DNA of 64,000 bases from an uncultured Clostridia bacterium (GTDB lineage Bacteria > Bacillota > Clostridia > Christensenellales > Borkfalkiaceae). A program made the position numbers and the translations under genes. The DNA lies in NCBI GenBank assembly GCA_904419945.1, contig CAJFTM010000004.1, forward strand, positions 1-64,000, written 5' to 3'. The notes under the pieces were generated by a model that saw nothing but the letters and a program-made list of their open reading frames with translations, did no database searches and was not told the DNA's origin. This document shows positions 1-64,000 of the stretch, one piece after another. Positions within the stretch are counted from its first letter, which is position 1. The number at the start of each line of letters is the position of its first letter.

Positions 1-132
1 CAATTCCCGAAGTATTGCCCCGATCTCCAATCGCTTCTCTTCATAGAATACTTTTCGCCTGTATTTCGGGGCAAACACTACATGATACTTGCAATTCCAC
101 TTTGTATGTGCTAAACTTTTTATGTCATCCAT
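1..132 (-). CDS. tnpA: IS200/IS605-family transposase TnpA, N-terminal fragment (cut by window edge)
   Basis: Only the first 44 codons lie in the window; the gene runs off the left edge. The start is an ATG at 132, preceded on the minus strand by a strong AAAGGAGG ribosome site about 8 bases upstream. The protein begins MDDIKSLAHTKWNCKYHVVF and continues with a APKYRRKVFY segment, the diagnostic N-terminus of the small Y1 (HUH) transposases of IS200/IS605 elements. These excise and insert single-stranded DNA. The catalytic HUH motif and tyrosine would lie outside the window, so activity cannot be judged. The AT-rich composition differs from the neighbouring GC-rich genes, which fits a mobile element. 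Confidence 0.9.
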   Translation of the reverse strand, partial: MDDIKSLAHTKWNCKYHVVFAPKYRRKVFYEEKRLEIGAILREL

Positions 133-257
133 TTGGATGTCCTCCTTTTGATTCTTAGTTTGCAACTGCCGGGTCGCAACTCTATTATATCAAAAGGAGT
201 TTTTATTTCAACATTTATCGCTAAAGCTCTTTTCAACCCCGCGACTATCGCGGGGTT
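1..257 (-). mobile_element. Left end of an IS200/IS605-type insertion sequence (partial)
   Basis: The tnpA start is preceded by about 100 AT-rich bases and then a perfect 9-bp hairpin, AACCCCGCG-ACTAT-CGCGGGGTT, at 235-257. IS200/IS605 elements have no terminal inverted repeats; they carry a subterminal hairpin near the left end that the transposase recognises. I infer that the element boundary lies between this hairpin and the terminator of the adjacent glycoside hydrolase gene at 268-302. The exact cleavage site cannot be fixed without the right end. Confidence 0.65.
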
Positions 258-267
258 TTTGGTATAC

Positions 268-302
268 AAAAAAAGGGGCATCCACGCGGATACCCCTTTT
301 TG
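268..302 (-). terminator. Intrinsic terminator of the GH3 gene
   Basis: On the minus strand, a stem AAGGGGTATCC with loop GCGT and partner GGATGCCCCTT is followed by a run of T. It lies 17 bases past the stop codon of the glycoside hydrolase gene and also shields the insertion sequence from read-through. Confidence 0.85.
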
Positions 303-318
303 CGAAAATATTTGTAAA

Positions 319-3300
319 TTACGAATTTATATGATCCGCTTCCCCGGCTCTTCTGCGGCGGCGGACGTCGTAAGCGACCCATACCGCCAGAGCGACGGCG
401 AGCACGCCCACGGCGACATCAAAGGCGATGATCGCGGCCTGCCACCATGCGAGGCCGTAGACGATGATCGCACCCGGCGCGACGCCCTGCATAAAGTTGG
501 AATTGGCGACCGTGTAGCACATATTTTTGTACGCCGTGCGCATCGCCTGGCGCGAAGTGGCGCTGCCCGTATCGGCAAAGGATTTGCCGAAAGCCAGCTG
601 CATATCGGTACCGGCGCGCACGCCCTCGTCGGCCGGCATATAGTCATACAGGTTGAAATCGGAAATCGCGACGCCGCGGAACGCCCATTCGCCGCGCAGT
701 ACCTCCGTCATGAGCGCATAGCTGCCGCCCGCCCAGGTCCCGCCGATACGGTTGAAGGAGGACATGATCGCCTTCAGCCCGGGCATCGTGACCGTCGAGA
801 CCGTGCCCTGGTCATCGGAGATATACTTCATTTCGGTGGAAGTATTTTCGACGACATACTGGAAGGGCTTGAGGTAGATCTCGCGGATGGTCTGCTCGGT
901 CGCCCAGACGCACTGATTCGTCGTGCGCTTGATCTCGGTATCGTTGAGGGCGAAATGCTTGACGTATGCGTAACAGCCCTTGTCCGCCGCGCCCTCGATG
1001 ACGGCGGCGCCGATGACGCCACTGAGGTAGGCATCTTCGGAATAGTATTCGAAATTGCGGCCGGAGAAGGGCGAACGATGGATGTTCATTGCGGGGCCGT
1101 ACCAACCGCTGTACCCGTTGACGATGGACTCCTCGCCGATGGCGTCGCCCATCTTGCGGGCAAGATCGACATTCCACGTCGAGGCGATGACGACCTCCGA
1201 GCAGTAAGCGCAGCAGCCCGTCGAGCCGAACAGCGAAGAGAAGCCCTGCGGCCCGTCAAAGTCCTGCGTGCGGCCCTTGCCGAGGGACGCGATCTCCGGC
1301 GTATTGTACGCACAGGAAGCGAGCGCCTGTGCGGCGAGGTCGGTATAATCCGCTTCGGTCAGCTGATCGAGAAAGTCGTTCCAGATCTCTTCGCCGTAAC
1401 CGACGCCGCGCATATCCGAAAGGACGAGCCCGTTCTTTGCGCCCGTTACGGGCATCTGCGCGCCCTCATCGACCAAGTCCGCTGCCGGATCGAAGATCTT
1501 CAGCTGATCGGCGACTGTTTCGGTGATCGTTTTCCCGTTCTGCTCGTAGGTCAGAACGATCTGTTTGGCCCGCAGATCCGCCTCGGTGGGCGCCGTGGGG
1601 AAAGTCCCCGCAAAATCGGCGCGGCTCATCGGCAGCGCATAGCCCTCCGTCGGCGTATCCTTGAAGATCGCCGAAACGTCGTTGAACCGATTGACGGCGG
1701 GCTGTTTTTCGAAGAGGATCTCGCCGTCGGCAACGGTCGTGACTTCGGTATAAAATACGTCGTTATTCACCGTAAAGGTGTACGTCTTGTCATCGCCGGG
1801 GAGCACGGTATGCGAATCAGCGCGCAGCGTGAGGGTGTATTCCCCCCTTTCGAGCACATAGCCGCCGCCCTGCACCTTGCTCCCCTTATAATCGTAGCTG
1901 GCCATGTCGTTGCTGTCGACCGAAAGGGTGACCGTCTGCGTCTTGCCCGGATCGATCATCGGCGTCTTGGCAAAGGCGCCCAGCACGACGGAAGATTTTT
2001 CGATGCCGCCCTCGGTATACGGAGCGGAATAGTACAGCTGCACGACCTCTTTGCCCGGCACGTCGCCGGTATTTTTGACGGTGACGGCGGCGGTGACGGT
2101 ATCGCCGCTGCGGCTCCATACCGCCGTCTGTTCAAACGTCGTATAGCTGAGGCCGTACCCGAACGGATAGACGACCTCTTCGTCATAATCGATAAAGCCT
2201 TCTTCCGCCGCCGTCTCATAGTAACGGTACCCGAGATAGATCCCCTCCTCGTACTGGGTGGTGAATGCGGCGCTGATCGTGCTGTCGCCGGGAGCCACGT
2301 CTCCCGCGCCGATATCGCTGTACTGGTCGACAGACGCGGTATTGACAAAGGTAGGATCCTTCGTGAAATCGGCGGGATAGATATCGACCGTGCGGCCGGA
2401 AGGATTGACCTCGCCGGCCAAAATATTGCCCAGCGCATCGAAACCGGTGGAGCCGGGGCCGCCGACCCACAGGATCGCGTCCACACCCGCATCCGCTTCC
2501 AGCTCCCCGAGTTCCAGGATATTGGACGAATTGATGATCACGATCGTATTTTCGTAATTGTCTTTGCAGAATTTGAGCCAGTTCTTTTCATAGGTGCTCA
2601 GCTCGAGCTGATGCTGCCCGGGCACATACGTTTCGTATTCCGCTTTGGCGGTGCCGCTCTTGACGGCATCGGCAAAGGCCTTGCTCCCGGCGGCGTCGCG
2701 CAGCAGATCGCTGGACAGGTCCCAGCCCTCGCCGCCCGCGCGGGAAATGACGTATACGGCCGTATCCCCTGCGACCGCAAAGGGTTTGGCGCCCGAACCG
2801 TCGTTTGCGACCTCGCCGATCAGCCATTGCGACTGCTCGTACTTGTCCATGACGATGGCGCAGCGGGCGTATTTATCCTTTTCCCGTCGGAAATAATCGT
2901 ATGAGGCGCTGTCCATCTTGAACCCGGCCTGTTCGATACCCGTATACGGGGAAACCGCCGTACTGACGTCGACGTTGCCCGAACCGGACCCGCCGTACAG
3001 CGGATCGACTGCCCCGCGCCCGATGAGGCTGACCGTCGTATCGGACGCCTTCAAGGGCAACGTACCGTTGTTTTTGAGCAGCACGAAGCCCTCCTCGCAC
3101 AATTCGCGGGTGACATCTTCTCCGTTTTTGAGCGCGCCCTCTTTCGTCGAGAATTTCGGCTGATAATAGTTGGTATCCCAATTTTCGGTGCCTTCGATCG
3201 CGACGGATGTCGCCTTCCCGCGCCCCAGATAGGTAAATGCGAGCGACTGCACCATCGGAATATTGGCGGCGACGGATAAAGCGATCGCCACGGCCAACAA

Positions 3301-3354
3301 AAACGCCATAACGGAAATCAGGACGATATGCAGCTTTCTGAGTTTTGCTTTCAT
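319..3354 (-). CDS. Membrane-anchored glycoside hydrolase family 3 protein with swapped domain order
   Basis: This 1011-residue protein is probably a beta-glucosidase-type enzyme acting outside the membrane. It has a hydrophobic segment at about residues 9-31 and a second one near 965-1000 followed by RRRRR, so both ends look membrane-anchored. The domain order is reversed relative to most GH3 enzymes. The alpha/beta sandwich domain comes first (LLKNNGTLPL near 93, PFGYGLSYTTF near 398), then a fibronectin-III-like part, then the TIM-barrel domain (NIHRSPFSGRNFEYYSED near 760, YVKHFALND, and AISDFN near 897 with the likely nucleophile Asp). A few GH3 glucosidases of rumen bacteria such as Ruminococcus and Butyrivibrio show this swapped order. 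The substrate is unknown. The start ATG at 3354 has AGGAGG just upstream. It is divergent from the serpin gene. Confidence 0.88.
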   Translation of the reverse strand: MKAKLRKLHIVLISVMAFLLAVAIALSVAANIPMVQSLAFTYLGRGKATSVAIEGTENWDTNYYQPKFSTKEGALKNGEDVTRELCEEGFVLLKNNGTLPLKASDTTVSLIGRGAVDPLYGGSGSGNVDVSTAVSPYTGIEQAGFKMDSASYDYFRREKDKYARCAIVMDKYEQSQWLIGEVANDGSGAKPFAVAGDTAVYVISRAGGEGWDLSSDLLRDAAGSKAFADAVKSGTAKAEYETYVPGQHQLELSTYEKNWLKFCKDNYENTIVIINSSNILELGELEADAGVDAILWVGGPGSTGFDALGNILAGEVNPSGRTVDIYPADFTKDPTFVNTASVDQYSDIGAGDVAPGDSTISAAFTTQYEEGIYLGYRYYETAAEEGFIDYDEEVVYPFGYGLSYTTFEQTAVWSRSGDTVTAAVTVKNTGDVPGKEVVQLYYSAPYTEGGIEKSSVVLGAFAKTPMIDPGKTQTVTLSVDSNDMASYDYKGSKVQGGGYVLERGEYTLTLRADSHTVLPGDDKTYTFTVNNDVFYTEVTTVADGEILFEKQPAVNRFNDVSAIFKDTPTEGYALPMSRADFAGTFPTAPTEADLRAKQIVLTYEQNGKTITETVADQLKIFDPAADLVDEGAQMPVTGAKNGLVLSDMRGVGYGEEIWNDFLDQLTEADYTDLAAQALASCAYNTPEIASLGKGRTQDFDGPQGFSSLFGSTGCCAYCSEVVIASTWNVDLARKMGDAIGEESIVNGYSGWYGPAMNIHRSPFSGRNFEYYSEDAYLSGVIGAAVIEGAADKGCYAYVKHFALNDTEIKRTTNQCVWATEQTIREIYLKPFQYVVENTSTEMKYISDDQGTVSTVTMPGLKAIMSSFNRIGGTWAGGSYALMTEVLRGEWAFRGVAISDFNLYDYMPADEGVRAGTDMQLAFGKSFADTGSATSRQAMRTAYKNMCYTVANSNFMQGVAPGAIIVYGLAWWQAAIIAFDVAVGVLAVALAVWVAYDVRRRRRAGEADHINS

Positions 3355-3422
3355 GATGAGTTCCTCCTGCCAAAGGCGCCGAACGCCCCTCGGCGGGCGG
3401 CCCCTCTTCTGCGGGATAGTAT

Positions 3423-3464
3423 GCGCGGTTCCCTCCGCCGCATACGCGGCGGAGGGAACCGCGC
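3423..3464. repeat. Perfect 19-bp inverted repeat in a divergent intergenic region
   Basis: The arms 3423-3441 and 3446-3464 are perfectly complementary and separated by ATAC. An AT-rich stretch ending in seven T follows on the plus strand. The repeat lies between the GH3 gene and the serpin promoter, where no upstream gene needs termination. It would sit in the GH3 leader RNA, so it may be a leader hairpin, or a site blocking antisense read-through into the serpin promoter. Confidence 0.7.
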
Positions 3465-3500
3465 AGATAAATTTTTTTCAAAAAAGAAGGAAATCGGTGA

Positions 3501-3529
3501 GTAAACAGAGCGGATGAACCGTTTTATAA
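3501..3529 (+). promoter_or_regulatory. Sigma-A-type promoter of the serpin gene
   Basis: TAAACA, a 17-base spacer and a perfect TATAAT. The predicted start near 3536 leaves a leader of about 100 bases before the serpin ATG. That leader holds a CTCCCGCGCCCGGGAG-type hairpin. Confidence 0.6.
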
Positions 3530-3636
3530 TAGGAAGAGCCCCTCCCGCGCCCGGGAGGAGCCGCCGCGGGGGCGGAGCGCCACCTTTCTCTGTCTCCGCG
3601 GCGATCTTCCCGATCCCTAAAAATAAGGAGGAAACG

Positions 3637-4959
3637 ATGATGAAAAGGCTGGGCAAATTCTTTGCCGTATGTTCCTGCCTGCTGCTGTGCTGTACGGTCC
3701 TGTTCGGCTGCGCCGGGCGGGCGGACCTGCTGGGCGCGCCGAAGGGAACGCCCGAAACCCTCTCGCGCACCGAACGGGAGAGCGAAGGGCTGGCCGCCCT
3801 GCAGGAGAGTTCTGAAGCGTTTGCCGCCCGCTTTGCAGCCGCCGCGTATGCAGCGCAGGCGGGCCGGGGAAATATGGCGGTCTCTCCCCTGTCCGTCTAC
3901 ATGGCTCTGGCGATGGAAGCGGAAGCCGCCGCCGGCGCGACCCGCGAGGAACTGCTGGACGCGCTGGGCACCGATGCAGGGACGCTGCGCGAAAACTTTG
4001 CGCTCCTCTACCGCTCCGCCTTTTTTGAAGGAGAAAAGCAGAAAGCACTCCTGTCCAACTCCATCTGGCTGGCGCAGGAGCTGCCCGTACAGCAGGCGTG
4101 CGTGGACACGCTGGCAGAAAAGTACTTCTGCCGTTCCTATCATACCGACTTTGCGGGCGACAGCGAGGGCGCCAACAGGGCGATCCGGCGGTTTGTCAAA
4201 GAGCAGACGAACGGATTGATCGACCAAAACTTTGAACTGCCCGCCGAGACGTATTTTGCCGTCATCAATACCCTGTACCTCAAAGATCTCTGGAACGGAG
4301 CGGGGAACGACCTGCCCCTCACCGAAGAGACCTACACCTTTGCCCAGGCGGACGGCTCCGCGGCGGAGACGCAGCTGATGCGCGGATACTATGCCTCTGG
4401 CAGGCCGCAGGCGGGCGAACACTTCTCTTACTTTTTTGCGGAGACGGAGGGCGGAAACCGGCTGCTCTTTCTCCTGCCGGACGAGGGATATTCCGTACAG
4501 GACGTCTTCACCGAGGGAAATATTGCGGAGGCGGTCGCCGCCGATGACTACGGCGACTACAATGAGGAAAAGACGGTGCACTACAACACCCGCTGCCTCT
4601 TCCCCGCCTTTGCTGCGACGTACAACGCGGACGTGTGCAGCCTGCTGCGCGAGCATTTCGGCGTGAATGCGCTGTTCGACGACAGTGTCTGCGACCTCTC
4701 CGCCCTGTTGGGCAGAGCGAGCGGGGAAGGCACCCCCTATGCCTGCACGGGCATCGCCCACGTGACGAAGCTGGAAGTAGACCGCGGCGGCATCGAAGGG
4801 GCGGCAGCGACGGTCGCCGCCGACGGAGCGACGTCGGCAGAGCCGATACCGACGGAAGAAGTGTACCTCGACTTCGTCGTCGACCGCGCCTTCGGGTTCG
4901 CGATCGTGGACGGCAGCGGCAACACCCTCTTTTCGGGCGCAGTGGAAACGCTCGCCTAA
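3637..4959 (+). CDS. Lipoprotein serpin (serine/cysteine protease inhibitor)
   Basis: The 440-residue protein starts at ATG 3637, behind AAGGAGG. It has a lipoprotein signal peptide ending in LFGC, so it should be lipid-anchored on the outer face of the membrane. The body matches the serpin fold: SPLSVYMALAM near 80, SNSIWLAQ, a NTLYLKDLWN strand, and the C-terminal signature VDRAFGFAIVD. The reactive-loop hinge is GGIEGAAATVAADG near residue 384. It is rich in small residues, as an inhibitory serpin needs for loop insertion. The loop has Ala, Thr, Ser, Asp and Glu but no Arg or Lys, so a trypsin-like target is unlikely; the P1 residue cannot be fixed. Serpins of gut bacteria inhibit host or competitor proteases; that role here is inference. 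Confidence 0.9.
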   Translation: MMKRLGKFFAVCSCLLLCCTVLFGCAGRADLLGAPKGTPETLSRTERESEGLAALQESSEAFAARFAAAAYAAQAGRGNMAVSPLSVYMALAMEAEAAAGATREELLDALGTDAGTLRENFALLYRSAFFEGEKQKALLSNSIWLAQELPVQQACVDTLAEKYFCRSYHTDFAGDSEGANRAIRRFVKEQTNGLIDQNFELPAETYFAVINTLYLKDLWNGAGNDLPLTEETYTFAQADGSAAETQLMRGYYASGRPQAGEHFSYFFAETEGGNRLLFLLPDEGYSVQDVFTEGNIAEAVAADDYGDYNEEKTVHYNTRCLFPAFAATYNADVCSLLREHFGVNALFDDSVCDLSALLGRASGEGTPYACTGIAHVTKLEVDRGGIEGAAATVAADGATSAEPIPTEEVYLDFVVDRAFGFAIVDGSGNTLFSGAVETLA

Positions 4960-4999
4960 GGGCCGTTTTGCCAAAAGCGGAAACAAATGAGTATTCGGG

Positions 5000-5033
5000 G
5001 GCGCCCCGCCGCACGGCGGGGCGCCTTTTTTTT
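5000..5033 (+). terminator. Intrinsic terminator of the serpin gene
   Basis: Perfect 11-bp stem GGCGCCCCGCC, loop GCAC, partner GGCGGGGCGCC, then eight T. Starts 41 bases after the serpin stop codon. Confidence 0.92.
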
Positions 5034-5052
5034 GCGCACCCGCCCCATTTTG

Positions 5053-5081
5053 TTGCGTCTTTTTGCACTTTGTGAGATAAT
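5053..5081 (+). promoter_or_regulatory. Probable promoter of feoAB
   Basis: TTGCGT, a 17-base spacer, GATAAT. A GC-rich hairpin (GCCGCC...GGCGGC near 5101-5121) follows in the leader. I see no clear Fur-type operator. Confidence 0.5.
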
Positions 5082-5137
5082 ACACCTGAAAAAGTTCTAC
5101 GGCCGCCGGCGAGCGGCGGCACACACAGGAGAAGAGT

Positions 5138-5371
5138 ATGCAGCTGAGCGAAGCAAAGACGGGGCACTCGTACATCGTGGAGACGATCGACCTGCCCTTT
5201 GAAATGCAGCGGCATTTGGAGGCACTGGGCATGACGGACAAGACGCCTGTCTCCGTGCTCAACCGCAAGGGCAAAGGCATCCTCATCATCAAACTGCGCG
5301 GCACGCGGTTTGCGCTGGGATACAACGTGACGAAAAACATCGGGGTGAGCGAAGCAGATGGATGCGAATGA
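5138..5371 (+). CDS. feoA: FeoA, ferrous iron transport accessory protein
   Basis: A 77-residue SH3-like cytoplasmic protein with the family pattern LPFEMQRHLEALGM, then KGKGILIIKLRGTRFALG. FeoA assists the FeoB ferrous iron permease. It starts at ATG 5138 behind AGGAGAAG. Its last codons overlap the start of feoB by 14 bases, so the two are translationally coupled. There is one FeoA and no FeoC. Confidence 0.92.
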   Translation: MQLSEAKTGHSYIVETIDLPFEMQRHLEALGMTDKTPVSVLNRKGKGILIIKLRGTRFALGYNVTKNIGVSEADGCE

Positions 5372-7406
5372 AATGACCATCGGGTTCATCGGCAACCCCA
5401 ACTGCGGCAAGACGACGCTGTTCAACGCCTACACGGGCGCCAACCTGAAGGTGGCCAACTGGCCGGGCGTGACGGTGGAAAAGGTGGAGGGCACCATCCG
5501 CGACCACGACACGAAGATCCGGCTCGTGGATCTGCCCGGAACATACAGCCTGACCTCCTACACGATGGAAGAGACGGTCGCGCGCAACTTTATCCTCAGC
5601 GACGAGGTGGACGTGGTCATCAACGTGGCGGACGCCTCTATGCTCGAGCGCAGCCTGTACCTGACGCTGCAGCTTCTGGAGCTGCAAAAGCCGGTCGTAC
5701 TGGCGCTGAACATGATGGACATCGTGACCAAGCGGGGCATGGAGATCGACATGCACCGCCTGCCCGAGATGCTGGGCATCCCGGTGGTGCCCGTCTCCGC
5801 GCGCAAGCGGCGGGGGCTGGACATCCTGCTGCACGCCGCCATCCACCACAAGGGACACACCGCGCCGGACACGCTGGTGCATGAGCACACGGAAATTTCG
5901 CACCACCGGCACGACCACCACAAAGAATTTGCGATGGTGTATTCGGACGAGATCGAGGATAAGATCGATGCCGTGATCGCCGCGCTAGATGCAAAGTACC
6001 CCGACCTCGTGAACAAGCGCTGGCACGCGCTCAAATTGCTGGAACGGGACAAGGAGATCAGCGAAAAGTATCCCGTCGATCTTCCCGACGTGCTGGACAA
6101 GAGTTACGAATCGGAGATCATCAACCAAAAATACGACTTTATCGACGAGATCATCCGCGAGGTACTGGTACACAAGCAGCGGCAGGACCGCCTGACCGAG
6201 GCGCTCGACCGGGTGCTGACCCACCGCATTTGGAGCATCCCCATCTTCCTCGGCGTGATGGCGCTCATCTTTTTCCTGACCTTTTTCGTGGGAGACGCGA
6301 TCAAGAGCGTATTCGAACTGGGCATCGGCTGGCTTTCGGACGCGGCGAGCGGAGGGCTGGCGAGCATCGGCGCGAGCGAGATCGTCGTTTCTTTGGTGGT
6401 GGACGGCATCATCGCGGGCGTGGGCACGGTGATCACCTTTCTGCCCAACATCCTCATCCTCTTTTTGGCGCTCGCCTTCCTCGAGGACAGCGGCTACATG
6501 GCGCGCGTCGCCTACGTGATGGAAGGGATCATGAGCAAGCTGGGCCTCTCGGGCAAGGCGTTCATCCCCATGCTGCTCGGGTTCGGCTGTACGGTGCCCG
6601 CCATCATGGCGTCCCGCGCCTTAGAGAACAAGCGCGACCGCTTTAAGGTGATGCTGGTCACGCCCTTTATGAGCTGCAACGCGCGCCTGACGATCTACAT
6701 CCTCTTTGCGGAGATGTTCTTTGCGCAGTACGCGATGATCGTCGCCTATTCGATGTACCTGATCGGCATCGTCGTGGCAATCGCCGTGAGCGCGGTCATC
6801 CACCTGTTCGACCGCAAAAAGAGCGCCAACTACCTGATCATCGAGCTGCCCGAGTACAAGCTGCCCGACGCGCGCACCGTAGCCATCTACGTGTGGGAAA
6901 AGATCAAGGACTACCTCGTGAAGGCGGGCACGACGATCCTTGTAGCGACGCTGATCATTTGGGTGCTCCTCTACTTCGGCCCGCAGGGATTCGTGACGGA
7001 CATGGGCGAAAGTTTTGCCGCCTATGTGGGGAAATTCCTCGTACCCGTGTTCCTGCCCATCGGGCTGGGATTCTGGCAGATCGTCGTCGCGCTGATCGCG
7101 GGCATTTCGGCAAAGGAAGTGGTCGTATCCAGCTGCGCGGTGCTCTTCGGCATCGTCAATGCGAGCTCGGCAGCCGGCATGGAGAGCTTTGCCGCCGCGC
7201 TAGGGGGGATTGGCTTCGGTTCGCTCAACGCGCTGTGCCTGATGATCTTCTGCCTGCTGTACGTGCCCTGCGCCGCGACCATCGCGACCATCCACAAAGA
7301 ATCCAAGAGCTGGGGCTGGACCATCTTTACCGTCCTCTTCCAGCTGCTCGTCGCCTGGATCGTGACCTTTGCCGTCTACCAGATCGGCAGTCTCATCGTC
7401 GGTTAA
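5358..7406 (+). CDS. feoB: FeoB, GTP-gated ferrous iron transporter
   Basis: 682 residues. The N-terminal GTPase domain has G1 GNPNCGKT at 12-19, G3 DLPG at 58-61, G4 NMMD at 118-121 and a G5-like VSA near 146. The membrane part begins near residue 285 with two Gate-type halves (GFGCTVPAIMASRAL and SAKEVVVSS). Between the G domain and the membrane core lies a His-rich stretch at about residues 163-189 with ten histidines, which could bind metal. I chose ATG 5358; an in-frame ATG at 5373 is the alternative and would remove the overlap with feoA. The pair imports Fe(II) under low-oxygen conditions, as expected for an anaerobe. Confidence 0.95.
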   Translation: MDANEMTIGFIGNPNCGKTTLFNAYTGANLKVANWPGVTVEKVEGTIRDHDTKIRLVDLPGTYSLTSYTMEETVARNFILSDEVDVVINVADASMLERSLYLTLQLLELQKPVVLALNMMDIVTKRGMEIDMHRLPEMLGIPVVPVSARKRRGLDILLHAAIHHKGHTAPDTLVHEHTEISHHRHDHHKEFAMVYSDEIEDKIDAVIAALDAKYPDLVNKRWHALKLLERDKEISEKYPVDLPDVLDKSYESEIINQKYDFIDEIIREVLVHKQRQDRLTEALDRVLTHRIWSIPIFLGVMALIFFLTFFVGDAIKSVFELGIGWLSDAASGGLASIGASEIVVSLVVDGIIAGVGTVITFLPNILILFLALAFLEDSGYMARVAYVMEGIMSKLGLSGKAFIPMLLGFGCTVPAIMASRALENKRDRFKVMLVTPFMSCNARLTIYILFAEMFFAQYAMIVAYSMYLIGIVVAIAVSAVIHLFDRKKSANYLIIELPEYKLPDARTVAIYVWEKIKDYLVKAGTTILVATLIIWVLLYFGPQGFVTDMGESFAAYVGKFLVPVFLPIGLGFWQIVVALIAGISAKEVVVSSCAVLFGIVNASSAAGMESFAAALGGIGFGSLNALCLMIFCLLYVPCAATIATIHKESKSWGWTIFTVLFQLLVAWIVTFAVYQIGSLIVG

Positions 7407-7457
7407 AACATCGCCCGGACGGGGGAGGAGCGGGCTTCGCCCCTTTCCGTTCGGGAA

Positions 7458-7505
7458 AGAGCGGGCGCGCATCCGGGACCGGATGCGCGTCCGCTCTATT
7501 TTTTT
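7458..7505 (+). terminator. Intrinsic terminator of feoAB
   Basis: A long stem AGAGCGG-GCGCGCATCC with loop GGGACC and complementary partner ends in CCGCTCT, followed by ATTTTTTT. Confidence 0.9.
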
Positions 7506-7541
7506 CTGCCCCCCCGCCCGAAACGGGAGGGCAAAAACGAT

Positions 7542-8183
7542 TCAGATCCCCTTGGCGAGGCTGGTCACCGCGCCGTGCAGGAAGGAGACATCCGCCAGGC
7601 GCAGGATGCGCACATCCCGCCCCCGCATCTCCGCCTCCGTCACGGATGCATTCGGCACCCAGGGGACATCCTTCATCTCTTCGAGAGGGATCCCCTGCCA
7701 TACGCACTGCAGAGCCCGCAGAAAGGCGGCATGCGTCGCGATGAGGACCGTCTTCCCCTCGTTCTCCGCGGCGATCTCCTCCACCGCGCGGACGGCGCGC
7801 CCCTGCAGCTGCCGGACCGATTCGCCGCCCGTGCAGCGCGCAAGTCCGATGTCCTCCCGCCACAGGGCGTAATCGGCGGCATATTCGCGGGCGATCTGCT
7901 CGACGGGCTTGCCCTCCCATGCGCCGCCGTCGATCTCGCGCAGCGACGCGCGCTTTCGAATAGTCAGCCCCGCCGCCCGTGCAAAGGGCTGCACCGTGGC
8001 GCAGGCGCGCTGCAAGTCGCTCGAATAGACGGCATCGACGGCGAAATTATGCCGTAAAAAGGCGCCGAGCGCCTCTGCCTGCCGCTCGCCGAGCGGCGAA
8101 AGGGGCACATCGGTCTGCCCCGTAAAAAAACCGCCCACATTGGACAAGCTCTGCCCGTGGCGGACCAAAATCAAATGGACCAT
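7542..8183 (-). CDS. Histidine phosphatase (phosphoglycerate mutase-like) family protein
   Basis: 213 residues with the family signature LVRHGQSLSN at the N-terminus (phosphohistidine in RHG), a second phosphate pocket Arg in SDLQRACAT, the acid residue in REIDGGAWEG, and the C-terminal IATHAAF histidine. This superfamily includes cofactor-dependent phosphoglycerate mutase, alpha-ribazole phosphatase and broad-specificity phosphatases. The short length and REIDGG..EG pattern favour a small-molecule phosphatase over a glycolytic mutase, but the substrate cannot be read from the sequence. It stands alone, downstream of the tRNA-Ala terminator. Confidence 0.85.
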   Translation of the reverse strand: MVHLILVRHGQSLSNVGGFFTGQTDVPLSPLGERQAEALGAFLRHNFAVDAVYSSDLQRACATVQPFARAAGLTIRKRASLREIDGGAWEGKPVEQIAREYAADYALWREDIGLARCTGGESVRQLQGRAVRAVEEIAAENEGKTVLIATHAAFLRALQCVWQGIPLEEMKDVPWVPNASVTEAEMRGRDVRILRLADVSFLHGAVTSLAKGI

Positions 8184-8330
8184 ATTTTGTTCCTCCCTTT
8201 TTCGGATGATGTCCTCCCCTCTTCCGCGTGCGGGGAGGCCGAATCTTACAACGGTGCGGAGACCTTGCGCACCTCCTCCCGCTTACGACTTTCCGCGCGC
8301 GGGGCTTCGCCCTCTGTTCCTTTCTTTCAT

Positions 8331-8371
8331 AGCAAAAAGAACCTGCATAAAATATGCAGGTTCTTTTTGCT
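8331..8371 (-). terminator. Terminator of the ferredoxin/tRNA-Ala unit
   Basis: A perfect 18-bp stem (8331-8348 with 8354-8371) has a 5-base loop and carries CTTTTTGCT at its 3' arm on the minus strand. The stem's upstream arm begins at the last base of the tRNA CCA end. The hairpin is symmetrical and could stop transcription from both sides. Confidence 0.85.
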
Positions 8372-8446
8372 GGTGGAGATAGTGGGAATCGAACCCATGA
8401 CCTCTTGAATGCCATTCAAGCGCTCTACCAACTGAGCTATATCCCC
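8371..8446 (-). tRNA. tRNA-Ala, anticodon GGC, CCA encoded
   Basis: 76 nt on the minus strand. Acceptor GGGGATA pairs with TATCTCC. The D arm is GCTC-AGTTGGTA-GAGC. The anticodon stem CTTGA/TCAAG encloses the loop ATGGCAT, giving anticodon GGC (Ala, GCC/GCU codons). The T loop is GTTCGATTC, and the 3' end is discriminator A plus encoded CCA. It follows the ferredoxin gene on the same strand with no promoter visible between them. Confidence 0.95.
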
Positions 8447-8513
8447 ATAGGCAAACTTTGACATACAAGGCTTGCGCGGGATCTCCCCGCGCAGCCCGTT
8501 TTGTCTGATTGGA

Positions 8514-8687
8514 TTACTCTTCCGGCTTGATCGCGCCGACAGGGCAACCTTCTTCGCACGCGCCGCAATCGATGCAAACGTCCGGATCGATCTGATACTG
8601 CGTATCACCCTGGGAGATCGCGCTCACCGGGCAGGTGTCTGCGCATGCGCCGCAGGAAATGCATTCCGAAGAAATTTTATGTGCCAT
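8514..8687 (-). CDS. 2[4Fe-4S] ferredoxin
   Basis: A 57-residue clostridial-type ferredoxin reading MAHKISSECISCGACADTCP and then DVCIDCGACEEGCPVGAI. The two CxxCxxCxxxCP motifs each supply ligands for one [4Fe-4S] cluster. It is a low-potential electron carrier for anaerobic metabolism, for example with pyruvate:ferredoxin oxidoreductase or hydrogenase. The start ATG at 8687 has CGGAGG upstream. Its transcript probably continues into the tRNA-Ala gene; only a weak GC hairpin (about 8468-8500) lies between. Confidence 0.95.
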   Translation of the reverse strand: MAHKISSECISCGACADTCPVSAISQGDTQYQIDPDVCIDCGACEEGCPVGAIKPEE

Positions 8688-8732
8688 TGCTTTTTACCTC
8701 CGATCGAATTATAACGTCCTACCGTTGCGAAT

Positions 8733-8761
8733 ATTATACCATAACTTTTCACTTTCGTAAA
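8733..8761 (-). promoter_or_regulatory. Sigma-A promoter of the ferredoxin/tRNA-Ala unit
   Basis: On the minus strand TTTACG, a 17-base spacer and a perfect TATAAT, about 45 bases upstream of the ferredoxin ATG. Confidence 0.8.
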
Positions 8762-8836
8762 GCCTTCGCCGGGGTGTTTTTGACGATTTTTTTACGGAAA
8801 AGCTGATTTTTTATGGCAGCTCGTATGAAAAACGGC

Positions 8837-9979
8837 TCACTCTTCGCCGCCGGAAGGCCGGCGCTCTTCGCGCGGCGGGCGCGCGGCATGTTCTTTCTGC
8901 TGCCTCTCGCCCGGCTGACCGTTCTGCCGCTCTCTGCGGCGATCCTTGCCCTTTCCGCGCTCCTTGGGCTGGCCTTTGCCCCCCTCCTTGCGCTGTGCAT
9001 TGGGCCGCTGTTCACCCGATTCGCGGCGGGGACTGCGATTGCCCTCCCGCCTCTTCTCTCTGCGCTCGCGCGGCGGGCGCACGCTCTCTTCGGGCGCGGG
9101 GCTTACGGCGCCTTCGCCCTCTTCAGCGGGGATCTCCTCGCTCTCATCCTCGGGACCCGGCTCCTCCTTTTTACTCTTGAATCGAACTTCCTCGACGGGA
9201 AAATCGCGGTAAACGAGGCTGCCGTCCTTTTCGATCTTGACGCGGACGACCATTTTGAGCATATTATCGGAAACGACGGTGCCGCGGCCTTCGGGCGTCA
9301 TCACCTCCGAACCGACCTTCGGCATTTTTTTGAATGCCTCGGCGTAATAATCGTTTTCATAGCTGAGGCAGCACATCAGCCGGCCGCACAGGCCGCTGAT
9401 CTTGCCGGGATTGAGGGAAAGCCCCTGCACCTTCGCCATTTTAATGGAGACTTTGCGGAACTCGGGCATGGCGCCCGCACAGCAGCACTCCCGCCCGCAG
9501 GGGCCGAAGCCGCCCAAAAGGCGGGTCTCGTCGCGGATGCCGACCTGCCGCAACTCAATGCGGATGCGGAAGGTGCCCGCCAGATCCTTGACCAGCTCGC
9601 GGAAATCGACGCGCCCTTCCGCCGAAAAATAGAAGATGACTTTATTGCCGTCAAAAGCGAATTCGCAGTCGATCAGCTTCATTTTCAGGCCGTGCTTTTC
9701 GATCTTTTCCTGCGCAATCTTCATCGCCTGCGGCTTGCGCTCGAGATTGCGGCGCACCTGCTCGCGGTCACGGTCGGTCGCGATGCGCAGGATGGGCTTG
9801 AGCGGCTGCACCACTTCCGATTCGTCTACCTCCTTCGGCAGGAAGGCGACGTAGGCGAACTCGGTGCTCTTGCTCGTTTCGACGACGACCTGCATCCCCT
9901 CTTCGTATGTTTCGTTTTCGTTGGGGGCAAAGTAATAGACCTTGCCGCCCTCTTTGAATCTGATTCCGATAACTTTCAT
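8837..9979 (-). CDS. ricT: RicT/YaaT-type PSP1-domain protein
   Basis: 380 residues. The first 260 or so match the PSP1/YaaT family: MKVIGIRFKEGGKVYYF at the start, then the Cys-rich signature GPCGRECCC and LCGRLMCCLSYEN. In Bacillus subtilis YaaT (RicT) forms an Fe-S complex with RicA and RicF that promotes RNase Y-dependent mRNA processing and development. The last 120 residues are a low-complexity, charged and Pro/Gly-rich tail. The start overlaps the holB stop by 4 bases (ATGA). Being the last gene of the greA-to-ricT cluster fits the holB-yaaT order in Bacillus. Confidence 0.9.
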   Translation of the reverse strand: MKVIGIRFKEGGKVYYFAPNENETYEEGMQVVVETSKSTEFAYVAFLPKEVDESEVVQPLKPILRIATDRDREQVRRNLERKPQAMKIAQEKIEKHGLKMKLIDCEFAFDGNKVIFYFSAEGRVDFRELVKDLAGTFRIRIELRQVGIRDETRLLGGFGPCGRECCCAGAMPEFRKVSIKMAKVQGLSLNPGKISGLCGRLMCCLSYENDYYAEAFKKMPKVGSEVMTPEGRGTVVSDNMLKMVVRVKIEKDGSLVYRDFPVEEVRFKSKKEEPGPEDESEEIPAEEGEGAVSPAPEESVRPPRERREKRREGNRSPRRESGEQRPNAQRKEGGKGQPKERGKGKDRRRERQNGQPGERQQKEHAARPPREERRPSGGEE

Positions 9980-10905
9980 CTTCCCTCCAGGATTCCGACG
10001 AACAGAGCCTGTAAGCTCATGGCCGCATTGGCATTGTTTTTGAGATTTTTTTCCGCTTCGGCAACTTGATCGAGCGCCCGGACGAGCGCTTCGGCCGAAT
10101 AGCGCTCCGCGGCGCGGCGGAGCAGCTCGCTCCCGCCCGAGAGGGAGAGCGCACCTTTGCCCAATTTTTCAAACAGGGCGTCGCGCAGCGCCAACCGCAG
10201 GAGAGGCAGGAACCGGCCGATCTCCTCTTTGGCTGCATACTGCCGCACCGCCTCGGGGATACCCGCCGGCGAGAGCGTCAGGAGGAAGCGCGCCGCTTCC
10301 TCTCCCGCGCCTGCGAGCGAACCGCCCTCTGCCAGCTCTTCCGCCCTGCCCAGTGCCCCGCCCGAAAGCGCGGCGATCTCGCGCGCGTCCGTGCGATGTG
10401 GATATTTGCGGCGGATGTGCTCGGCGATCTGTTCTTCGGGGAAGGCAAACAATTCCAGCCGGCGCGAGCGCGAGCGTACCGTGGGCAGAACGGGGAATTC
10501 GCTCGCCGCGCCCAGCAGAAAATAGACGTTGGCCGGCGGCTCTTCGAGCACTTTGAGCAGCTTGTTCTGCGCCGGCGCGAGCATCTCATGCACGCGGTCG
10601 AGCACAAACAGCTTGCGGTCGTTTTCAGCCGGCTTGATATAACAGTCCTCGAGCAGTTCCTTGACTTCGGCGACGCCCGCGCGCTCCCCTTCGGCCGGGA
10701 AGATGCGGCAGTCGACGTACTGTTCGGCGTCGATCAGGCGGTCGGCGCGCGCATCTGCGCGCAAAACGAGCTTTGCCAGTTGCTTGAGGAATGTGCGCAG
10801 GTTTTTCTCGTCCGGGCAGATGAGCAGATAGGCGTGGGCGAGGCGGCCGTTTGCCGCATCTGCCGCGATCATTTTATAGGGGAGGCTGCGCTGAAAGATC
10901 TCCAT
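9976..10905 (-). CDS. holB: DNA polymerase III, delta-prime subunit
   Basis: 309 residues, a clamp-loader AAA+ subunit. Visible family features are ANGRLAHAYLL near the N-terminus, MLAPAQNKLLKVLEEPP and VLPTVRSRSRRLEL (the SRC-like sensor region without Cys). The region where an ATPase would have a P-loop reads ICPDEKNLR and lacks GxxGxGK, as expected for the non-hydrolysing delta-prime. The N-terminal zinc module of DnaX-type proteins is absent. It sits 6 bases after tmk, as in the tmk-...-holB-yaaT cluster of Bacillus, but without yaaQ and yaaR. Confidence 0.85.
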   Translation of the reverse strand: MEIFQRSLPYKMIAADAANGRLAHAYLLICPDEKNLRTFLKQLAKLVLRADARADRLIDAEQYVDCRIFPAEGERAGVAEVKELLEDCYIKPAENDRKLFVLDRVHEMLAPAQNKLLKVLEEPPANVYFLLGAASEFPVLPTVRSRSRRLELFAFPEEQIAEHIRRKYPHRTDAREIAALSGGALGRAEELAEGGSLAGAGEEAARFLLTLSPAGIPEAVRQYAAKEEIGRFLPLLRLALRDALFEKLGKGALSLSGGSELLRRAAERYSAEALVRALDQVAEAEKNLKNNANAAMSLQALFVGILEGR

Positions 10906-10911
10906 GGCGGC

Positions 10912-11538
10912 CTACCCGATCAGCCCCCGCTCGCGCAGCAAGCGGGCGATCTTGTCCTTCGTTTCAAACTTGGTGCCCGAGCAGTCGACGCGGACGATGG
11001 TCTCCGGATATTCCTCCGTCAGGCGGCAGTACCCTTCGTACACGCGGCGGTGAAACTCTGCCCCCGCCTGTTCGATGCGGTCATCCCGATCGGCGCCGTG
11101 TTTGCGCTCGAAGGCGCGCGCGGGCGGAATATCCAAAAACAGCGCGATATCCGGCATAAAGTGCCCGATGGCATAGCTGTTGATTTCCTGCAAAAACTTG
11201 CGCGAAAGCCCCCTCCCATAGCCCTGATAGGCAAAGGAGGAAAAGAGATAGCGGTCGCACAGCACCGTTTTGCCCGCTTCCAGCGCGGGCGCGACGGTAT
11301 CCGCCAAATGCTGAACGCGCGCCGCTGCATACAGCAGCGCCTCGCATTCATCCGTCATGGCGGTGAACCGCCCGTCGAGGATGACTTTGCGGATCGCCTC
11401 GGAGATATCGCTGCCGCCCGGCTCGCGCGTGACGATATGCGGGATGTTCCGCTCGCCGAGATAGGCGGACAAAAAGCGGATCTGCGTGGATTTACCTGCC
11501 CCCTCGCAGCCTTCAAACGTAATAAATTTCCCTTTCAT
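10912..11538 (-). CDS. tmk: Thymidylate kinase
   Basis: 208 residues. It phosphorylates dTMP to dTDP. The P-loop is FEGCEGAGKST, the dTMP site is TREPGGSDISE, and DRYLFSSFAYQGYGRGL carries the DR(Y/H) motif. I start at the ATG at 11538, which gives the family N-terminus MKGKFITFEG; longer in-frame extension upstream is unrelated. This start overlaps the decarboxylase stop by 4 bases, typical of coupled genes here. Confidence 0.95.
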   Translation of the reverse strand: MKGKFITFEGCEGAGKSTQIRFLSAYLGERNIPHIVTREPGGSDISEAIRKVILDGRFTAMTDECEALLYAAARVQHLADTVAPALEAGKTVLCDRYLFSSFAYQGYGRGLSRKFLQEINSYAIGHFMPDIALFLDIPPARAFERKHGADRDDRIEQAGAEFHRRVYEGYCRLTEEYPETIVRVDCSGTKFETKDKIARLLRERGLIG

Positions 11539-12899
11539 GCCTGCTCCCGAAGGACGGCCACTTTGCCGCCTTCCGTACCGAATGTATGCGACGCCCTCTC
11601 GAGGGCGCGCGCTGCGCCTTCTGAAATGCGCTCTCCCGCCAGCGCCACAGGGTAACAGGGAGGCGTGACGCCCGCATTGCGCGCGCACACCCGCCCGACC
11701 GAATGTGCAAACGGGACCCACTCGAAGGGGGCGCGCAGCGCCTCCGCATAGCCGACGGCGCGCTCGGTACAGGCGACGGGCCCGGCGGGCAGCGCCGCAC
11801 TGCGGGGCAGGCGCTCTTCCAACTTTGCCATCCGCTTTGCCAGCCGCGGCAGCGCGCCGCGCGGCGTGAACGGAGAATTATAAAACAGCAGGTGCCGGTC
11901 CGTTTCCAGCTCGGCATAGATCCCCTTTGCCCGCAGCGCCGCGGCCATCTCGTGCGGATACAGCCCCGCCGTGCCGAGATCGGGCGCAAGGACGAGCGTT
12001 TCGGACGGGAAGCAGGCGATGCCCGCGTTGAGCAGCCTTTCCCTTGCCGCCGCGAGATCCGCCCGCACGCGCGCGCAATAGGCAGCTCCCCGCTCCGCCA
12101 TCAGCTTGACGCCGTATTCGACGGACGCCATGACCGGATAGGAGGGGCTGGTCGTGCGGAAGAGATCGAGCCCCTCGCGCACATATACGTGCAGGCGCCT
12201 GTCCCGCCCGCACAGCAGCGCACCCTGCGTGAGGGTAGCCATCGTCTTGTGCGAACCGTCCACCCACAGGTCCGCATATTTGCCCGCGTACCGATCCGAA
12301 GCGGCCGCATCAAACCGCAAAAAGGCACCGTGTGCGCCGTCTACGAGCAGCAGCGCCCCGCGCGCATCGCACGCGCGGCGCAGGGCAGGAAGGTCTGCAC
12401 AGGCGCCGAAATAATCGGGAGAGGTGACAAACACCGCCGCGCCCGGCTCCCTGCCGAGCGCCTCTTCCGCTTGTTTTGCCGAAGGGGGGACAAATACGCC
12501 GCCGCGCGCCGGATTTTCCAGCGGAACGGGGCGGAGTCCGAGCACCGCACAGGCGCTGTACGCGCTTTTATGCGCGTTGCGCGGGAGGATGACCTCGCGC
12601 GCTCCTGCGGCGCGCGCCGCATACAGCATCGCCCAGACGCCCACAGAAGATCCGTCCGTCAGGATCTCGGCAAACGCCGCGCCGAGCAGCTCGGCAATAT
12701 CCTCCTGCGCCCGCCCGATGACGCCGGACCCATCCTCCAAACAGCCGGAAAAGGGCAGCTCGGTGATATCGCAGCGCGCGCCCGCGGAAAGGGCGCGGCA
12801 ACTCCCCTTGTGCCCCGGCATATGGAAGCGCGTCGAGGGACCGGAGCGGTACGCGCGCAGCGCACCGTAAATATGCAGTTTTCGGCGCAGGCGGATCAT
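11535..12899 (-). CDS. Orn/Lys/Arg decarboxylase family PLP enzyme (YaaO/SpeA-like)
   Basis: 454 residues with the aspartate-aminotransferase-like decarboxylase fold. The N-terminal FHMPGHKG motif, LTDGSSVG, VDGAHGAFL (PLP ring stacking/Asp) and DGSHKTM (Schiff-base lysine) are all present. The protein is the short form (about 450-490 residues) found next to tmk in many Bacillota, annotated YaaO in Bacillus; its substrate is usually taken as lysine or arginine, but this is not certain. It lies 21 bases after greA and overlaps tmk by 4, so it belongs to that transcription unit. No clear Shine-Dalgarno is visible before ATG 12899. Confidence 0.85.
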   Translation of the reverse strand: MIRLRRKLHIYGALRAYRSGPSTRFHMPGHKGSCRALSAGARCDITELPFSGCLEDGSGVIGRAQEDIAELLGAAFAEILTDGSSVGVWAMLYAARAAGAREVILPRNAHKSAYSACAVLGLRPVPLENPARGGVFVPPSAKQAEEALGREPGAAVFVTSPDYFGACADLPALRRACDARGALLLVDGAHGAFLRFDAAASDRYAGKYADLWVDGSHKTMATLTQGALLCGRDRRLHVYVREGLDLFRTTSPSYPVMASVEYGVKLMAERGAAYCARVRADLAAARERLLNAGIACFPSETLVLAPDLGTAGLYPHEMAAALRAKGIYAELETDRHLLFYNSPFTPRGALPRLAKRMAKLEERLPRSAALPAGPVACTERAVGYAEALRAPFEWVPFAHSVGRVCARNAGVTPPCYPVALAGERISEGAARALERASHTFGTEGGKVAVLREQA

Positions 12900-12920
12900 C
12901 TTTTGTGGCAGCCGCTGTCT

Positions 12921-13391
12921 TTAGCGGATCTCCTTGATCTCGACCTCGTAATCGAAGCCGTTGGGCGCGTGGACGGTGACCCTGTCGCCGCAGCGCGCAC
13001 CGACCAGCGCCGACCCGAAGGGGGAATCGATGCTGACGATGTTCTTGTCGGGATCTGCCTCCGTAGAGCCCATGATCTTATAGGTGACCGTCTCCTCGAG
13101 GTCGTAATCGTACACGGTGACGGTATTGCCGAAATGCACCTTGGAGTTATCCGTGCTTTCGGCCATGATCTTCGCATTTTTGATCTTATTTTCCAGCTCG
13201 CGGATCTCGCTCTCGTTGAGCGCTTCCTCGTTTTTGGCCGCATCGTACTCGGCGTTTTCGGACAGGTCGCCGAAGCCGCGCGCGACTTTGATCCGCTCGG
13301 TGATCTCCTTTTTCTTTTCCGTCTGCAGGTACTTGAGGCGTTCCTTTGCCTCGTCGTAGCCTTCCTGCGTCATGATGAATTCTTCCGCCAT
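12921..13391 (-). CDS. greA: Transcription elongation factor GreA
   Basis: 156 residues, full length. The N-terminal coiled coil carries the acidic tip GDLSENAEYDAAKNE, which enters the RNA polymerase secondary channel and triggers cleavage of backtracked RNA. The C-terminal FKBP-like domain reads SPFGSALVGARCGDRV. It is the first gene of the minus-strand cluster greA-decarboxylase-tmk-holB-ricT and has its own strong promoter and a structured leader. Confidence 0.96.
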   Translation of the reverse strand: MAEEFIMTQEGYDEAKERLKYLQTEKKKEITERIKVARGFGDLSENAEYDAAKNEEALNESEIRELENKIKNAKIMAESTDNSKVHFGNTVTVYDYDLEETVTYKIMGSTEADPDKNIVSIDSPFGSALVGARCGDRVTVHAPNGFDYEVEIKEIR

Positions 13392-13494
13392 TTTACAACA
13401 CCTCTTTGAAAAATTTTTCGATATTCTCGCCCGTCAAAATATGCAAAAGGGGGACAGTGATTCCGCATCGTCTGCGGAATCACTGCCCGTATCT
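13392..13494 (-). promoter_or_regulatory. greA leader with 5'-terminal hairpin (possible attenuator)
   Basis: The predicted transcript starts near 13494. Almost at its first base it folds a strong hairpin: arms 13488-13473 and 13467-13451 match except for one bulge, with a GACG-type loop, followed by CCTTTTGCATATTTTG. The hairpin plus U-rich tail could terminate or pause some transcripts and release a short RNA of 50-60 nt. In E. coli the greA leader does this (GraL RNAs), but that sequence is unrelated. Confidence 0.65.
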
Positions 13495-13500
13495 TTCTTT

Positions 13501-13529
13501 ATTATACCGCACGCGCGCGGAAATGTCAA
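13501..13529 (-). promoter_or_regulatory. Consensus sigma-A promoter of greA
   Basis: On the minus strand a perfect TTGACA, a 17-base spacer and a perfect TATAAT. Confidence 0.9.
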
Positions 13530-13603
13530 GCCATAATCCGCTCCCCTCCCGCGCCCGGCGCGATTTACAGGCAACTTATGCCCTTTTCCCGGCAACAGGG
13601 GCG

Positions 13604-14776
13604 TCAGTTTTGGAGCGTTTTGACATAGCGGGCGATGCGCTTGGTCGCTTCGTCCAGACTGCTCATGCCCGTCGCGTACGAGCAGCGCACGTGGAACTTG
13701 CCTGCCTCGCCGAAGGCGTCCCCCGGGACGGCCGCAACTTTTTCTGCCCGCAGCAGCCCGTTGGCGAACTCTTCGCCCGTGACGCCCAATCCCTCCACCG
13801 AGGGGTATGCATAAAAGGCGCCGCGCGGCTCGAAGCAGGGCATGCCGTTCTGGTTGAAAAAGTCGACCATGAAGCGGCGGCGCTTGTCGTATTCGGCACG
13901 CATCTGCTCGACAGCGGCGAAATGATCGGAAAACCCGTCGTCCAGCGCGGCGATGGCGGCGTACTGCGAGGCACCCGGCGCGCACAGCAGCGTGTACTGG
14001 TGGATCTTGAGCATGGCGGCGTCCACCTCGGGCGGCGCACAGACAAAGCCGATGCGCCAGCCGGTCATGGCAAACGCCTTGGAAAACCCGTTGATGACCA
14101 CCGTGCGCTCGCGCAGCCCGGGCAAAGACGCGACCGAGACGTGACTCCCGCCGTAGGTCAGCTCGGCATAAATTTCGTCGGAAATGACGAGCAGATCGTA
14201 CTTTTCGATGAGGGGGACGAGCGCCTCCAGCTGCGCCTTCGTCATGATGCCGCCCGTCGGATTGTTGGGGTACGGGAGCAGCAATGCCTTGGTGCGGGGA
14301 GTGATCTTGGCCTCCATCGCCTCGGGCGTGAGGATAAATCCGTTCTCTTTGACGCAGGGAACGGTAACGGGCGTGCCGCCCGCCAGCTGCACGCAGGGTA
14401 CGTAGGAAACGTAGCCGGGATCTGGGATCAGGATCTCGTCCCCCGCCTCGCAGACGGCGCGCATGACGAGGTCGATGCCCTCGCTCGCGCCGACGGTGAC
14501 GATGATGTGTTCGGGCGGGTAGGCGGCGCCGAAGCGCTCCTCCATGTAGCGGGCGATGCGCTCGCGCAGGGCGGGCAGGCCGCGGTTGCCCGTGTATTGC
14601 GTATAGCCGCGCCGGATGCTGCGGATGCCCGCTTCGCGGATCTGCCAGGGAGTGACGAAGTCCGGCTCGCCCACGCCGAGGGAGATCGCATCCTTCATTT
14701 CGGAAACGATGTCGAAAAATTTACGGATGCCGCTGGGCTTGAGGTCCCCCGCGCGGCTGTTGACGAAGTTCCTCAT
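13604..14776 (-). CDS. Class I aminotransferase (PatA/AspC-like)
   Basis: 390 residues, fold-type I PLP enzyme. It has ISLGVGEPDF near the N-terminus, PNNPTGG, ISDEIYAELTY and the PLP lysine in SKAFAMTGWR. The C-terminal RCSYAT..SLDEA segment carries the substrate carboxylate arginine. The family includes aspartate, aromatic and N-acetyl-diaminopimelate/PatA aminotransferases; the exact substrate cannot be assigned. The start overlaps the Lrp-type regulator by 4 bases, a pairing very common in Bacillota, so the regulator probably responds to an amino acid linked to this enzyme. Confidence 0.88.
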   Translation of the reverse strand: MRNFVNSRAGDLKPSGIRKFFDIVSEMKDAISLGVGEPDFVTPWQIREAGIRSIRRGYTQYTGNRGLPALRERIARYMEERFGAAYPPEHIIVTVGASEGIDLVMRAVCEAGDEILIPDPGYVSYVPCVQLAGGTPVTVPCVKENGFILTPEAMEAKITPRTKALLLPYPNNPTGGIMTKAQLEALVPLIEKYDLLVISDEIYAELTYGGSHVSVASLPGLRERTVVINGFSKAFAMTGWRIGFVCAPPEVDAAMLKIHQYTLLCAPGASQYAAIAALDDGFSDHFAAVEQMRAEYDKRRRFMVDFFNQNGMPCFEPRGAFYAYPSVEGLGVTGEEFANGLLRAEKVAAVPGDAFGEAGKFHVRCSYATGMSSLDEATKRIARYVKTLQN

Positions 14777-15267
14777 GCGTGTACCGATATCCGCAGGCGG
14801 TTATCGTCCTCCCGGTCGGTGATGACCCCCTCGATCTTATATTTTTTGAGAATAAAGTGCGTGGAAGTCGAGAGCACGTCGTCCAATGTAGACAGCCGCT
14901 CGGAGACGAAGCGCGCGACCTCGCGCAGCGTCTTGCCCTCGATAAATACGGCGAGGTCATACCCGCCGCTCATCAGATAGCAGCTTTTGACCTCGTCGAA
15001 GCGGTAGATCTCTTCGGCGATCGCATCGAAGCCGTTGGATTTTTGGGGCGAGACCTTGACCTCGATCAGCGCCTGCACGACCTCGTCGGCGAGGCGTTCG
15101 CCGTTGACGATGGCGGTATATTTGACGATGACCCCCTCGCGCTCCATCTCTTCGATCGCGGCGGTCACGTCCGCTTCCGAGCGATCGAGCATGACGGCGA
15201 TCTTGGCGGGTGTATAGCGGCAGTCCTCCTCGAGGATGCGCAGGATCTCCGTATTGAGCTGATTCAT
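14773..15267 (-). CDS. Lrp/AsnC family transcriptional regulator
   Basis: 164 residues. The N-terminal winged helix-turn-helix (MNQLNTEILRILEEDCRYTP) is followed by a RAM ligand-binding domain (VQALIEVKV, LMSGGYDLAVFIEG). Lrp-family proteins form octamers that sense amino acids. It is first in a two-gene unit with the aminotransferase and likely regulates it and itself. The start ATG at 15267 has AAAAGGAGA upstream. Confidence 0.92.
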   Translation of the reverse strand: MNQLNTEILRILEEDCRYTPAKIAVMLDRSEADVTAAIEEMEREGVIVKYTAIVNGERLADEVVQALIEVKVSPQKSNGFDAIAEEIYRFDEVKSCYLMSGGYDLAVFIEGKTLREVARFVSERLSTLDDVLSTSTHFILKKYKIEGVITDREDDNRLRISVHA

Positions 15268-15326
15268 TCCTGTCTCCTTTTCCGCAAGGATCTGCCAAGG
15301 AGCGAAGACCCTCGCCTTTTTCTATA

Positions 15327-15355
15327 AGTATATATTTTTATGACCTTTCTGTCAA
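15327..15355 (-). promoter_or_regulatory. Sigma-A promoter of the Lrp/aminotransferase unit
   Basis: On the minus strand a perfect TTGACA, a 17-base spacer, TATACT. It is back to back with the plus-strand promoter at 15362-15390, so a regulator bound in the AT-rich gap could affect both. Confidence 0.8.
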
Positions 15356-15361
15356 TTATAT

Positions 15362-15390
15362 TTTACTTTTTGCGAAATTTTCGGTATACT
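15362..15390 (+). promoter_or_regulatory. Promoter of the small unknown gene
   Basis: TTTACT, a 17-base spacer, TATACT, about 40 bases upstream of the ATG at 15431. Confidence 0.65.
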
Positions 15391-15430
15391 CTAAGCAAAG
15401 GGCGCCGCAGCCGCGGCGCAGGGAGGCAAT

Positions 15431-15691
15431 ATGTTCCGCATTTGGGCCAAGACCATCAAAGACGGAAAGATCGTGCGGCAGTTCACCTATGAAAACGAGG
15501 AAAAACTGACATGGTCGCACTTTTTGAATTACCTGTTCGACATCTGCCGCGAGCTGGACGAGCCGACGCCCGTGCTTTTAAAGACGCACATCCTCAACTT
15601 CGGCAAGTTCAACCATGTTCGCTTTTATCCGCGCGACTTCGTTGAGCCGGTGGACTTCGACTATCTGCTCTTAGAAAACCTCGTGCTCTGA
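15431..15691 (+). CDS. Small conserved-looking protein of unknown function
   Basis: 86 residues, MFRIWAKTIKDGKIVRQFTY at the start, with no signal peptide and no membrane segment. The composition is balanced and aromatic-rich (FNHVRFYPRDFVEPVDFDY), as in a folded cytoplasmic protein. It has its own promoter, a GGGAGG ribosome site and its own terminator, so I regard it as a real gene. I do not recognise the family and assign no function. The divergent Lrp gene shares the promoter region. Confidence 0.8.
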   Translation: MFRIWAKTIKDGKIVRQFTYENEEKLTWSHFLNYLFDICRELDEPTPVLLKTHILNFGKFNHVRFYPRDFVEPVDFDYLLLENLVL

Positions 15692-15720
15692 CCCCCTCCC
15701 CCGGCGGAGGGGATATTTTT
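15692..15720 (+). terminator. Terminator of the small unknown gene
   Basis: Stem CCCCTCC / GGAGGGG with a 6-base loop, then ATATTTTT. It begins right after the stop codon. Confidence 0.8.
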
Positions 15721-15749
15721 GCCGCGCGGCCGAAACAGGGGCAAAACAC

Positions 15750-15778
15750 TTGACCGCCGCGCCGTTTTCTGCTAAGAT
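15750..15778 (+). promoter_or_regulatory. Sigma-A promoter of queT
   Basis: TTGACC, a 17-base spacer, TAAGAT. The predicted start near 15785 puts the queT leader hairpin at the very 5' end of the RNA. Confidence 0.75.
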
Positions 15779-15785
15779 AGCCTAC

Positions 15786-15828
15786 GGTAGGTTTTCGGAA
15801 AACACTACCTAAAAACAACCGAGGTAAC
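15786..15828 (+). promoter_or_regulatory. Candidate preQ1-type riboswitch in the queT leader
   Basis: The RNA begins with a 5-bp stem GGTAG/CTACC (15786-15790 with 15805-15809) enclosing a 14-base loop. An A-rich tail TAAAAACAA and CCGAGG follow. The loop UCGG can pair with the tail CCGA (15819-15822), giving an H-type pseudoknot that would tie up the GAGG ribosome site 7 bases before the ATG. Size, order (stem, A-rich tail, pseudoknot at the ribosome site) and the downstream QueT gene fit a preQ1-I-like translational switch. The loop and tail do not match the classic CUA consensus, so this is a candidate only. Confidence 0.5.
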
Positions 15829-15834
15829 TGAATA

Positions 15835-16389
15835 ATGAAAAGATTCCCCACCAAGCAGCTGTGCAGGGCCGGCATCATCGCCGCACTGTACGTCGCACTC
15901 ACCATCCCGCTCGGCAGTTTTGCCTTCGGCTCGATCGGGTTCCAGATCCGCCCTGCGGAAGCGCTGACCGTTCTCCCCCTGTTTTATGTGGAGACCATCC
16001 CCGCTCTGTACGTCGGCTGCCTGATCGCCAATCTCGTGACCGGCACCCTGTGGGACGTCGGACTGGGCAGTTTGGCCTCACTCGTCGCCGCCGCCCTCAC
16101 CTTTGCGACGGGGAAATTACTCAAAAACAGCGGATGGAGCCCCGTTGTCGGCGGCATTTTCCCCGTATTGGTCAACGCCTTTGTCATTCCGCTCGTACTG
16201 ATATGGAGCGGCGCCGCCTATGCGGGCTACTGGTTCATGTTCGCATCCCTGCTGGTGACGCAGGCGGTTTGGGTATACGCACTGGGGATCCCCCTCTACT
16301 ATGCCGTCCGCGCCCTGCGCGCCAAGGGCGTTTCCGCCTTCTGTGACAACCGCACCGGAGAGCCGCTGGAAGCGGCCTCCAAAAACTGA
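15835..16389 (+). CDS. queT: QueT, queuosine precursor (energy-coupling factor S component-like) transporter
   Basis: 184 residues with about five hydrophobic segments. The N-terminus LCRAGIIAALYVALTIPLG and the conserved IGFQIRPAEALTVLP with later LIANLVTGTLWDVGLGSLAS are typical of the QueT family. These proteins act as substrate-binding S components that take up preQ1 or related queuosine precursors. No ECF ATPase genes lie nearby, which is normal for shared-module S components. The start ATG at 15835 follows GAGG. The structured leader suggests regulation by the precursor. Confidence 0.9.
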   Translation: MKRFPTKQLCRAGIIAALYVALTIPLGSFAFGSIGFQIRPAEALTVLPLFYVETIPALYVGCLIANLVTGTLWDVGLGSLASLVAAALTFATGKLLKNSGWSPVVGGIFPVLVNAFVIPLVLIWSGAAYAGYWFMFASLLVTQAVWVYALGIPLYYAVRALRAKGVSAFCDNRTGEPLEAASKN

Positions 16390-16400
16390 AGACCGAACAC

Positions 16401-16433
16401 ATTCCGCGCGGTTCCGACGCGCGGATTTTTTTT
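16401..16433 (+). terminator. Terminator of queT
   Basis: Stem CCGCGCG / CGCGCGG with a 7-base loop, then ATTTTTTTT. Confidence 0.88.
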
Positions 16434-16452
16434 GCCCCTGCGGCGGAAATGA

Positions 16453-16499
16453 TTGACATTTTTGCCCGTTTTGCGTACAATAATGTTGCAAAAGCAACA
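16453..16499 (+). promoter_or_regulatory. Promoter and palindromic operator candidate of the Crp/Fnr-family gene
   Basis: A perfect TTGACA at 16453-16458, a 17-base spacer and TACAAT at 16476-16481. Just after it lies a perfect palindrome TGTTGC-AAAA-GCAACA (16484-16499) covering the expected transcription start. The position suits autorepression by the downstream regulator; the half-site differs from the classic Crp TGTGA and Fnr TTGAT boxes. Confidence 0.7.
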
Positions 16500-16512
16500 G
16501 GATAAAGATAGT

Positions 16513-17166
16513 ATGAATACGGATATGATCTCGACCTCGCTCTTTGACGGGGTCACCAAACAGGAGTACAGCGCGCTGATGACCTGCTTCCGGGCATCCT
16601 GCAAGCCTTACCGCAAGGGAGAAGAAGTTCCCATGCCGCAGGGGCGGGTGGGCGTGGTGCAAAGCGGCGGCATCAGCCTCGTGCGCACGGACATCAACGG
16701 GACGCGCACCATCTTCGAGCAGCTCAAACCGGGCGGCGTGTTCGGCGATGCGCTCGGCTTCAATCGGGCAGACGGCTGCTTTTTCCTATTGGCGGATGAA
16801 GACAGCTCGGTGCTGTACATCGACTACGCGCACATCGTCAAGCGCTGCCCTAAGGCGTGCTCTTACCACAGCACGGTGGTGACCAACCTGGTGCGGCTGA
16901 TGAGCGAAAAGACGCAGGCTCTCTCCGAACACCTCGAGATCCTCAGCCGGCGCACCACGCGCGAAAAGCTGCTCGCTTACTTTACCATCCTCGCGACCAA
17001 GACAAAGAGCCTGTACTTTACGCTGCCCTTTTCGCAGACGAGCCTTGCAGACTACATCTGCGTGGACCGCAGTGCGATGGCGCGCGAACTCAAGCGCATG
17101 AGCGAGGAAGGGCTGATCGAGATCGAGCGCCGCAACGTCAAGCTCATCCGCGGCGGGCGCGGCTGA
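16513..17166 (+). CDS. Crp/Fnr family transcriptional regulator
   Basis: 217 residues from ATG 16513. A further upstream start in the same frame would lie inside the promoter, so I reject it. An N-terminal cyclic-nucleotide-binding-like beta barrel (VVQSGGISLV, LKPGGVFGDALGF) leads to a dimer helix and a winged helix-turn-helix with the pattern QTSLADYICVDRSAMARELKRM. I see no Fnr-type cysteine cluster at the N-terminus, so oxygen sensing through an Fe-S cluster is unlikely. The ligand is unknown. After the stop, a GC stem (17152-17175) has no T tract. Confidence 0.9.
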   Translation: MNTDMISTSLFDGVTKQEYSALMTCFRASCKPYRKGEEVPMPQGRVGVVQSGGISLVRTDINGTRTIFEQLKPGGVFGDALGFNRADGCFFLLADEDSSVLYIDYAHIVKRCPKACSYHSTVVTNLVRLMSEKTQALSEHLEILSRRTTREKLLAYFTILATKTKSLYFTLPFSQTSLADYICVDRSAMARELKRMSEEGLIEIERRNVKLIRGGRG

Positions 17167-17304
17167 GCGCCCGCCGCACAAAAAAGCGGGGTCTGCGGCG
17201 ACCTGCGGAGAAGACAAATATACGCCCTCCGCGCGCAGAAAAAGTCTGCTTTTGGCGAAATGCGGCTCTTTGCTATTTTTAGGGACACAAACGGCGCCGA
17301 GGCC

Positions 17305-17333
17305 TTGCCTCTGTGCCGAAAACATGGTATAAT
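17305..17333 (+). promoter_or_regulatory. Promoter of the Cys-repeat surface protein gene
   Basis: TTGCCT, a 17-base spacer and a perfect TATAAT; about 66 bases of leader follow. Confidence 0.65.
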
Positions 17334-17405
17334 ATTTGCCGAGAAGCGCGAGCAGGCCGGTCCCCCGAAGCGGACAGGCAGGCGCGCGGACAGGAAGGAG
17401 ACGGT

Positions 17406-20400
17406 ATGGAAGACAAGGAGATCCGGCAGGAAAACGGCGCAGCGGCGCCGGGGCCCAATCGGCCGAATTCAATGCGATGGGTCGCCATCGCACTGGCGGT
17501 CGCGGCGGCAATCGTCATCGCGCTGAGCGTGCTGCTCATCGTGCGCGCGTGCGACGCGGATACACACGACGAACATCACTTTGTGACATGGGCGCAGGAT
17601 GAAACGGAACACTGGCAGGTCTGCGACGAGTGCGACGCGACGACCGAACGTGCCCCGCACACCTGGGGCGAATGGACGCGCACGCGCGAACCGGATTGCA
17701 CACAGCCGGGCGAACAGGCGCGCATCTGCCTCGTATGCGGTTACCGCGACACGGAGGAGATCGCCGCGCTCGGGCATACATACGGCGAATGGGTCATTTT
17801 TGAAGACGCGACCTGCATGGAAGCGGGCACGCTGCGGCACAGCTGCACCGTGTGCAGCTATACGGAGACACAAAGCATCGAGCCGACGGGCCACACCTTC
17901 GGCGGGGACTGGCACAGCGACGGGACCGCGCACTGGCAGACCTGCTTCGATTGCGGAGAAGCGGGCGAGCGCATCTCTCACTCGTGGAACGAGGGGGAGA
18001 CGACGGCCCTGCCCGGCCCCGGTACGGAAGGTGAAACGACCTACACCTGCACCATCTGCGGAGCCACCCATACGCAGACAATGCCCGCCTCCGAACACGT
18101 TTGGGGAGAATGGGAGCTGTTACAGGCGCCCACCTGCACGGAGAGCGGACAGCGCCAGCACGCCTGCACCGTCTGCGGTGAAGTGGAGAGCGAGATCGTA
18201 CCGGCAGCCGGCCACATTTGGAGCGATTGGCGGGTGACTGCCGAATCGGACTGCACTGCGGCGGGCGAAGAGATGCGCTGGTGCGACGAGTGCGGCGCGG
18301 CCGAAACGCGCGCGCTGCCCCTCGGCGAACATACTCTGACGGCACAGACCATCGTGCGCACGCCGACCTGCACGGAAGAGGGCGAACTGCAATATTCCTG
18401 TACCGCCTGCGGCAAGACATGGGCAGAGGCCATCCCCGCGGCGGGGCATGTGACTGCCGTACAGTGGCAGACGGATGAAGAGGCGCACTGGCACGTCTGT
18501 GCGGTGTGCGGCGAAACGCTCGACCGCACCGAGCACCGCTGGAACGCCGGCGTAACCGTCTCTGTTCCTACGCCCGATGCGGACGGCAGCAAAGAATACA
18601 CCTGCCTCGTATGCGGCGCTACGCGCACCGAAACGCTGCCCGCCTCTGAACACAACTGGGGAGAGTGGCAGATCGTCGTCGAACCGACCTGTACAACCGC
18701 GGGCGAACGGCGGCATACCTGCACAGACCAGGGCTGCAGCGCCTACGAAACGGAGAGCATCCCCGCGGCGGGCCACCGCTACAGCGGCTGGAACACGGAC
18801 GGCGAGCAGCACTGGCGCCAGTGCACCGTCTGCGGCGAAACGACCGACCGCGCACAGCACAGCTGGGATGAAGGCACTGTGACGCGCAACCCGACCTGCA
18901 CAGCGGAAGGCATCGTGCGCCGCCAGTGCACCGTCTGCGGGCGCATTGCAGACGAAGTGATCCCCGCCAGCGGACACAGCTGGGGCAAATGGATCGAGGA
19001 TACGGCCGCGACCTGTTCGGCCCCCGGCCAGCGCCACCATATCTGCTCCGCCTGCGGTGAAACGGCAAGCGAGAGCACGGAACCCCTCCCCCATACCTAC
19101 GGCGAATGGATCGAGGATACGGCTGCGACCTGTTCGGCCCCCGGCCAGCGCCACCGCGTCTGCGCAGACTGCGGTTATACGGACACCCGCGAGACCGCTG
19201 CGGCGCCGCACAGTTACATTTGGCAGGCTGCCGCCGAAGGGCACCGCCGCGTCTGCGAAGTGTGCGGTGCAGAGGGCACGCTGTACGCACACGCCTCCGA
19301 GACCTGGCTGACGGACGGCGGACAGCACTGGAAAGTGTGCGACGTCTGCGGCGAAACCTTTGACCGCGGCGAGCATGCCTCCGAAACTTGGCTGACGGAC
19401 GGCGAACAGCACTGGAAAGTCTGCGAGATCTGCAGCGCTACATTTGACGGTGCGGCGCACGCCTCTGAGACCTGGCTGACAGACGGCACTGAACATTGGA
19501 AGATCTGCGAAACCTGCGGCGAAGAATTCGGCCGCATGGAACATGCTTCCGAAACTTGGCAGAAAAACAGCGTCGACCACTGGAAGGAGTGCGACGTCTG
19601 CGGCGAAGAATTTGAACGCACCGCGCATGCCTCCGAAACCTGGCTGACGGACGGCGAGCAGCATTGGAAGATGTGCGACGTCTGCGGCGAGATATTTGAC
19701 CGCGGCGAGCATACCTCCGAAGAATGGCTCTCGGACGGCGAACAGCACTGGAAAGTGTGCGAGGTCTGCGGCGATGAGTTCGATCGCGCTGCGCACACAT
19801 CCGAAACCTGGCTGACAAACGGCGAACAGCACTGGAAGATCTGCGAAACCTGCGGGGCAGAATTTGACCGCAGTGAGCACGCCTCCGACGAATGGGTGAC
19901 AAACAGCGTCGACCATTGGAAAGAGTGCGATGTCTGCGGTGCAGAATTCGGGCTTGCGGATCACTCTTCCGATACGTGGGTAACGGGCGGCGCTCAGCAC
20001 TGGAAGATCTGCGATGTTTGCAGCCGCGAATTTGCGACCGGCGCCCATGCCGCCGACCCCGATGAATGGCAGAGCGACGGGAACGAGCACTGGAAGGTCT
20101 GCAAGGACTGCGGCGAAATCTTTGATCGCGCGTCCCACGCCGCCGACCCCGATGAATGGCAGAGCGACGGGAACGAGCACTGGAAGATCTGCGCAGACTG
20201 CGGCGAAATCTTTGATCGCGCGTCCCATGCCGCCGACCCCGATGAATGGCAGAGCGACGGGAACGAGCACTGGAAGGTCTGCAAGGACTGCGGCGAAATC
20301 TTTGACCGCGCGTCCCACGCCGCCGACCCCGACGAGTGGCAGAGCGACGGGAACGAGCACTGGAAGATCTGCGCGGTCTGCGGCGAAATCTTTGACCGCG

Positions 20401-20528
20401 CGCCCCATACTTACGACGAAGATACGGGCCTCTGCACCGTTTGCGGGCATCCTCGCCCGCAGCAGCCGGATGAAGATCAGCCCGAACAGCCGGACGGCAC
20501 TCCTCCCGAAGAGGAACCCATCCTCTAA
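17406..20528 (+). CDS. Large membrane-anchored protein of tandem His/Trp/CxxC repeats
   Basis: 1040 residues from ATG 17406 (AAGGAG upstream). A short charged N-terminus, one hydrophobic segment (about residues 29-53), then about 950 residues of repeats, so probably an N-anchored protein with an extracellular repeat rod. The first part (to about residue 600) has longer units of about 40 residues with H-x-W-G-x-W, a C-T-x-x-G turn, CxxCG and an IPA-x-GH end. The second part has nine units of 28 residues (pattern HASETWLTDGEQHWKVCDVC then GETFDR) and four of 30 residues. Each unit offers two Cys and two His, as in small zinc ribbons. There is no C-terminal sorting motif; the tail is Pro/Glu-rich. 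I recognise no function; metal binding or adhesion are guesses. Confidence 0.85.
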   Translation: MEDKEIRQENGAAAPGPNRPNSMRWVAIALAVAAAIVIALSVLLIVRACDADTHDEHHFVTWAQDETEHWQVCDECDATTERAPHTWGEWTRTREPDCTQPGEQARICLVCGYRDTEEIAALGHTYGEWVIFEDATCMEAGTLRHSCTVCSYTETQSIEPTGHTFGGDWHSDGTAHWQTCFDCGEAGERISHSWNEGETTALPGPGTEGETTYTCTICGATHTQTMPASEHVWGEWELLQAPTCTESGQRQHACTVCGEVESEIVPAAGHIWSDWRVTAESDCTAAGEEMRWCDECGAAETRALPLGEHTLTAQTIVRTPTCTEEGELQYSCTACGKTWAEAIPAAGHVTAVQWQTDEEAHWHVCAVCGETLDRTEHRWNAGVTVSVPTPDADGSKEYTCLVCGATRTETLPASEHNWGEWQIVVEPTCTTAGERRHTCTDQGCSAYETESIPAAGHRYSGWNTDGEQHWRQCTVCGETTDRAQHSWDEGTVTRNPTCTAEGIVRRQCTVCGRIADEVIPASGHSWGKWIEDTAATCSAPGQRHHICSACGETASESTEPLPHTYGEWIEDTAATCSAPGQRHRVCADCGYTDTRETAAAPHSYIWQAAAEGHRRVCEVCGAEGTLYAHASETWLTDGGQHWKVCDVCGETFDRGEHASETWLTDGEQHWKVCEICSATFDGAAHASETWLTDGTEHWKICETCGEEFGRMEHASETWQKNSVDHWKECDVCGEEFERTAHASETWLTDGEQHWKMCDVCGEIFDRGEHTSEEWLSDGEQHWKVCEVCGDEFDRAAHTSETWLTNGEQHWKICETCGAEFDRSEHASDEWVTNSVDHWKECDVCGAEFGLADHSSDTWVTGGAQHWKICDVCSREFATGAHAADPDEWQSDGNEHWKVCKDCGEIFDRASHAADPDEWQSDGNEHWKICADCGEIFDRASHAADPDEWQSDGNEHWKVCKDCGEIFDRASHAADPDEWQSDGNEHWKICAVCGEIFDRAPHTYDEDTGLCTVCGHPRPQQPDEDQPEQPDGTPPEEEPIL
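20046..20405 (+). repeat. Four near-identical 90-bp tandem repeats inside the Cys-repeat gene
   Basis: Units begin at 20046, 20136, 20226 and 20316. Units 1 and 3 encode WKVCKDCGEIFD, units 2 and 4 encode WKICADCG or WKICAVCG, so the pattern is a duplicated 180-bp unit. The near-identity at DNA level, including third codon positions, shows recent expansion compared with the diverged 28-residue units upstream. Confidence 0.92.
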
Positions 20529-20534
20529 AAATGA

Positions 20535-20579
20535 AAAAAACGCGAGGGCGCAACTTTCGCTGTGCCCTCGCGTTTTTTT
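20535..20579. terminator. Bidirectional terminator between the Cys-repeat gene and tcdA
   Basis: A-run, stem ACGCGAGGGC, 14-base loop, GCCCTCGCGT, then seven T. It serves the plus-strand gene ending at 20528 and the minus-strand tcdA ending at 20613. Confidence 0.9.
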
Positions 20580-20612
20580 CTGCAATCGAAGCAGAACCGA
20601 TCCAGCGTACCG

Positions 20613-21335
20613 CTACCGCTGCGCGCCGGCTTCCCTTTCCAAAAGCAGCCGCACTACCTCCGAAGCGACCAACAGCCCCGCCGCCGAAGGCACAAAAGAG
20701 ATACTTCCGATCGCCCGCTCCCCTTCGCTGAACCCGCCGCGCGCGGGCACGAGGGGAGCGGAGGGAGAATAGACTGCCCGCACACCCGTCACGTTCAACC
20801 GCTTCAATTCCCGCCGCACGATGCGCGCGAGCGGACAGCCGCTCGTCTTTTCGATGTCGTCCGCGCGGAAGTCGGCGGCAAGGCGGTTGCCTGCCCCCAT
20901 ACAGGAGACGGCAGATACGCCCGCACGGCGGGCCTGTGCGAGCAGAGCCACCTTATCCGTGACCGAATCGATGCAGTCGGCGATGCAGGCGAAGGCGGAA
21001 AGATCGACCGGCCCCTCTCCCGCGCGGTAAAAACAGGGCCACGCCGTGACGCGGCATTCGGGATCGATATCCCGCGCGCGCGCCGCCATCACCTCCGCCT
21101 TGTTTTTGCCGAGAGTGGAGTGCAGCGCGACCAGCTGGCGGTTCAAATTGCTTTCTGCAACGACATCGCCGTCTACCAAGGTGACCGCCCCGATGCCCGC
21201 CCGCACCAGCGCTTCCGCCGCGTACGAACCGACGCCGCCGATGCCGAACACGGCGACGTGCGATGCGCGCAGCCTCGCAAACCGATCCTCTCCGAGAAGC
21301 GCGATCTCGCGCGCGTATGCTTCCTTCTGCCCCAT
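20613..21335 (-). CDS. tcdA: tRNA threonylcarbamoyladenosine dehydratase (TcdA/YgdL, ThiF-like)
   Basis: 240 residues from the ATG at 21335, which follows AGGAGG; an upstream in-frame ATG at 21380 lacks a good ribosome site. It is an E1-like adenylating enzyme with the nucleotide loop VFGIGGVGSYAAEALVRAG, then VDGDVVAESNLNRQ, ADCIDSVTDK and MGAGNRLA. The SCMGAGN..A.F..DI.KT pattern is specific for TcdA, which cyclises tRNA t6A37 to ct6A using ATP. It is a single gene convergent with the Cys-repeat gene. No sulfur-carrier neighbours are present, which argues against ThiF or MoeB. Confidence 0.9.
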   Translation of the reverse strand: MGQKEAYAREIALLGEDRFARLRASHVAVFGIGGVGSYAAEALVRAGIGAVTLVDGDVVAESNLNRQLVALHSTLGKNKAEVMAARARDIDPECRVTAWPCFYRAGEGPVDLSAFACIADCIDSVTDKVALLAQARRAGVSAVSCMGAGNRLAADFRADDIEKTSGCPLARIVRRELKRLNVTGVRAVYSPSAPLVPARGGFSEGERAIGSISFVPSAAGLLVASEVVRLLLEREAGAQR

Positions 21336-21458
21336 ACCAGGCCTCCTGCCGTCTTTTTTACCATTATAACACGCGGGCAAAAAATTGGCAAGGCGCTGTG
21401 TGCTGTGTGATCAAACAGAAAAATTTTTCAATTCTTGCAAAGAATTTTCAAATACCTA

Positions 21459-21487
21459 TTGAAAAAGGGCAAAATGTGTATTATAAT
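21459..21487 (+). promoter_or_regulatory. Sigma-A promoter of the EF-G-like gene
   Basis: TTGAAA, a 17-base spacer and a perfect TATAAT; about 63 bases of leader with GGAGGG ahead of the ATG. Confidence 0.8.
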
Positions 21488-21556
21488 GGAAGGGAAGCGG
21501 GCTTTGTTCGACAAAAATACCAAGCTGTTGCCCGCCCATAAGGAGGGAACCCGACC

Positions 21557-23623
21557 ATGAGCATTCACGGAAAAGATATCCGCAACATCGCCGTCATCGG
21601 CCACAGCGGCGAGGGCAAGACCTCGGTCTGCGAGGCGATCCTGTTCAACGGCGGATCCACCGACCGCCTCGGCAAAGTGACCGACGGCACGACGGTGACC
21701 GACTACGACGAGCAGGAGATCGCGCGCAAGATGAGCATCTCGCTCGCGATGGCCTATACCATGTGGGAGGGCGTCAAGCTCAACCTGCTGGACGTCCCCG
21801 GCTTTTATGACTTTGAGGGGGAAGAAAACGAAGCGCTGCGCGCAGCGGGCGGCGCACTGATCGTGACGAGCGCCTCCGGCACGCTGTCCGTCGGCGCAGA
21901 AAAGGCGATCGACAAGTGCCTGAAAAACAAGATCCCGATGGTGCTGTTCATCAACGGCATGGATAAAGAGAATGCCAACTACGCGGGCACCGTTTCCGCT
22001 CTGAAAGCGAAGTACGCGGGCAAGATCGCGCCCATTCAGATCCCTTTGATGGAGGGGAACAAGATGGTTGGCTACGTGAACGCGCTGAAGGAGACCTGTT
22101 ACCGCTTTGCCGACGAGGCACAGAAAAAGCCGACCCCCATCCCCGAAGAACTGAAAGGCACCCTCGCAGAAATGCAGGCGAGCCTGACCGAAACGGCGGC
22201 CGAAAACGACGATGCCCTGCTCGATAAATACTTTGAAGAGGGCACCTTGACCAAAGATGAGATCATCCACGGGATCCGCAAGGGCATTTACAACGTGAAC
22301 ACCATCCCCGTGATGGCGGGATCGGCCTTGCAGAACCGCGGCATCATCAACTTGATGGATGAGATCGTCAAGTACATGCCCAGCGCCGAAGAGCGGCGGG
22401 AGATGCTCGCCTCGGGCGTCGATAAGGACGAACTGATCAGCGTGACATGCACGCCGGACGGACCGTTTGCCGCACAGGTATTCAAGACGATCGTCGACCC
22501 CTTTGTGGGCAAACTGAACGTGATGAAAGTGTTCCGCGGCACCCTGAAATCCGGCTCGACGGTCTACAACGCGACGACGGGCAAAGCGGAGCGCATCAAC
22601 CAGATCTACCTCTTGAAGGGGAAAAAGCAGGAACCCGTCTCCGAACTGGGCGCGGGCGACATCGGCGCGGTGAATAAACTGGCGGCGACCAATACGGGCG
22701 ACACGCTCTGCGACGAAGCTGCCAAAGTCAAATTTGACCCCATCCACTTCCCCCGCCCCGTGCTCTCCATGGCGATCTATGCCGAAAAAAAGGGAGAGGA
22801 AGACAAGATCTTCCAGGGGCTGAACAAGCTGGCGGAAGAAGATTATACCTATACTGTCGCCAAAAATGCCGAGACGGGCGAAATGCTCATCAGCGGCCAG
22901 GGCGAGACGCATCTGGATGTTATCAACCGCAAACTGAAGGCAAAATTCAATGTTTCCGCCCTCTTAAAGACGCCCAAGATCGCCTACCGCGAGACCATCC
23001 GCAAGACGGTGGAAGCGGAAGGCAAACACAAAAAGCAGAGCGGCGGCCACGGGCAGTACGGCCACTGCAAGATCCGCTTCGAGCCATTTGACGGCGACTT
23101 CGAATTTGCCGAAGAGGTGGTGGGCGGCAGCGTGCCCAAACAGTACATACCTGCGGTGGAAAAGGGTCTAATCGAGTGCCTGCCGCACGGCGTACTCGCC
23201 GGCTACCCCGTGACCGGGCTGCGGGCCGTGCTCTACGACGGCAGCTATCACGACGTCGACTCCTCCGAAATGGCCTTCAAACTGGCGGCAGCCCTCGCCT
23301 TTAAGGAGGGGCTGAAAAATGCGAAGCCCGTCCTGCTGGAACCGGTCATGAAGCTAAAGATCGCCATTCCCGAAAACTTCCTCGGCGACATCATGGGCGA
23401 TATGAACAAGCGCCGCGGCCGCATCCTCGGCATCGACATGTTGGAGGATATGCAGATCGTCAACGCGGAAGCGCCGCAGGCAGAGATCCAGAAATATGCG
23501 ACCGACCTGCGCAGCATGACGCAGGGGCGCGGCAAATTCACCGCCGAGCTCGCCCGCTACGAGGAGGTCCCCGCCGGCGAAGCGGATAAGATCGTCAAAG
23601 CGCGCGCGGCCGAACAGAGCTGA
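21557..23623 (+). CDS. EF-G-like translational GTPase, divergent paralogue
   Basis: 688 residues with the full EF-G domain layout: G domain, domain II (FKTIVDPFVGKLNVMKVFRG), domains III-IV (GGHGQYGHCKIRFEP) and V (LEPVMKLKIAIPENFLGDIM). The G motifs depart from true EF-G. G1 is GHSGEGKT (15-22), G3 is DVPGF (79-83) where the family has DTPGH, so the catalytic His is Phe, and G4 is NGMD (133-136) instead of NKxD. A separate canonical fusA is not in this window. This is the EF-G-like or EFG2 type of paralogue found beside the true factor in many Bacillota; its role (ribosome recycling, stress or other) is unknown. It has its own promoter and terminator. Confidence 0.88.
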   Translation: MSIHGKDIRNIAVIGHSGEGKTSVCEAILFNGGSTDRLGKVTDGTTVTDYDEQEIARKMSISLAMAYTMWEGVKLNLLDVPGFYDFEGEENEALRAAGGALIVTSASGTLSVGAEKAIDKCLKNKIPMVLFINGMDKENANYAGTVSALKAKYAGKIAPIQIPLMEGNKMVGYVNALKETCYRFADEAQKKPTPIPEELKGTLAEMQASLTETAAENDDALLDKYFEEGTLTKDEIIHGIRKGIYNVNTIPVMAGSALQNRGIINLMDEIVKYMPSAEERREMLASGVDKDELISVTCTPDGPFAAQVFKTIVDPFVGKLNVMKVFRGTLKSGSTVYNATTGKAERINQIYLLKGKKQEPVSELGAGDIGAVNKLAATNTGDTLCDEAAKVKFDPIHFPRPVLSMAIYAEKKGEEDKIFQGLNKLAEEDYTYTVAKNAETGEMLISGQGETHLDVINRKLKAKFNVSALLKTPKIAYRETIRKTVEAEGKHKKQSGGHGQYGHCKIRFEPFDGDFEFAEEVVGGSVPKQYIPAVEKGLIECLPHGVLAGYPVTGLRAVLYDGSYHDVDSSEMAFKLAAALAFKEGLKNAKPVLLEPVMKLKIAIPENFLGDIMGDMNKRRGRILGIDMLEDMQIVNAEAPQAEIQKYATDLRSMTQGRGKFTAELARYEEVPAGEADKIVKARAAEQS

Positions 23624-23726
23624 CCCCCCCTTCCCGACCGATACGGGGATGCGGGCTCAAAGATATCGATACCACTTTGCTGCGGTGCCGACCTTATCAC
23701 ACCATCCTTCCACGCCGCAGCAACCG

Positions 23727-23766
23727 GCGGGAGAGCGGCTTTGGCCGCTCTCCCGCTCTTTTTTTG
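23727..23766 (+). terminator. Terminator of the EF-G-like gene
   Basis: Perfect stem GCGGGAGAGCGGC with a short TTTG loop and its complement, followed by TCTTTTTTT. Confidence 0.92.
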
Positions 23767-23818
23767 CCGCGAGCCAGCCCTATCCGCACCGGCCGCCGCT
23801 CTGTGGCCGACAGACAAG

Positions 23819-23856
23819 GAAAAGGGCCTTCCCCGAACCGGGGGAAGGCCCTTTGG
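23819..23856 (-). terminator. Terminator of the P1B ATPase gene
   Basis: On the minus strand AAAGGGCCTTCCCC, a 5-base loop, then GGGGAAGGCCCTTTT. It begins 10 bases past the ATPase stop codon. Confidence 0.88.
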
Positions 23857-23865
23857 AGTCCCGTT

Positions 23866-25845
23866 TTATGCGGCCGGAACTTCGCGGACGGCCGCCTTTT
23901 TCTTACCCTTGCTGCCGTAATCGGAGTTGACGCGCATGGCGTTGAGGATGGCGAGCACCGCGACGCCGACATCGCCGAACACCGCCAGCCACATATTGGC
24001 GATGCCCACCGCCGAAAGGATGAGGATTATTGCCTTGACGGCGAGGGAAAATACAATGTTTTCAAACACGATCGCCATCGTCTTTTTGGCGATGCGCTTG
24101 GCGAGGGGCAGGCCGCGCAGGTCATCCTGCATGAGGACGATATCGGACGCCTCGATAGCCGCATCGCTGCCGACGCCGCCCATCGCGATGCCGATATCCG
24201 AACGCATCAGCACAGGCGCGTCGTTGATGCCGTCTCCCACAAAGCAGAGGGCGCCGCCGCGCTCCTCTTTCAGCAGTTTTTCCACCTCTTCCACCTTGTT
24301 TTGGGGAAGAAGCGATGCCTTATAGCCGGTCAGGCCCAGTTCATCCGCGACGCTCGCGGCGACTGCCGGATTGTCGCCGGTGAGCATGACCGTATCGCAC
24401 CCGAGCGCGTTGAGGTCGCCGATGACCTCCTTTGCCTCCGGCTTGACCTCGTCTGCGACGAGCAGCGAGCCGATAAATGCGCCGTCTTTAGCGACATATA
24501 CGACGGTCCCCGCGCCCCTTTCGGGGACATAGGCGATGCCCTTCTCCTCCATGAGCGCGGCATTGCCGCAGAGGATGCTTTCGCCGCCGCGCGCCGCGGC
24601 GATCCCTTTGCCCGCGACATTGGTGAGGGAGTAGCCGGACTCGACCTCTTTGCCGTACCGCGCGACGATAGAGCGCGCGATCGGATGGCTGGAACCCTGC
24701 TCGGCGATGGCAGCGAGGCGGAGCACCTCGTCCGCACGGTCGGCGGGAACGATCTTTGTCACGGCAAAATTCCCCTTGGTGAGGGTACCCGTCTTATCGA
24801 ACACGAATGTATCGGCCTTGTTGAACTTTTCCAGATAATTGGACCCCTTGATGAGGATGCCGTAGCGGGAGGCCGCCCCGATGCCCGCAAAAAAGGAGAG
24901 CGGGATGGAAATGACCAGCGCGCAGGGGCAGGACACGACCAAAAAACTGAGCGCGCGGTACACCCACGTCGACCAATCGCCCGTGATCAGCCCCGGCATC
25001 ACGGCGAGCAGCACCGCCACGATGACGACGGCCGGCGTATAGTACTTGGCGAACTTGGTGATGAAGTTCTCTGCCCTGGACTTCTGCTCGGATGCCGTTT
25101 CCACCAGTTCGAGGATCTTAGAAACGGTCGAATCGTAAAACAGTTTGGTGACGCGCACTTCGATGCGGGAAGTGATATTGACGCAGCCGCTGATCACTTC
25201 TCCCCCCTCCTGCACCTCGCGCGGGAGTGACTCACCCGTCAGTGCGCGGGTATCCAGCGCAGAGGCACCCTTGACGATGACACCGTCCAGAGGGACCTTT
25301 TCGCCCGGATTGACGACGATGACGTCCCCCACGGCGACCTCGCCCGGGTCCACCCTTTCCGCCTTGCCTCCGCGCAGCAGATTGGCATAGTCGGGACGGA
25401 TATCCATGAGGCCGGAGATGGACTTGCGCGAACGGCTGGTGGCGTAATCCTGAAAGAACTCGCCCACCTGATAGAACAGGAGGACGGCGCAGGCTTCGTC
25501 AAAGCCCTCGATCTCCTGCCCCGTTGCGCCGCGGTAGATGGCGAGAGCAAAGGCGCCCAGCGTCGCCACGCACATGAGGAAGTTTTCGTCAAACACCTGC
25601 CCGTGCGCGATGTTGCGCACCGCGCGCCAAAGGACGTCATACCCGATCAGGAGGTAAACGACCAAATACAGGCAAAAAGGGAACACCCATGCCGCAGGGC
25701 TATCGAACACCTCGCCCAACGGCGTCATGCCGGGCACAACGCCCGCCAGCTTATCGGGGATAAAGACAGCGAAAAACAGGATGAGCGCAACGACGATGCG
25801 GGTCAGATTGCGCTTTTGCTTTCTGCTCAGCGAAAAATTTTTCAT
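23866..25845 (-). CDS. Zn2+/Cd2+/Pb2+-type P1B ATPase (ZntA/CadA-like) lacking its own metal-binding domain
   Basis: 659 residues from ATG 25845. Landmarks are the actuator TGES (203-206), the transmembrane metal site SCPCAL (CPC 306-308), the phosphorylation site DKTGT (350-354), SSHPIAR, GDGINDAP and the last-helix FGDVGVAVLAILNAMR. The CPC motif with the last-helix Asp marks the P1B-2 subgroup that exports zinc, cadmium or lead. The usual N-terminal CxxC domain is missing; it is encoded just upstream as a separate 72-residue gene (13-base gap). An ArsR/SmtB-type palindrome overlaps the promoter, which suggests metal induction. Confidence 0.92.
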   Translation of the reverse strand: MKNFSLSRKQKRNLTRIVVALILFFAVFIPDKLAGVVPGMTPLGEVFDSPAAWVFPFCLYLVVYLLIGYDVLWRAVRNIAHGQVFDENFLMCVATLGAFALAIYRGATGQEIEGFDEACAVLLFYQVGEFFQDYATSRSRKSISGLMDIRPDYANLLRGGKAERVDPGEVAVGDVIVVNPGEKVPLDGVIVKGASALDTRALTGESLPREVQEGGEVISGCVNITSRIEVRVTKLFYDSTVSKILELVETASEQKSRAENFITKFAKYYTPAVVIVAVLLAVMPGLITGDWSTWVYRALSFLVVSCPCALVISIPLSFFAGIGAASRYGILIKGSNYLEKFNKADTFVFDKTGTLTKGNFAVTKIVPADRADEVLRLAAIAEQGSSHPIARSIVARYGKEVESGYSLTNVAGKGIAAARGGESILCGNAALMEEKGIAYVPERGAGTVVYVAKDGAFIGSLLVADEVKPEAKEVIGDLNALGCDTVMLTGDNPAVAASVADELGLTGYKASLLPQNKVEEVEKLLKEERGGALCFVGDGINDAPVLMRSDIGIAMGGVGSDAAIEASDIVLMQDDLRGLPLAKRIAKKTMAIVFENIVFSLAVKAIILILSAVGIANMWLAVFGDVGVAVLAILNAMRVNSDYGSKGKKKAAVREVPAA

Positions 25846-25858
25846 ACCCTGTCTCCGC

Positions 25859-26077
25859 TCAGCGAACGATGCGGCAATCCGGCTCCACCCTCTTACAGGT
25901 ATGCACGATGCTGTCCATGATCTCTTCGAAGCGGTCGTCATCCGCCTCGACGGCGAGGCGCTGCGTCAGAAAGCTGACACTCGCCGAATGAACGCCTTCG
26001 ATCTTGTTGATGGCGCGCTCCATTTTTGCGGCGCAGTTGGCACAATCGAGATCTTCCAGCTTGTAGACTTTTTTCAT
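25859..26077 (-). CDS. Stand-alone heavy-metal-associated (HMA) domain protein
   Basis: 72 residues, ferredoxin-like HMA fold. The metal site is DLDCANCAAKM (CxxC), and the family end FEEIMDSIVHTCKRVEPDC has two more Cys. The start ATG at 26077 has CGGAGG upstream. It equals the N-terminal metal-binding domain usually fused to ZntA/CadA ATPases and probably hands metal to the ATPase encoded downstream. The DCANCA context is typical of zinc/cadmium domains more than of copper chaperones. Confidence 0.88.
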   Translation of the reverse strand: MKKVYKLEDLDCANCAAKMERAINKIEGVHSASVSFLTQRLAVEADDDRFEEIMDSIVHTCKRVEPDCRIVR

Positions 26078-26313
26078 ACAAAATCCTCCGTTTTGTCCCG
26101 CCGGGCGGGACCATTGCACGATCATTTTTTGAACAAGGATTCAAATTCCGGATGGACGCATTTTGAGCGGCCCTGGAAAGGGCTCTCCTTTCGCAGCGGG
26201 CGGTCTGTGCGCTCAATCAAGCATGAATTTCGGCGATCCCCGCCGATTTTTTCACCGCTCAGTGCCGCACCGCAATCGTTCTGCGGCGGAAAGCACCTTC
26301 TCTCCCTTCTTTT
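26078..26313 (-). other. Long leader of the metal-export unit, no gene seen
   Basis: About 260 bases lie between the predicted transcription start (near 26337) and the HMA gene. A 69-codon frame exists (26122-26331) but starts with TTG inside the operator and has no ribosome site. I see no recognisable riboswitch. Confidence 0.5.
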
Positions 26314-26372
26314 ATTTGAATACTTTTTCAAATGTTCAATGATAGTATATTCCTTTCGGAGGATTTTGTCAA
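26314..26372 (-). promoter_or_regulatory. Consensus promoter with ArsR/SmtB-like operator
   Basis: On the minus strand TTGACA, a 17-base spacer and TATACT (26372 to 26344). Over the transcription start lies ATTTGAA-N6-TTCAAAT (26314-26333) with an extra GTTCAAT arm up to 26340. TTCAAAT/ATTTGAA palindromes are the typical operator of CadC/SmtB-family metal repressors, and a site at +1 suits repression. No such regulator gene is in the window. Confidence 0.7.
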
Positions 26373-26591
26373 CTGTTTGCCCCGGATTTTCTAAAATATT
26401 TTTTTGTCCTATCTTTCCGCCGTCGGCAGAGAGATCGCTCCTCCCTTCACATTCTAAAAACGCTCCCCTGTCTCATCCGCCGGGTGCCCCGCCTTGTTCC
26501 TTGCTTCCAATACGATCCCGCGGCAATGCCGCACGTGACCCGAACGCCTGCCCGCCTTCTTTCCGGATGCGGGATCCCCTGCAAAACGGCA

Positions 26592-26627
26592 GCAGGCCCC
26601 GCGCACCTTTCGGTGCGCGGGGCCTGC
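26592..26627 (-). terminator. Hairpin ending the ribosomal superoperon
   Basis: A perfect 16-bp stem GCAGGCCCCGCGCACC with a GAAA tetraloop starts 60 bases after the rplQ stop. The tail TGCCGTTTTGC has only a short T run, so termination may be imperfect. Between 26373 and 26591 I see nothing else. Confidence 0.7.
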
Positions 26628-26687
26628 GTCGCGGTCAAAACCGCATCTTTTGAAAAAAGAATTCTGCTGTTGGCTGTTTGATCACGC

Positions 26688-27203
26688 TCAGACGAGCTCG
26701 ATGATCGCGGTCTCGGCAGCGTCGCCGCGGCGCTCACCCAAGGTGATGATGCGGGTATAACCGCCGCCGCAGTTCTTTTCATCGTTGCGCTGCGCATATT
26801 TGGGAGCGATCTCGTTGAAGAGCTTTTCGATGAGCGGGTGCGCGACGTCCTTGGTGCGGGCCTTATACGCAGACTTGCTCTCGTTAAAAGCCTTGATCTC
26901 CTGCAGATCATACAGCTTGCCCATGATACGGCGGCGCGCGGCGAGCTTCTTCGGGCCGTCCTTGACGACGGTCACCGTGACCTCGCGCTCCTTCTTACCC
27001 GTCTTTTCCGTAACGACCTTCTGGCTTTCAATGGTGTCGTCATAGCTGTTGATCGCCGCCGTGATGATTTTTTCGACGTACGACTGCAGCTCTTTGGCGC
27101 GCGCTTTAGTCGTCTCTATTTTTCCGTACCAGAGAAGGCAGGAAGCCTGGTTTCTCAAAATGGCGAGGCGCTGTTCGCTCGTTCTGCCCAATTTTCCCGG
27201 CAT
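26688..27203 (-). CDS. rplQ: 50S ribosomal protein L17 with internal insertion
   Basis: 171 residues, against about 110-130 in most bacteria. The N-terminus MPGKLGRTSEQRLAILRNQA and the C-terminal GGYTRIITLGERRGDAAE are standard L17. About 50 extra residues lie in the middle (roughly 55-110, Lys/Thr/Val-rich). Last gene of the ribosomal superoperon that runs leftward from rpsJ. Confidence 0.94.
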   Translation of the reverse strand: MPGKLGRTSEQRLAILRNQASCLLWYGKIETTKARAKELQSYVEKIITAAINSYDDTIESQKVVTEKTGKKEREVTVTVVKDGPKKLAARRRIMGKLYDLQEIKAFNESKSAYKARTKDVAHPLIEKLFNEIAPKYAQRNDEKNCGGGYTRIITLGERRGDAAETAIIELV

Positions 27204-27207
27204 AATG

Positions 27208-28164
27208 TTAATCCTCCTTTTTTTCTAACGAAAGACCGTAGGACTCCAATTTTTGGATGACCTCGTCCAACGACTTCCGGCCGAGGTTGCGGACTTTGAG
27301 CATCTCGTCCTCGGTCTTTTTGGTTAAATCTTCGACAGTGTGGATATTGGCGCGCTTGAGGCAGTTATAGGAACGGACGGAGAGGTCCATATCCTCGATG
27401 GCCATTGCGAGCACCTGCTGCTGCTTGTCGTCCTCGTTTTTGACGAGGATGTCCATGCCCTTGATCGAATCGCTCAGGTTCACGAACAGGCCGATATGGT
27501 CCTGCATGATCTTCGCCGCAAGGGAGACGATCTCTTTTGCGGAAAAGGCGCCGTTCGTCCAAACTTCCATGACGAGCTTGTCATAGTCGATGCTCTGGCC
27601 GACGCGCGTGCTCTCGACGTTGTAATTGACCTTTTTGACGGGCGTATAGATGGAATCGACGGGGATATAGCCGATGGGATGATTCTTGTTGGAACCGGCC
27701 CCCTGATAACCCCTGCCGCGCCCGACGGTCAACTCAAAATCGAGTTTGGCACCCTCGTCGACGGTGCAGATGTATTGTTCTTTGTTGATGATCTCCACTT
27801 CGGCATCCACGTTGAGATCGCCGCCCGTGATGACGGCGGGACCTTCCTTGACCAGATGCAGCGTCTTGACAAAATCTTTGTCCGTCGTCGACGTCTGGAT
27901 CGCGAGGGTCTTTAAATTGAGGATGATCTCGGGGACGTCCTCTTTGACGCCGGGGATCGCCGAAAATTCATGCTTGACCAAGCCGTCCGGATAAAAGCGG
28001 ATGCCCTGCACCGCCGCACCCGGAAGCGCCGAAAGAAGTATCCTTCTCAAACAGTTGCCGATTGTGAGACCGAAACCCTTTTCGAGTGGTTCGACGACGA
28101 TTTTCGCGTAGCTCTTCTCCTCGTTTTCCTCTACCTCGATGCGGGGCATATCCATTTCGATCAT
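27208..28164 (-). CDS. rpoA: RNA polymerase alpha subunit
   Basis: 318 residues. The N-terminal assembly domain (FGLTIGNCLRRILLSALPG) and the C-terminal DNA- and activator-binding domain (YNCLKRANIHTVEDL, VRNLGRKSLDEV) are joined by a short linker. Alpha dimers nucleate RNA polymerase assembly. It sits 32 bases after rpsD and 4 before rplQ, the standard order. Confidence 0.97.
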   Translation of the reverse strand: MIEMDMPRIEVEENEEKSYAKIVVEPLEKGFGLTIGNCLRRILLSALPGAAVQGIRFYPDGLVKHEFSAIPGVKEDVPEIILNLKTLAIQTSTTDKDFVKTLHLVKEGPAVITGGDLNVDAEVEIINKEQYICTVDEGAKLDFELTVGRGRGYQGAGSNKNHPIGYIPVDSIYTPVKKVNYNVESTRVGQSIDYDKLVMEVWTNGAFSAKEIVSLAAKIMQDHIGLFVNLSDSIKGMDILVKNEDDKQQQVLAMAIEDMDLSVRSYNCLKRANIHTVEDLTKKTEDEMLKVRNLGRKSLDEVIQKLESYGLSLEKKED

Positions 28165-28196
28165 GCGTTATTACCTCCTTGCTTCGGCGTTGCTAC

Positions 28197-28820
28197 TTAC
28201 TTGGAGTACAGCTCGACGATCATGTGTTCGGAAATCTGACTGTCAATATCCTCTCTTGTAGGAAGCGCGATCACCTTGCCTTCCAATTTTTCGGGGTCGA
28301 ACTCCAGCCATTTGGGCATATTGCCTACCTTCATGGCCTTGATCTGTTCGAAGTATTTATCCTTTTTGCGGTTTTCCTTGACGGCGATCACATCGCCCGC
28401 CTTGACGATATAGGAGGGAACGTTGACCGTTTTGCCGTTGACGGAGAAGTGCGCATGGTTGACCAGCTGGCGCGCCTGCGCGCGGGATCCGCCGATACCC
28501 ATACGATAGATGACATTGTCGAGGCGGCGCTCGAGCAGGGAGAGCATGTTTTCACCGGTGATGCCCTTCATGCGGTCAGCCATTTCATAATATTTATGGA
28601 ACTGGCCTTCCTGCACGCCGTAGATGCGCTTGGTCTTCTGCTTTTCGCGCAGCTGCAGGCCGTATTCGGAGACCTTTTTGCGGGATGCGCCGTGCGCGCC
28701 GGGCGCGACGGGGCGCTTTTCAAACGCGCATTTCGAAGAATAGCAGCGGTCGCCCTTCAAAAAGAGTTTTGCGCCCTCTCTGCGGCAGAGACGGCATTTG
28801 GAATCTCTGTATGTTGCCAT
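28197..28820 (-). CDS. rpsD: 30S ribosomal protein S4
   Basis: 207 residues, with an S4 RNA-binding domain ([20 protein letters not shown]) and an N-terminal zinc-knuckle-like CRLCRREG segment. Primary 16S rRNA binder and, in other bacteria, translational repressor of the alpha operon. Its location between rpsK and rpoA is the usual clostridial one. Confidence 0.97.
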
Positions 28821-28838
28821 AGATCTGTTCTCCTTTTA

Positions 28839-29237
28839 TTATACTCTGCGGCGCTTCGGGGGCCGGCAACCATTGTGCGGGATGGGCGAAACGTCTGTGA
28901 TCAGCGTGATCTCGAGATCGGCGGCGGCGAGTGCGCGGATAGCCGCCTCTCTGCCTGCGCCCGGTCCCTTGACATACACTTCGACCGAGCGGAGCCCGTG
29001 CTCCTTTGCGATGCGTGCGGCGGTATCGGCCGCGGATTGTGCTGCGAACGGCGTGCCCTTGCGCGAACCCTTGAAGCCGAGGCTGCCTGCGCTCGACCAG
29101 GAGATCGCGTTACCGCTCATATCCGTGATCGTGACCAGCGTGTTGTTGAACGAGGACTGGATATGCGCCTGGCCCTTGTCGACCTTTTTCAGCTCTTTGC
29201 GGCGGCGTACCTGCGCGACTTTTTTTGTTGCTGCCAT
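28839..29237 (-). CDS. rpsK: 30S ribosomal protein S11
   Basis: 132 residues, with the typical [32 protein letters not shown] and C-terminal [13 protein letters not shown]. Platform protein near the decoding centre and Shine-Dalgarno helix. Confidence 0.97.
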
Positions 29238-29256
29238 AGTATCTTATCCTCCTCGA

Positions 29257-29625
29257 TTATTTCTTCTTCTTCGCAACTGTGCGGCGCGGGCCCTTACGGG
29301 TGCGCGCATTGCGCTTGGAGCTCTGCCCGCGGACAGGCAGGCCCTTTCTGTGGCGGATGCCGCGATAGCACCCGATCTCCATCAGGCGCTTGATGTTCAG
29401 GTTGACCTCGCCGCGGAGTTCGCCCTCCACGCGCACATTGTGGTCGATATATTCTCTCAGCTTCGAAACGTCGTTCTCGTCCAGATCTTTGACGCGCGTG
29501 TCGGGATCGATCCCCGTCGCCGCCAGGATCTTTTTGGACGTAGTAAGACCGATTCCGTAGATATAGGTAAGACCGATTTCCACCCGCTTTTCTCTGGGCA
29601 GATCTACACCGGCGATACGTGCCAT
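29257..29625 (-). CDS. rpsM: 30S ribosomal protein S13
   Basis: 122 residues: [20 protein letters not shown] at the start, [17 protein letters not shown], and a basic tail ending KKKK. Contacts the P-site tRNA and forms the B1 intersubunit bridges. Confidence 0.97.
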
Positions 29626-29747
29626 TTGTCCTGTTGACCTCCGTTTGGATTTTTAATGGTTGTTTGTATATTCCGTTCGATGCGCGCGCGCCTGCAAAAA
29701 TTCGGAATGGCGCCGGCGCCGCCGCGCTCGAGATTGTTTTCGCGCGA

Positions 29748-29864
29748 TCAGCCCTGTCTCTGCTTATGGCTCTTGTTCTTGGAGCAGATGACCATGACCT
29801 TGCCGTTTCTCTTAATGACTTTGCACTTGTCGCACATCGGCTTGACAGACGGTCTGACTTTCAT
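29748..29864 (-). CDS. rpmJ: 50S ribosomal protein L36
   Basis: 38 residues, too short for many gene finders, reading [20 protein letters not shown] then [18 protein letters not shown]. The C-x2-C...C...H zinc ligands are kept, so this is the zinc-binding C+ form. GGAGG lies just upstream of the ATG at 29864. Between it and infA is a 113-base gap with a small GC hairpin. Confidence 0.95.
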
Positions 29865-29977
29865 TTTATGATTCCTCCGAAAATATTCTGCAAAAAGTTT
29901 GCGGCACTCCTCCCCTGTGGGGAGATGCCGGTTTGCCCGCGGAGCCGGTCCGGCGCCGCCGGCGGAAACGCTCGGCC

Positions 29978-30199
29978 TCAGTTCTTGCTGCGCCAGGTGA
30001 TGCGGCCCTTGGTCAAATCGTACGGGCTCATTTCCAGCTTTACCGTGTCGCCCGGGATGATGCGGATGTAATTCATGCGCAGCTTGCCGGAAATGTACGC
30101 CGTGATCACGTACCCGTTGGAGAGCTGCACTTTGAACGTGGCGTTCGGCAATGCTTCGATGATCTTACCTTCCGCTTCGATGACGTCGTCTTTAGACAC
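29978..30199 (-). CDS. infA: Translation initiation factor IF-1
   Basis: 73 residues, a single OB fold: [25 protein letters not shown]-equivalent [14 protein letters not shown], and [11 protein letters not shown]. Blocks the A site during initiation. Usual place after map and before rpmJ. Confidence 0.96.
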
Positions 30200-30220
30200 A
30201 ATCTTTCCTCCGAAAATGAT

Positions 30221-30511
30221 CTATTGCTCCGCGGCCTGCCCGCGTTCGCGCGCCAGGCGCAGGAGCTGCGCACGGACTTCACTGTTCACGTCCTTGCCCG
30301 CAAGGGCAGCCGACGCGAGTTCCGGCCAAAATGCCGGCAGCAGCCGCACATGCTTCCCGTTTTTGCGCTTCGGCCGGCCGATCGGGCGGTATTTGCCGTC
30401 CGTCAGCAGCAGTGCATCCCCTTCGATGCCCAAGATCAGGTAGTACCTGCCCTTATCTCTTCCGGCAATGCTCTGCGCTGCGCCGCCAAGCTGCGGTATC
30501 TGTACTTTCAT
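30221..30511 (-). CDS. KOW-domain RNA-binding protein (L14e/L6e/L27e-like)
   Basis: 96 residues. The N-terminal half AQSIAGRDKGRYYLILGIEG and DGKYRPIGRPKRKNGKHV is the KOW-type fold seen in small proteins encoded between map and infA in many clostridia. They resemble archaeal and eukaryotic L14e and are thought to bind RNA or the ribosome. The Ala/Glu-rich C-terminus is a lineage extension. It ends 22 bases before infA. Confidence 0.85.
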   Translation of the reverse strand: MKVQIPQLGGAAQSIAGRDKGRYYLILGIEGDALLLTDGKYRPIGRPKRKNGKHVRLLPAFWPELASAALAGKDVNSEVRAQLLRLARERGQAAEQ

Positions 30512-30517
30512 GGCGCT

Positions 30518-31261
30518 TTACAGGGTCAATATTTCAACTCCGTCCTCGCGGATGACCACCGTATTTTCATAATGGGCGGCAGGCTTTTGATCCTGCGTGA
30601 CGGCCGTCCAGCCGTCCGCCAACACTTTTACGCGGCGATCCCCCGCCAAGATCATCGGCTCGATGCACAGCACGGTGCCCGCCCGCAGGCGAACGCCCGT
30701 TCCCCTCTTCCCGTAGTTGGGAACGGAGGGATCTTCGTGCATGTCGTGCCCGATGCCGTGCCCGACGTATTCGCGCACGACGGAAAATCCGTTTTCTTCC
30801 GCATGCTTCTGTACCGCGGCGCCGATGTCGTACAGCGGCGTGCCCGCGCGCAGGTTTTCCACTGCCTTCCAAAAGCATTCTTCCGTAACGCGGATGAGTT
30901 TGCTCTTTTCCTCGTCGACCTGCCCGACCGCAAAGGTACGGGCACCGTCGCCGTGGAATCCGTTTTTATAGGCGCACAGGTCGATGCTGACGATATCCCC
31001 CTCGCGCAGGATGCGCGGACCGGGGATGCCGTGTACGACCTCTTCGTTGACAGAGGCGCAGATGCTGGCGGGATATCCGCAATACCCCAAACAGGACGGG
31101 ACCGCCCCGCGGGAACGGATGTACGCCTCCGCGCGTTCGTCCAGCTCCTGCGTGCTGACGCCGGGGCGGACGAGCGAACCGATGTAGGTGAGCGTGTCGC
31201 GCACGATGGCGCAGGGCTCGCGCATGGCATCGATCTCTTGCTCAGTCTTTACGATGATCAT
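30518..31261 (-). CDS. map: Methionine aminopeptidase, type I
   Basis: 247 residues. It removes the N-terminal Met. The dinuclear metal ligands are in SIDLCAYKNGFHGDGA (two Asp), GHGIGHDMHE (His), and CIEPM and the final VIREDGVEILT (Glu). No N-terminal zinc finger extension. Lies 15 bases after adk. Confidence 0.96.
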   Translation of the reverse strand: MIIVKTEQEIDAMREPCAIVRDTLTYIGSLVRPGVSTQELDERAEAYIRSRGAVPSCLGYCGYPASICASVNEEVVHGIPGPRILREGDIVSIDLCAYKNGFHGDGARTFAVGQVDEEKSKLIRVTEECFWKAVENLRAGTPLYDIGAAVQKHAEENGFSVVREYVGHGIGHDMHEDPSVPNYGKRGTGVRLRAGTVLCIEPMILAGDRRVKVLADGWTAVTQDQKPAAHYENTVVIREDGVEILTL

Positions 31262-31276
31262 GTTCGCCTTCTTTGC

Positions 31277-31900
31277 TTATTTGTCCAGTGCCGCGCAGAT
31301 GCGCGCAAACACTTCGTCGATCGCGCCGACGCCGTCGATATCGATCAGCACGCCCTTGTTCCTGTAATAATCGATCAAAGGCGCGGTCTGCTCGGTATAC
31401 ACCTTCAGGCGGTTGCCGACCGTCTCTTCATTGTCGTCCTTGCGCTGATACAGCTCGCCGCCGCACTTTTCGCAGGTGGTCTTGCCGTTCAGGAAGTTGA
31501 CGTGGTAGCTCTCGCCGCAGCTCTTGCAGACGCGGCGCCCGCACAGGCGGTCCATCAGCAGGGACAGATCGATCTGAATGTTGATGACGGCATCCACATT
31601 CGAGAATTTGTCCAGCTCCTGCGCCTGGAACAGGTTGCGGGGGAACCCGTCGAGGAGGTAACCGCCCTTGCAGTCCGCCTCGGCGAGGCGGCCCTCAACG
31701 ATCTTGCAGGTGACCTCATCGGGAACGAGCTGACCCTTGTCGGTATACGACTTTGCCAAAAGCCCGATCTCGGTGCCGCGCTTGATGTTGTCGCGGAAGA
31801 TATCGCCCGTCGAAATGTGCGGCAGGTGGTACTTTTCCGAGATGCGCGTCGCCTGTGTGCCCTTGCCGGCACCCGGCGCGCCCAACAAAATGATGTTCAT
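31277..31900 (-). CDS. adk: Adenylate kinase with zinc-binding lid
   Basis: 207 residues. P-loop GAPGAGKGTQ, AMP site STGDIFRDNIKRGTE, and DGFPRNLFQAQELD. The lid has four cysteines (CKSCGESYHV and TTCEKCGG), the zinc form common in Gram-positive bacteria. Converts ATP and AMP to two ADP. A 171-base gap before it, after secY, may hold a weak internal promoter. Confidence 0.97.
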   Translation of the reverse strand: MNIILLGAPGAGKGTQATRISEKYHLPHISTGDIFRDNIKRGTEIGLLAKSYTDKGQLVPDEVTCKIVEGRLAEADCKGGYLLDGFPRNLFQAQELDKFSNVDAVINIQIDLSLLMDRLCGRRVCKSCGESYHVNFLNGKTTCEKCGGELYQRKDDNEETVGNRLKVYTEQTAPLIDYYRNKGVLIDIDGVGAIDEVFARICAALDK

Positions 31901-32071
31901 GGGGTTGCCCTCCTCTCGGTTAAATTTTTATTTTGTTTTATTTTTTTGGTTTCCGATCGCCTGCGAGACGAGGAAAGCGAGCCTTTTGCGAGGAAAGTGT
32001 ACACAGACGTACCCGACCCGAGCAAAAGCGATGCTTGACGAAGTATTGCAGGATGAACGGGAAGCAAAAAA

Positions 32072-33397
32072 TTATTTCAGGAAGCCCTTATAGTTCTTCA
32101 TCATCAACTGCGACTGCAGCTGCTTGTCAAACTCGAGCGCGACGGACACTACGATGAGGATACCGGTCGTCGAGAAGACGTTGACATACTGGTTGCCGGC
32201 AAAGCTAAAGGCGAAGGACGGAACAAACGCGACCAACGAGAGGAAGATGGCGCCGAACAGCGTGATGCGGTTGGAGATCTTCTTCAGGTAGTCGGCCGTC
32301 GGCCTGCCCGGGCGGATGCCGGGGATAAAGCCGCCGTTCTGCTGGATGCTCTTGGAGATGTCTTCCGGATTGAACTGGATCTGCGCGTAGAAGAAAGAGA
32401 ACGCGAAGATGAGCAGGCACAATACGAGGATATAGACCCAGCCCCAAGGCCCTTGGCCGTTACTGATGTTCTGTGCATACCAGCTGGTCGAATAGCCGTC
32501 CCAGAACAGGCCCATGATCAGGTCGGGAAGGCTGATGATCGCAAACGCAAAGATGAGGGGCATGACGCCGCTGCCCGAGATCTTGATCGGGATGACGGTG
32601 GACTGCCCGCCGTACATTTTGCGGCCCTTGACCTGCTTGGCGTACTGCACGGGGATGCGGCGCTCGGCAAGGTCGACTGCGACGATGGCGCCGAAGATGA
32701 CGACCGCGATGATGACAAACAGGATGAGAGAAATGACCGAACCGATCTCGAACGTACCGGCAACTGCCTGCTGGATCGGATCGATGAACAACGTCATGCC
32801 TGCCGTCGAAATAATGCCGAGGAAGATGATGAGCGAAATGCCGTTGCCGACACCGTATTCGGTGATGCGCTCGCCCAGCCACATGGTGAGCATGGCGCCC
32901 GCGGAATACAGGATGATCATATAGATATAGACGAGCCAGCGCTGGTTGCCGAACAGGGCGAGGACCTGCGAACTGATCGAATCCTCTTCGCCGCTGTTGC
33001 CGAAGGCGATAACGACGCCGACCGCCTGGATGATGGCGAGGGCAAGGGTCAGCCACCGCGTGATGGCGGCGATCTTCTTTTTACCCTCTTCGCCCTGCTT
33101 CGTGAGGCGCTCGAGCGCGGGGATGCCGACGCAGAGCAGCTGCACGATAATGGACGAGTTGATGTACGGCCCGATACCGAGCGCAAACAGCGTGCCGTTG
33201 GCGAGCGCGCCGCCCGTGACGCTGTTCATCAGGTTCAAGAAGTTATTCCCCTCGACCATTCCGGAAAAGACGCTGTTGTCCAGTCCCGGGATCGGGATAT
33301 AGCAGCCGAGGCGATAAACGAGCAAAAGGAGAAGCGTGATGATGAGCTTCTTCCGGATCTCTTTGACTTTAAAAGCGTTTTTTAAAGTTTCGAACAT
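32072..33397 (-). CDS. secY: Protein translocase subunit SecY
   Basis: 441 residues with ten hydrophobic helices. The plug and pore helix region reads IPIPGLDNSVFSGM, and loop QFNPEDISKSIQQNGGFIPG and GRPTADYLKKI are typical. Channel subunit of the SecYEG translocon. Standard position between rplO and adk. Confidence 0.97.
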   Translation of the reverse strand: MFETLKNAFKVKEIRKKLIITLLLLLVYRLGCYIPIPGLDNSVFSGMVEGNNFLNLMNSVTGGALANGTLFALGIGPYINSSIIVQLLCVGIPALERLTKQGEEGKKKIAAITRWLTLALAIIQAVGVVIAFGNSGEEDSISSQVLALFGNQRWLVYIYMIILYSAGAMLTMWLGERITEYGVGNGISLIIFLGIISTAGMTLFIDPIQQAVAGTFEIGSVISLILFVIIAVVIFGAIVAVDLAERRIPVQYAKQVKGRKMYGGQSTVIPIKISGSGVMPLIFAFAIISLPDLIMGLFWDGYSTSWYAQNISNGQGPWGWVYILVLCLLIFAFSFFYAQIQFNPEDISKSIQQNGGFIPGIRPGRPTADYLKKISNRITLFGAIFLSLVAFVPSFAFSFAGNQYVNVFSTTGILIVVSVALEFDKQLQSQLMMKNYKGFLK

Positions 33398-33481
33398 CTT
33401 GTTCTCCTATCTATGAAGGTAACTCTCCGCTTTTCGGAGAGGACGATTCCCCCTTCCGCGAAAGCGGCGGATAAGCGGAAA

Positions 33482-33928
33482 TCAAAGTGTTTCCGCACTG
33501 CCGCCCGCTTTCTCGATCGCTTCTTTCGCGGAAGCGGAGAACTTCGCCGCCTTGACGGTGATGGCGTTTTTGAGTTCGCCGCCGCCCAGGACCTTCAGGC
33601 CGCTGTTATCCTTGACCTGCTTGGCGAGTTTATTCGCCATGACGTACTCGTAATCGACGACCGTGCCCGCCTCGACTTCTGCGAGGGCAGAGAGGTTGAC
33701 GATAACATATTCTTTGCGGAAGCGGTTGTTGAAGCCGCGCTTGGGGAGACGGCGATGGATCGGGGTCTGGCCGCCTTCAAAGCCGGGACGGACACCGCCG
33801 CCCGAACGCGCCCACTGACCCTTGTGGCCCTTGCCGCTCGTCTTGCCCAGGCCCGAGCCGATGCCGCGCCCCAAGCGCTTGGCAGGCGTGTTCGAGCCGA
33901 TTGCGGGTTGAATTGTATCGATTCTCAT
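33482..33928 (-). CDS. rplO: 50S ribosomal protein L15
   Basis: 148 residues: N-terminal Gly-rich [19 protein letters not shown] and the conserved [15 protein letters not shown]. Late-assembly 23S rRNA binder. Confidence 0.97.
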
Positions 33929-33940
33929 AATGCAAGCTCC

Positions 33941-34120
33941 TTACACGTTCTCGACCTGGACCAGGTGAGACACTTTTTTGATCTGGCCGCGGACGGAGGG
34001 CGTATCCTCATGGACACGGAAGGAACGGATCTTTTTCAGACCCAATGCCGCGACCGTCGCCTTCTGCGTTTCGGTGCTGCCGATGGTGCTCTTTACCAAC
34101 GTAACTTTGATCTGTGCCAT
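33941..34120 (-). CDS. rpmD: 50S ribosomal protein L30
   Basis: 59 residues from the ATG at 34120: [39 protein letters not shown]. The start follows AGGAGGGCACTTTACAA. It lies between rpsE and rplO as usual. Confidence 0.96.
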
Positions 34121-34136
34121 TTGTAAAGTGCCCTCC

Positions 34137-34658
34137 TCAGCCGATGATCTCTTCCACGGTCTTTCCGCGCAGCGCGGCGACCTGTTCTGCCGTACGCAGC
34201 TCTGCGAGGCCCGCGATCGTCGCCTTGACGCAGTTGACGGGGTTGCTCGTGCCGTGCGATTTGGTGCGAATATCCTTGATGCCGGCAGCTTCCATGACCG
34301 CACGGACGGGGCCGCCCGCGATGACGCCGGTACCTTCGGAAGCGGGCATCATGTAGACGTAGCCGCGGCCGAAACGGCCATGCACTTCGTGCGGGATGGT
34401 AGAATCGAGCATCGGCACGTTGATCAGGTTCTTTTTAGCCTGAGAGGTCGCCTTTTCGATCGCTTCGGGCACTTCCTGCGCCTTTCCGGAGCCTACGCCG
34501 ACGCGGCCCTTGCCGTCGCCGACCACGACCAGCGCCGCAAAGCGCATGTTTTTACCGCCCTTGACGACCTTGGTGACGCGATTGACCTGGATCAGCTTTT
34601 TGATGAACCCGTCGTTTTCTTCCTGCCTTCTTGCAGGTCTTCTGTCTTCTCTTGCCAT
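34137..34658 (-). CDS. rpsE: 30S ribosomal protein S5
   Basis: 173 residues. The N-terminal dsRNA-binding-like domain ([37 protein letters not shown]) is followed by the C-terminal S5 fold ([15 protein letters not shown]). Helps decoding fidelity and helicase action at the mRNA entry. Confidence 0.97.
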
Positions 34659-34672
34659 GGTATACTCTCCTC

Positions 34673-35041
34673 TCAGAATTTAAGCCCGGCTTCTCGCGCG
34701 CCGTCTGCGACACCCTTGACGCGGCCCGTGTAGATGTAGCCGCCGCGGTCGAACACGACCGTTTCGATGCCGGCGGCGAGCGCCTTTTTGGCGGCTTCCG
34801 CGCCAACCACCTTGGCGGCCTCCGTCTTGGTCAGATCCTTGATCTTTTCCTTGATCGCCTTTTCCATGGTGGATGCCGATACGAGCGTGACGCCCTTGAC
34901 GTCGTCGATCACCTGAACGTAAATGTGATTGAGGCTCCTGTATACGTTGAAGCGGGGCGTCTCTGCGGTGCCCGCGATCTTTTTGCGGACGCGCGCATGG
35001 CGCTGCAGCCTATCTGCATTTTTATCTTTTTTCGAAATCAT
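34673..35041 (-). CDS. rplR: 50S ribosomal protein L18
   Basis: 122 residues: [47 protein letters not shown]. Binds 5S rRNA. Confidence 0.97.
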
Positions 35042-35054
35042 TGTTTACGCTCCT

Positions 35055-35594
35055 TTATTTACCGGCCGTCTTGCCTTCCTTCCGCTCGATGACTTCGTCC
35101 TTGTAGCGGATACCGTAGCCGTGGTAAGGTTCCGGCTCGCGCAGCGAACGGATGTTTGCCGCGACCTGGCCGACACGAACCTTATCGATGCCCGAAACGG
35201 TGATCTCCGTCTGCGTGGGGCACTCCAGCTTGATGCCGTCCGACTCCGCGAATTCCACGGGGTGCGAATAACCGATGTTGAGCACGATCTTGTTGCCCTG
35301 TTTAGCGACCTTGTAGCCGACGCCGTTGATGACCAGGCCCTTGCTGTAACCGTTGGTCACGCCCGTCACCATATTGTGCAGCAGTGCACGGTACAGCCCG
35401 TGCTTCGCGCGCAGCTCCTTCGAGTCGTTCGCGCGGGTCAGCGTCGCATGGCCGGCCTCGACCGAGACGGCGATGCGCGCGTCGATCTCCTGTTCGAGCG
35501 TGCCCTTCGGCCCCTTGACGATCATTTTGCCGTCCTTGACGTCGACCGTCACGCCAGCGGGGATCGCGACAGGCATTTTTCCTATTCTCGACAT
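35055..35594 (-). CDS. rplF: 50S ribosomal protein L6
   Basis: 179 residues: MSRIGKMPVAIPAGV, then the duplicated L6 fold with VNGVGYKVAKQGNKI and the C-terminal signature REPEPYHGYGIRYKDEVI. Confidence 0.97.
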   Translation of the reverse strand: MSRIGKMPVAIPAGVTVDVKDGKMIVKGPKGTLEQEIDARIAVSVEAGHATLTRANDSKELRAKHGLYRALLHNMVTGVTNGYSKGLVINGVGYKVAKQGNKIVLNIGYSHPVEFAESDGIKLECPTQTEITVSGIDKVRVGQVAANIRSLREPEPYHGYGIRYKDEVIERKEGKTAGK

Positions 35595-35605
35595 TGCTTG
35601 CCTCC

Positions 35606-35998
35606 TTACCAGACGAAGCAGAGCACTTCGCCGCCTACGTTCGCGGCCTTTGCCTGCCTGTCCGTCATGATTCCTTTGGAGGTGGAAACGATGGTCGTAC
35701 CCAACCCTCCGAGCACCTTGGGCATCTTCTCTGCGCTCGAATAGGTGCGCAGGCCGGGCTTGGAGACCCGCTTCAAACCGGAGATGACCGGTCTGTTGCC
35801 ATCGGCGTACTTGAGCCCGATCACGAGCTTGCCGGAAAGGCCGTCGTCCACAAAGTCGACGCTCTTGATATAACCTTCGTCCAGCAGGATCTGCGCGATC
35901 GCCTTTTTCATATTGGAAGCGGGCACCTCGACCGTTTCATGCTTGGCGGTCAGGGCGTTCCGGATTCTTGTGAGCATATCTGCGATGGGATCTGTCAT
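35606..35998 (-). CDS. rpsH: 30S ribosomal protein S8
   Basis: 130 residues: [15 protein letters not shown] at the start and the RNA-binding end [20 protein letters not shown]. Binds central 16S rRNA and, in E. coli, represses the spc operon. Confidence 0.97.
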
Positions 35999-36009
35999 TG
36001 TGTGCCTCC

Positions 36010-36195
36010 TTACCAGCTCGCCTTTTTCACGCCCGGGATCTGCCCCTTGTACGCGAGGTTGCGGAAGCAGATACGGCAGATGCCGTATTTGCGCAGAACG
36101 GCGTGCGGACGCCCGCAGATGCTGCAGCGGGTGTACGCCCGTGTAGAAAATTTCGGCGTTCTCTGCTGTTTATTGATCATTGATTTTTTAGCCAT
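36010..36195 (-). CDS. rpsZ: 30S ribosomal protein S14, zinc-binding type Z
   Basis: 61 residues. [20 protein letters not shown] supplies the four zinc cysteines. The short zinc form is the main S14 of Gram-positive bacteria. Confidence 0.97.
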
Positions 36196-36207
36196 GTTCC
36201 GTTCTCC

Positions 36208-36765
36208 TTATTTCTTGAAGGGCATTCCCAACGCCCCGAGAAGCTCTTTTGCCTCTTCGTCCGTCTTCGCCGTGGTCACGATGCAGATATCGAAACCGCG
36301 GATCTTCTCCACCTGATCGTAGGAGATCTCGGGGAAGATCAGCTGCTCTTTGACGCCCAGCGCGTAATTGCCGCGGCCGTCGAAGGAGTTTGCGGACACG
36401 CCGCGGAAGTCGCGCATGCGCGGCAGCGCAATGGACACGAACTTATCGTAGAACTCGTACATGCGGTCGTTGCGGAGGGTGACCTTCAGGCCGACGTTCA
36501 TGCCCTCACGCACCTTAAAGTTTGCGACCGACTTCTTTGCCTTGGTGATGACCGGCTTCTGACCGGAGATCGCCTTCAGCTCGTCGTGCGCGATCTGCAC
36601 GCTCTTCGCGTTGTCCTTGATGTCGCCGAGACCGGAGTTGATCACGATCTTGACCATCTTGGGGACCTCGTTCACGTTCTTATAACCGAACTTTTTGACG
36701 AGGTAAGGCACGACTTCCGTCTCATATGCCTCTTTGACTCTGTTTTTATATGCTTTTTCTGCCAT
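36208..36765 (-). CDS. rplE: 50S ribosomal protein L5
   Basis: 185 residues: [50 protein letters not shown]. Binds 5S rRNA and forms the B1b bridge with S13. Confidence 0.97.
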
Positions 36766-36781
36766 TGGGTGTCACCTCGCC

Positions 36782-37213
36782 TCAGTCCTTCTTCTCTTCT
36801 GCCGCGGCCTCTGCTTTGGCGGTGCGCTTTCTCGTGCGCTTTTTGGGAGCGGCCGTCTCCTCGGCGGCTGCTGCCTTCGAGGGCTTTTTATAAGCCTTGT
36901 CGAGCACGGCGCCGCACTTGCAGACGCGCACCTTTTTGGTCTTGCCGTCCACCTCGACGAACGCATGCTTCACGCGCGTCGCCTTGCCGCACTTGTCGCA
37001 GATGACCATGACGTTCGAGGCGTCGATGAAGCCCTCGCGCTCGATGATCTGCGAAACATCGCTGGCCTTGCGCGCCTTTTGATGCTTCTTTTGGAGGTTG
37101 ACGCCCTGCACGGTGACGCGGCCGGCTTTGGGGTCGGTGTTGACCACGCGGCCCGTTTTGCCCTTGTCCTTGCCTGCGATCACGACTACGTTGTCATTCA
37201 GTTTAACGTTCAT
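36782..37213 (-). CDS. rplX: 50S ribosomal protein L24 with C-terminal extension
   Basis: 143 residues. The KOW core (VVVIAGKDKGKTGRVVNTDP) and the C-terminal part VMVICDKCGKATRVKHA are normal L24. Beyond about residue 105 there is an Ala/Lys/Glu-rich tail of roughly 35 residues ending EEKKD, absent from most L24. Confidence 0.96.
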   Translation of the reverse strand: MNVKLNDNVVVIAGKDKGKTGRVVNTDPKAGRVTVQGVNLQKKHQKARKASDVSQIIEREGFIDASNVMVICDKCGKATRVKHAFVEVDGKTKKVRVCKCGAVLDKAYKKPSKAAAAEETAAPKKRTRKRTAKAEAAAEEKKD

Positions 37214-37224
37214 GGGGCTCCTCC

Positions 37225-37593
37225 TTACAGCACTTCGGGAGCGAGGGAGATGATACGCATGTAATCCTTATCCCTCAGTTCACGCGCGATCGGCCCGAAG
37301 ATACGGGTGCCGCGGGGCTGCTTTTGGTTATCGATGATGACTGCGGCGTTGTCGTCGAAACGAATGTAGGTACCGTCCGAGCGGCGAATGCCTTTATTGG
37401 TTCTGACGATGACCGCCTTGACGACCTCGCCCTTTTTAACGGCGCCGCCGGGAGCCGCGGACTTGACGCTGGCGATGATCACGTCGCCGATGTTGCCGCA
37501 CTTCCGGAACGATCCGCCCAGAACCCTGATGCACATGAGCTCTTTTGCGCCGGAATTGTCCGCCGCTTTCAGCCTTGTCTGTGGTTGTATCAT
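37225..37593 (-). CDS. rplN: 50S ribosomal protein L14
   Basis: 122 residues: [47 protein letters not shown]. Interface protein and binding site of RsfS and of bridge B5. Confidence 0.97.
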
Positions 37594-37618
37594 ATGGCTC
37601 TTCTCTCCTTAACTACGC

Positions 37619-37873
37619 TTACTTCGCCTTCTCGACGATCTCGGCAACCCGCCAGTTTTTGTCCTTGCTGAGTTTCCGCGTCTCGACGATGCGGACCTTA
37701 TCGCCGACGACGCAATCGTTCGCCTCGTCGTGCGCCTTGACCTTTTTGGTCTTGGTGATGGTCTTCTTATAGAGGGGGTGCTTGCTCTTGTCGACGATGG
37801 CGACGACGACCGTCTTATCCATTTTGTCGGAGACGACCAGCCCGACTCTCTCTTTCCTAAGATTTCTTTCCAT
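37619..37873 (-). CDS. rpsQ: 30S ribosomal protein S17
   Basis: 84 residues: [47 protein letters not shown]-fold 16S rRNA binder. Confidence 0.97.
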
Positions 37874-37888
37874 GACTTACTGCCTCCC

Positions 37889-38089
37889 TTACGCTCTCGA
37901 CCGGAGCTGTCTTGCGCGGATCACGGTGTTGACGCGCGCGATATCACGCTTGCAGGATACGATCGACATCGGGTTTTCCAGCTGGCCCGACGCGTGGCGG
38001 AAACGGAGGTTGAACAGCTCGCTCTTGAGCTCGCCCAGCTTCTTCTGCAGCTCCTCGTCCGTCATGTTGTGAAGTTCATTCCCTTTCAT
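37889..38089 (-). CDS. rpmC: 50S ribosomal protein L29
   Basis: 66 residues, helical hairpin: MTDEELQKKLGELKSELFNL, RFRHASGQLENP. Sits at the tunnel exit near the trigger factor site. Its ATG shares one base with the rplP stop (TAATG). Confidence 0.96.
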   Translation of the reverse strand: MKGNELHNMTDEELQKKLGELKSELFNLRFRHASGQLENPMSIVSCKRDIARVNTVIRARQLRSRA

Positions 38090-38562
38090 TAACCTTCACC
38101 GCCTTCTGTAATTTTTTCGCTGCCTTCGGGCAGCTCGCCCGTCACGGGGTTCGGCTGGCCCTTGACCATGAACTTGGTTTTGATCGGCAGTTTGTGGCCG
38201 GCGAGACGCATCGCCTCGCGCGCGATATCTTCGGGCACGCCCGCCATTTCGAACAGGACCCTGCCCGGCTTGACGACCGCGACCCAGTACTCGACTGCAC
38301 CCTTACCGGAGCCCATACGGGACTCGGCCGGGTGGCGGGTGATCGGCTTGTGCGGGAAGATGTCGATCCACACCTGGCCGCCGCGCTTGATAAATCTTGT
38401 CATCGCGATACGGGCTGCCTCGATCTGACGGGAGGTGATGCGCGCGCCGTCGACGGCTACCAAACCGTATTCGCCGTACGCGACCTTGTTGCCCTTATGT
38501 GCCTGGCCCTTGATCTTGCCGCGATGCTGTCTTCTTCTTTTAACTCTCTTCGGGATCAACAT
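38089..38562 (-). CDS. rplP: 50S ribosomal protein L16
   Basis: 157 residues: [51 protein letters not shown]. Near the A-site tRNA elbow. Slightly long C-terminus with [15 protein letters not shown]. Confidence 0.97.
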
Positions 38563-38564
38563 GA

Positions 38565-39224
38565 TTATCTATCTCCTCCTTCATGCGCCTTCGCCTTGAG
38601 GACTTCGCCCTTGTAGATCCAGACCTTGACGCCGATCATACCGAAGGTGGTGTGCGCTTCCGCCAGACCGTAATCGATGTCTGCGCGGAGCGTCTGCAGA
38701 GGGATGGAACCCTCGTGATACTGCTCGCTGCGCGAGATCTCGGCGCCGTCGAGGCGGCCGCTGACCATGATCTTGACGCCCTTTACGCCCGAGCGCATGG
38801 CACGGCCGATCGCCTGCTTCATGGCACGGCGGAAAGACATACGCTTTTCCAGCTGCTGCGCGACGCCCTCGGCGACGAGCTGCGCGTCCGAATCGGGTTT
38901 GCGCACTTCGGTGACGTTGATGACGATCGTTTTGCCGCGCGTGAGCTTGGCGAGATCCTTTTTGATGACCTCGATCTCCGAGCCCGCCTTGCCGATCAGC
39001 ACGCCGGGCTTGCCGGTGAGCACCGTCACGACGACGCGGTTTGCCGCGCGCTCGATCAGGATCTTGCTGATCGCCGCGGCGTAGTACTTTTTCTTGATGA
39101 AGTTGCGGATCTCGTAGTCCTCTTTCAGGTTCTTTGCGAAATCCTTTTTATCGGCATACCACTGGGTGTCCCAGCCCTTGATGACGCCGACTCTCAGTCC
39201 GTGTGGATTAACTTTCTGTCCCAT
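38565..39224 (-). CDS. rpsC: 30S ribosomal protein S3
   Basis: 219 residues: [22 protein letters not shown] domain ([17 protein letters not shown]) and the C-terminal ISVSGR-type motif [13 protein letters not shown]. mRNA entry-channel helicase protein. Confidence 0.97.
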
Positions 39225-39237
39225 GACGAATTACTCC

Positions 39238-39627
39238 TTACTTGCTCTGCACGTCAAGAATGACCGTGATGTGGCTGGTTCTCTTGAGGATGGAATGCGC
39301 CCTGCCCTTAGAGACGGGGTTCATGCGCTTGAGGGTCGGGCCCTGATCTGCGAACGCCTCGGCGACGATCAGGTCACCGCGGTCCATCCCGTAATTGTGC
39401 TCCGCGTTTGCCGCCGCGGACAGGAGCACCTTTTTGACCGGCTCCGCCGAGACGATGGTCGCGTAGTCGAGGATCGCTGCCGCCTCGTTTACGCTCTTGC
39501 CGCGGATGAGCGCCAGCGCCCTGCGGACTTTGTAAGGGGACATTCTGATATGTCTTGCGACCGCGTAAGGACGCCTGTCCTTGGTCTCCGCGATGCGCTT
39601 TGCCTTTTCACGCGTATTTTTTGCCAT
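39238..39627 (-). CDS. rplV: 50S ribosomal protein L22
   Basis: 129 residues: MSPYKVRRALALIRGKSVNEA, PTLKRMNPVSKGRAHSILKR (the tunnel loop), HITVILD. Lines the exit tunnel. Confidence 0.97.
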   Translation of the reverse strand: MAKNTREKAKRIAETKDRRPYAVARHIRMSPYKVRRALALIRGKSVNEAAAILDYATIVSAEPVKKVLLSAAANAEHNYGMDRGDLIVAEAFADQGPTLKRMNPVSKGRAHSILKRTSHITVILDVQSK

Positions 39628-39644
39628 TTCCGTTCAGCCCTCCT

Positions 39645-39926
39645 TTACTTCTTGGCGCCGGTGGTCTTGCCACCCGCATGCCCTTTGAAGGTCCTGGTGG
39701 GCGCGAACTCGCCCAGCTTGCAGCCGACCATGTCTTCCGTAATGTATACGGGAACGTGCTTCCTTCCGTCGTGCACGGCGATCGTGTGACCGACCATCTG
39801 CGGGAAGATCGTGGACGCTCTCGACCAGGTTTTCAAAACTTTTTTATCGTTTGCCGCGTTGAGCTCTTCGACTCGCTTGAGGAGCCGCGCTTCAACGTAG
39901 GGGCCTTTCTTTACGCTTCTGCTCAT
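39645..39926 (-). CDS. rpsS: 30S ribosomal protein S19
   Basis: 93 residues: [51 protein letters not shown]. Head protein contacting S13. Confidence 0.97.
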
Positions 39927-39941
39927 TTAAGTGATCCTCCC

Positions 39942-40769
39942 TCAATTGATGCGTTTGAGAATGAACTTGCTCGTGCTGTTCTTCTTCTTTCTCGTCTTAT
40001 AACCGAGCGCGGGCTTGCCCCAAGGGGTCATCGGGCCGGCATGGCCGACAGGGCTCTTGCCCTCGCCGCCGCCGTGCGGGTGATCGCAAGGGTTCATGAC
40101 CGAGCCGCGCACCGTCGGGCGGATGCCCATGTGGCGGGTCTTGCCCGCTTTGCCGATGCGGATGATCTCATGCTCGACGTTGCCGACCTGGCCGATGGTC
40201 GCGCGGCAGACGGCAGGGACGAGGCGCATCTCGCCGCTGGGCATCTTGAGGGTCGCATAGGCTCCCTCGCGCGCCATCAGCTGTGCGCTGATACCGGCTG
40301 CGCGGGCGATCTGGCCGCCGCGGCCGGGCTTGAGTTCGATGTTGTGCACCATCGTGCCGACGGGGATGTTCTCCAAGGGCAGGCAGTTGCCGGCCTTGAT
40401 ATCTGCATTCGCGCCGGAGAGAACGGTGTCACCCACATTCAGGCCGATCGGCGCGAGGATGTATCTCTTTTCGCCGTCAGCGTACGCGAGCAGTGCGATG
40501 TTCGCGCTGCGGTTGGGGTCATACTGGATGCTCTTGACCTTTGCGGGAATGCCGTCCTTATTGCGCTTGAAGTCGATGATGCGGTATTTTCTGCGGTTGC
40601 CGCCGCCGATGTGGCGGACAGTGATCTTGCCCTGATTGTTGCGGCCGCCCGTCTTGCGCATATCCTCGATGAGGCTTCTTTCCGGTTTGGTCTCGGTGAT
40701 CTCCTCATAGGTGTGCACCGTCATGAAACGGCGCGCGGCGGACGTCGGTTTATATCTCTTGATAGCCAT
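39942..40769 (-). CDS. rplB: 50S ribosomal protein L2
   Basis: 275 residues: [33 protein letters not shown], and the peptidyl-transferase loop [17 protein letters not shown] with the key His. One of the largest, most conserved 23S binders. Confidence 0.97.
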
Positions 40770-40796
40770 GTCTAACTTTCCTCCGTTGATTCTTGG

Positions 40797-41087
40797 TTAG
40801 GACAGAGAATTGAAGTATTCGATCGGCTTGCTGCTCTCTTTCAGCTGCACGATCGCCTTCTTATAGGAGGAAGTCATGCCCTCGTTCCTGCCCATTCTCT
40901 TCAATTTGCCGCGCACGTTGCACGTATTGACGCTTTCGACCTGGACGCCGAACAGCTGTTCGACCGCCATCTTGATCTCCGTCTTGTTCGCGCCCTTCGC
41001 TACTTTGAAGGTATATTTCTTGGCGGCGATGCCGTCATACCCCTTCTCCGTGAGGATGGGGCGAAGGATGATGTCTTCCGCTCTCAT
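40797..41087 (-). CDS. rplW: 50S ribosomal protein L23
   Basis: 96 residues: IILRPILTEKGYD, FKVAKGANKTEIKMAVEQLF, VNTCNVRGKLKRMG. Docking site at the tunnel exit for SRP and trigger factor. ATG shares one base with the rplD stop. Confidence 0.97.
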   Translation of the reverse strand: MRAEDIILRPILTEKGYDGIAAKKYTFKVAKGANKTEIKMAVEQLFGVQVESVNTCNVRGKLKRMGRNEGMTSSYKKAIVQLKESSKPIEYFNSLS

Positions 41088-41713
41088 TACGCTCCGTAGA
41101 CCTCCTGAATTTTCTCGACCGCGCCCTTGGTAAGAACGACTTTCCGGTTGGCGACCACTTCATACGTGCTGATCTGTGCGACGGGAAGGGTGCTCAGATT
41201 CTGAATGTTGCGGCTGGCAAGGATGACGTTTACGTCGTCACTGTCCATCACGAGGACGGTGCGCTTGTCCAGCTTGAGAGCCTCGACGAACTTGACCATC
41301 TCTTTGGTCTTGGGAGCGCTCACTTCCAGCTTCTCCACGACGATCAGCTCGCCGTCCGCCACCTTTTTGGAGAGGGCGGAGAAGAGTGCGCCGCGGCGCG
41401 CTTCCACATTCATCTTTTTGGAGAAGTCGCGGCTCTTGGGTGCGAACACGACGCCGCCCTTCGTCCACTGCGGCGCGCGGATGGAACCTTGGCGCGCACG
41501 GCCGGTGCCCTTCTGCCGCCACGGCTTTGCGCCGCCGCCGCGCACTTCCGTGCGGGTCAGCGTGCTCTTCGTGCCCTGGCGCTCGTTCGCAAGGCGGGTG
41601 ACCACTGCCTGGTGGATCAGCGGTTCGTTGTACTCCGCGCCGAAGATCTTGTCGGACAGCTGCATTTCGCCCGCTTCCGACCCGTCCATTTTATATACTT
41701 TAATGCTAGGCAT
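41087..41713 (-). CDS. rplD: 50S ribosomal protein L4
   Basis: 208 residues: the tunnel loop GTKSTLTRTEVRGGGAKPW and KGTGRARQGSIRAPQW are intact. In E. coli L4 binds the S10 leader to repress its own operon; the structured leader upstream of rpsJ here makes a similar control possible. Confidence 0.97.
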   Translation of the reverse strand: MPSIKVYKMDGSEAGEMQLSDKIFGAEYNEPLIHQAVVTRLANERQGTKSTLTRTEVRGGGAKPWRQKGTGRARQGSIRAPQWTKGGVVFAPKSRDFSKKMNVEARRGALFSALSKKVADGELIVVEKLEVSAPKTKEMVKFVEALKLDKRTVLVMDSDDVNVILASRNIQNLSTLPVAQISTYEVVANRKVVLTKGAVEKIQEVYGA

Positions 41714-41727
41714 GTTCTGTTTTCTCC

Positions 41728-42363
41728 TTATTTGGACTTGACGCTGTCGCTGACGGCGACGATGCTGCCCTTCGGGCCGGGGATCGCGCCTTTGATGAGC
41801 AGCGCGTTGCGCGCCGCATCCACCTTGACGACCTCGAGGTTCTGCACGGTCACGCGCTCATGGCCGTACTGTCCGGGCATGCGCTTCTGCTTGAAGACGC
41901 GGCTGGGCGTGGAGTTCGCGCTCATGGAACCCACTTCGCGGTGCACGGGGCCGACGCCGTGCGTCTCTTTCAGGCGGTGCTGGTTCCAGCGCTTGATGAC
42001 ACCGGAGAACCCGTGGCCCTTGCTGGTGCCGACGACGTCGACATGCTCGCCCTCCTTAAAGATGTCCGCTTTGACCTCTTTGCCAACCTCATATGCGGAC
42101 AGATCTGCGAGGCGGAATTCTTTGAGAACTTTCTGCGGCTTGACGCCCGCCTTTTTGAACTGGCCGAGATCGGGCTTGTTGACGCGCTTTTCGCTCACTT
42201 CGTCGAAGCCGAGCTTGAGTGCGGCATAGCCGTCCTTCTCCACCGTCTTGATCTGCACAACGGGGCAGGGCCCCGCTTCCACCACCGTGACCGGGATCAC
42301 TTTCCCGTCCGGAGTAAAGATCTGCGTCATGCCGACTTTGCGGCCGATGATTGCTTTATTCAT
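41728..42363 (-). CDS. rplC: 50S ribosomal protein L3
   Basis: 211 residues: [57 protein letters not shown]. Contacts the peptidyl-transferase centre. Confidence 0.97.
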
Positions 42364-42442
42364 AGATAAAGTTCACTCCTGTTTGATTTATTGTGAATAC
42401 CTTGCCTTCCGCAAAGTATTACGATAGCGATTTTGAAAGCGT

Positions 42443-42742
42443 TTACAGCTTGATCTTGATATCGACGCCCGCGGGGAGATGGACGCTGTCCAACAGTTTC
42501 GCGTTGGGGCTGTAGATGTCGATGATGCGCTTATGGGTCCGGATTTCGAACTGTTCGCGGCTATCCTTATATTTATGGGGCGAGCGAAGGATGGTGACGA
42601 TCTCCTTCTCGGTCGGCAGAGGGATGGGGCCGCCGATCTTGGCGCCCGACTTCTGCATAGCGTCTACGATGCGCTGCGCCGCGAGGTCCACGAGTTCGTG
42701 GTCATACGCTGCCAGTTTGATCCTGATCTTCTGTCCTGCCAT
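42443..42742 (-). CDS. rpsJ: 30S ribosomal protein S10
   Basis: 99 residues: [51 protein letters not shown]. First gene of the superoperon; also NusE in antitermination. Preceded by a leader of about 245 bases and a consensus promoter. Confidence 0.97.
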
Positions 42743-42990
42743 TTCTGATTGATTCCTCCGTTTTTTATACTAACTTTCTGTCAACTGAGCCGTGTGTGTC
42801 GAAGTGTCTCAGAAAAAGAAAGGCCATTCGATTTTTCAATTGAATGGCTGCACTCCGGTTAGTCGCAGGGATCGAGCCCCCACATTTGTCGGCATAAATT
42901 ATCTTCGCGCGGGCGCGATTTTGCTGCGTTGATCCTCGCACTCCCGCGGCGTTTAAGTAACTTTACGCCTCAACCCTATTACACAGCCTA
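42743..42990 (-). promoter_or_regulatory. Structured leader of the S10 superoperon
   Basis: The predicted transcript starts near 42987. The leader has several possible helices, for example GGCGT/ACGCC near the 5' end, two complementary GATCC-containing segments in the middle, the terminator-like hairpin at 42810-42848, and CTGAG/CTCAG near the end. No T-box motif or leader peptide is evident. Such a leader before rpsJ suggests autogenous control, as with L4 in E. coli. Confidence 0.65.
42810..42848 (-). terminator. Candidate attenuator in the S10 leader
   Basis: On the minus strand GCCATTC-(12 bases)-GAATGGC, whose inner bases AATTGAAAAATC can extend pairing, is followed by CTTTCTTTTTC. It lies about 70 bases before rpsJ, inside the leader, so it could switch off transcription early. 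Confidence 0.65.
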
Positions 42991-42993
42991 AAT

Positions 42994-43022
42994 ACTATAC
43001 CATACCCGTCAAGATATGTCAA
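42994..43022 (-). promoter_or_regulatory. Sigma-A promoter of the S10 superoperon
   Basis: On the minus strand a perfect TTGACA, a 17-base spacer, TATAGT. Confidence 0.85.
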
Positions 43023-43099
43023 ACAAAAAACGCGCAGTTTTCCAACTTTTTTTGGCTTTTTTGCCGAAAAGCGGCCGCTTCCGGCAGGAACGGCCCGTT

Positions 43100-43203
43100 T
43101 TATTACAATCCTTTTATCCTTTTAAGAGAAGACCGGAAGCGCGCTGTTTTTTTATTACAACTTATTACAAGTTGCTGACATCTGCAGTGAAAGTTTATTA
43201 CAA
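43100..43203 (+). repeat. Four direct repeats of TTATTACAA upstream of the phosphoesterase gene
   Basis: Copies at 43100-43108, 43152-43160, 43162-43170 and 43195-43203, with a partial GTTACAA at 43211. Start-to-start distances are 52, 10 and 33 bases, close to 5, 1 and 3 helix turns, so the copies face nearly the same side. This looks like a multi-site operator. The gene's promoter itself is unclear; TACAAT at 43212-43217 is a possible -10. Confidence 0.55.
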
Positions 43204-43251
43204 GCGCATGTTACAATGACAGCAATGAATCAAAAAAGGAGAACAAGAGAA

Positions 43252-45603
43252 ATGAACATTCGGCAAAAGCGCCGCGCGGCCTCCTGTGCGCTCGCGGCAG
43301 CGATGCTCCTCGCCTCTGCGCCGGCCATAACGGGCCTTGCGCGCGCCTCGGCGGCGGAGAACGACGTACACGTGTACGCAGACTGGAAATTTGAAGAGTC
43401 CTATGCGGAGGGCTCCCTCGCCGGCAACGACCTCGTCCTGCGCGACGAGAGCGGAAACGGCAACGACCTCGAACTGGTCGTATCGGACAACGGCGCGAGT
43501 GCGGCGGACTTCCTCGCCTTTGAAGATCTCTCCATGACGGGCGATGCCGGCAGCATGAAATTTATCGGACTGAAAGAAGAGGACCAGCAGCAGTTGGATT
43601 CCCTTTCGGGAGCGGAACGGGAAGCCTTTATCCTCAACGACATGGAATATGCCTACCTGCGCACGGCGGACGACGCCCCCATCAACCGCGAGACCTTTAC
43701 GGACGGGTATACCATTGAGATCGTATTCCGGATGCCGGAAGACTATGACGCATCGGACGCCTGGATGAATATCCTCGCCCGCGAGGGCAGCGGCGCACAG
43801 CTGGGCAGCGGCCAATGGGACTACGAAGGGCATCACGGCACCATGCAGGTCAACATCTCCAACTGCAAAGAGATCCAGTATATGACCCAGAACGGCACGA
43901 ACACCAAGTTCAACAGCACGCTTTGGGGCCTTTCGATGGACAACGGCGGCGCATGGTACCACATCGCCATCACCTGTGACGGCAACGGAGATGCGCTCAA
44001 AGCCTTCACCAATTCGGGCGAATCCTTCCGCAACTACACGGGAGGCGGCATGGACGGCATGTACGCCGCCGAAGACGGCGGCAACTTCCGCATCGGGGCG
44101 GTCATCTCCAACCACCTCTACCGCTGGGCAGACTCGCAGGAAAATGACCTGCTGACCAAACTGCTGCGCGGCAACATCCAGGAGATCCGCATCAGCGAGG
44201 GCGCGCTCGAACCCGAGCAGTGGCTGTTCGACCCGAAGCCGTATGTCGGTTCCTTCGGCAACAACGATCCGTACGAACTGCGCAGCGAAGACAACTATAC
44301 CTTCGCCTTCCTTCCCGACACGCAGAACACCATCAAATTCACGCCCGAAGTATCGGATACGGCGACACAGTGGCTGATCGACAACCGCGACGCGATCAAC
44401 CTGAAAGGGCTGATGCACGTGGGCGACCTCGTCGAAAACTGGGACAGCACGGAGCAATGGCAAAACGCCGAGGAGGCATTCCTCCCCTTAGCGCAGGCAG
44501 GCATCCCCGTCACCTTTGTGCCCGGCAACCACGACTTCAGCGGGAGCAACCTCGACAACTACAAGGCCTATTTCGGGGCCGGTTCCGCCTATGCGGACGC
44601 GATGAACGAATACGGCAACGAGCTGTATTTTGAAGCGGCGACCGATGCCGGTTCGCGCGGCGCGGGCAGCTATACCTTCGTCGATGCGGGCAGCTACCGC
44701 TATCTGCTCATCCAAATGATGTACGAGCCGAACGAGGCGGAGATCGAATGGCTGGACTGCGTACTGACGGCGTATCCCGAATATCCCGCCATCATCACTT
44801 CGCACAACATCTTCTCCTGCAGCGCTTCCCGACCGGATGAATGCGACCTGAACGAACAGGGCGAAAAGATCTGGAACGTGGCGAAGACGCACGACAACGT
44901 GTTCCTGATCACCGCAGGCCACAACCACGGTTCCGGATTCATCGACCTGACCAACGACTACGGCAACCCCGTCATCGGTATGCTGGTCGACTACCAGTTC
45001 AGCTACAACGGCGGCAATGCGTGGTACCGCTTCGTCGAAATGGACGAGGGGCAGAACGAGATCCATTTCTCCACGTTCTCCCCTTACGAGGCCTCCCGCA
45101 CGGAGGAAGAAAAGACGGGTTACTTCGACCTCAACTTTATGACGGGCTCCGGCAACGAGCGCACGTATGACTTCGATTTTGCCGACCGCTTCGGGTTCGC
45201 GATCAACGCCATTTCCGTCAGCGGGCCGGAAAAGACGGTTTACCGCGTGGGCGATGAACTCGACCTGAGCGGGATGACCGTGACCGCGCTCGCGCCCGAC
45301 TACACCCGCATCCTCACCCATTACGAGGTCTCGGATGTAGACATGAGCACGGCGGGCGCCAAGACGGTGACCGTTTCCTTCGGCGACAAGCAGGCAAGTT
45401 TCACCATCTTTGTAGAATCGAACGAGGCCGAAGCGGATGACCCGGCCGACGAAACGCCCGCTCCCGATCCGGACACGAACGAAGACCCCTCCGAACAGGG
45501 CGGATGCGGTTCGACCATCGCGGCAACGGGCGCGATCGGCGCGGCGGTTTTGCTCGCGGCGGGCGCAACGGCCCTGATCCTGCGCAAAAAGGCGCGCCGA
45601 TAA
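43252..45603 (+). CDS. Secreted metallophosphoesterase with LamG-like and Ig-like domains
   Basis: 783 residues from ATG 43252 (AAAAAGGAGAAC upstream). A signal peptide ends near ARASAAEN. Residues about 45-340 form a concanavalin/LamG-like domain (TIEIVFRMPEDY, WYHIAITCDG). A calcineurin-type phosphoesterase follows, about 350-610, with FLPDTQ, GLMHVGDLVENW, PGNHDF, TSHN and AGHNHGSG as metal ligands. A bacterial Ig-like domain (VYRVGDELDLSGMTVTAL) comes near 675-745. The tail is an acidic Pro/Asp linker, GGCGS, a hydrophobic helix and KKARR, so it is probably held at the membrane or wall. Substrate unknown. Confidence 0.9.
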   Translation: MNIRQKRRAASCALAAAMLLASAPAITGLARASAAENDVHVYADWKFEESYAEGSLAGNDLVLRDESGNGNDLELVVSDNGASAADFLAFEDLSMTGDAGSMKFIGLKEEDQQQLDSLSGAEREAFILNDMEYAYLRTADDAPINRETFTDGYTIEIVFRMPEDYDASDAWMNILAREGSGAQLGSGQWDYEGHHGTMQVNISNCKEIQYMTQNGTNTKFNSTLWGLSMDNGGAWYHIAITCDGNGDALKAFTNSGESFRNYTGGGMDGMYAAEDGGNFRIGAVISNHLYRWADSQENDLLTKLLRGNIQEIRISEGALEPEQWLFDPKPYVGSFGNNDPYELRSEDNYTFAFLPDTQNTIKFTPEVSDTATQWLIDNRDAINLKGLMHVGDLVENWDSTEQWQNAEEAFLPLAQAGIPVTFVPGNHDFSGSNLDNYKAYFGAGSAYADAMNEYGNELYFEAATDAGSRGAGSYTFVDAGSYRYLLIQMMYEPNEAEIEWLDCVLTAYPEYPAIITSHNIFSCSASRPDECDLNEQGEKIWNVAKTHDNVFLITAGHNHGSGFIDLTNDYGNPVIGMLVDYQFSYNGGNAWYRFVEMDEGQNEIHFSTFSPYEASRTEEEKTGYFDLNFMTGSGNERTYDFDFADRFGFAINAISVSGPEKTVYRVGDELDLSGMTVTALAPDYTRILTHYEVSDVDMSTAGAKTVTVSFGDKQASFTIFVESNEAEADDPADETPAPDPDTNEDPSEQGGCGSTIAATGAIGAAVLLAAGATALILRKKARR

Positions 45604-45652
45604 ATACATCGATCTCGGCGGGAGGACAGATACGGTCCTCCCGCTTTCCGGC

Positions 45653-45694
45653 AAAAAAGGGGCGGGGAGCCGAACGGCTCCCCGCCCCTTTTTT
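45653..45694. terminator. Bidirectional terminator between the phosphoesterase and HIT genes
   Basis: AAAAAA, stem GGGGCGGGGAGCC, loop GAAC-type, complement, TTTTTT. Shared by converging genes. A second weaker stem GCGGGAGGAC/GTCCTCCCGC lies at 45618-45644. Confidence 0.92.
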
Positions 45695-45699
45695 GCCGT

Positions 45700-46047
45700 T
45701 TACAGCATCTTTTCGCCCATCGGCGCCCCGCCGAGGAGGTGGATGTGCAGGTGGAACACCGTCTGCCCCGCATCTTTGCCCTGGTTGATAATGAGCCGAT
45801 ACCCGTCTTTCAGCCCCGCCGCCTGCGCGATGTGCGGGATGCGGACAAAGCACTTTTTGAGCAGCTCTGCCTGCGCCGCATCCATCTCGGCGAGGGTGGC
45901 GAAGTGCGACTTGGGCACCACCAGTACGTGAACGGGCGCCTGGGGATTGATGTCGCGGAAGGCGAGCAGATCCTCGTCTTCATACACCTTTTGCGAGGGG
46001 ATCTCCCCCGCGCAGATCTTGCAGAAAATACAGTTCGGATCCATCAT
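45700..46047 (-). CDS. hinT: HIT family protein (HinT-like nucleotide hydrolase)
   Basis: 115 residues. Zinc-type N-terminus CIFCKICAGE, then ETYEDEDLLAFRDINPQAP-like VYEDEDLLAFRDINPQAP, and the catalytic triad motif VFHLHIHLLGG (HxHxH). HinT enzymes hydrolyse purine nucleoside phosphoramidates. Starts at ATG 46047 (or the next ATG) after GGAGAAACC. Downstream of mtaB by 71 bases on the same strand. Confidence 0.94.
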   Translation of the reverse strand: MMDPNCIFCKICAGEIPSQKVYEDEDLLAFRDINPQAPVHVLVVPKSHFATLAEMDAAQAELLKKCFVRIPHIAQAAGLKDGYRLIINQGKDAGQTVFHLHIHLLGGAPMGEKML

Positions 46048-46118
46048 GGTTTCTCCTTTTGCGGCAACGCCGCTCTTTTCATTTCTTTATATATTTATTA
46101 TAAGGAAGAGCGCCGTCC

Positions 46119-47381
46119 TTACGGGCGCTCCGCCAAGAGCCCGTCGCGGAAGGGAGCCGCGGCGCGCACGCGCGCCTTTTTTTCCAAAACGCCCGGCACA
46201 TACAGGCGGATATAATTTTCCGAATAGCCGACGGTGTACTCCCCTTTCTGCTCCTCCGGCACGACGGTGAGCGCACGGCCGACATACCCTTCTTCGTACG
46301 CGCAGCGCAATCGCTCCGCCAGCGCGAGCAAGCGGTGCAGCCGCTCCTTTTTGACGGCGGGGGGAACATCCTGCATGCGCGCGGCGACGGTGCCCGTGCG
46401 GCGGCTGTACGGGAAGGCGTGGATGTGCGAAAAGCCGGCCCGTTCGGCGAGGGCACAGGTGGCGGCAAAATCCGCCTCCGTTTCCCCGGGGAAGCCCGCG
46501 ATGATGTCCGTCGTGACGGCGGCATCCGGGAAGAAGTTGCGCACGAGCGCGACGCGGGCGAGGAACTCTTCCCCCGTATAGTGACGGTTCATCTTTTTCA
46601 GGACGGCGTCCGAACCGCTCTGCAATGAAAGATGAAAATGCGGCGCAAACTCGCGCACCCGCGCCGCCGCTTCGAGCAGGCGGGGCGTGATGACGTTCGC
46701 CTCCAGCGAGCCGAGGCGGATGCGCGCGGGCGCCTCCCGGACGGCGAGCAGGAGATCGGCGAGATCCCTCTCTCCGTCGCGATAGGAGGAGACATCGATA
46801 CCGGTGATGACGACCTCTTCCGCCGGGGAAGAGAGGATCTCCGCCGCGGCGCTCTCGAGAGATCGGGAGCGGGTGCGGCCGCGCAGATAAGGGATGATGC
46901 AGTAGGAGCAAAAGTTGTTGCAGCCGTCCTGGATCTTGACGAAGGCGCGCGTCTTGGATGACTGCGGCGCGGGCAATTCGTCGTAAGCGGCGTCCGCCTC
47001 ATCCAGGCGGATGCCGGCAGCCGCCTCATCCAGGCGGATGCCGGCAGCCGCCTCGTCGAGCAGGGCGAGCAGATCGCCCTTGCGCCGCGCGCCGGTGACG
47101 AGAAAGACCCCCTCCTTTTCGGCAAACGCTTGGGGGGCGCGCTCTGCCGCACAGCCGCACACGGCGATGCGCGCCCGCGGCGCCGCCGCGCGGATGCGGG
47201 CGATCGCCTGGCGGGACTTTTTTTCCGCTTCGGCCGTAACGGCGCAGGTATTGAGGATATAGAGGTCGGCCGGTTCCAGCTCTTCCGAAACTTCCCACCC
47301 CCGCTCGCGCAGCGCGTGCGCGAGAGAAGCGCTCTCGCAATCGTTGACCTTGCAGCCCAATGTAAAGACGACGGCCTTCAT
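46119..47381 (-). CDS. mtaB: tRNA (N6-threonylcarbamoyladenosine37-C2)-methylthiotransferase MtaB
   Basis: 420 residues, MiaB-like radical SAM enzyme. The N-terminal UPF0004 domain has LGCKVNDCESA, ILNTCAVTAEAEKKSRQ and VCGCAAERAP, whose three Cys hold the auxiliary cluster. The radical SAM site is CNNFCSYCIIPYLRGRTRSR. The start MKAVVFTLGCKVN and RGRTRSR favour MtaB (ms2t6A) over MiaB. A duplicated 9-residue segment (DEAAAGIRL twice, about residues 112-129) lies in the linker. Overlaps rsmE by 4 bases. Confidence 0.93.
   Translation of the reverse strand: MKAVVFTLGCKVNDCESASLAHALRERGWEVSEELEPADLYILNTCAVTAEAEKKSRQAIARIRAAAPRARIAVCGCAAERAPQAFAEKEGVFLVTGARRKGDLLALLDEAAAGIRLDEAAAGIRLDEADAAYDELPAPQSSKTRAFVKIQDGCNNFCSYCIIPYLRGRTRSRSLESAAAEILSSPAEEVVITGIDVSSYRDGERDLADLLLAVREAPARIRLGSLEANVITPRLLEAAARVREFAPHFHLSLQSGSDAVLKKMNRHYTGEEFLARVALVRNFFPDAAVTTDIIAGFPGETEADFAATCALAERAGFSHIHAFPYSRRTGTVAARMQDVPPAVKKERLHRLLALAERLRCAYEEGYVGRALTVVPEEQKGEYTVGYSENYIRLYVPGVLEKKARVRAAAPFRDGLLAERP
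46996..47049 (-). repeat. Perfect 27-bp tandem duplication inside mtaB
   Basis: Bases 46996-47022 are repeated exactly at 47023-47049, and a third partial copy follows. The repeat is in frame and adds nine residues to a linker. Confidence 0.95.
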
Positions 47382-48094
47382 CCCAATTCTCCCAATAAAT
47401 AGGTGATCACGGCGGTGAAGGCGATGGCGGCCGTCTCCGCGCGCAAAATGCGCCTGCCGAGCGAAACGCCCGCAAACCCCATCGCGCGCGCCGCCGCAAA
47501 TTCATCCTCGGCAAAGCCGCCCTCGCTGCCTACGACCAGCGCGCAGCTGCCCGAGAGAGCCTTTAAGTCTGCCTCGCTCTCCTCGGCGAACTCGCAGGCA
47601 AACAGCTTGTTCGCATAGCCCGCGCACGCCTCCAATGCGGCGGAGAGAGACTCGAAATAGCGCACGGCGGGCACCGTGGCGCGGCGGCACTGCTGCGCGG
47701 CCTCGCGCGCGACGCGGCTCAGCCGCTCCACCTTCTTCTCGTTCATATAGGCGGCGCAAAAGCGGGAGGAGAACACGAAGATCTCCGCCACGCCCAGCTC
47801 CGTCGCCTTCTGCACGACCAACTCCGTCTTGTCCCCTTTGAGTGCGCCGATGCAAAGGCAGACGGGGACCCGGCTGTCCTTTTCGCACTCCCGCTCGGAG
47901 ACGACGCCGCACAGCAGGCTGCCCTTGTTCACGCGGTTGACGATGGCGGTATACTCCTTGCCGCTGCCGTCGAAGAGGACGATCTCGTCTCCCTCCTTCA
48001 GCCGCAGGACGCTGCGCGCGTGTGCATAGGCATCGCCCGTCAAAAGCGTCTCGCGGGAGATGTGTTCCACAAAAAATCGGCGGGTCGTGCTCAT
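47378..48094 (-). CDS. rsmE: 16S rRNA (uracil1498-N3)-methyltransferase RsmE
   Basis: 238 residues from ATG 48094, which follows AGGAGGACT. The N-terminal PUA-like domain (RRFFVEHIS, HARSVLRLKEGDEI) and the C-terminal SPOUT knot (LVVGSEGGFAEDEF, LGRRILRAETAAI) are both typical. Uses S-adenosylmethionine. Lies 44 bases after smc and overlaps mtaB. Confidence 0.95.
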   Translation of the reverse strand: MSTTRRFFVEHISRETLLTGDAYAHARSVLRLKEGDEIVLFDGSGKEYTAIVNRVNKGSLLCGVVSERECEKDSRVPVCLCIGALKGDKTELVVQKATELGVAEIFVFSSRFCAAYMNEKKVERLSRVAREAAQQCRRATVPAVRYFESLSAALEACAGYANKLFACEFAEESEADLKALSGSCALVVGSEGGFAEDEFAAARAMGFAGVSLGRRILRAETAAIAFTAVITYLLGELG

Positions 48095-48138
48095 AGTCCT
48101 CCTGCGGCGCACTTTCCGGCGCGCCGCCTTTTCTCCTC

Positions 48139-51100
48139 TCAGGCGACCGTATCGCCGCCCAGCTTGCTCTCCACCTCGGAGAGGCGGACGGATACGATCT
48201 TGGAGACGCCCTTTTCCTCCATCGTGACGCCGAACAGGCTGTCCGCCTGTTCCATGGTCGGCTTGCGGTGGGTGATGACGATAAACTGCGTCTCTTTGGC
48301 AAATTTTTTCAGGAAACGGGCAAATTTATCGACGTTCGCCTCGTCCAGCGCCGCCTCGATCTCGTCCAGCACGCAGAAGGGCATAGGCCGGAGCATGAGG
48401 ATGGCAAAGAGGATGGCGATGGCCGTCAGCGCCCGTTCGCCGCCCGAAAGCAGCGAGATCTTGGTCAGCTTTTTGCCGGGCGGGCAGGCGACGATCTCGA
48501 CGCCTGCGGAGAGAGGATCGTCCGTATCGGCATAATCCATCTGCAGCTCCGCCTGACCGCCGCCGAACAGCTCGCGGAAGAGCTTTTTGAAGTTCTCGTT
48601 GATACGATTGAAGCCGTCGTCAAACTGCTTCTGCATCTCCGCCTTCAGCTCCTCGAGCGCGGCGCCCGTGTCGTCGATGCCGCGCTGCACGTCGTCGCGC
48701 TGCGCGCACATCTCCTCGTACTGCGCGCGGAGCGCCTCGTACTCCTCGATGGCGTTGTGATTGATGGCGCCGAGGGAAGAGATCTCGCGGCGGAGGCGGT
48801 TGACGGCCGCCTGGCCCGCCTTCAGGTCGAAGGACTCGTCCTTATATGCGAGGCAGCTCTCGTACGTTTCGCCGTACTCCTCCGAGATGCGCTCCTGCAA
48901 ATTTTCCAGCTCGGAGTCGATCTTGGTGCGCTCGATCTCCTGCTTGTGCCGTTCCTCGGCGAGCGATTCGGCGCGCTCGCTGTGGGCGCGGGAATCGCGC
49001 AGGACGCCCTCGAGCTCCTCGTTGAGCGTCTCCTTGAAGCGGGTCTCTGCCTCCCTGCGCTCGCGCAGGCCGTTCAGCTCCTCCCGCTGCTCGGGCGTGA
49101 GCGCGGCCTGCTCTGCCTGCACTTCCAGTTCGGCGACGGCGGCGGCAAGATTTTCGGCATTCACCCTTGCCTCCTCCACGCGCGCCGTCAGTTCGCGGCG
49201 CTCCTTTTCCAAACGGTCGACGGCATCCCGGTCTGCGGCAGCGGCGGCGCGGTACTGTGCGATGTACACCTGCAGGGCGTTTAAGCGCAGGTTGCGCTGA
49301 CCCAGTTCCCCTTTCAGCCGGTCATATTCGCCGCGGCGGCGGTCCGATTCGCCCTGCGCGTCGCTGCGGCGGCGGGCGATCTCCTCTTCCCCTTCCGAAG
49401 AGGTCGTCACTTCGCTCTCCAATTCCTGCAAGCGGGCGTGCAGCAGGCCGACGGCCTCCTCCTGCGCCCGATGCGCCTCCTCGTTTTCCGCGATGCGGGC
49501 GGCGAGGGAATCGCGCTTTTCGAGGAGAGCGGCGCGGCGGCTCTTTGCCTCCTGGAAGCCCTCTCGCAGCGTCTCCAAGGCGGCGGACGCCCTGTCCCTC
49601 TTTTGCTCCGCCTCCGCCTTGGCAGCCGTCAGGGAAGCCTTCTCCTTTTCCGCGGCGGCAATGTCGGCGCGCGTCTCCTCGATGCGGCGCTCGTTGGCGA
49701 GAAAATTGCTGCCCCCCTCGCGGCGGGAGCCGCCCGTCATCGAACCGCTCGTGGAGATGACGTCGCCGTCCAGCGTGACGATGCGGAAGGCGTGCGGGTA
49801 CTTTTTTGCGATGGCCGTGGCCGCCGCGATAGTCTCGGCGATGAGGGTGTTGCCGATGAGATTGTAGACGACGTTGGAGTAATATTCGTCGTATCGCACC
49901 AATTCGGTGGCGAGGCCGACAGCTCCCGGCTCGCGCAGCGCGCGGCGGGTGTAATCCGTCTCATAGCGGGGCTTTAAGGATGCAACGGGGAGGAAGGTGA
50001 CCTGCCCGCCCTTGGTGCGCTTTAAGTGTTCGATGAGCAGGCGGGCATCCTCCGAAGTGGCGGTGACGACGTTCTGCATGGCGCCGCCGAACGCCGTCTC
50101 GATGGCGACCTCGTACTTTTCGTCGCAATGGACGATGTCCGCGATGACGCCCTTGATGCGCGCGGACAGCGACGGATTTTTGCGCGCCTCGCCCAACAGT
50201 TTTTTGACGGAAAACTTGTACCCCTCGAATTCGTCCTTGACGTTGCGGTAAAAGCGCTCGCGCTCGCGCAGGGACGCGATGCGCGCGTCGCAGCGGAACA
50301 GCTTTTCACTCAGCTCGTCCGCCGCGGCGGAAAGGGACGCGATCTCCCCCTCCTGTTCGGCGCGCGCCTGCGGTTCGCGCGCAACGTAGTCCTCCACCTC
50401 CGCCAGCCAGTCGCCGCACTCGGCGAGGGCTTTTTTGTCCGCTTCCAGTTCGGCGGCGCTCTTCTGTGCCTGTTCGGCCAGCTCTTTGAGGCGCTCCTCC
50501 GCCGCCTCTTTGCGGGCGGAAAGAGTGCCGATATTTTGACGGATCTCGGAAAGGTCCTCGATCGTATCGATGACGCTGCGCTGCGAAGCATCGGTCAGCG
50601 CCTCCGACTCGGACAGTTTGCCGCCCAACTCGGCGACCTCGGCGGAGAGAGTTTCGATCTCTCTGCGGCATTCCTCGATCTTTTTCTCCTGCTTTTCGGC
50701 GGATCTGCGGGCGCGCGCCGCTTCGGAAGCGATCGCCTCCAGCCGCTCGGCACCGCCGGAAACCGTCTTTTCGTCCGCTTCGCGCTGGCTGTTGCAGAAG
50801 GCGATGCGCTCGCGGATGACCTTTGCATCTCCCTCCTTTTTTTGCAGCTCGACGGTGATGCGCAGGATCTGTTCGTTCAGCTTTTGCAGCAGCGCGTCGC
50901 TGTCGGCGAGGCGCTGGCGGTCCTCGGTATATTTCGCTTCCAGCCGCTCCGACTCGGCGCGGCAGGCATCGATCTGCGCCTGAATGGCCGCGACGGCACC
51001 CGCGATGCGCTCGCGCGCAGAGGCCGCATTGTCGTGCTTGTATATGTAGAGGTTGATCTCCGACTGCTTGAGCTGCGCATACAGCTCGCGGTAGCGGCGG

Positions 51101-51738
51101 GTCTTTTCCGACTGACGCTCGAGCGGCGCCAGCATGTGCTCGACCTCGCCCATGCGCTGCAAGTAGATGTTGAGGTTGTTGTAAGAATTGGAGAGGCGGC
51201 GCTCGATCTCCTGCCGGCGCGCCTTAAAGAGGATGATGCCCGTCGCCTCTTCGAAAATGGCGCGGCGGTCCTCCGGCTTGGCGTTCATGATCTGCTCGAT
51301 CTTGCCCTGGCCGATGATGGAGTACCCCTCTTTGCCCAAACCGACGGCGTGCAGACGGTCGACGATGTCCTTCATGCGGCAGGGCTGCTTGTTGATGAGA
51401 TATTCGCTCTCGCCGCTGCGAAAGAGCCGGCGGGTCATCGCGACCTCGGCGTAGTCGAGGTCGGGGAACATCTTCGTCGAATTATCGAACGTGAGCGTGA
51501 CTTCGCAGAAAGACTGGCTCTTGCGGGTCTGCGTGCCGCCGAAAATGACGTCCTGCATGCTCGAACCGCGCATTGTCTTGGCGGACTGCTCGCCGAATAC
51601 CCAGCGGATGGCATCCGCCACGTTGCTCTTGCCGCAGCCGTTCGGCCCCACGATACAGGTGACGCCGTTATCGAATCGGATCTCCGTCTTGTCTGCGAAG
51701 GACTTGAATCCGTTGAGTTCTACCTTTTTAAAGTTCAT
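48139..51738 (-). CDS. smc: Chromosome segregation protein SMC
   Basis: 1199 residues. Walker A GPNGCGKSN at 31-39, long coiled coils, a hinge at about 500-660 (GVIADIVHCDEKYEVAIETA and GSMTGGS), second coiled coil, then the ABC signature LLSGGERALTAIA and Walker B PFCVLDEIEAALD. It compacts and separates chromosomes with ScpA and ScpB, which are not in this window. The start overlaps the rnc stop by 4 bases, as in the common rnc-smc order. Confidence 0.97.
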   Translation of the reverse strand: MNFKKVELNGFKSFADKTEIRFDNGVTCIVGPNGCGKSNVADAIRWVFGEQSAKTMRGSSMQDVIFGGTQTRKSQSFCEVTLTFDNSTKMFPDLDYAEVAMTRRLFRSGESEYLINKQPCRMKDIVDRLHAVGLGKEGYSIIGQGKIEQIMNAKPEDRRAIFEEATGIILFKARRQEIERRLSNSYNNLNIYLQRMGEVEHMLAPLERQSEKTRRYRELYAQLKQSEINLYIYKHDNAASARERIAGAVAAIQAQIDACRAESERLEAKYTEDRQRLADSDALLQKLNEQILRITVELQKKEGDAKVIRERIAFCNSQREADEKTVSGGAERLEAIASEAARARRSAEKQEKKIEECRREIETLSAEVAELGGKLSESEALTDASQRSVIDTIEDLSEIRQNIGTLSARKEAAEERLKELAEQAQKSAAELEADKKALAECGDWLAEVEDYVAREPQARAEQEGEIASLSAAADELSEKLFRCDARIASLRERERFYRNVKDEFEGYKFSVKKLLGEARKNPSLSARIKGVIADIVHCDEKYEVAIETAFGGAMQNVVTATSEDARLLIEHLKRTKGGQVTFLPVASLKPRYETDYTRRALREPGAVGLATELVRYDEYYSNVVYNLIGNTLIAETIAAATAIAKKYPHAFRIVTLDGDVISTSGSMTGGSRREGGSNFLANERRIEETRADIAAAEKEKASLTAAKAEAEQKRDRASAALETLREGFQEAKSRRAALLEKRDSLAARIAENEEAHRAQEEAVGLLHARLQELESEVTTSSEGEEEIARRRSDAQGESDRRRGEYDRLKGELGQRNLRLNALQVYIAQYRAAAAADRDAVDRLEKERRELTARVEEARVNAENLAAAVAELEVQAEQAALTPEQREELNGLRERREAETRFKETLNEELEGVLRDSRAHSERAESLAEERHKQEIERTKIDSELENLQERISEEYGETYESCLAYKDESFDLKAGQAAVNRLRREISSLGAINHNAIEEYEALRAQYEEMCAQRDDVQRGIDDTGAALEELKAEMQKQFDDGFNRINENFKKLFRELFGGGQAELQMDYADTDDPLSAGVEIVACPPGKKLTKISLLSGGERALTAIAILFAILMLRPMPFCVLDEIEAALDEANVDKFARFLKKFAKETQFIVITHRKPTMEQADSLFGVTMEEKGVSKIVSVRLSEVESKLGGDTVA

Positions 51739-52394
51739 TCTTCTCCTCCGGCACCCGCGCGCAGGCGGTCCAGCAGATTTTTGGCCGCCGCCTTCTGCGC
51801 GGCGCGCAAGCTGCCGCCCGTTCCGACAGCGCTCTCGCCGCCGCCCACGGCTCGGACGGTAAAGAGAGGGGCATGGACTTCCCCCTCGCGCGCGATGGTC
51901 TCATATGCGGCAGTGGGCAGGCCGCGCGCCTGCAGCCACTCCTGCAGATCTCCCTTATAATTCGGATCGCGGTCGGCTGCGACGGGCAGTTTTGCCCTTA
52001 CAAACGCGCGCGCCGCGCTCAATCCGCCGTCCAGGTAGATCCCCGCGACGAGCGCCTCAAACAAACTGGACACAGCCTTTTCGCCCGGGCCGACACCGGC
52101 AAAGCGCAAAAACACATCCAGCCCCGCCCGCCGCACGGCCTCTGCCAGCGGCGGCGCCGCCACATAGCGGATGCGCCGCGCCGTCATTTCCCCCTCGCTC
52201 GCGCCGCCCGCCGCATACAGTTCGTCCGTGACCAAAAAGCCGAGCACCGCATCGCCCAAAAATTCCAGCCGCTCGTTGCTCTCGCAGCCGTGCTCGGCCG
52301 CATAGGATGCGTGGGTAAAACAAGTTTCCAGCAGCGCCCGATCGGCAAAGGTATAGCCCAGCCTGCGCTCGGCCTCCGCCCAAAGGTCAGGCAT
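51735..52394 (-). CDS. rnc: Ribonuclease III
   Basis: 219 residues. The catalytic signature is NERLEFLGDAVLGFLV with the second acidic site FEALVAGIYLDGG; the dsRNA-binding domain follows (DLQEWLQARGLPTAAYETI). Processes rRNA precursors and structured RNAs. Overlaps the plsX stop by 8 bases. Confidence 0.96.
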   Translation of the reverse strand: MPDLWAEAERRLGYTFADRALLETCFTHASYAAEHGCESNERLEFLGDAVLGFLVTDELYAAGGASEGEMTARRIRYVAAPPLAEAVRRAGLDVFLRFAGVGPGEKAVSSLFEALVAGIYLDGGLSAARAFVRAKLPVAADRDPNYKGDLQEWLQARGLPTAAYETIAREGEVHAPLFTVRAVGGGESAVGTGGSLRAAQKAAAKNLLDRLRAGAGGEE

Positions 52395-53412
52395 CGGCGC
52401 CGATCTCCAGGTCTACGCCGGAGAGCATCTCCTTGATGCTGCCGACCAGCCCGCTCTGCGCCGCGTCGCGCACCTGCAGGACTGCCGCACAGACGGACTC
52501 TGCCTTGCTGGAACCGTGCGCCTTGACGACGGGCTTTTCGATGCCGAGCAGGACCGCACCGCCGTACTTGGAATAGTCGAGCACCTTTTTGATCTTTTTG
52601 AAGGCGCCGCGCATAAACAGTGCGTATCCCAGTTTCGCCGCGAAAGAAGCCTTGATATTCTGTTTGATGACGCTCATGACCGCGAGCGCCGTGCCCTCCG
52701 CCGTTTTGAGGGCAATATTGCCCGAAAAGCCGTCGCATACGGCGACGTCGATGTCGCCGCTCATGATGTCGCGCCCCTCGACGTTGCCGACAAATCGGAT
52801 CCCCTGCAGCGATTTGAGCAGGTGATAGCTTTCCTGGTGGAGAGGATCGCCCTTGTGCTCCTCGGTGCCGTTGGTGACCAGGCCGACGCGCGGCTCCTTG
52901 ACCCCCATCGCGCGGGCATATGCCGTGCCCATCAGCGCAAAGTGGCAGAGGTTGACCGGCTTGCACTCGGCATTGGCGCCGGCATCGATGATGAGCACCT
53001 TGCCGCCCTTGGCGGTGGGCAGCGCGGGGCAGACGGCCGGGCGGGAGATCCCGCGGATGCGGCCGACGCGCAGCAGTGCGCCCGTCAATACGGCGCCCGT
53101 GGAGCCTGCGGAAACAAAGCCGGCCGCGTCGGCATCCTCTTTGAGCATCTTGAGCGCCACGACGAGGGAGGAATCCTTCTTCTGCCGGATGGCGAGGGTG
53201 GGCGCGTCGTCATTGGTGATGACCTCCGTGCAATGTACGATCTCCAACCGCGCCGGATCGTATGCGAGCCCCGCGAGAGCGGCCTTGATCTTTGCCTCGT
53301 CTCCCGTCAAGACGACCTTCAGCTCCCGATCTTGGGAGAGCGCCATTGCTGCGCCCTTGACGATCTCCTGCGGGGCATTGTCCCCGCCCATTGCGTCGAT
53401 AATGATCTTCAT
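52387..53412 (-). CDS. plsX: Phosphate acyltransferase PlsX
   Basis: 341 residues: MKIIIDAMGGDNAPQEIVKG, DEAKIK, FVSAGSTGAVLTGALLRVGR, DAGANAECKP and FSGNIALKTAEG. Makes acyl-phosphate from acyl-ACP for phospholipid synthesis. In many Bacillota plsX is followed by fab genes and acpP before rnc; here it joins rnc directly. The promoter upstream is not clear; the region is filled with the repeat elements described next. Confidence 0.96.
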   Translation of the reverse strand: MKIIIDAMGGDNAPQEIVKGAAMALSQDRELKVVLTGDEAKIKAALAGLAYDPARLEIVHCTEVITNDDAPTLAIRQKKDSSLVVALKMLKEDADAAGFVSAGSTGAVLTGALLRVGRIRGISRPAVCPALPTAKGGKVLIIDAGANAECKPVNLCHFALMGTAYARAMGVKEPRVGLVTNGTEEHKGDPLHQESYHLLKSLQGIRFVGNVEGRDIMSGDIDVAVCDGFSGNIALKTAEGTALAVMSVIKQNIKASFAAKLGYALFMRGAFKKIKKVLDYSKYGGAVLLGIEKPVVKAHGSSKAESVCAAVLQVRDAAQSGLVGSIKEMLSGVDLEIGADA

Positions 53413-53529
53413 AAGACAAAATTCTCCTTCGCGCGGATCTCACCCAAGAGATGCCGCGATCTGCTTGATTTTAGAAAAAGCCCGCCGGGGCGCCCGATTT
53501 CGCCTTTTGCGCGCTTGCAGTTGCGCTGA

Positions 53530-54020
53530 CACAAAATCTCCGGACCTCTGATTCGCGCGAGCAAAACCGCTTTTTTATAGGGCTCCCAAAAAGTATCGAA
53601 GAACTTTTTGGGAAGAGGAGGAGCCGACGCGCCGAGCCGAACGGGCCGCCCTTGCGGGCCGTTGGCGCCAAGCGGCAAAAATACGTGCGCGAGCAAAACC
53701 ACGCTTTTGCGCGTGAGCGCCTCAGCGGGTGAATGCGGCGCGCGCTCTCAAAGGCGTGCACCTAAAGTGCGCCGCCGAGGGCAGAGCCCTGAATCGGAAA
53801 ATTTTGTTTTGAGCAGTCAAAACAAAATCTCCGAGCCGTTTCTCGAAAAAGGCAAAACCACGCTTTTGCCTTTTTCCCCCAATTTGCCGCAAGGCTCACG
53901 GATGGAGTGAAGGTGCGGCATTGCTAAAAGGCGTGCCCCGAAAGATGCGCACCGAGGGGAAAACCGTTCGGGTTTCCCCTCCCATCTCGAAAAAAGTTTT
54001 ATCAGCTTAAAACTTTTTTT
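53530..54020. repeat. Array of modular palindromic intergenic repeats
   Basis: About 490 bases between asnS and plsX hold at least two copies of a 150-170 base element plus remnants. The modules, in order: (1) hairpin around GCAAAACCACGCTTTTGC (53694-53711; 53846-53875 with a 12-bp stem); (2) AAAGGCGTGC-CC-AAAG-GCGC (53750-53772; 53927-53953); (3) a GAGGG/CCCT or GAGGGGAAAACC/GGTTTCCCCTC hairpin (53777-53790; 53954-53981); (4) a hairpin of ATTTTGTTTTGA/TCAAAACAAAAT type (53795-53833) or a variant (53990-54020). A remnant lies at 53530-53576. An inverted relative is at the right window edge. I see no gene here. Confidence 0.8.
53990..54020 (-). terminator. Terminator downstream of asnS
   Basis: On the minus strand AAAAAAAGTTTTA-AGCTGA-TAAAACTTTTTT. 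It sits 10 bases after the original asnS stop codon and forms the last module of the repeat array. Confidence 0.75.
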
Positions 54021-54030
54021 GAGAACTTTT

Positions 54031-55368
54031 TCAATACTCCAAATTCCCCACCGTTCTCGGGTAGGGCAACACGTCGCGGATGTTGGAGATGCCCGTGAGG
54101 TACATGATCATCCGCTCAAAACCCAGCTAAAAGTCGTAGTCTGCGGGATCGAGCCCGAGCTCCTTCATGCGGGAGAGCAGCACGTCCTCCCGCTCTTCGC
54201 GCTGCGAACCGCCGATCAGCTCGCCGATGCCCGGCACGAGCAGATCCGCCGCGGCGACCGTCTTGCCGTCATCATTGAGGCGCATATAAAAGGCCTTGAT
54301 CTCCTTCGGGTAATCGGTGAGGAAGACGGGCTTTTTATACACCTGCTCGGTCAGGTACCGCTCGTGCTCGCTCTGCAGGTCGCACCCCCAATATACGGGG
54401 AACTCGAACTTGTCCTTCACCTTTTCGAGAATGGAGATCGCCTCGGTATACGTGAGGCGGACAAACTCGTTCCCGGATACGTTCTTCAACCGCTCGATCA
54501 GCCCCTTATCCACAAAATTGTTGAGGAAGGCGATCTCGTCCGGGCACTTTTCCATGACGGAATCGATGACATATTTGACCATCGCCTCTGCGACGTCCAT
54601 ATCCCCCGCGAGGTCACAGAAGGACATTTCCGGCTCGATCATCCAGAACTCCGCCGCATGGCGGGTGGTATTGGAGCGTTCGGCGCGGAAAGTGGGGCCG
54701 AAGGTGTAGACATTCGAAAAGGCCATCGCGAACGGCTCGACGTTGAGCTGACCGGATACGGTCAGGCTCGCCTTTTTGCCGAAGAAATCCTTTTTATAAT
54801 CGACCTCCCCCTTGATCTTGTCCAGATCGAGGGTGGTCACCTGGAACATCGCGCCGGCGCCCTCGCAGTCGCTGCCGGTGATGATGGGGGTATGCACATA
54901 CACGAAGCCGCGCTCGTTGAAAAATTGATGGATGGCAAACGCCGCCTCGCTGCGGATGCGGAACACCGCGCCGAAGGTATTGGTGCGCGGGCGCAGATAG
55001 GCGATCTCGCGCAGGAACTCCATCGAATGCCTCTTTTTTTGCAGCGGGTAATCGGGAGAAGAGGTGCCCATCACGGAGATCTTGCTCGCCTTGACCTCAA
55101 AGGGCTGGCGGTTTTCGGGCGTCAGCACAAGGATCCCCTCGACCACGAGGCTGGCGCCCACGTTCTGGCGGGCGATCTCGTCGTAATTGGCGAGCGTTTC
55201 GCGCTCGAAGACGACCTGACAGTTTTTGAAGCAGCTGCCGTCGTTGAGTTCGATGAAGCCGAATGCCTTGCTGTCTCGCAGGGTGCGCACCCAACCGCTC
55301 AGCGAGACGGCCTGCCCGCCCAGCGCAGCAGCGTCCGCATATAGGGAACGGATCGTAGTTCTTTGCAT
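54031..55368 (-). pseudogene. asnS: Asparaginyl-tRNA synthetase interrupted by an in-frame TAG
   Basis: Codons 1-413 read as a normal class II AsnRS: anticodon-binding OB domain ([20 protein letters not shown]), linker, and motif 2 ([20 protein letters not shown]), to [11 protein letters not shown]. The next codon is TAG (54127-54129). The same frame then continues as [19 protein letters not shown] and [12 protein letters not shown] to TGA at 54031. In intact AsnRS about 16 residues (Tyr-x-Asp-Leu-Arg-x-Tyr-Gly...Gly-Phe-Gly) stand between the two parts; they complete the active site ahead of motif 3. The TAG equals the first two bases of the expected Tyr codon plus the last of a Gly codon, as a clean 45-base deletion would give. 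The protein would lack motif 3 and is probably inactive, unless this is an assembly error. Confidence 0.88.
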
Positions 55369-55416
55369 GACTTATCCTCCGAAAGCGCGCGGATACCCCG
55401 CACGTCGTTTCTTTTT

Positions 55417-55445
55417 ATTGTAACAAACTTTCGGCGATTTATCAA
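55417..55445 (-). promoter_or_regulatory. Sigma-A promoter of asnS
   Basis: On the minus strand TTGATA, a 17-base spacer, TACAAT, about 48 bases before the asnS ATG. The promoter and ribosome site (CGGAGG) remain intact although the coding frame is broken. Confidence 0.8.
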
Positions 55446-55474
55446 GCACTTTAGAACGGCAAAACCCGCGCAGA

Positions 55475-55507
55475 CAAAACAAAACCCGCGCGGCATACGC
55501 CGCGCGG
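55475..55507 (-). terminator. Terminator of the hrcA-grpE-dnaK-dnaJ operon
   Basis: On the minus strand CCGCGCGGC-GTAT-GCCGCGCGG followed by GTTTTGTTTTG, 13 bases after the dnaJ stop. Confidence 0.85.
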
Positions 55508-55519
55508 AGCAAAAAATCT

Positions 55520-56668
55520 TTAATTTTGATAGGGATCGACGCCGTACATTGCCTGCATATTGTCGCGGAAGGCGCGCATTTTGGACGTTTGGCGGATATC
55601 CATGCCGGAATCCATCTGCTCGACGGCGCGCTTCTGCTCGCGCGAGAGCTTGGTCGGGACCTCGACCGTGACGGTCAGATACATATTGCCCGTGCCCGTG
55701 CGCGTCTTCAGCCCCTTGCCGCGCACGCAGAAAGTGGTCCCGCTCTGCGTACCGTCGGGGATCAGATACTCGAACGTCTCGTCGATGCCGGGCACGCGCA
55801 CCTTTCCGCCCAGCGCCGCCGTGCGGAAAGAAATGGGCAGCTCGACATAGAGATCCTTGTCCTTGCGCTTGAAGATCTTGTGCGGCTCGACGCGGAAGAT
55901 CACGATGAGATCGCCCGGCGCACCGCCCTGCGCGGAGGCCTGCCCGTATCCCTTTTTGCGGATATAACTGTTGGTATCGGCGCCGGCGGGAATATTGAGG
56001 GTGACCGTCGTCTCGCGGCGGACGTATCCCTTGCCGCGGCACTCGGGGCAGGGCTCTGTGATCTTTTTGCCGGTGCCGCCGCATTCGTCGCAGGCGGCCA
56101 TGCGGATCGTGCGGCCGAACAGGGTATCCTGCGTGTAGCGCACCTGACCGCTGCCCTTGCATTTATCGCACGTCTTATAGGCGGTGCCGTTCTTGGCGCC
56201 CGTGCCGCCGCAGGCCGAGCAGGGCTCGTTGCGGGTGTAGCGGATCTCCTTGGTGCAGCCTTTGGCCGCATCGAGGAAGCTGAGTACGATCTCCTTGGTG
56301 ATATCTTCGCCCTGCGTATCCGCGGCGCGCGCCGACGTTCCCCCGCCGAAGCCGGAGAAAATGTCGCTGAAAATATCTCCGAACCCGCCGAAACCGGAAA
56401 AGCCGCCGCCGAAGCCGGCGCCGGAAAATCCGCCGCTGCTGCGCGCATTGGGGTGCTCGAGCTCGTAGTCGTACGCGGCGCGCTTCTGCTGATCGGAGAG
56501 CACCTCGTATGCCTCGTTGATCTCCTTGAACTTTGCCGCAGCGGCCTCGTCGTTGGGATGGAGGTCGGGGTGGTACATTTTGGCGAGCTTGCGATAGGCA
56601 GATTTGATGTCCGCCTCCGATGCCTTTTTGTCCACTCCCAAAGTTTCGTAATAATTTTTGTTAGCCAT
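55520..56668 (-). CDS. dnaJ: Chaperone protein DnaJ
   Basis: 382 residues. J domain with HPD at 33-35, a Gly/Phe region (about 75-125), four CxxCxGxG zinc motifs ([32 protein letters not shown]) and the C-terminal substrate domains. Stimulates DnaK ATPase and delivers clients. Last gene of the HrcA-controlled operon; a 234-base gap with a strong hairpin separates it from dnaK. Confidence 0.97.
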
Positions 56669-56857
56669 AAATACCTCACAATTCTCCTTTCACCGAAGCG
56701 GAAGAAAAATTCGTGAATTCAGGGCGCTGCCCTCTTTGCGGCATCGGGAGAGATGCTCCCCGGACCGATCCCGCAGTTCTGCCGGCAAAATTGCCCGTAC
56801 AGCAAGGAAGACCCGGCGGCAGACAATCGATACGCCGGCCGGGTCATACTCCCTTTC

Positions 56858-56887
56858 CCGCGCGCCCGGAGTGATCCGGGCGCGCGG
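56858..56887 (-). other. Strong hairpin between dnaK and dnaJ
   Basis: A perfect 13-bp stem CCGCGCGCCCGGA with loop TCAC follows the dnaK stop by 16 bases but has no T tract (GAAAGGG follows). It may protect the dnaK mRNA end or lower dnaJ expression. The rest of the 56669-56902 gap shows only a weaker GCCGGC-type stem. Confidence 0.65.
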
Positions 56888-56902
56888 CGAGAACATTTGT
56901 AT

Positions 56903-58753
<1,851 letters not shown>

Positions 58754-58804
58754 CTATCTTTCAGGCGCTTTCGCGCCGAAAAAACAAATATATTTTTGCG
58801 CCCG

Positions 58805-59392
58805 TCAGGTCGTGACCTTGACCTGCGCAAAGCGCAGCACCTTGTCTCCCCGCTTATAGCCCTTGAGGAAGACCTCCTTGACATAGCCGGGTTCGACGCC
58901 CTCGGCCGCGGGTTCGCTCATGATCGCCTCGCAGAAGGCGGGGTCAAATTCCTCGTCCTTGGGGTCGATCTCCTCGATGCCCTCCTCCTCCAACAGCTTT
59001 TTGAAGGAGCGCAGCACCAACTCGATGCCCTTTTTGGTCTGCTCGTCGCAAGTGAGCAGGGCGCGCTCGAGATTATCCCCGACGGGAAAGATCTTCAAAA
59101 GCACGTCTGCCTTGCCGTCCAGATAAGCGTTGCGGCGGGTCTGTTCGTTGCGCTTGCGGAAATTATCGAACTCGGCGGCGGAACGCATCCACTTATCTTT
59201 ATAGTCGGCTGCCTCCGCTTTTGCCTTTTCGAGTTCCGCTTTCAGCTTTTCATGCTTGGCGTGATGCTCGTGCTGCGGCTCTGCCTGCGCCGGTTCGGCG
59301 GGCTTTGCCGGTTCGGCGGGCTGCGCCTGTTCTGCCGTTTCCGCGGCAGGTTCCGCGCCCTTTTCGGCGGGTTCCTTGATCTCTTCGCTCAT
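58805..59392 (-). CDS. grpE: Nucleotide exchange factor GrpE
   Basis: 195 residues. An Ala/Glu/Pro-rich N-terminus (about 1-50), long helix (KAEAADYKDKWMRSAAEFDN, FRKRNEQTR) and the beta-wing signature FDPAFCEAIM and GYKRGDKVLRFAQVKV. Releases ADP from DnaK. Two bases after hrcA. A 99-base spacer with a GGCGC/GCGCC hairpin precedes dnaK. Confidence 0.96.
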   Translation of the reverse strand: MSEEIKEPAEKGAEPAAETAEQAQPAEPAKPAEPAQAEPQHEHHAKHEKLKAELEKAKAEAADYKDKWMRSAAEFDNFRKRNEQTRRNAYLDGKADVLLKIFPVGDNLERALLTCDEQTKKGIELVLRSFKKLLEEEGIEEIDPKDEEFDPAFCEAIMSEPAAEGVEPGYVKEVFLKGYKRGDKVLRFAQVKVTT

Positions 59393-59394
59393 AT

Positions 59395-60438
59395 TTACTT
59401 TTCCTTATCGTCCTTCTTTTTATTATTGACGAGCCCTTCGAGCGCCTTGCCCACATTTTCCAGCACGGTGATCACCTTGGTGTAATCCATGCGGATGGGG
59501 CCGATGACGCCGTAGGTGCCCAAATTCTTCCCCCCGGCCGAGTACGTCGCGGTGACGACCGAACAATCGTCGGGGACGTCGCTGTCGTCGCAGGAACCGA
59601 TCTTGACATTGATCTGGATCTCGTCGTCATCCGAGTCGATGAGTTCGGCGATGCGGTCCTTGCTGGAAATGACAGAGAGGAAGTTTTTGACGTTTTCGAT
59701 GTCCTCAAATTCAGGGTGATTGAAAATTTTATCCTGCCCGGAGAGGACGACATCCTCTTCGCGCGGGTGCGTATACGCCTTGAGCGCGTCGATCACTTCG
59801 CGCATGACCTGGCGGTACTGGCCGAACTCCGCGAGCACCTGCTCCTCGACGTCCTTCGCCTCAGAAAGGCGCTTGCCTTCGAACAGTTTGGAAATGACGC
59901 GGGAAGCGTTTTCCAGATCTTCCTCCGGCATGTTTTCGGGGATATCGATAAAGCTGTCGCGCAGGATACGCTCGCCGGTGACGATGACCAGCAGCGCCCG
60001 GCCGTCTCCGCAGGGAAGCAATGCGAGGTTGCGGATGCGCTCGCCGTCCGCATGCGGCCCGATGGCGACGGAAGTGTAGTCCGTCAGCTCAGAGATGACC
60101 TTGGTCACATCCTTGATGAGGTGCTCGACGTCGTTCGACTTGTGGCTGAACGCCTCGTGGATGTAATCGAGATCATGCTCGGACAGGTCGCCCTTCTGCA
60201 TCAGTTCCTCGATATAAAAGCGATACGCCTGCGGCGAGGGGACCCTGCCGCCCGACGTATGGAACTGCGTCAGATACCCCAGCTCTTCCAGCGAAGCGAG
60301 CTCGTTGCGCACGGTGGCGGAGCTGATGTCCGTCAGGTGCTTTTCCGCGATGCTCTTGCTGGACACGGGGACGGCGGTGTTGATGTATTCGTCCACAACG
60401 ATCTGTAAAATTTTCCGTTTGCGATCGGACATTTTCAT
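59395..60438 (-). CDS. hrcA: Heat-inducible transcription repressor HrcA
   Basis: 347 residues. N-terminal winged helix (RKRKILQIVVDEYINTAVPV, SSATVRNELASLEELGYL, HTSGGRVPS) and C-terminal GAF-like and dimer domains (YSAGGKNLGTYGVIGPIRMD). Binds CIRCE and represses its own operon; GroE usually helps it fold. First gene of hrcA-grpE-dnaK-dnaJ. The ATG at 60438 follows GAGGTG; an ATG two codons later is possible. Confidence 0.97.
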   Translation of the reverse strand: MKMSDRKRKILQIVVDEYINTAVPVSSKSIAEKHLTDISSATVRNELASLEELGYLTQFHTSGGRVPSPQAYRFYIEELMQKGDLSEHDLDYIHEAFSHKSNDVEHLIKDVTKVISELTDYTSVAIGPHADGERIRNLALLPCGDGRALLVIVTGERILRDSFIDIPENMPEEDLENASRVISKLFEGKRLSEAKDVEEQVLAEFGQYRQVMREVIDALKAYTHPREEDVVLSGQDKIFNHPEFEDIENVKNFLSVISSKDRIAELIDSDDDEIQINVKIGSCDDSDVPDDCSVVTATYSAGGKNLGTYGVIGPIRMDYTKVITVLENVGKALEGLVNNKKKDDKEK

Positions 60439-60483
60439 CGCCGAACACCTCTTCCGAACTTTGGCACTTCTTTTTTTACTATG

Positions 60484-60510
60484 TTAGCACTCTCTTAACC
60501 TAAGTGCTAA
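60484..60510 (-). promoter_or_regulatory. CIRCE operator of the hrcA operon
   Basis: TTAGCACTC-N9-AAGTGCTAA; consensus is TTAGCACTC-N9-GAGTGCTAA, so one base differs. It lies directly after the -10 box, over the transcription start, the usual place for HrcA repression. Confidence 0.96.
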
Positions 60511-60514
60511 CGCT

Positions 60515-60543
60515 ATTATATATGGATTGCGCCGCTTTGTCAA
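60515..60543 (-). promoter_or_regulatory. Consensus sigma-A promoter of the hrcA operon
   Basis: On the minus strand a perfect TTGACA, a 17-base spacer and a perfect TATAAT, next to CIRCE. Confidence 0.92.
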
Positions 60544-60587
60544 GAGTTTTGCGCCACAATCTGAAAAAATTTTTTGCCTGCCGCGAG

Positions 60588-60745
60588 AAAACAAAAACGG
60601 CGGCTCGTACAGAGCTGCCGTTTTTGACATATCGGTAGGTTATTATAACGGGAATGAGCACAGGGAGGGCGCGGCGCCTTTCGGAACGGAACAGTCTCCG
60701 CTGCCCGAAGACAGATCGCCTTTTGGTTAACTAAGGTTTACTTTC
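60588..60745 (-). ncRNA. Candidate orphan small RNA of about 158 nt
   Basis: A perfect promoter at 60752-60780 points into this stretch, and a strong terminator ends it: AAAAACGGC-x-GCTC, 5-base loop, partner, then TTTTTGTTTT (60593-60625 plus tail). No coding frame with a ribosome site lies between. The RNA can form CTGTC-TTCG-GGCAG and GGCGC-type helices. I do not recognise 6S, SRP, tmRNA or a riboswitch class. It ends about 45 bases before the hrcA promoter. Confidence 0.55.
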
Positions 60746-60751
60746 ATCCTT

Positions 60752-60780
60752 ATTATACTCGACCTACACTCTCCTGTCAA
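60752..60780 (-). promoter_or_regulatory. Consensus promoter of the candidate small RNA
   Basis: On the minus strand a perfect TTGACA, a 17-base spacer and a perfect TATAAT. Confidence 0.88.
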
Positions 60781-61194
60781 GCAAATCGCGGCCGTTTTTT
60801 CCTTTTTTTTGAAAAGGCCCGCTGCGGTGCTCGGGCAAAAGCCGCAAAGGCGCGCCTGCCGCCGGGGCAAGAGGATGCCTTTCCGCCCATGCGAAGCACA
60901 TCGGCCGCGGCAGCCCGTTCCGCAAACTATCGCGGGCGCTTCCCCGACCGAACGCGGCGATGCGCAAACTCACGCGCGCCGCCAATGCCCGCGCCATGGA
61001 GGCAAACGGACGAGAGCCCCCTGCCGCTGAACGGGCGGGCGGGAACACCGCCTCTGCACACCTTGGGGAAAATACGCACATCCGTTGAAGGGCGAAGAGC
61101 CGAGAGGCCGACGTGCCCTGCTGCGCCTGCTGCGGCCGGCCGACGGCACTCTTTTGCCGACCGCCGCCGGGAAAAACCTGCACTGACATGCAAA
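60781..61194. other. GC-rich region without a supported gene
   Basis: About 410 bases upstream of the small RNA promoter. Several open frames exist on both strands but they have low-complexity Arg/Ala/Pro-rich products and no ribosome sites, as expected by chance at this GC content. I see no repeat shared with the other intergenic arrays. Confidence 0.6.
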
Positions 61195-61227
61195 CTAAAA
61201 GGCAGCCCGGACCATACGGCCCGGGCC
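61195..61227 (-). terminator. Terminator of the pyrimidine salvage pair
   Basis: On the minus strand GGCCCGGGCC-GTAT-GGTCCGGGCTGCC followed by TTTTAG, 10 bases after the deoC stop. Confidence 0.7.
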
Positions 61228-61236
61228 TCGGGTTTT

Positions 61237-62079
61237 TTAAAGCTGCTGCGTGCCCTGCCCCGCGTGCAGAGACTGTGCGATGGAGACGCCCGCGCTGGTG
61301 CCGATGCGGTCCGCCCCCGCCGCCTCCATGGCGAGGAGGTCCTCCGCGGTGCGGATGCCGCCGGACGCCTTGACTTTACAGCTGCCGCGCACCGTCTGCT
61401 TTAAGAGGCGCACGTCTTCCGGCCGCGCCCCGCCGCCGAAGTACCCGGTGCTCGTCTTGACGAATGCCGCGCCCGCATCGCGCGCGCACTCGGCCGCGCG
61501 CACCATCTCCTCGCGCGTGAGCAGGGACGTCTCTAAAATGACCTTGACCGGCCTGCCCTGCGCGGCGCGGACCACCTTTTTGATCTCGCGCTTGACGTAG
61601 GCATAATCCCCGTTTTTGACGGCGGATATGCAGATGACCATATCGATCTCGTCGGCGCCGTCGGCAACGGCGCGCTTGGTCTCGTACACTTTGACGGGCG
61701 TGACGTTTTCGCCCATCGGGAAGCCGACCACACAGGCGATCTTGACCTGGGGCACATCCTTTAAAAATGTATTGCAGGCGGAAACGTACACCGGCTGCAC
61801 GCAGACGGAATAGAAACCGAAGTCGCGCGCTTCATTGCACAGTTTGCGGATGTCCTCGCGCGTCGCCGTCTGTTTGAGCAGGGTATGATCGATCATCTGC
61901 AGCCGCCGGCGCAGTTCCTCCGCCTTTTTGACCCGCTTATATTCGGCAAATTCTTCCATCTCTTCCGGAGAAATCGGCGCACGGCCCTCCCCCGCTGCCG
62001 CGGCGGACGGCGCAGCCGTACCCTCTTCCGGCGCCGGAGCAGCCCCCGCAACGTCCTCTCTCTTATCAAACCAACGCAT
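61237..62079 (-). CDS. deoC: Deoxyribose-phosphate aldolase with N-terminal extension
   Basis: 280 residues; the usual enzyme has about 215-225. The aldolase part begins near residue 60 (QMIDHTLLKQTATREDI). The Schiff-base lysine is in FVKTSTGYFGGGA, the second active-site lysine in VKASGGIRT, and DMVICISAVKNGDY is typical. The first 60 residues are Ala/Glu/Pro-rich and then helical (EEFAEYKRVKKAEELRRRL). It splits deoxyribose-5-phosphate to glyceraldehyde-3-phosphate and acetaldehyde. Its ATG directly abuts the stop of the phosphorylase gene. Confidence 0.95.
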   Translation of the reverse strand: MRWFDKREDVAGAAPAPEEGTAAPSAAAAGEGRAPISPEEMEEFAEYKRVKKAEELRRRLQMIDHTLLKQTATREDIRKLCNEARDFGFYSVCVQPVYVSACNTFLKDVPQVKIACVVGFPMGENVTPVKVYETKRAVADGADEIDMVICISAVKNGDYAYVKREIKKVVRAAQGRPVKVILETSLLTREEMVRAAECARDAGAAFVKTSTGYFGGGARPEDVRLLKQTVRGSCKVKASGGIRTAEDLLAMEAAGADRIGTSAGVSIAQSLHAGQGTQQL

Positions 62080-63390
62080 TCAGTTATCCTCCTCTGCGAT
62101 CGTGCAGTACACGAGCGGCTGCCGCGGCGGCAGCTCGCCCCCGACCGCAAACGCCCCTTCGATCAGGGAAAGCGCACCGGCCGGATCCCTTTCCGGATCA
62201 AAATACACTTCGGCGAGCGGATCGCCCGCCCGCACGGCCTCTCCTGTGCGGCGCAAGAGGCGCAGGCCGACGCCGTGATCCACCGCATCCTCCTCCCGCA
62301 GTCTGCCGCCGCCCAGCTCCACGCATGCCCGGCCCAGCGGCGTCGCGGCGACGCGCAGATACCCGTCCGCCTTGGCGCGGACCCAGGCGCGCCCTTCCGC
62401 GAGGGGAAGGAGAGAAAAATCGTCCACCGCGCGCGCATCCCCGCCCTGCGCCGCGACCATCTCGCGCAGCTTTTGCAGCGCGGCTCCCGAATCGACGGCT
62501 TTCTGTGCGCGGCGCGCGGCCTCTTCCGCGGAGATGCCGAGCACCGCCTGCAAGAGGAGTGCGCTGTGAGAGAGCGAGAGTTCGGATAAGTCGTTGCGGA
62601 CCTCCCCGCGCAGCACGCCGATCGCCTCGCGCACCTCGGCGCAGCAGCCGATGCTGTCGCCCAGCGGCTGATCCATACAGGTGACACAGGCACACATCCG
62701 CCGCCCTGCGCGCCGGCCGAGGTCGACCATCGTGCGGGCGAGGCGCACCGCTTCTTCCCCGCCGTGCACGAACGCCCCCTCGCCGTACTTGACGTCGAGC
62801 AGGATGACATCGGCAAAGGACGCGAGCTTTTTGCTCATGACGGAGGCCGCGATGAGCGGGATACTGTCTACGGTGGCGGTGACGTCGCGCACGGCATACA
62901 TGCGCTTGTCCGCAGGGACGATGCGCGCCGTCTGCCCGGCAATGACGCAGCCTACCCGCTCTGCCTGCGCTTCAAACTCCTCCGCCGTAAGGGAGACGCG
63001 AAAGCCGGGGAAACTCTCCAGTTTATCCAGCGTTCCGCCCGTATGCCCCAGCCCGCGGCCGGAATACTTGGCACAATGTACGCCGCAGGCGGCGAGCACG
63101 GGCACTAAGACGAGGGAGGTCGAATCGGACACGCCGCCCGTCGAGTGCTTGTCTGCAAACAGGACGTTCAAGCGGGGGCAGGGGATCGTTTCGCCGCTGT
63201 GCGTCATGGCATCTGTCAGAAAGAAGCACTCCTCGTCCGTCATGCCTCTCCATACTACCGCCATACAGAAGGCGGCGATCTGCGCGTCGGAAGCGCGGCC
63301 GTCCGCCACGGCGCGCACAAAAAAGCGCACCTCCTCCTCCGTAAGGGCAAAGCCCCTCTTTTTGCGGTCGATCACATCGTAAACGGTCAT
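62080..63390 (-). CDS. pdp: Pyrimidine-nucleoside phosphorylase (thymidine phosphorylase family)
   Basis: 436 residues: DVIDRKKRGFALTEEEVRFF at the start, WRGMTDEE, the phosphate-binding FADKHSTGGVSDSTSL, KYSGRGLGHTGGTLDKLESF and the C-terminal barrel with LRRTGEAVRAGDPLAEVYFD. Cleaves thymidine, deoxyuridine or uridine with phosphate. With deoC it forms a deoxynucleoside salvage unit; the phosphopentomutase that would link them is not in the window. The start ATG at 63390 has AAAGGAGT upstream. Confidence 0.94.
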   Translation of the reverse strand: MTVYDVIDRKKRGFALTEEEVRFFVRAVADGRASDAQIAAFCMAVVWRGMTDEECFFLTDAMTHSGETIPCPRLNVLFADKHSTGGVSDSTSLVLVPVLAACGVHCAKYSGRGLGHTGGTLDKLESFPGFRVSLTAEEFEAQAERVGCVIAGQTARIVPADKRMYAVRDVTATVDSIPLIAASVMSKKLASFADVILLDVKYGEGAFVHGGEEAVRLARTMVDLGRRAGRRMCACVTCMDQPLGDSIGCCAEVREAIGVLRGEVRNDLSELSLSHSALLLQAVLGISAEEAARRAQKAVDSGAALQKLREMVAAQGGDARAVDDFSLLPLAEGRAWVRAKADGYLRVAATPLGRACVELGGGRLREEDAVDHGVGLRLLRRTGEAVRAGDPLAEVYFDPERDPAGALSLIEGAFAVGGELPPRQPLVYCTIAEEDN

Positions 63391-63513
63391 TCGTCAAACT
63401 CCTTTCGGATGCGTCAAAAATCCCCTCCGCCCGCACAGGTTTCCGTGATACAATGCAAAAACCTTCCCCTTTGATCCTGAAACAAAGCGAGGGGAAGCGC
63501 GGAGGTGAACGGC

Positions 63514-63795
63514 ATGGATCTGCTTTTATCCGGCGCGGCGATGGGCGCGCTGTATCTGCTGCTCTTGTTCGGCGCCTGTTTCGGCGGGGTGGTCGGGTTC
63601 CGATGGTATTCGCTGCGCAGCCGCGAAGAGCGGGAGCGCGCCCTGCGCGAAGAGTGGGAACGGGAGCAAGAACAGACGCCCGCGCCGCCGCCCGCGCCGA
63701 AGGCTGCTTCTCCGCAAAAGGTTTACTATATCGTAGAAAAGAAGCGCACCCGCTCCAAAGCGGAATACGGGGAACCACGGGAGATCCATTTTTGA
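63514..63795 (+). CDS. Small single-span membrane protein of unknown function
   Basis: 93 residues from ATG 63514, which has GGAGGTGA in front; a GTG nine bases upstream lies inside that site and is rejected. One hydrophobic helix (MDLLLSGAAMGALYLLLLFG onwards to about residue 28), a charged Arg/Glu helix, a Pro/Ala linker and a C-terminal KVYYIVEKKRTRSKAEYGEP. Probably N-out or N-in with a cytoplasmic tail. I do not recognise the family. Divergent from pdp and followed by a palindromic repeat acting as terminator. Confidence 0.75.
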   Translation: MDLLLSGAAMGALYLLLLFGACFGGVVGFRWYSLRSREERERALREEWEREQEQTPAPPPAPKAASPQKVYYIVEKKRTRSKAEYGEPREIHF

Positions 63796-63803
63796 AACTT
63801 CCC

Positions 63804-64000
63804 CGGAGATTTTGTTTTGAACTGACAAAACAAAATCTTCCGATTTGAGGGGAACCCCGAACGGTTTTCTCTCGGCGGCCGGCTTTCTCGCTTTGCGTGA
63901 TCTTTAAGGGCACGCCTTTTATAAATCGCGCAAATCCTCTCTTTCCGCATAAGCCTTGCGGCAACTTGGGGAAAAAACAAAAGCGTGGTTTTGCCTTTTT
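63804..64000. repeat. Inverted copy of the modular intergenic repeat (cut by window edge)
   Basis: Read on the minus strand it has the same modules in the same order as the 53.5-54.0 kb array: AAAAAGGCAAAACCACGC then TTTTG-TTTTTT (63972-64000), CCCC-AA-TTGCCGCAAGGCT, AAAAGGCGTGCCC-TTAAAGAT, GAGAGAAAACCGTTCGGG then GTTCCCCTC (63847-63873), and the CGGAAGATTTTGTTTTG hairpin (63804-63842). The last hairpin also serves as terminator for the small membrane protein gene. Confidence 0.82.

Follow-up and report, generated by a model that had tools for sequence, protein, structure and literature searches.

A probable family of mobile multi-hairpin intergenic repeats in Candidatus Borkfalkia

Four described systems come closest to the repeat family reported here. 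The BOX elements of Streptococcus, with the organization boxA-boxB-boxC, are modular, structured, intergenic and non-coding; they occur in many copies, lose or multiply their modules, and are regarded as parasitic and non-autonomous (PMC3049150). REP sequences and their BIME composites, in E. coli and Pseudomonas, are extragenic, form inverted composites and often lie 15 nt or less from a stop codon, each being a short palindrome of 20–40 bp with a GTAG or CGTC tag in a host genome that encodes a Y1 (RAYT) transposase. ERIC/bcr1-type repeats (PMC2267715 and general knowledge) are intergenic, ∼120–160 bp long, fold as RNA and are spread clade-wide. MITEs are short, non-coding and mobile, with inverted terminal hairpins (PMC10969869); target-site duplications and a matching transposase also characterize them.

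The element found between asnS and plsX in the window (the whole stretch of 64,000 nucleotides analyzed here) shares these general traits, including the position close past stop codons, but differs from each system. Unlike BOX, it is built of five hairpins, forms inverted dimers and ends flush with gene ends, and no IS-like ends were identified; it has no Rfam match of any kind, and the contrast with BOX is one of description. Unlike REP/BIME, its unit is 180–215 nt long, with conserved hairpin order and loops, no GTAG tag was identified, and no Y1 transposase is linked to its copy number. It is longer than ERIC/bcr1-type repeats, has five separate hairpins and inverted dimers, and occurs in different bacterial groups. 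As in MITEs, terminal inverted repeats are present, with the hairpin P1 bounding tail-to-tail dimers on either side, but no target-site duplication was detected and no related transposase found among the Y1, IS110 and reverse-transcriptase families. The best reading of these comparisons is that the repeat works like BOX, BIME/REP or ERIC, yet does not pass for a REP or a MITE on the features tested. I propose that these are probably multi-hairpin repeats of a lineage-specific family, intergenic, mobile and non-autonomous. The family is new and apparently undescribed: no Rfam family matches the element at gathering score, and no description was found in the open literature, including papers naming Borkfalkia. 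The phage and plasmid collections gave no match to it.

Copies in the window and unit architecture

Both asnS and plsX are encoded on the minus strand, and the region between them contains two tandem copies, spanning 53685–54024 (−), and a remnant. This is the tandem palindromic array that the initial annotation had described, and the inverted recurrence that it placed at the right window edge corresponds to copy C below. Copies were scored with R1, a covariance model of hairpins P3–P5 built from nine seed copies, all from the window's own genome and including copies A and C. The features are as follows.

53845–54024, minus strand: copy A, a complete unit P1–P5 in sense with asnS; R1 match at 53845–53953 (−), 107 bits, E 1.9e-20 (model seed); fold z −4.2
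53985–54024, minus strand: P1 of copy A, an inverted repeat with a 4-bp outer stem TCTC/GAGA, a 12-bp inner stem and the loop AGCTGA
53954–53981, minus strand: P2 of copy A (GAGGGGAAACCCGAACGGTTTTCCCCTC), inverted repeat
53912–53953, minus strand: P3 of copy A, a long stem with apical GGGCACGCC, from R1 positions and fold
53877–53911, minus strand: P4 of copy A (TTCACTCC..GCC..GGC..TTGGGG), from R1 positions and fold
53845–53876, minus strand: P5 of copy A (GAAAAAGGCAAAAGCGTGGTTTTGCCTTTTTC), of the U-tract type, inverted repeat
53685–53834, minus strand: copy B, in tandem with copy A, with P4 and P5 partly fused and a GC-type P5; R1 match at 53685–53777 (−), 41.9 bits, E 4.0e-6; fold z −4.3
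53794–53834, minus strand: P1 of copy B, inverted repeat
53531–53578, minus strand: remnant made of a P1 fragment (ACAAAATCTCCG) and a P5 fragment (GCAAAACCGCTTTTTT), at 53531–53542 and 53555–53578, seen as direct repeats
53579–53650, no strand assigned: portion of a second repeat family, unrelated to the hairpin unit (GGGCTCCCAAAAAG..CTTTTTGGGAAGAGGAGGAGCCG), within the array; the sequence recurs inside copies in relatives
63802–64000, plus strand: copy C, a complete unit cut by the window edge and ending at contig position 64001; R1 match at 63892–64001 (+), 104 bits, E 9.1e-20 (model seed); fold z −4.3
63802–63843, 63847–63873 and from 63892, plus strand: P1, P2 and P3–P5 of copy C

P1 of copy A starts 6 nt past the original asnS stop codon, TGA (54031–54033), and the next copy, D, lies just beyond the window edge, from ∼64016 on. 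Taken singly, copies A, B and C fold 4.2–4.3 standard deviations better than dinucleotide shuffles.

The basic unit is ∼180–215 nt long and consists of five ordered hairpins. The fixed module order noted in the initial annotation is confirmed, but its count of four is one too low, P4 having been missed or merged. Read in sense, P1 is a ∼41-nt hairpin whose outer stem of 4 bp is TCAC/GTGA, TCGC/GCGA, TCGG/CCGA or TCTC/GAGA; its inner stem is long, its loop is often GAGCTGAC, and a pyrimidine is usually bulged out on the 3′ side. P2 has the sequence found in copy A or alternative forms, P3 carries AAGGGCAC[A/G]CCTTT at the apex of a long stem, P4 reads TTCACCC..GCC..GGC..GGG, and P5 is a stem enclosing AAAAG[C/T]G[T/C]G[A/G]TTTT; the unit ends are G[T/C]TC..GA[A/G]C. 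Units frequently form a tail-to-tail inverted dimer of ∼430–450 bp, in which a P1 forms each outer end and the two P5s lie ∼20–30 nt apart in the center. Among 47 neighboring element pairs, 18 are tail-to-tail, half of them with gaps of 21–27 nt, 29 are in tandem, and none is head-to-head. A kissing pseudoknot was also considered, as the consensus of the P3 loop (CAC[A/G]C) is complementary to that of the P5 loop (G[C/T]G[T/C]G); because these pair no better across 147 copies than in shuffled copies, no loop-loop contact is claimed.

The T-rich hairpin ends described earlier proved to be a minority trait: the hairpins are there, but a T-run follows P5 in only about a third of copies (50 of 147), while 83 of the 147 have a GC-type P5 without a U-tract. 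This bears on the idea that the region is an array of ordinary intrinsic terminators, alike by convergence. In many copies, A among them, P5 is a GC stem followed by T, and a terminator scan returned six terminator-like sites where 1.4 were expected. Against this, the five-module order is fixed and the loops are conserved in genomes of several genera, and most P5s lack the T-run; the genome-wide alignment already refutes such an array, which is hardly conceivable. The initial annotation had likewise preferred mobile non-coding repeats, or an RNA element of several hairpins, to a simple terminator. Many copies, their conserved order, strong covariation and presence or absence at orthologous sites bear it out on both counts, and the further copies share the module order, as unrelated terminators would not.

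Other features were observed in and around the array. The asnS gene (window 54026–54160, −) appears broken, with its frame ending at an in-frame TAG (54127–54129). A segment present in relatives (about WYLKLRRYGGTVHSGFG) is missing, and the original C-terminus and stop persist downstream; the break appears to be either an assembly error or a real lesion. The second repeat family, ∼100–160 bp long (GGGCTCCCGAAAATCGCAG..GAGATTTTTGGGAAGAGGAGGAGCCGCCGAGCAAGCC..), lies in P2 or P3 loops or between modules. It was seen at window 53579–53650 and in five loci of relatives (L173 at 2170–2310, L185 at 11900–12060, and L181, L178 and L187), an arrangement that looks as if it inserts into hairpin loops. 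In one relative, short tandem repeats (GGCAAAATAAAAGCAGGCTCCCGCAGCGGG) separate a small conserved gene from plsX (L112, ∼2700–2960).

Spread across genomes

A BLAST search with the region returned 36 pieces across its own genome, with a best non-self E of 2.8e-36, and R1 located 29 places there at E < 0.1. The genome-wide count that had been proposed as a check thus reveals a large family, of which 147 copies could be aligned over several species. The plsX gene groups the host with Candidatus Borkfalkia, at 78–91% identity to named species. R1 finds copies in 19 of 21 Borkfalkia genomes, with 0 to at least 137 copies per genome, and in 21 of the 101 genomes of the family, belonging to four of its 18 genera. 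Within a single genus, copies are lacking in G043 and G609 and number at least 137 in G076, a natural set for finding a mobilizing gene.

Weaker R1 matches occur in a few genomes of two other families, among 248 genomes of the order, and two examples read from these families retain the module order P2, P3, TTCACCC-P4, P5. Multi-copy elements at L366 (∼1430–1590) and L367 (∼1500–1780), from the same two families, show this order too, with the P5 loop AAAAGCGTGGTTTT, and lack the GCAC[A/G]C loop in P3; they are probable distant cousins of the hairpin unit. A class-wide draw of 291 genomes, under stricter filters, gave no R1 match outside the host's own family. Viral carriage was considered and rejected: two short patterns gave single matches in viral contigs, at about chance level, and R1 on 100 viral-contig loci gave one weak match (26.6 bits, E 0.005), on a contig with a P5-like hairpin.

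Conservation of the fold and placement at gene ends

In the alignment of 147 copies, which was fitted to R1 and leans towards the model, 90.2% of cells are standard-paired, against 70.2% in shuffled alignments and 38–59% in slid structures, controls that come nowhere near. Double-sided changes are seen in 29 of the 30 base pairs, and the covariation score is 0.480, compared to 0.154 for shuffles and 0.04–0.11 for slid structures. Since 90% of cells are paired and nearly all pairs have changed on both sides, it is the fold that is conserved, and not the sequence. The inner pairs of P1, which lies outside R1, also switch between G-C and C-G and between A-T and T-A; these P1s were chosen for folding as one hairpin, with the four outer pairs required to be complementary and the inner pairs left free. 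The form under selection would be a single strand, either DNA during movement or RNA once transcribed. In a single case, 2 of ∼230 nt distinguish the orthologous copies of two species that have diverged by 8–9% at fourfold sites, a hint of selection or conversion once the copy had inserted.

In a 381-kb sample drawn from copy-rich contigs of one relative, all 28 clusters lie between the genes called by a simple gene caller, save for one weak 51-codon call inside a cluster; beyond this call, no autonomous version with an open reading frame between the halves was found in the sample. Sense P1s lie at most 16 nt from the upstream stop codon in 43 cases, 17–100 nt in two, and more than 100 nt in 17, the latter mostly second tandem copies; in ∼40 copies P1 begins 1–8 nt past the stop codon. 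Considering both edges of the intergenic regions, P1 lies 0–10 nt from 30 of 58 gene 3′ ends but from only one of 40 gene 5′ ends, counts in which gene starts are approximate and stops are not. At 13 of the 40 gene 5′ ends the distance to P1 is 10–25 nt, leaving room for a ribosome-binding site. The stop codons preceding P1 are TGA in 16 cases, TAA in 15 and TAG in 10 (raw counts).

A unit inserted past a stop codon would form the 3′ UTR of the gene before it. Every ribosome that terminates there would open P1, and roughly one in three P5 hairpins could serve as a terminator. Random insertion combined with selection would not easily produce such flush placement by itself, and this counts against reading the family as mobile repeats. 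An alternative is a 3′-end module used by the host: a domesticated RNA acting in cis, which ends transcripts or adjusts translation termination and mRNA decay and is retained for its usefulness beside stop codons, its spread being a by-product. The onset of P1 just past stop codons, the compensatory change throughout, the nearly unchanged orthologous copy and the U-tracts at P5 are all consistent with this role, as is the report that E. coli REPs 15 nt or less from a stop codon can stall ribosomes (PMC12306157). However, the same site may be filled in one species and empty in its sister, some genomes have no copies at all, antisense copies abut start codons, where a 3′-end role makes no sense, most P5s are GC-type, and modules at one site have been replaced between close species. 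I therefore consider a host module possible but somewhat unlikely. More tentative still, and unlikely in this full form, is the proposal of a mobile element that targets gene 3′ ends for insertion, thereby supplies new folded 3′ UTRs throughout the genome, and persists because selection acts on the RNA fold and not on the sequence.

Gain, loss and the search for a mobilizing enzyme

The reading as mobile repeats draws on comparison of orthologous sites. At the junction of asnS and plsX, 19 genomes, the window's own among them, were called filled and 10 empty; two of these calls (L100 and L108) were made from the element alone, asnS being undetected on the locus, and a third (L109) is a remnant only. 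On a PlsX tree, few branches of which are well supported, the filled and empty labels need at least 10 changes and are no more clustered than shuffled labels. The window's genome and a relative, G028, differ at several orthologous intergenic regions, which hold a copy in one genome and none in the other; for instance, 58705–58805, upstream of a dnaK-like start, is empty here, while in G028 it is filled directly after the stop codon. Comparison of G028 to a closer relative yielded one clean filled/empty site, at which insertion close to the 3′ end of a gene has left the reading frame to stop at a TGA in the P1 loop. At two other sites both genomes carry the element, with differing P1/P2 modules or internal deletions, a pattern in the sequences that suggests recombination among copies. 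After insertion, recombination would thus exchange modules between copies and remove internal parts.

Whole inverted dimers have also dispersed: one pair at different places is 87% identical over ∼450 bp, and another 86% over ∼430 bp. As no copy carries a gene, movement is likely to occur in trans, by some enzyme recognizing the hairpin ends. Transposition is inferred here from gain and loss and not from a mechanism, since neither an enzyme nor a target-site duplication was found, and part of the gain and loss could reflect homologous recombination between copies, or deletion.

The check for target-site duplications gave none: six of 56 flank pairs share at least 5 nt, against a shuffled mean of 7.4. 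This is as expected for Y1 transposases, and a REP/BIME family proper, moved by a Y1 (RAYT) enzyme acting on single-stranded hairpins, would also account for palindromic units in alternating orientation, between genes and close to stop codons. Yet the unit is five hairpins and not a tagged short palindrome, Y1_Tnp is absent from four copy-rich genomes (G064, G067, G085 and G093) while the copy-free G043 has three matches, and the Y1_Tnp in the window's own genome reads as an IS200-type TnpA fragment at a contig end. This explanation is thus very unlikely. Y1/RAYT was rejected as mobilizer on its occurrence, which is unlinked to copy number, and neither IS110 (Transposase_20) nor reverse transcriptase (RVT_1) shows a link either. 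Such absence is weak evidence, as the MAGs are incomplete. The proposal of MITE or REP-like membership is accordingly not upheld by these tests, there being no target-site duplication and no associated Y1/RAYT, IS110 or reverse-transcriptase gene.

In a common gut lineage, this probable mobile family provides hundreds of naturally occurring copies together with matching empty sites, and whether it is a parasite or a regulator at stop codons is directly testable, because filled and empty alleles can be compared. In Borkfalkia genomes, the repeats may also mislead the prediction of terminators and interfere with assembly.

At the start of the window (1–257), a TnpA fragment lies at the contig edge (4–102, −), next to a match to Rfam STnc490 (145–257, −). 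Another Y1_Tnp fragment ends contig C2, and the assembly therefore probably breaks at an IS200-type insertion sequence.
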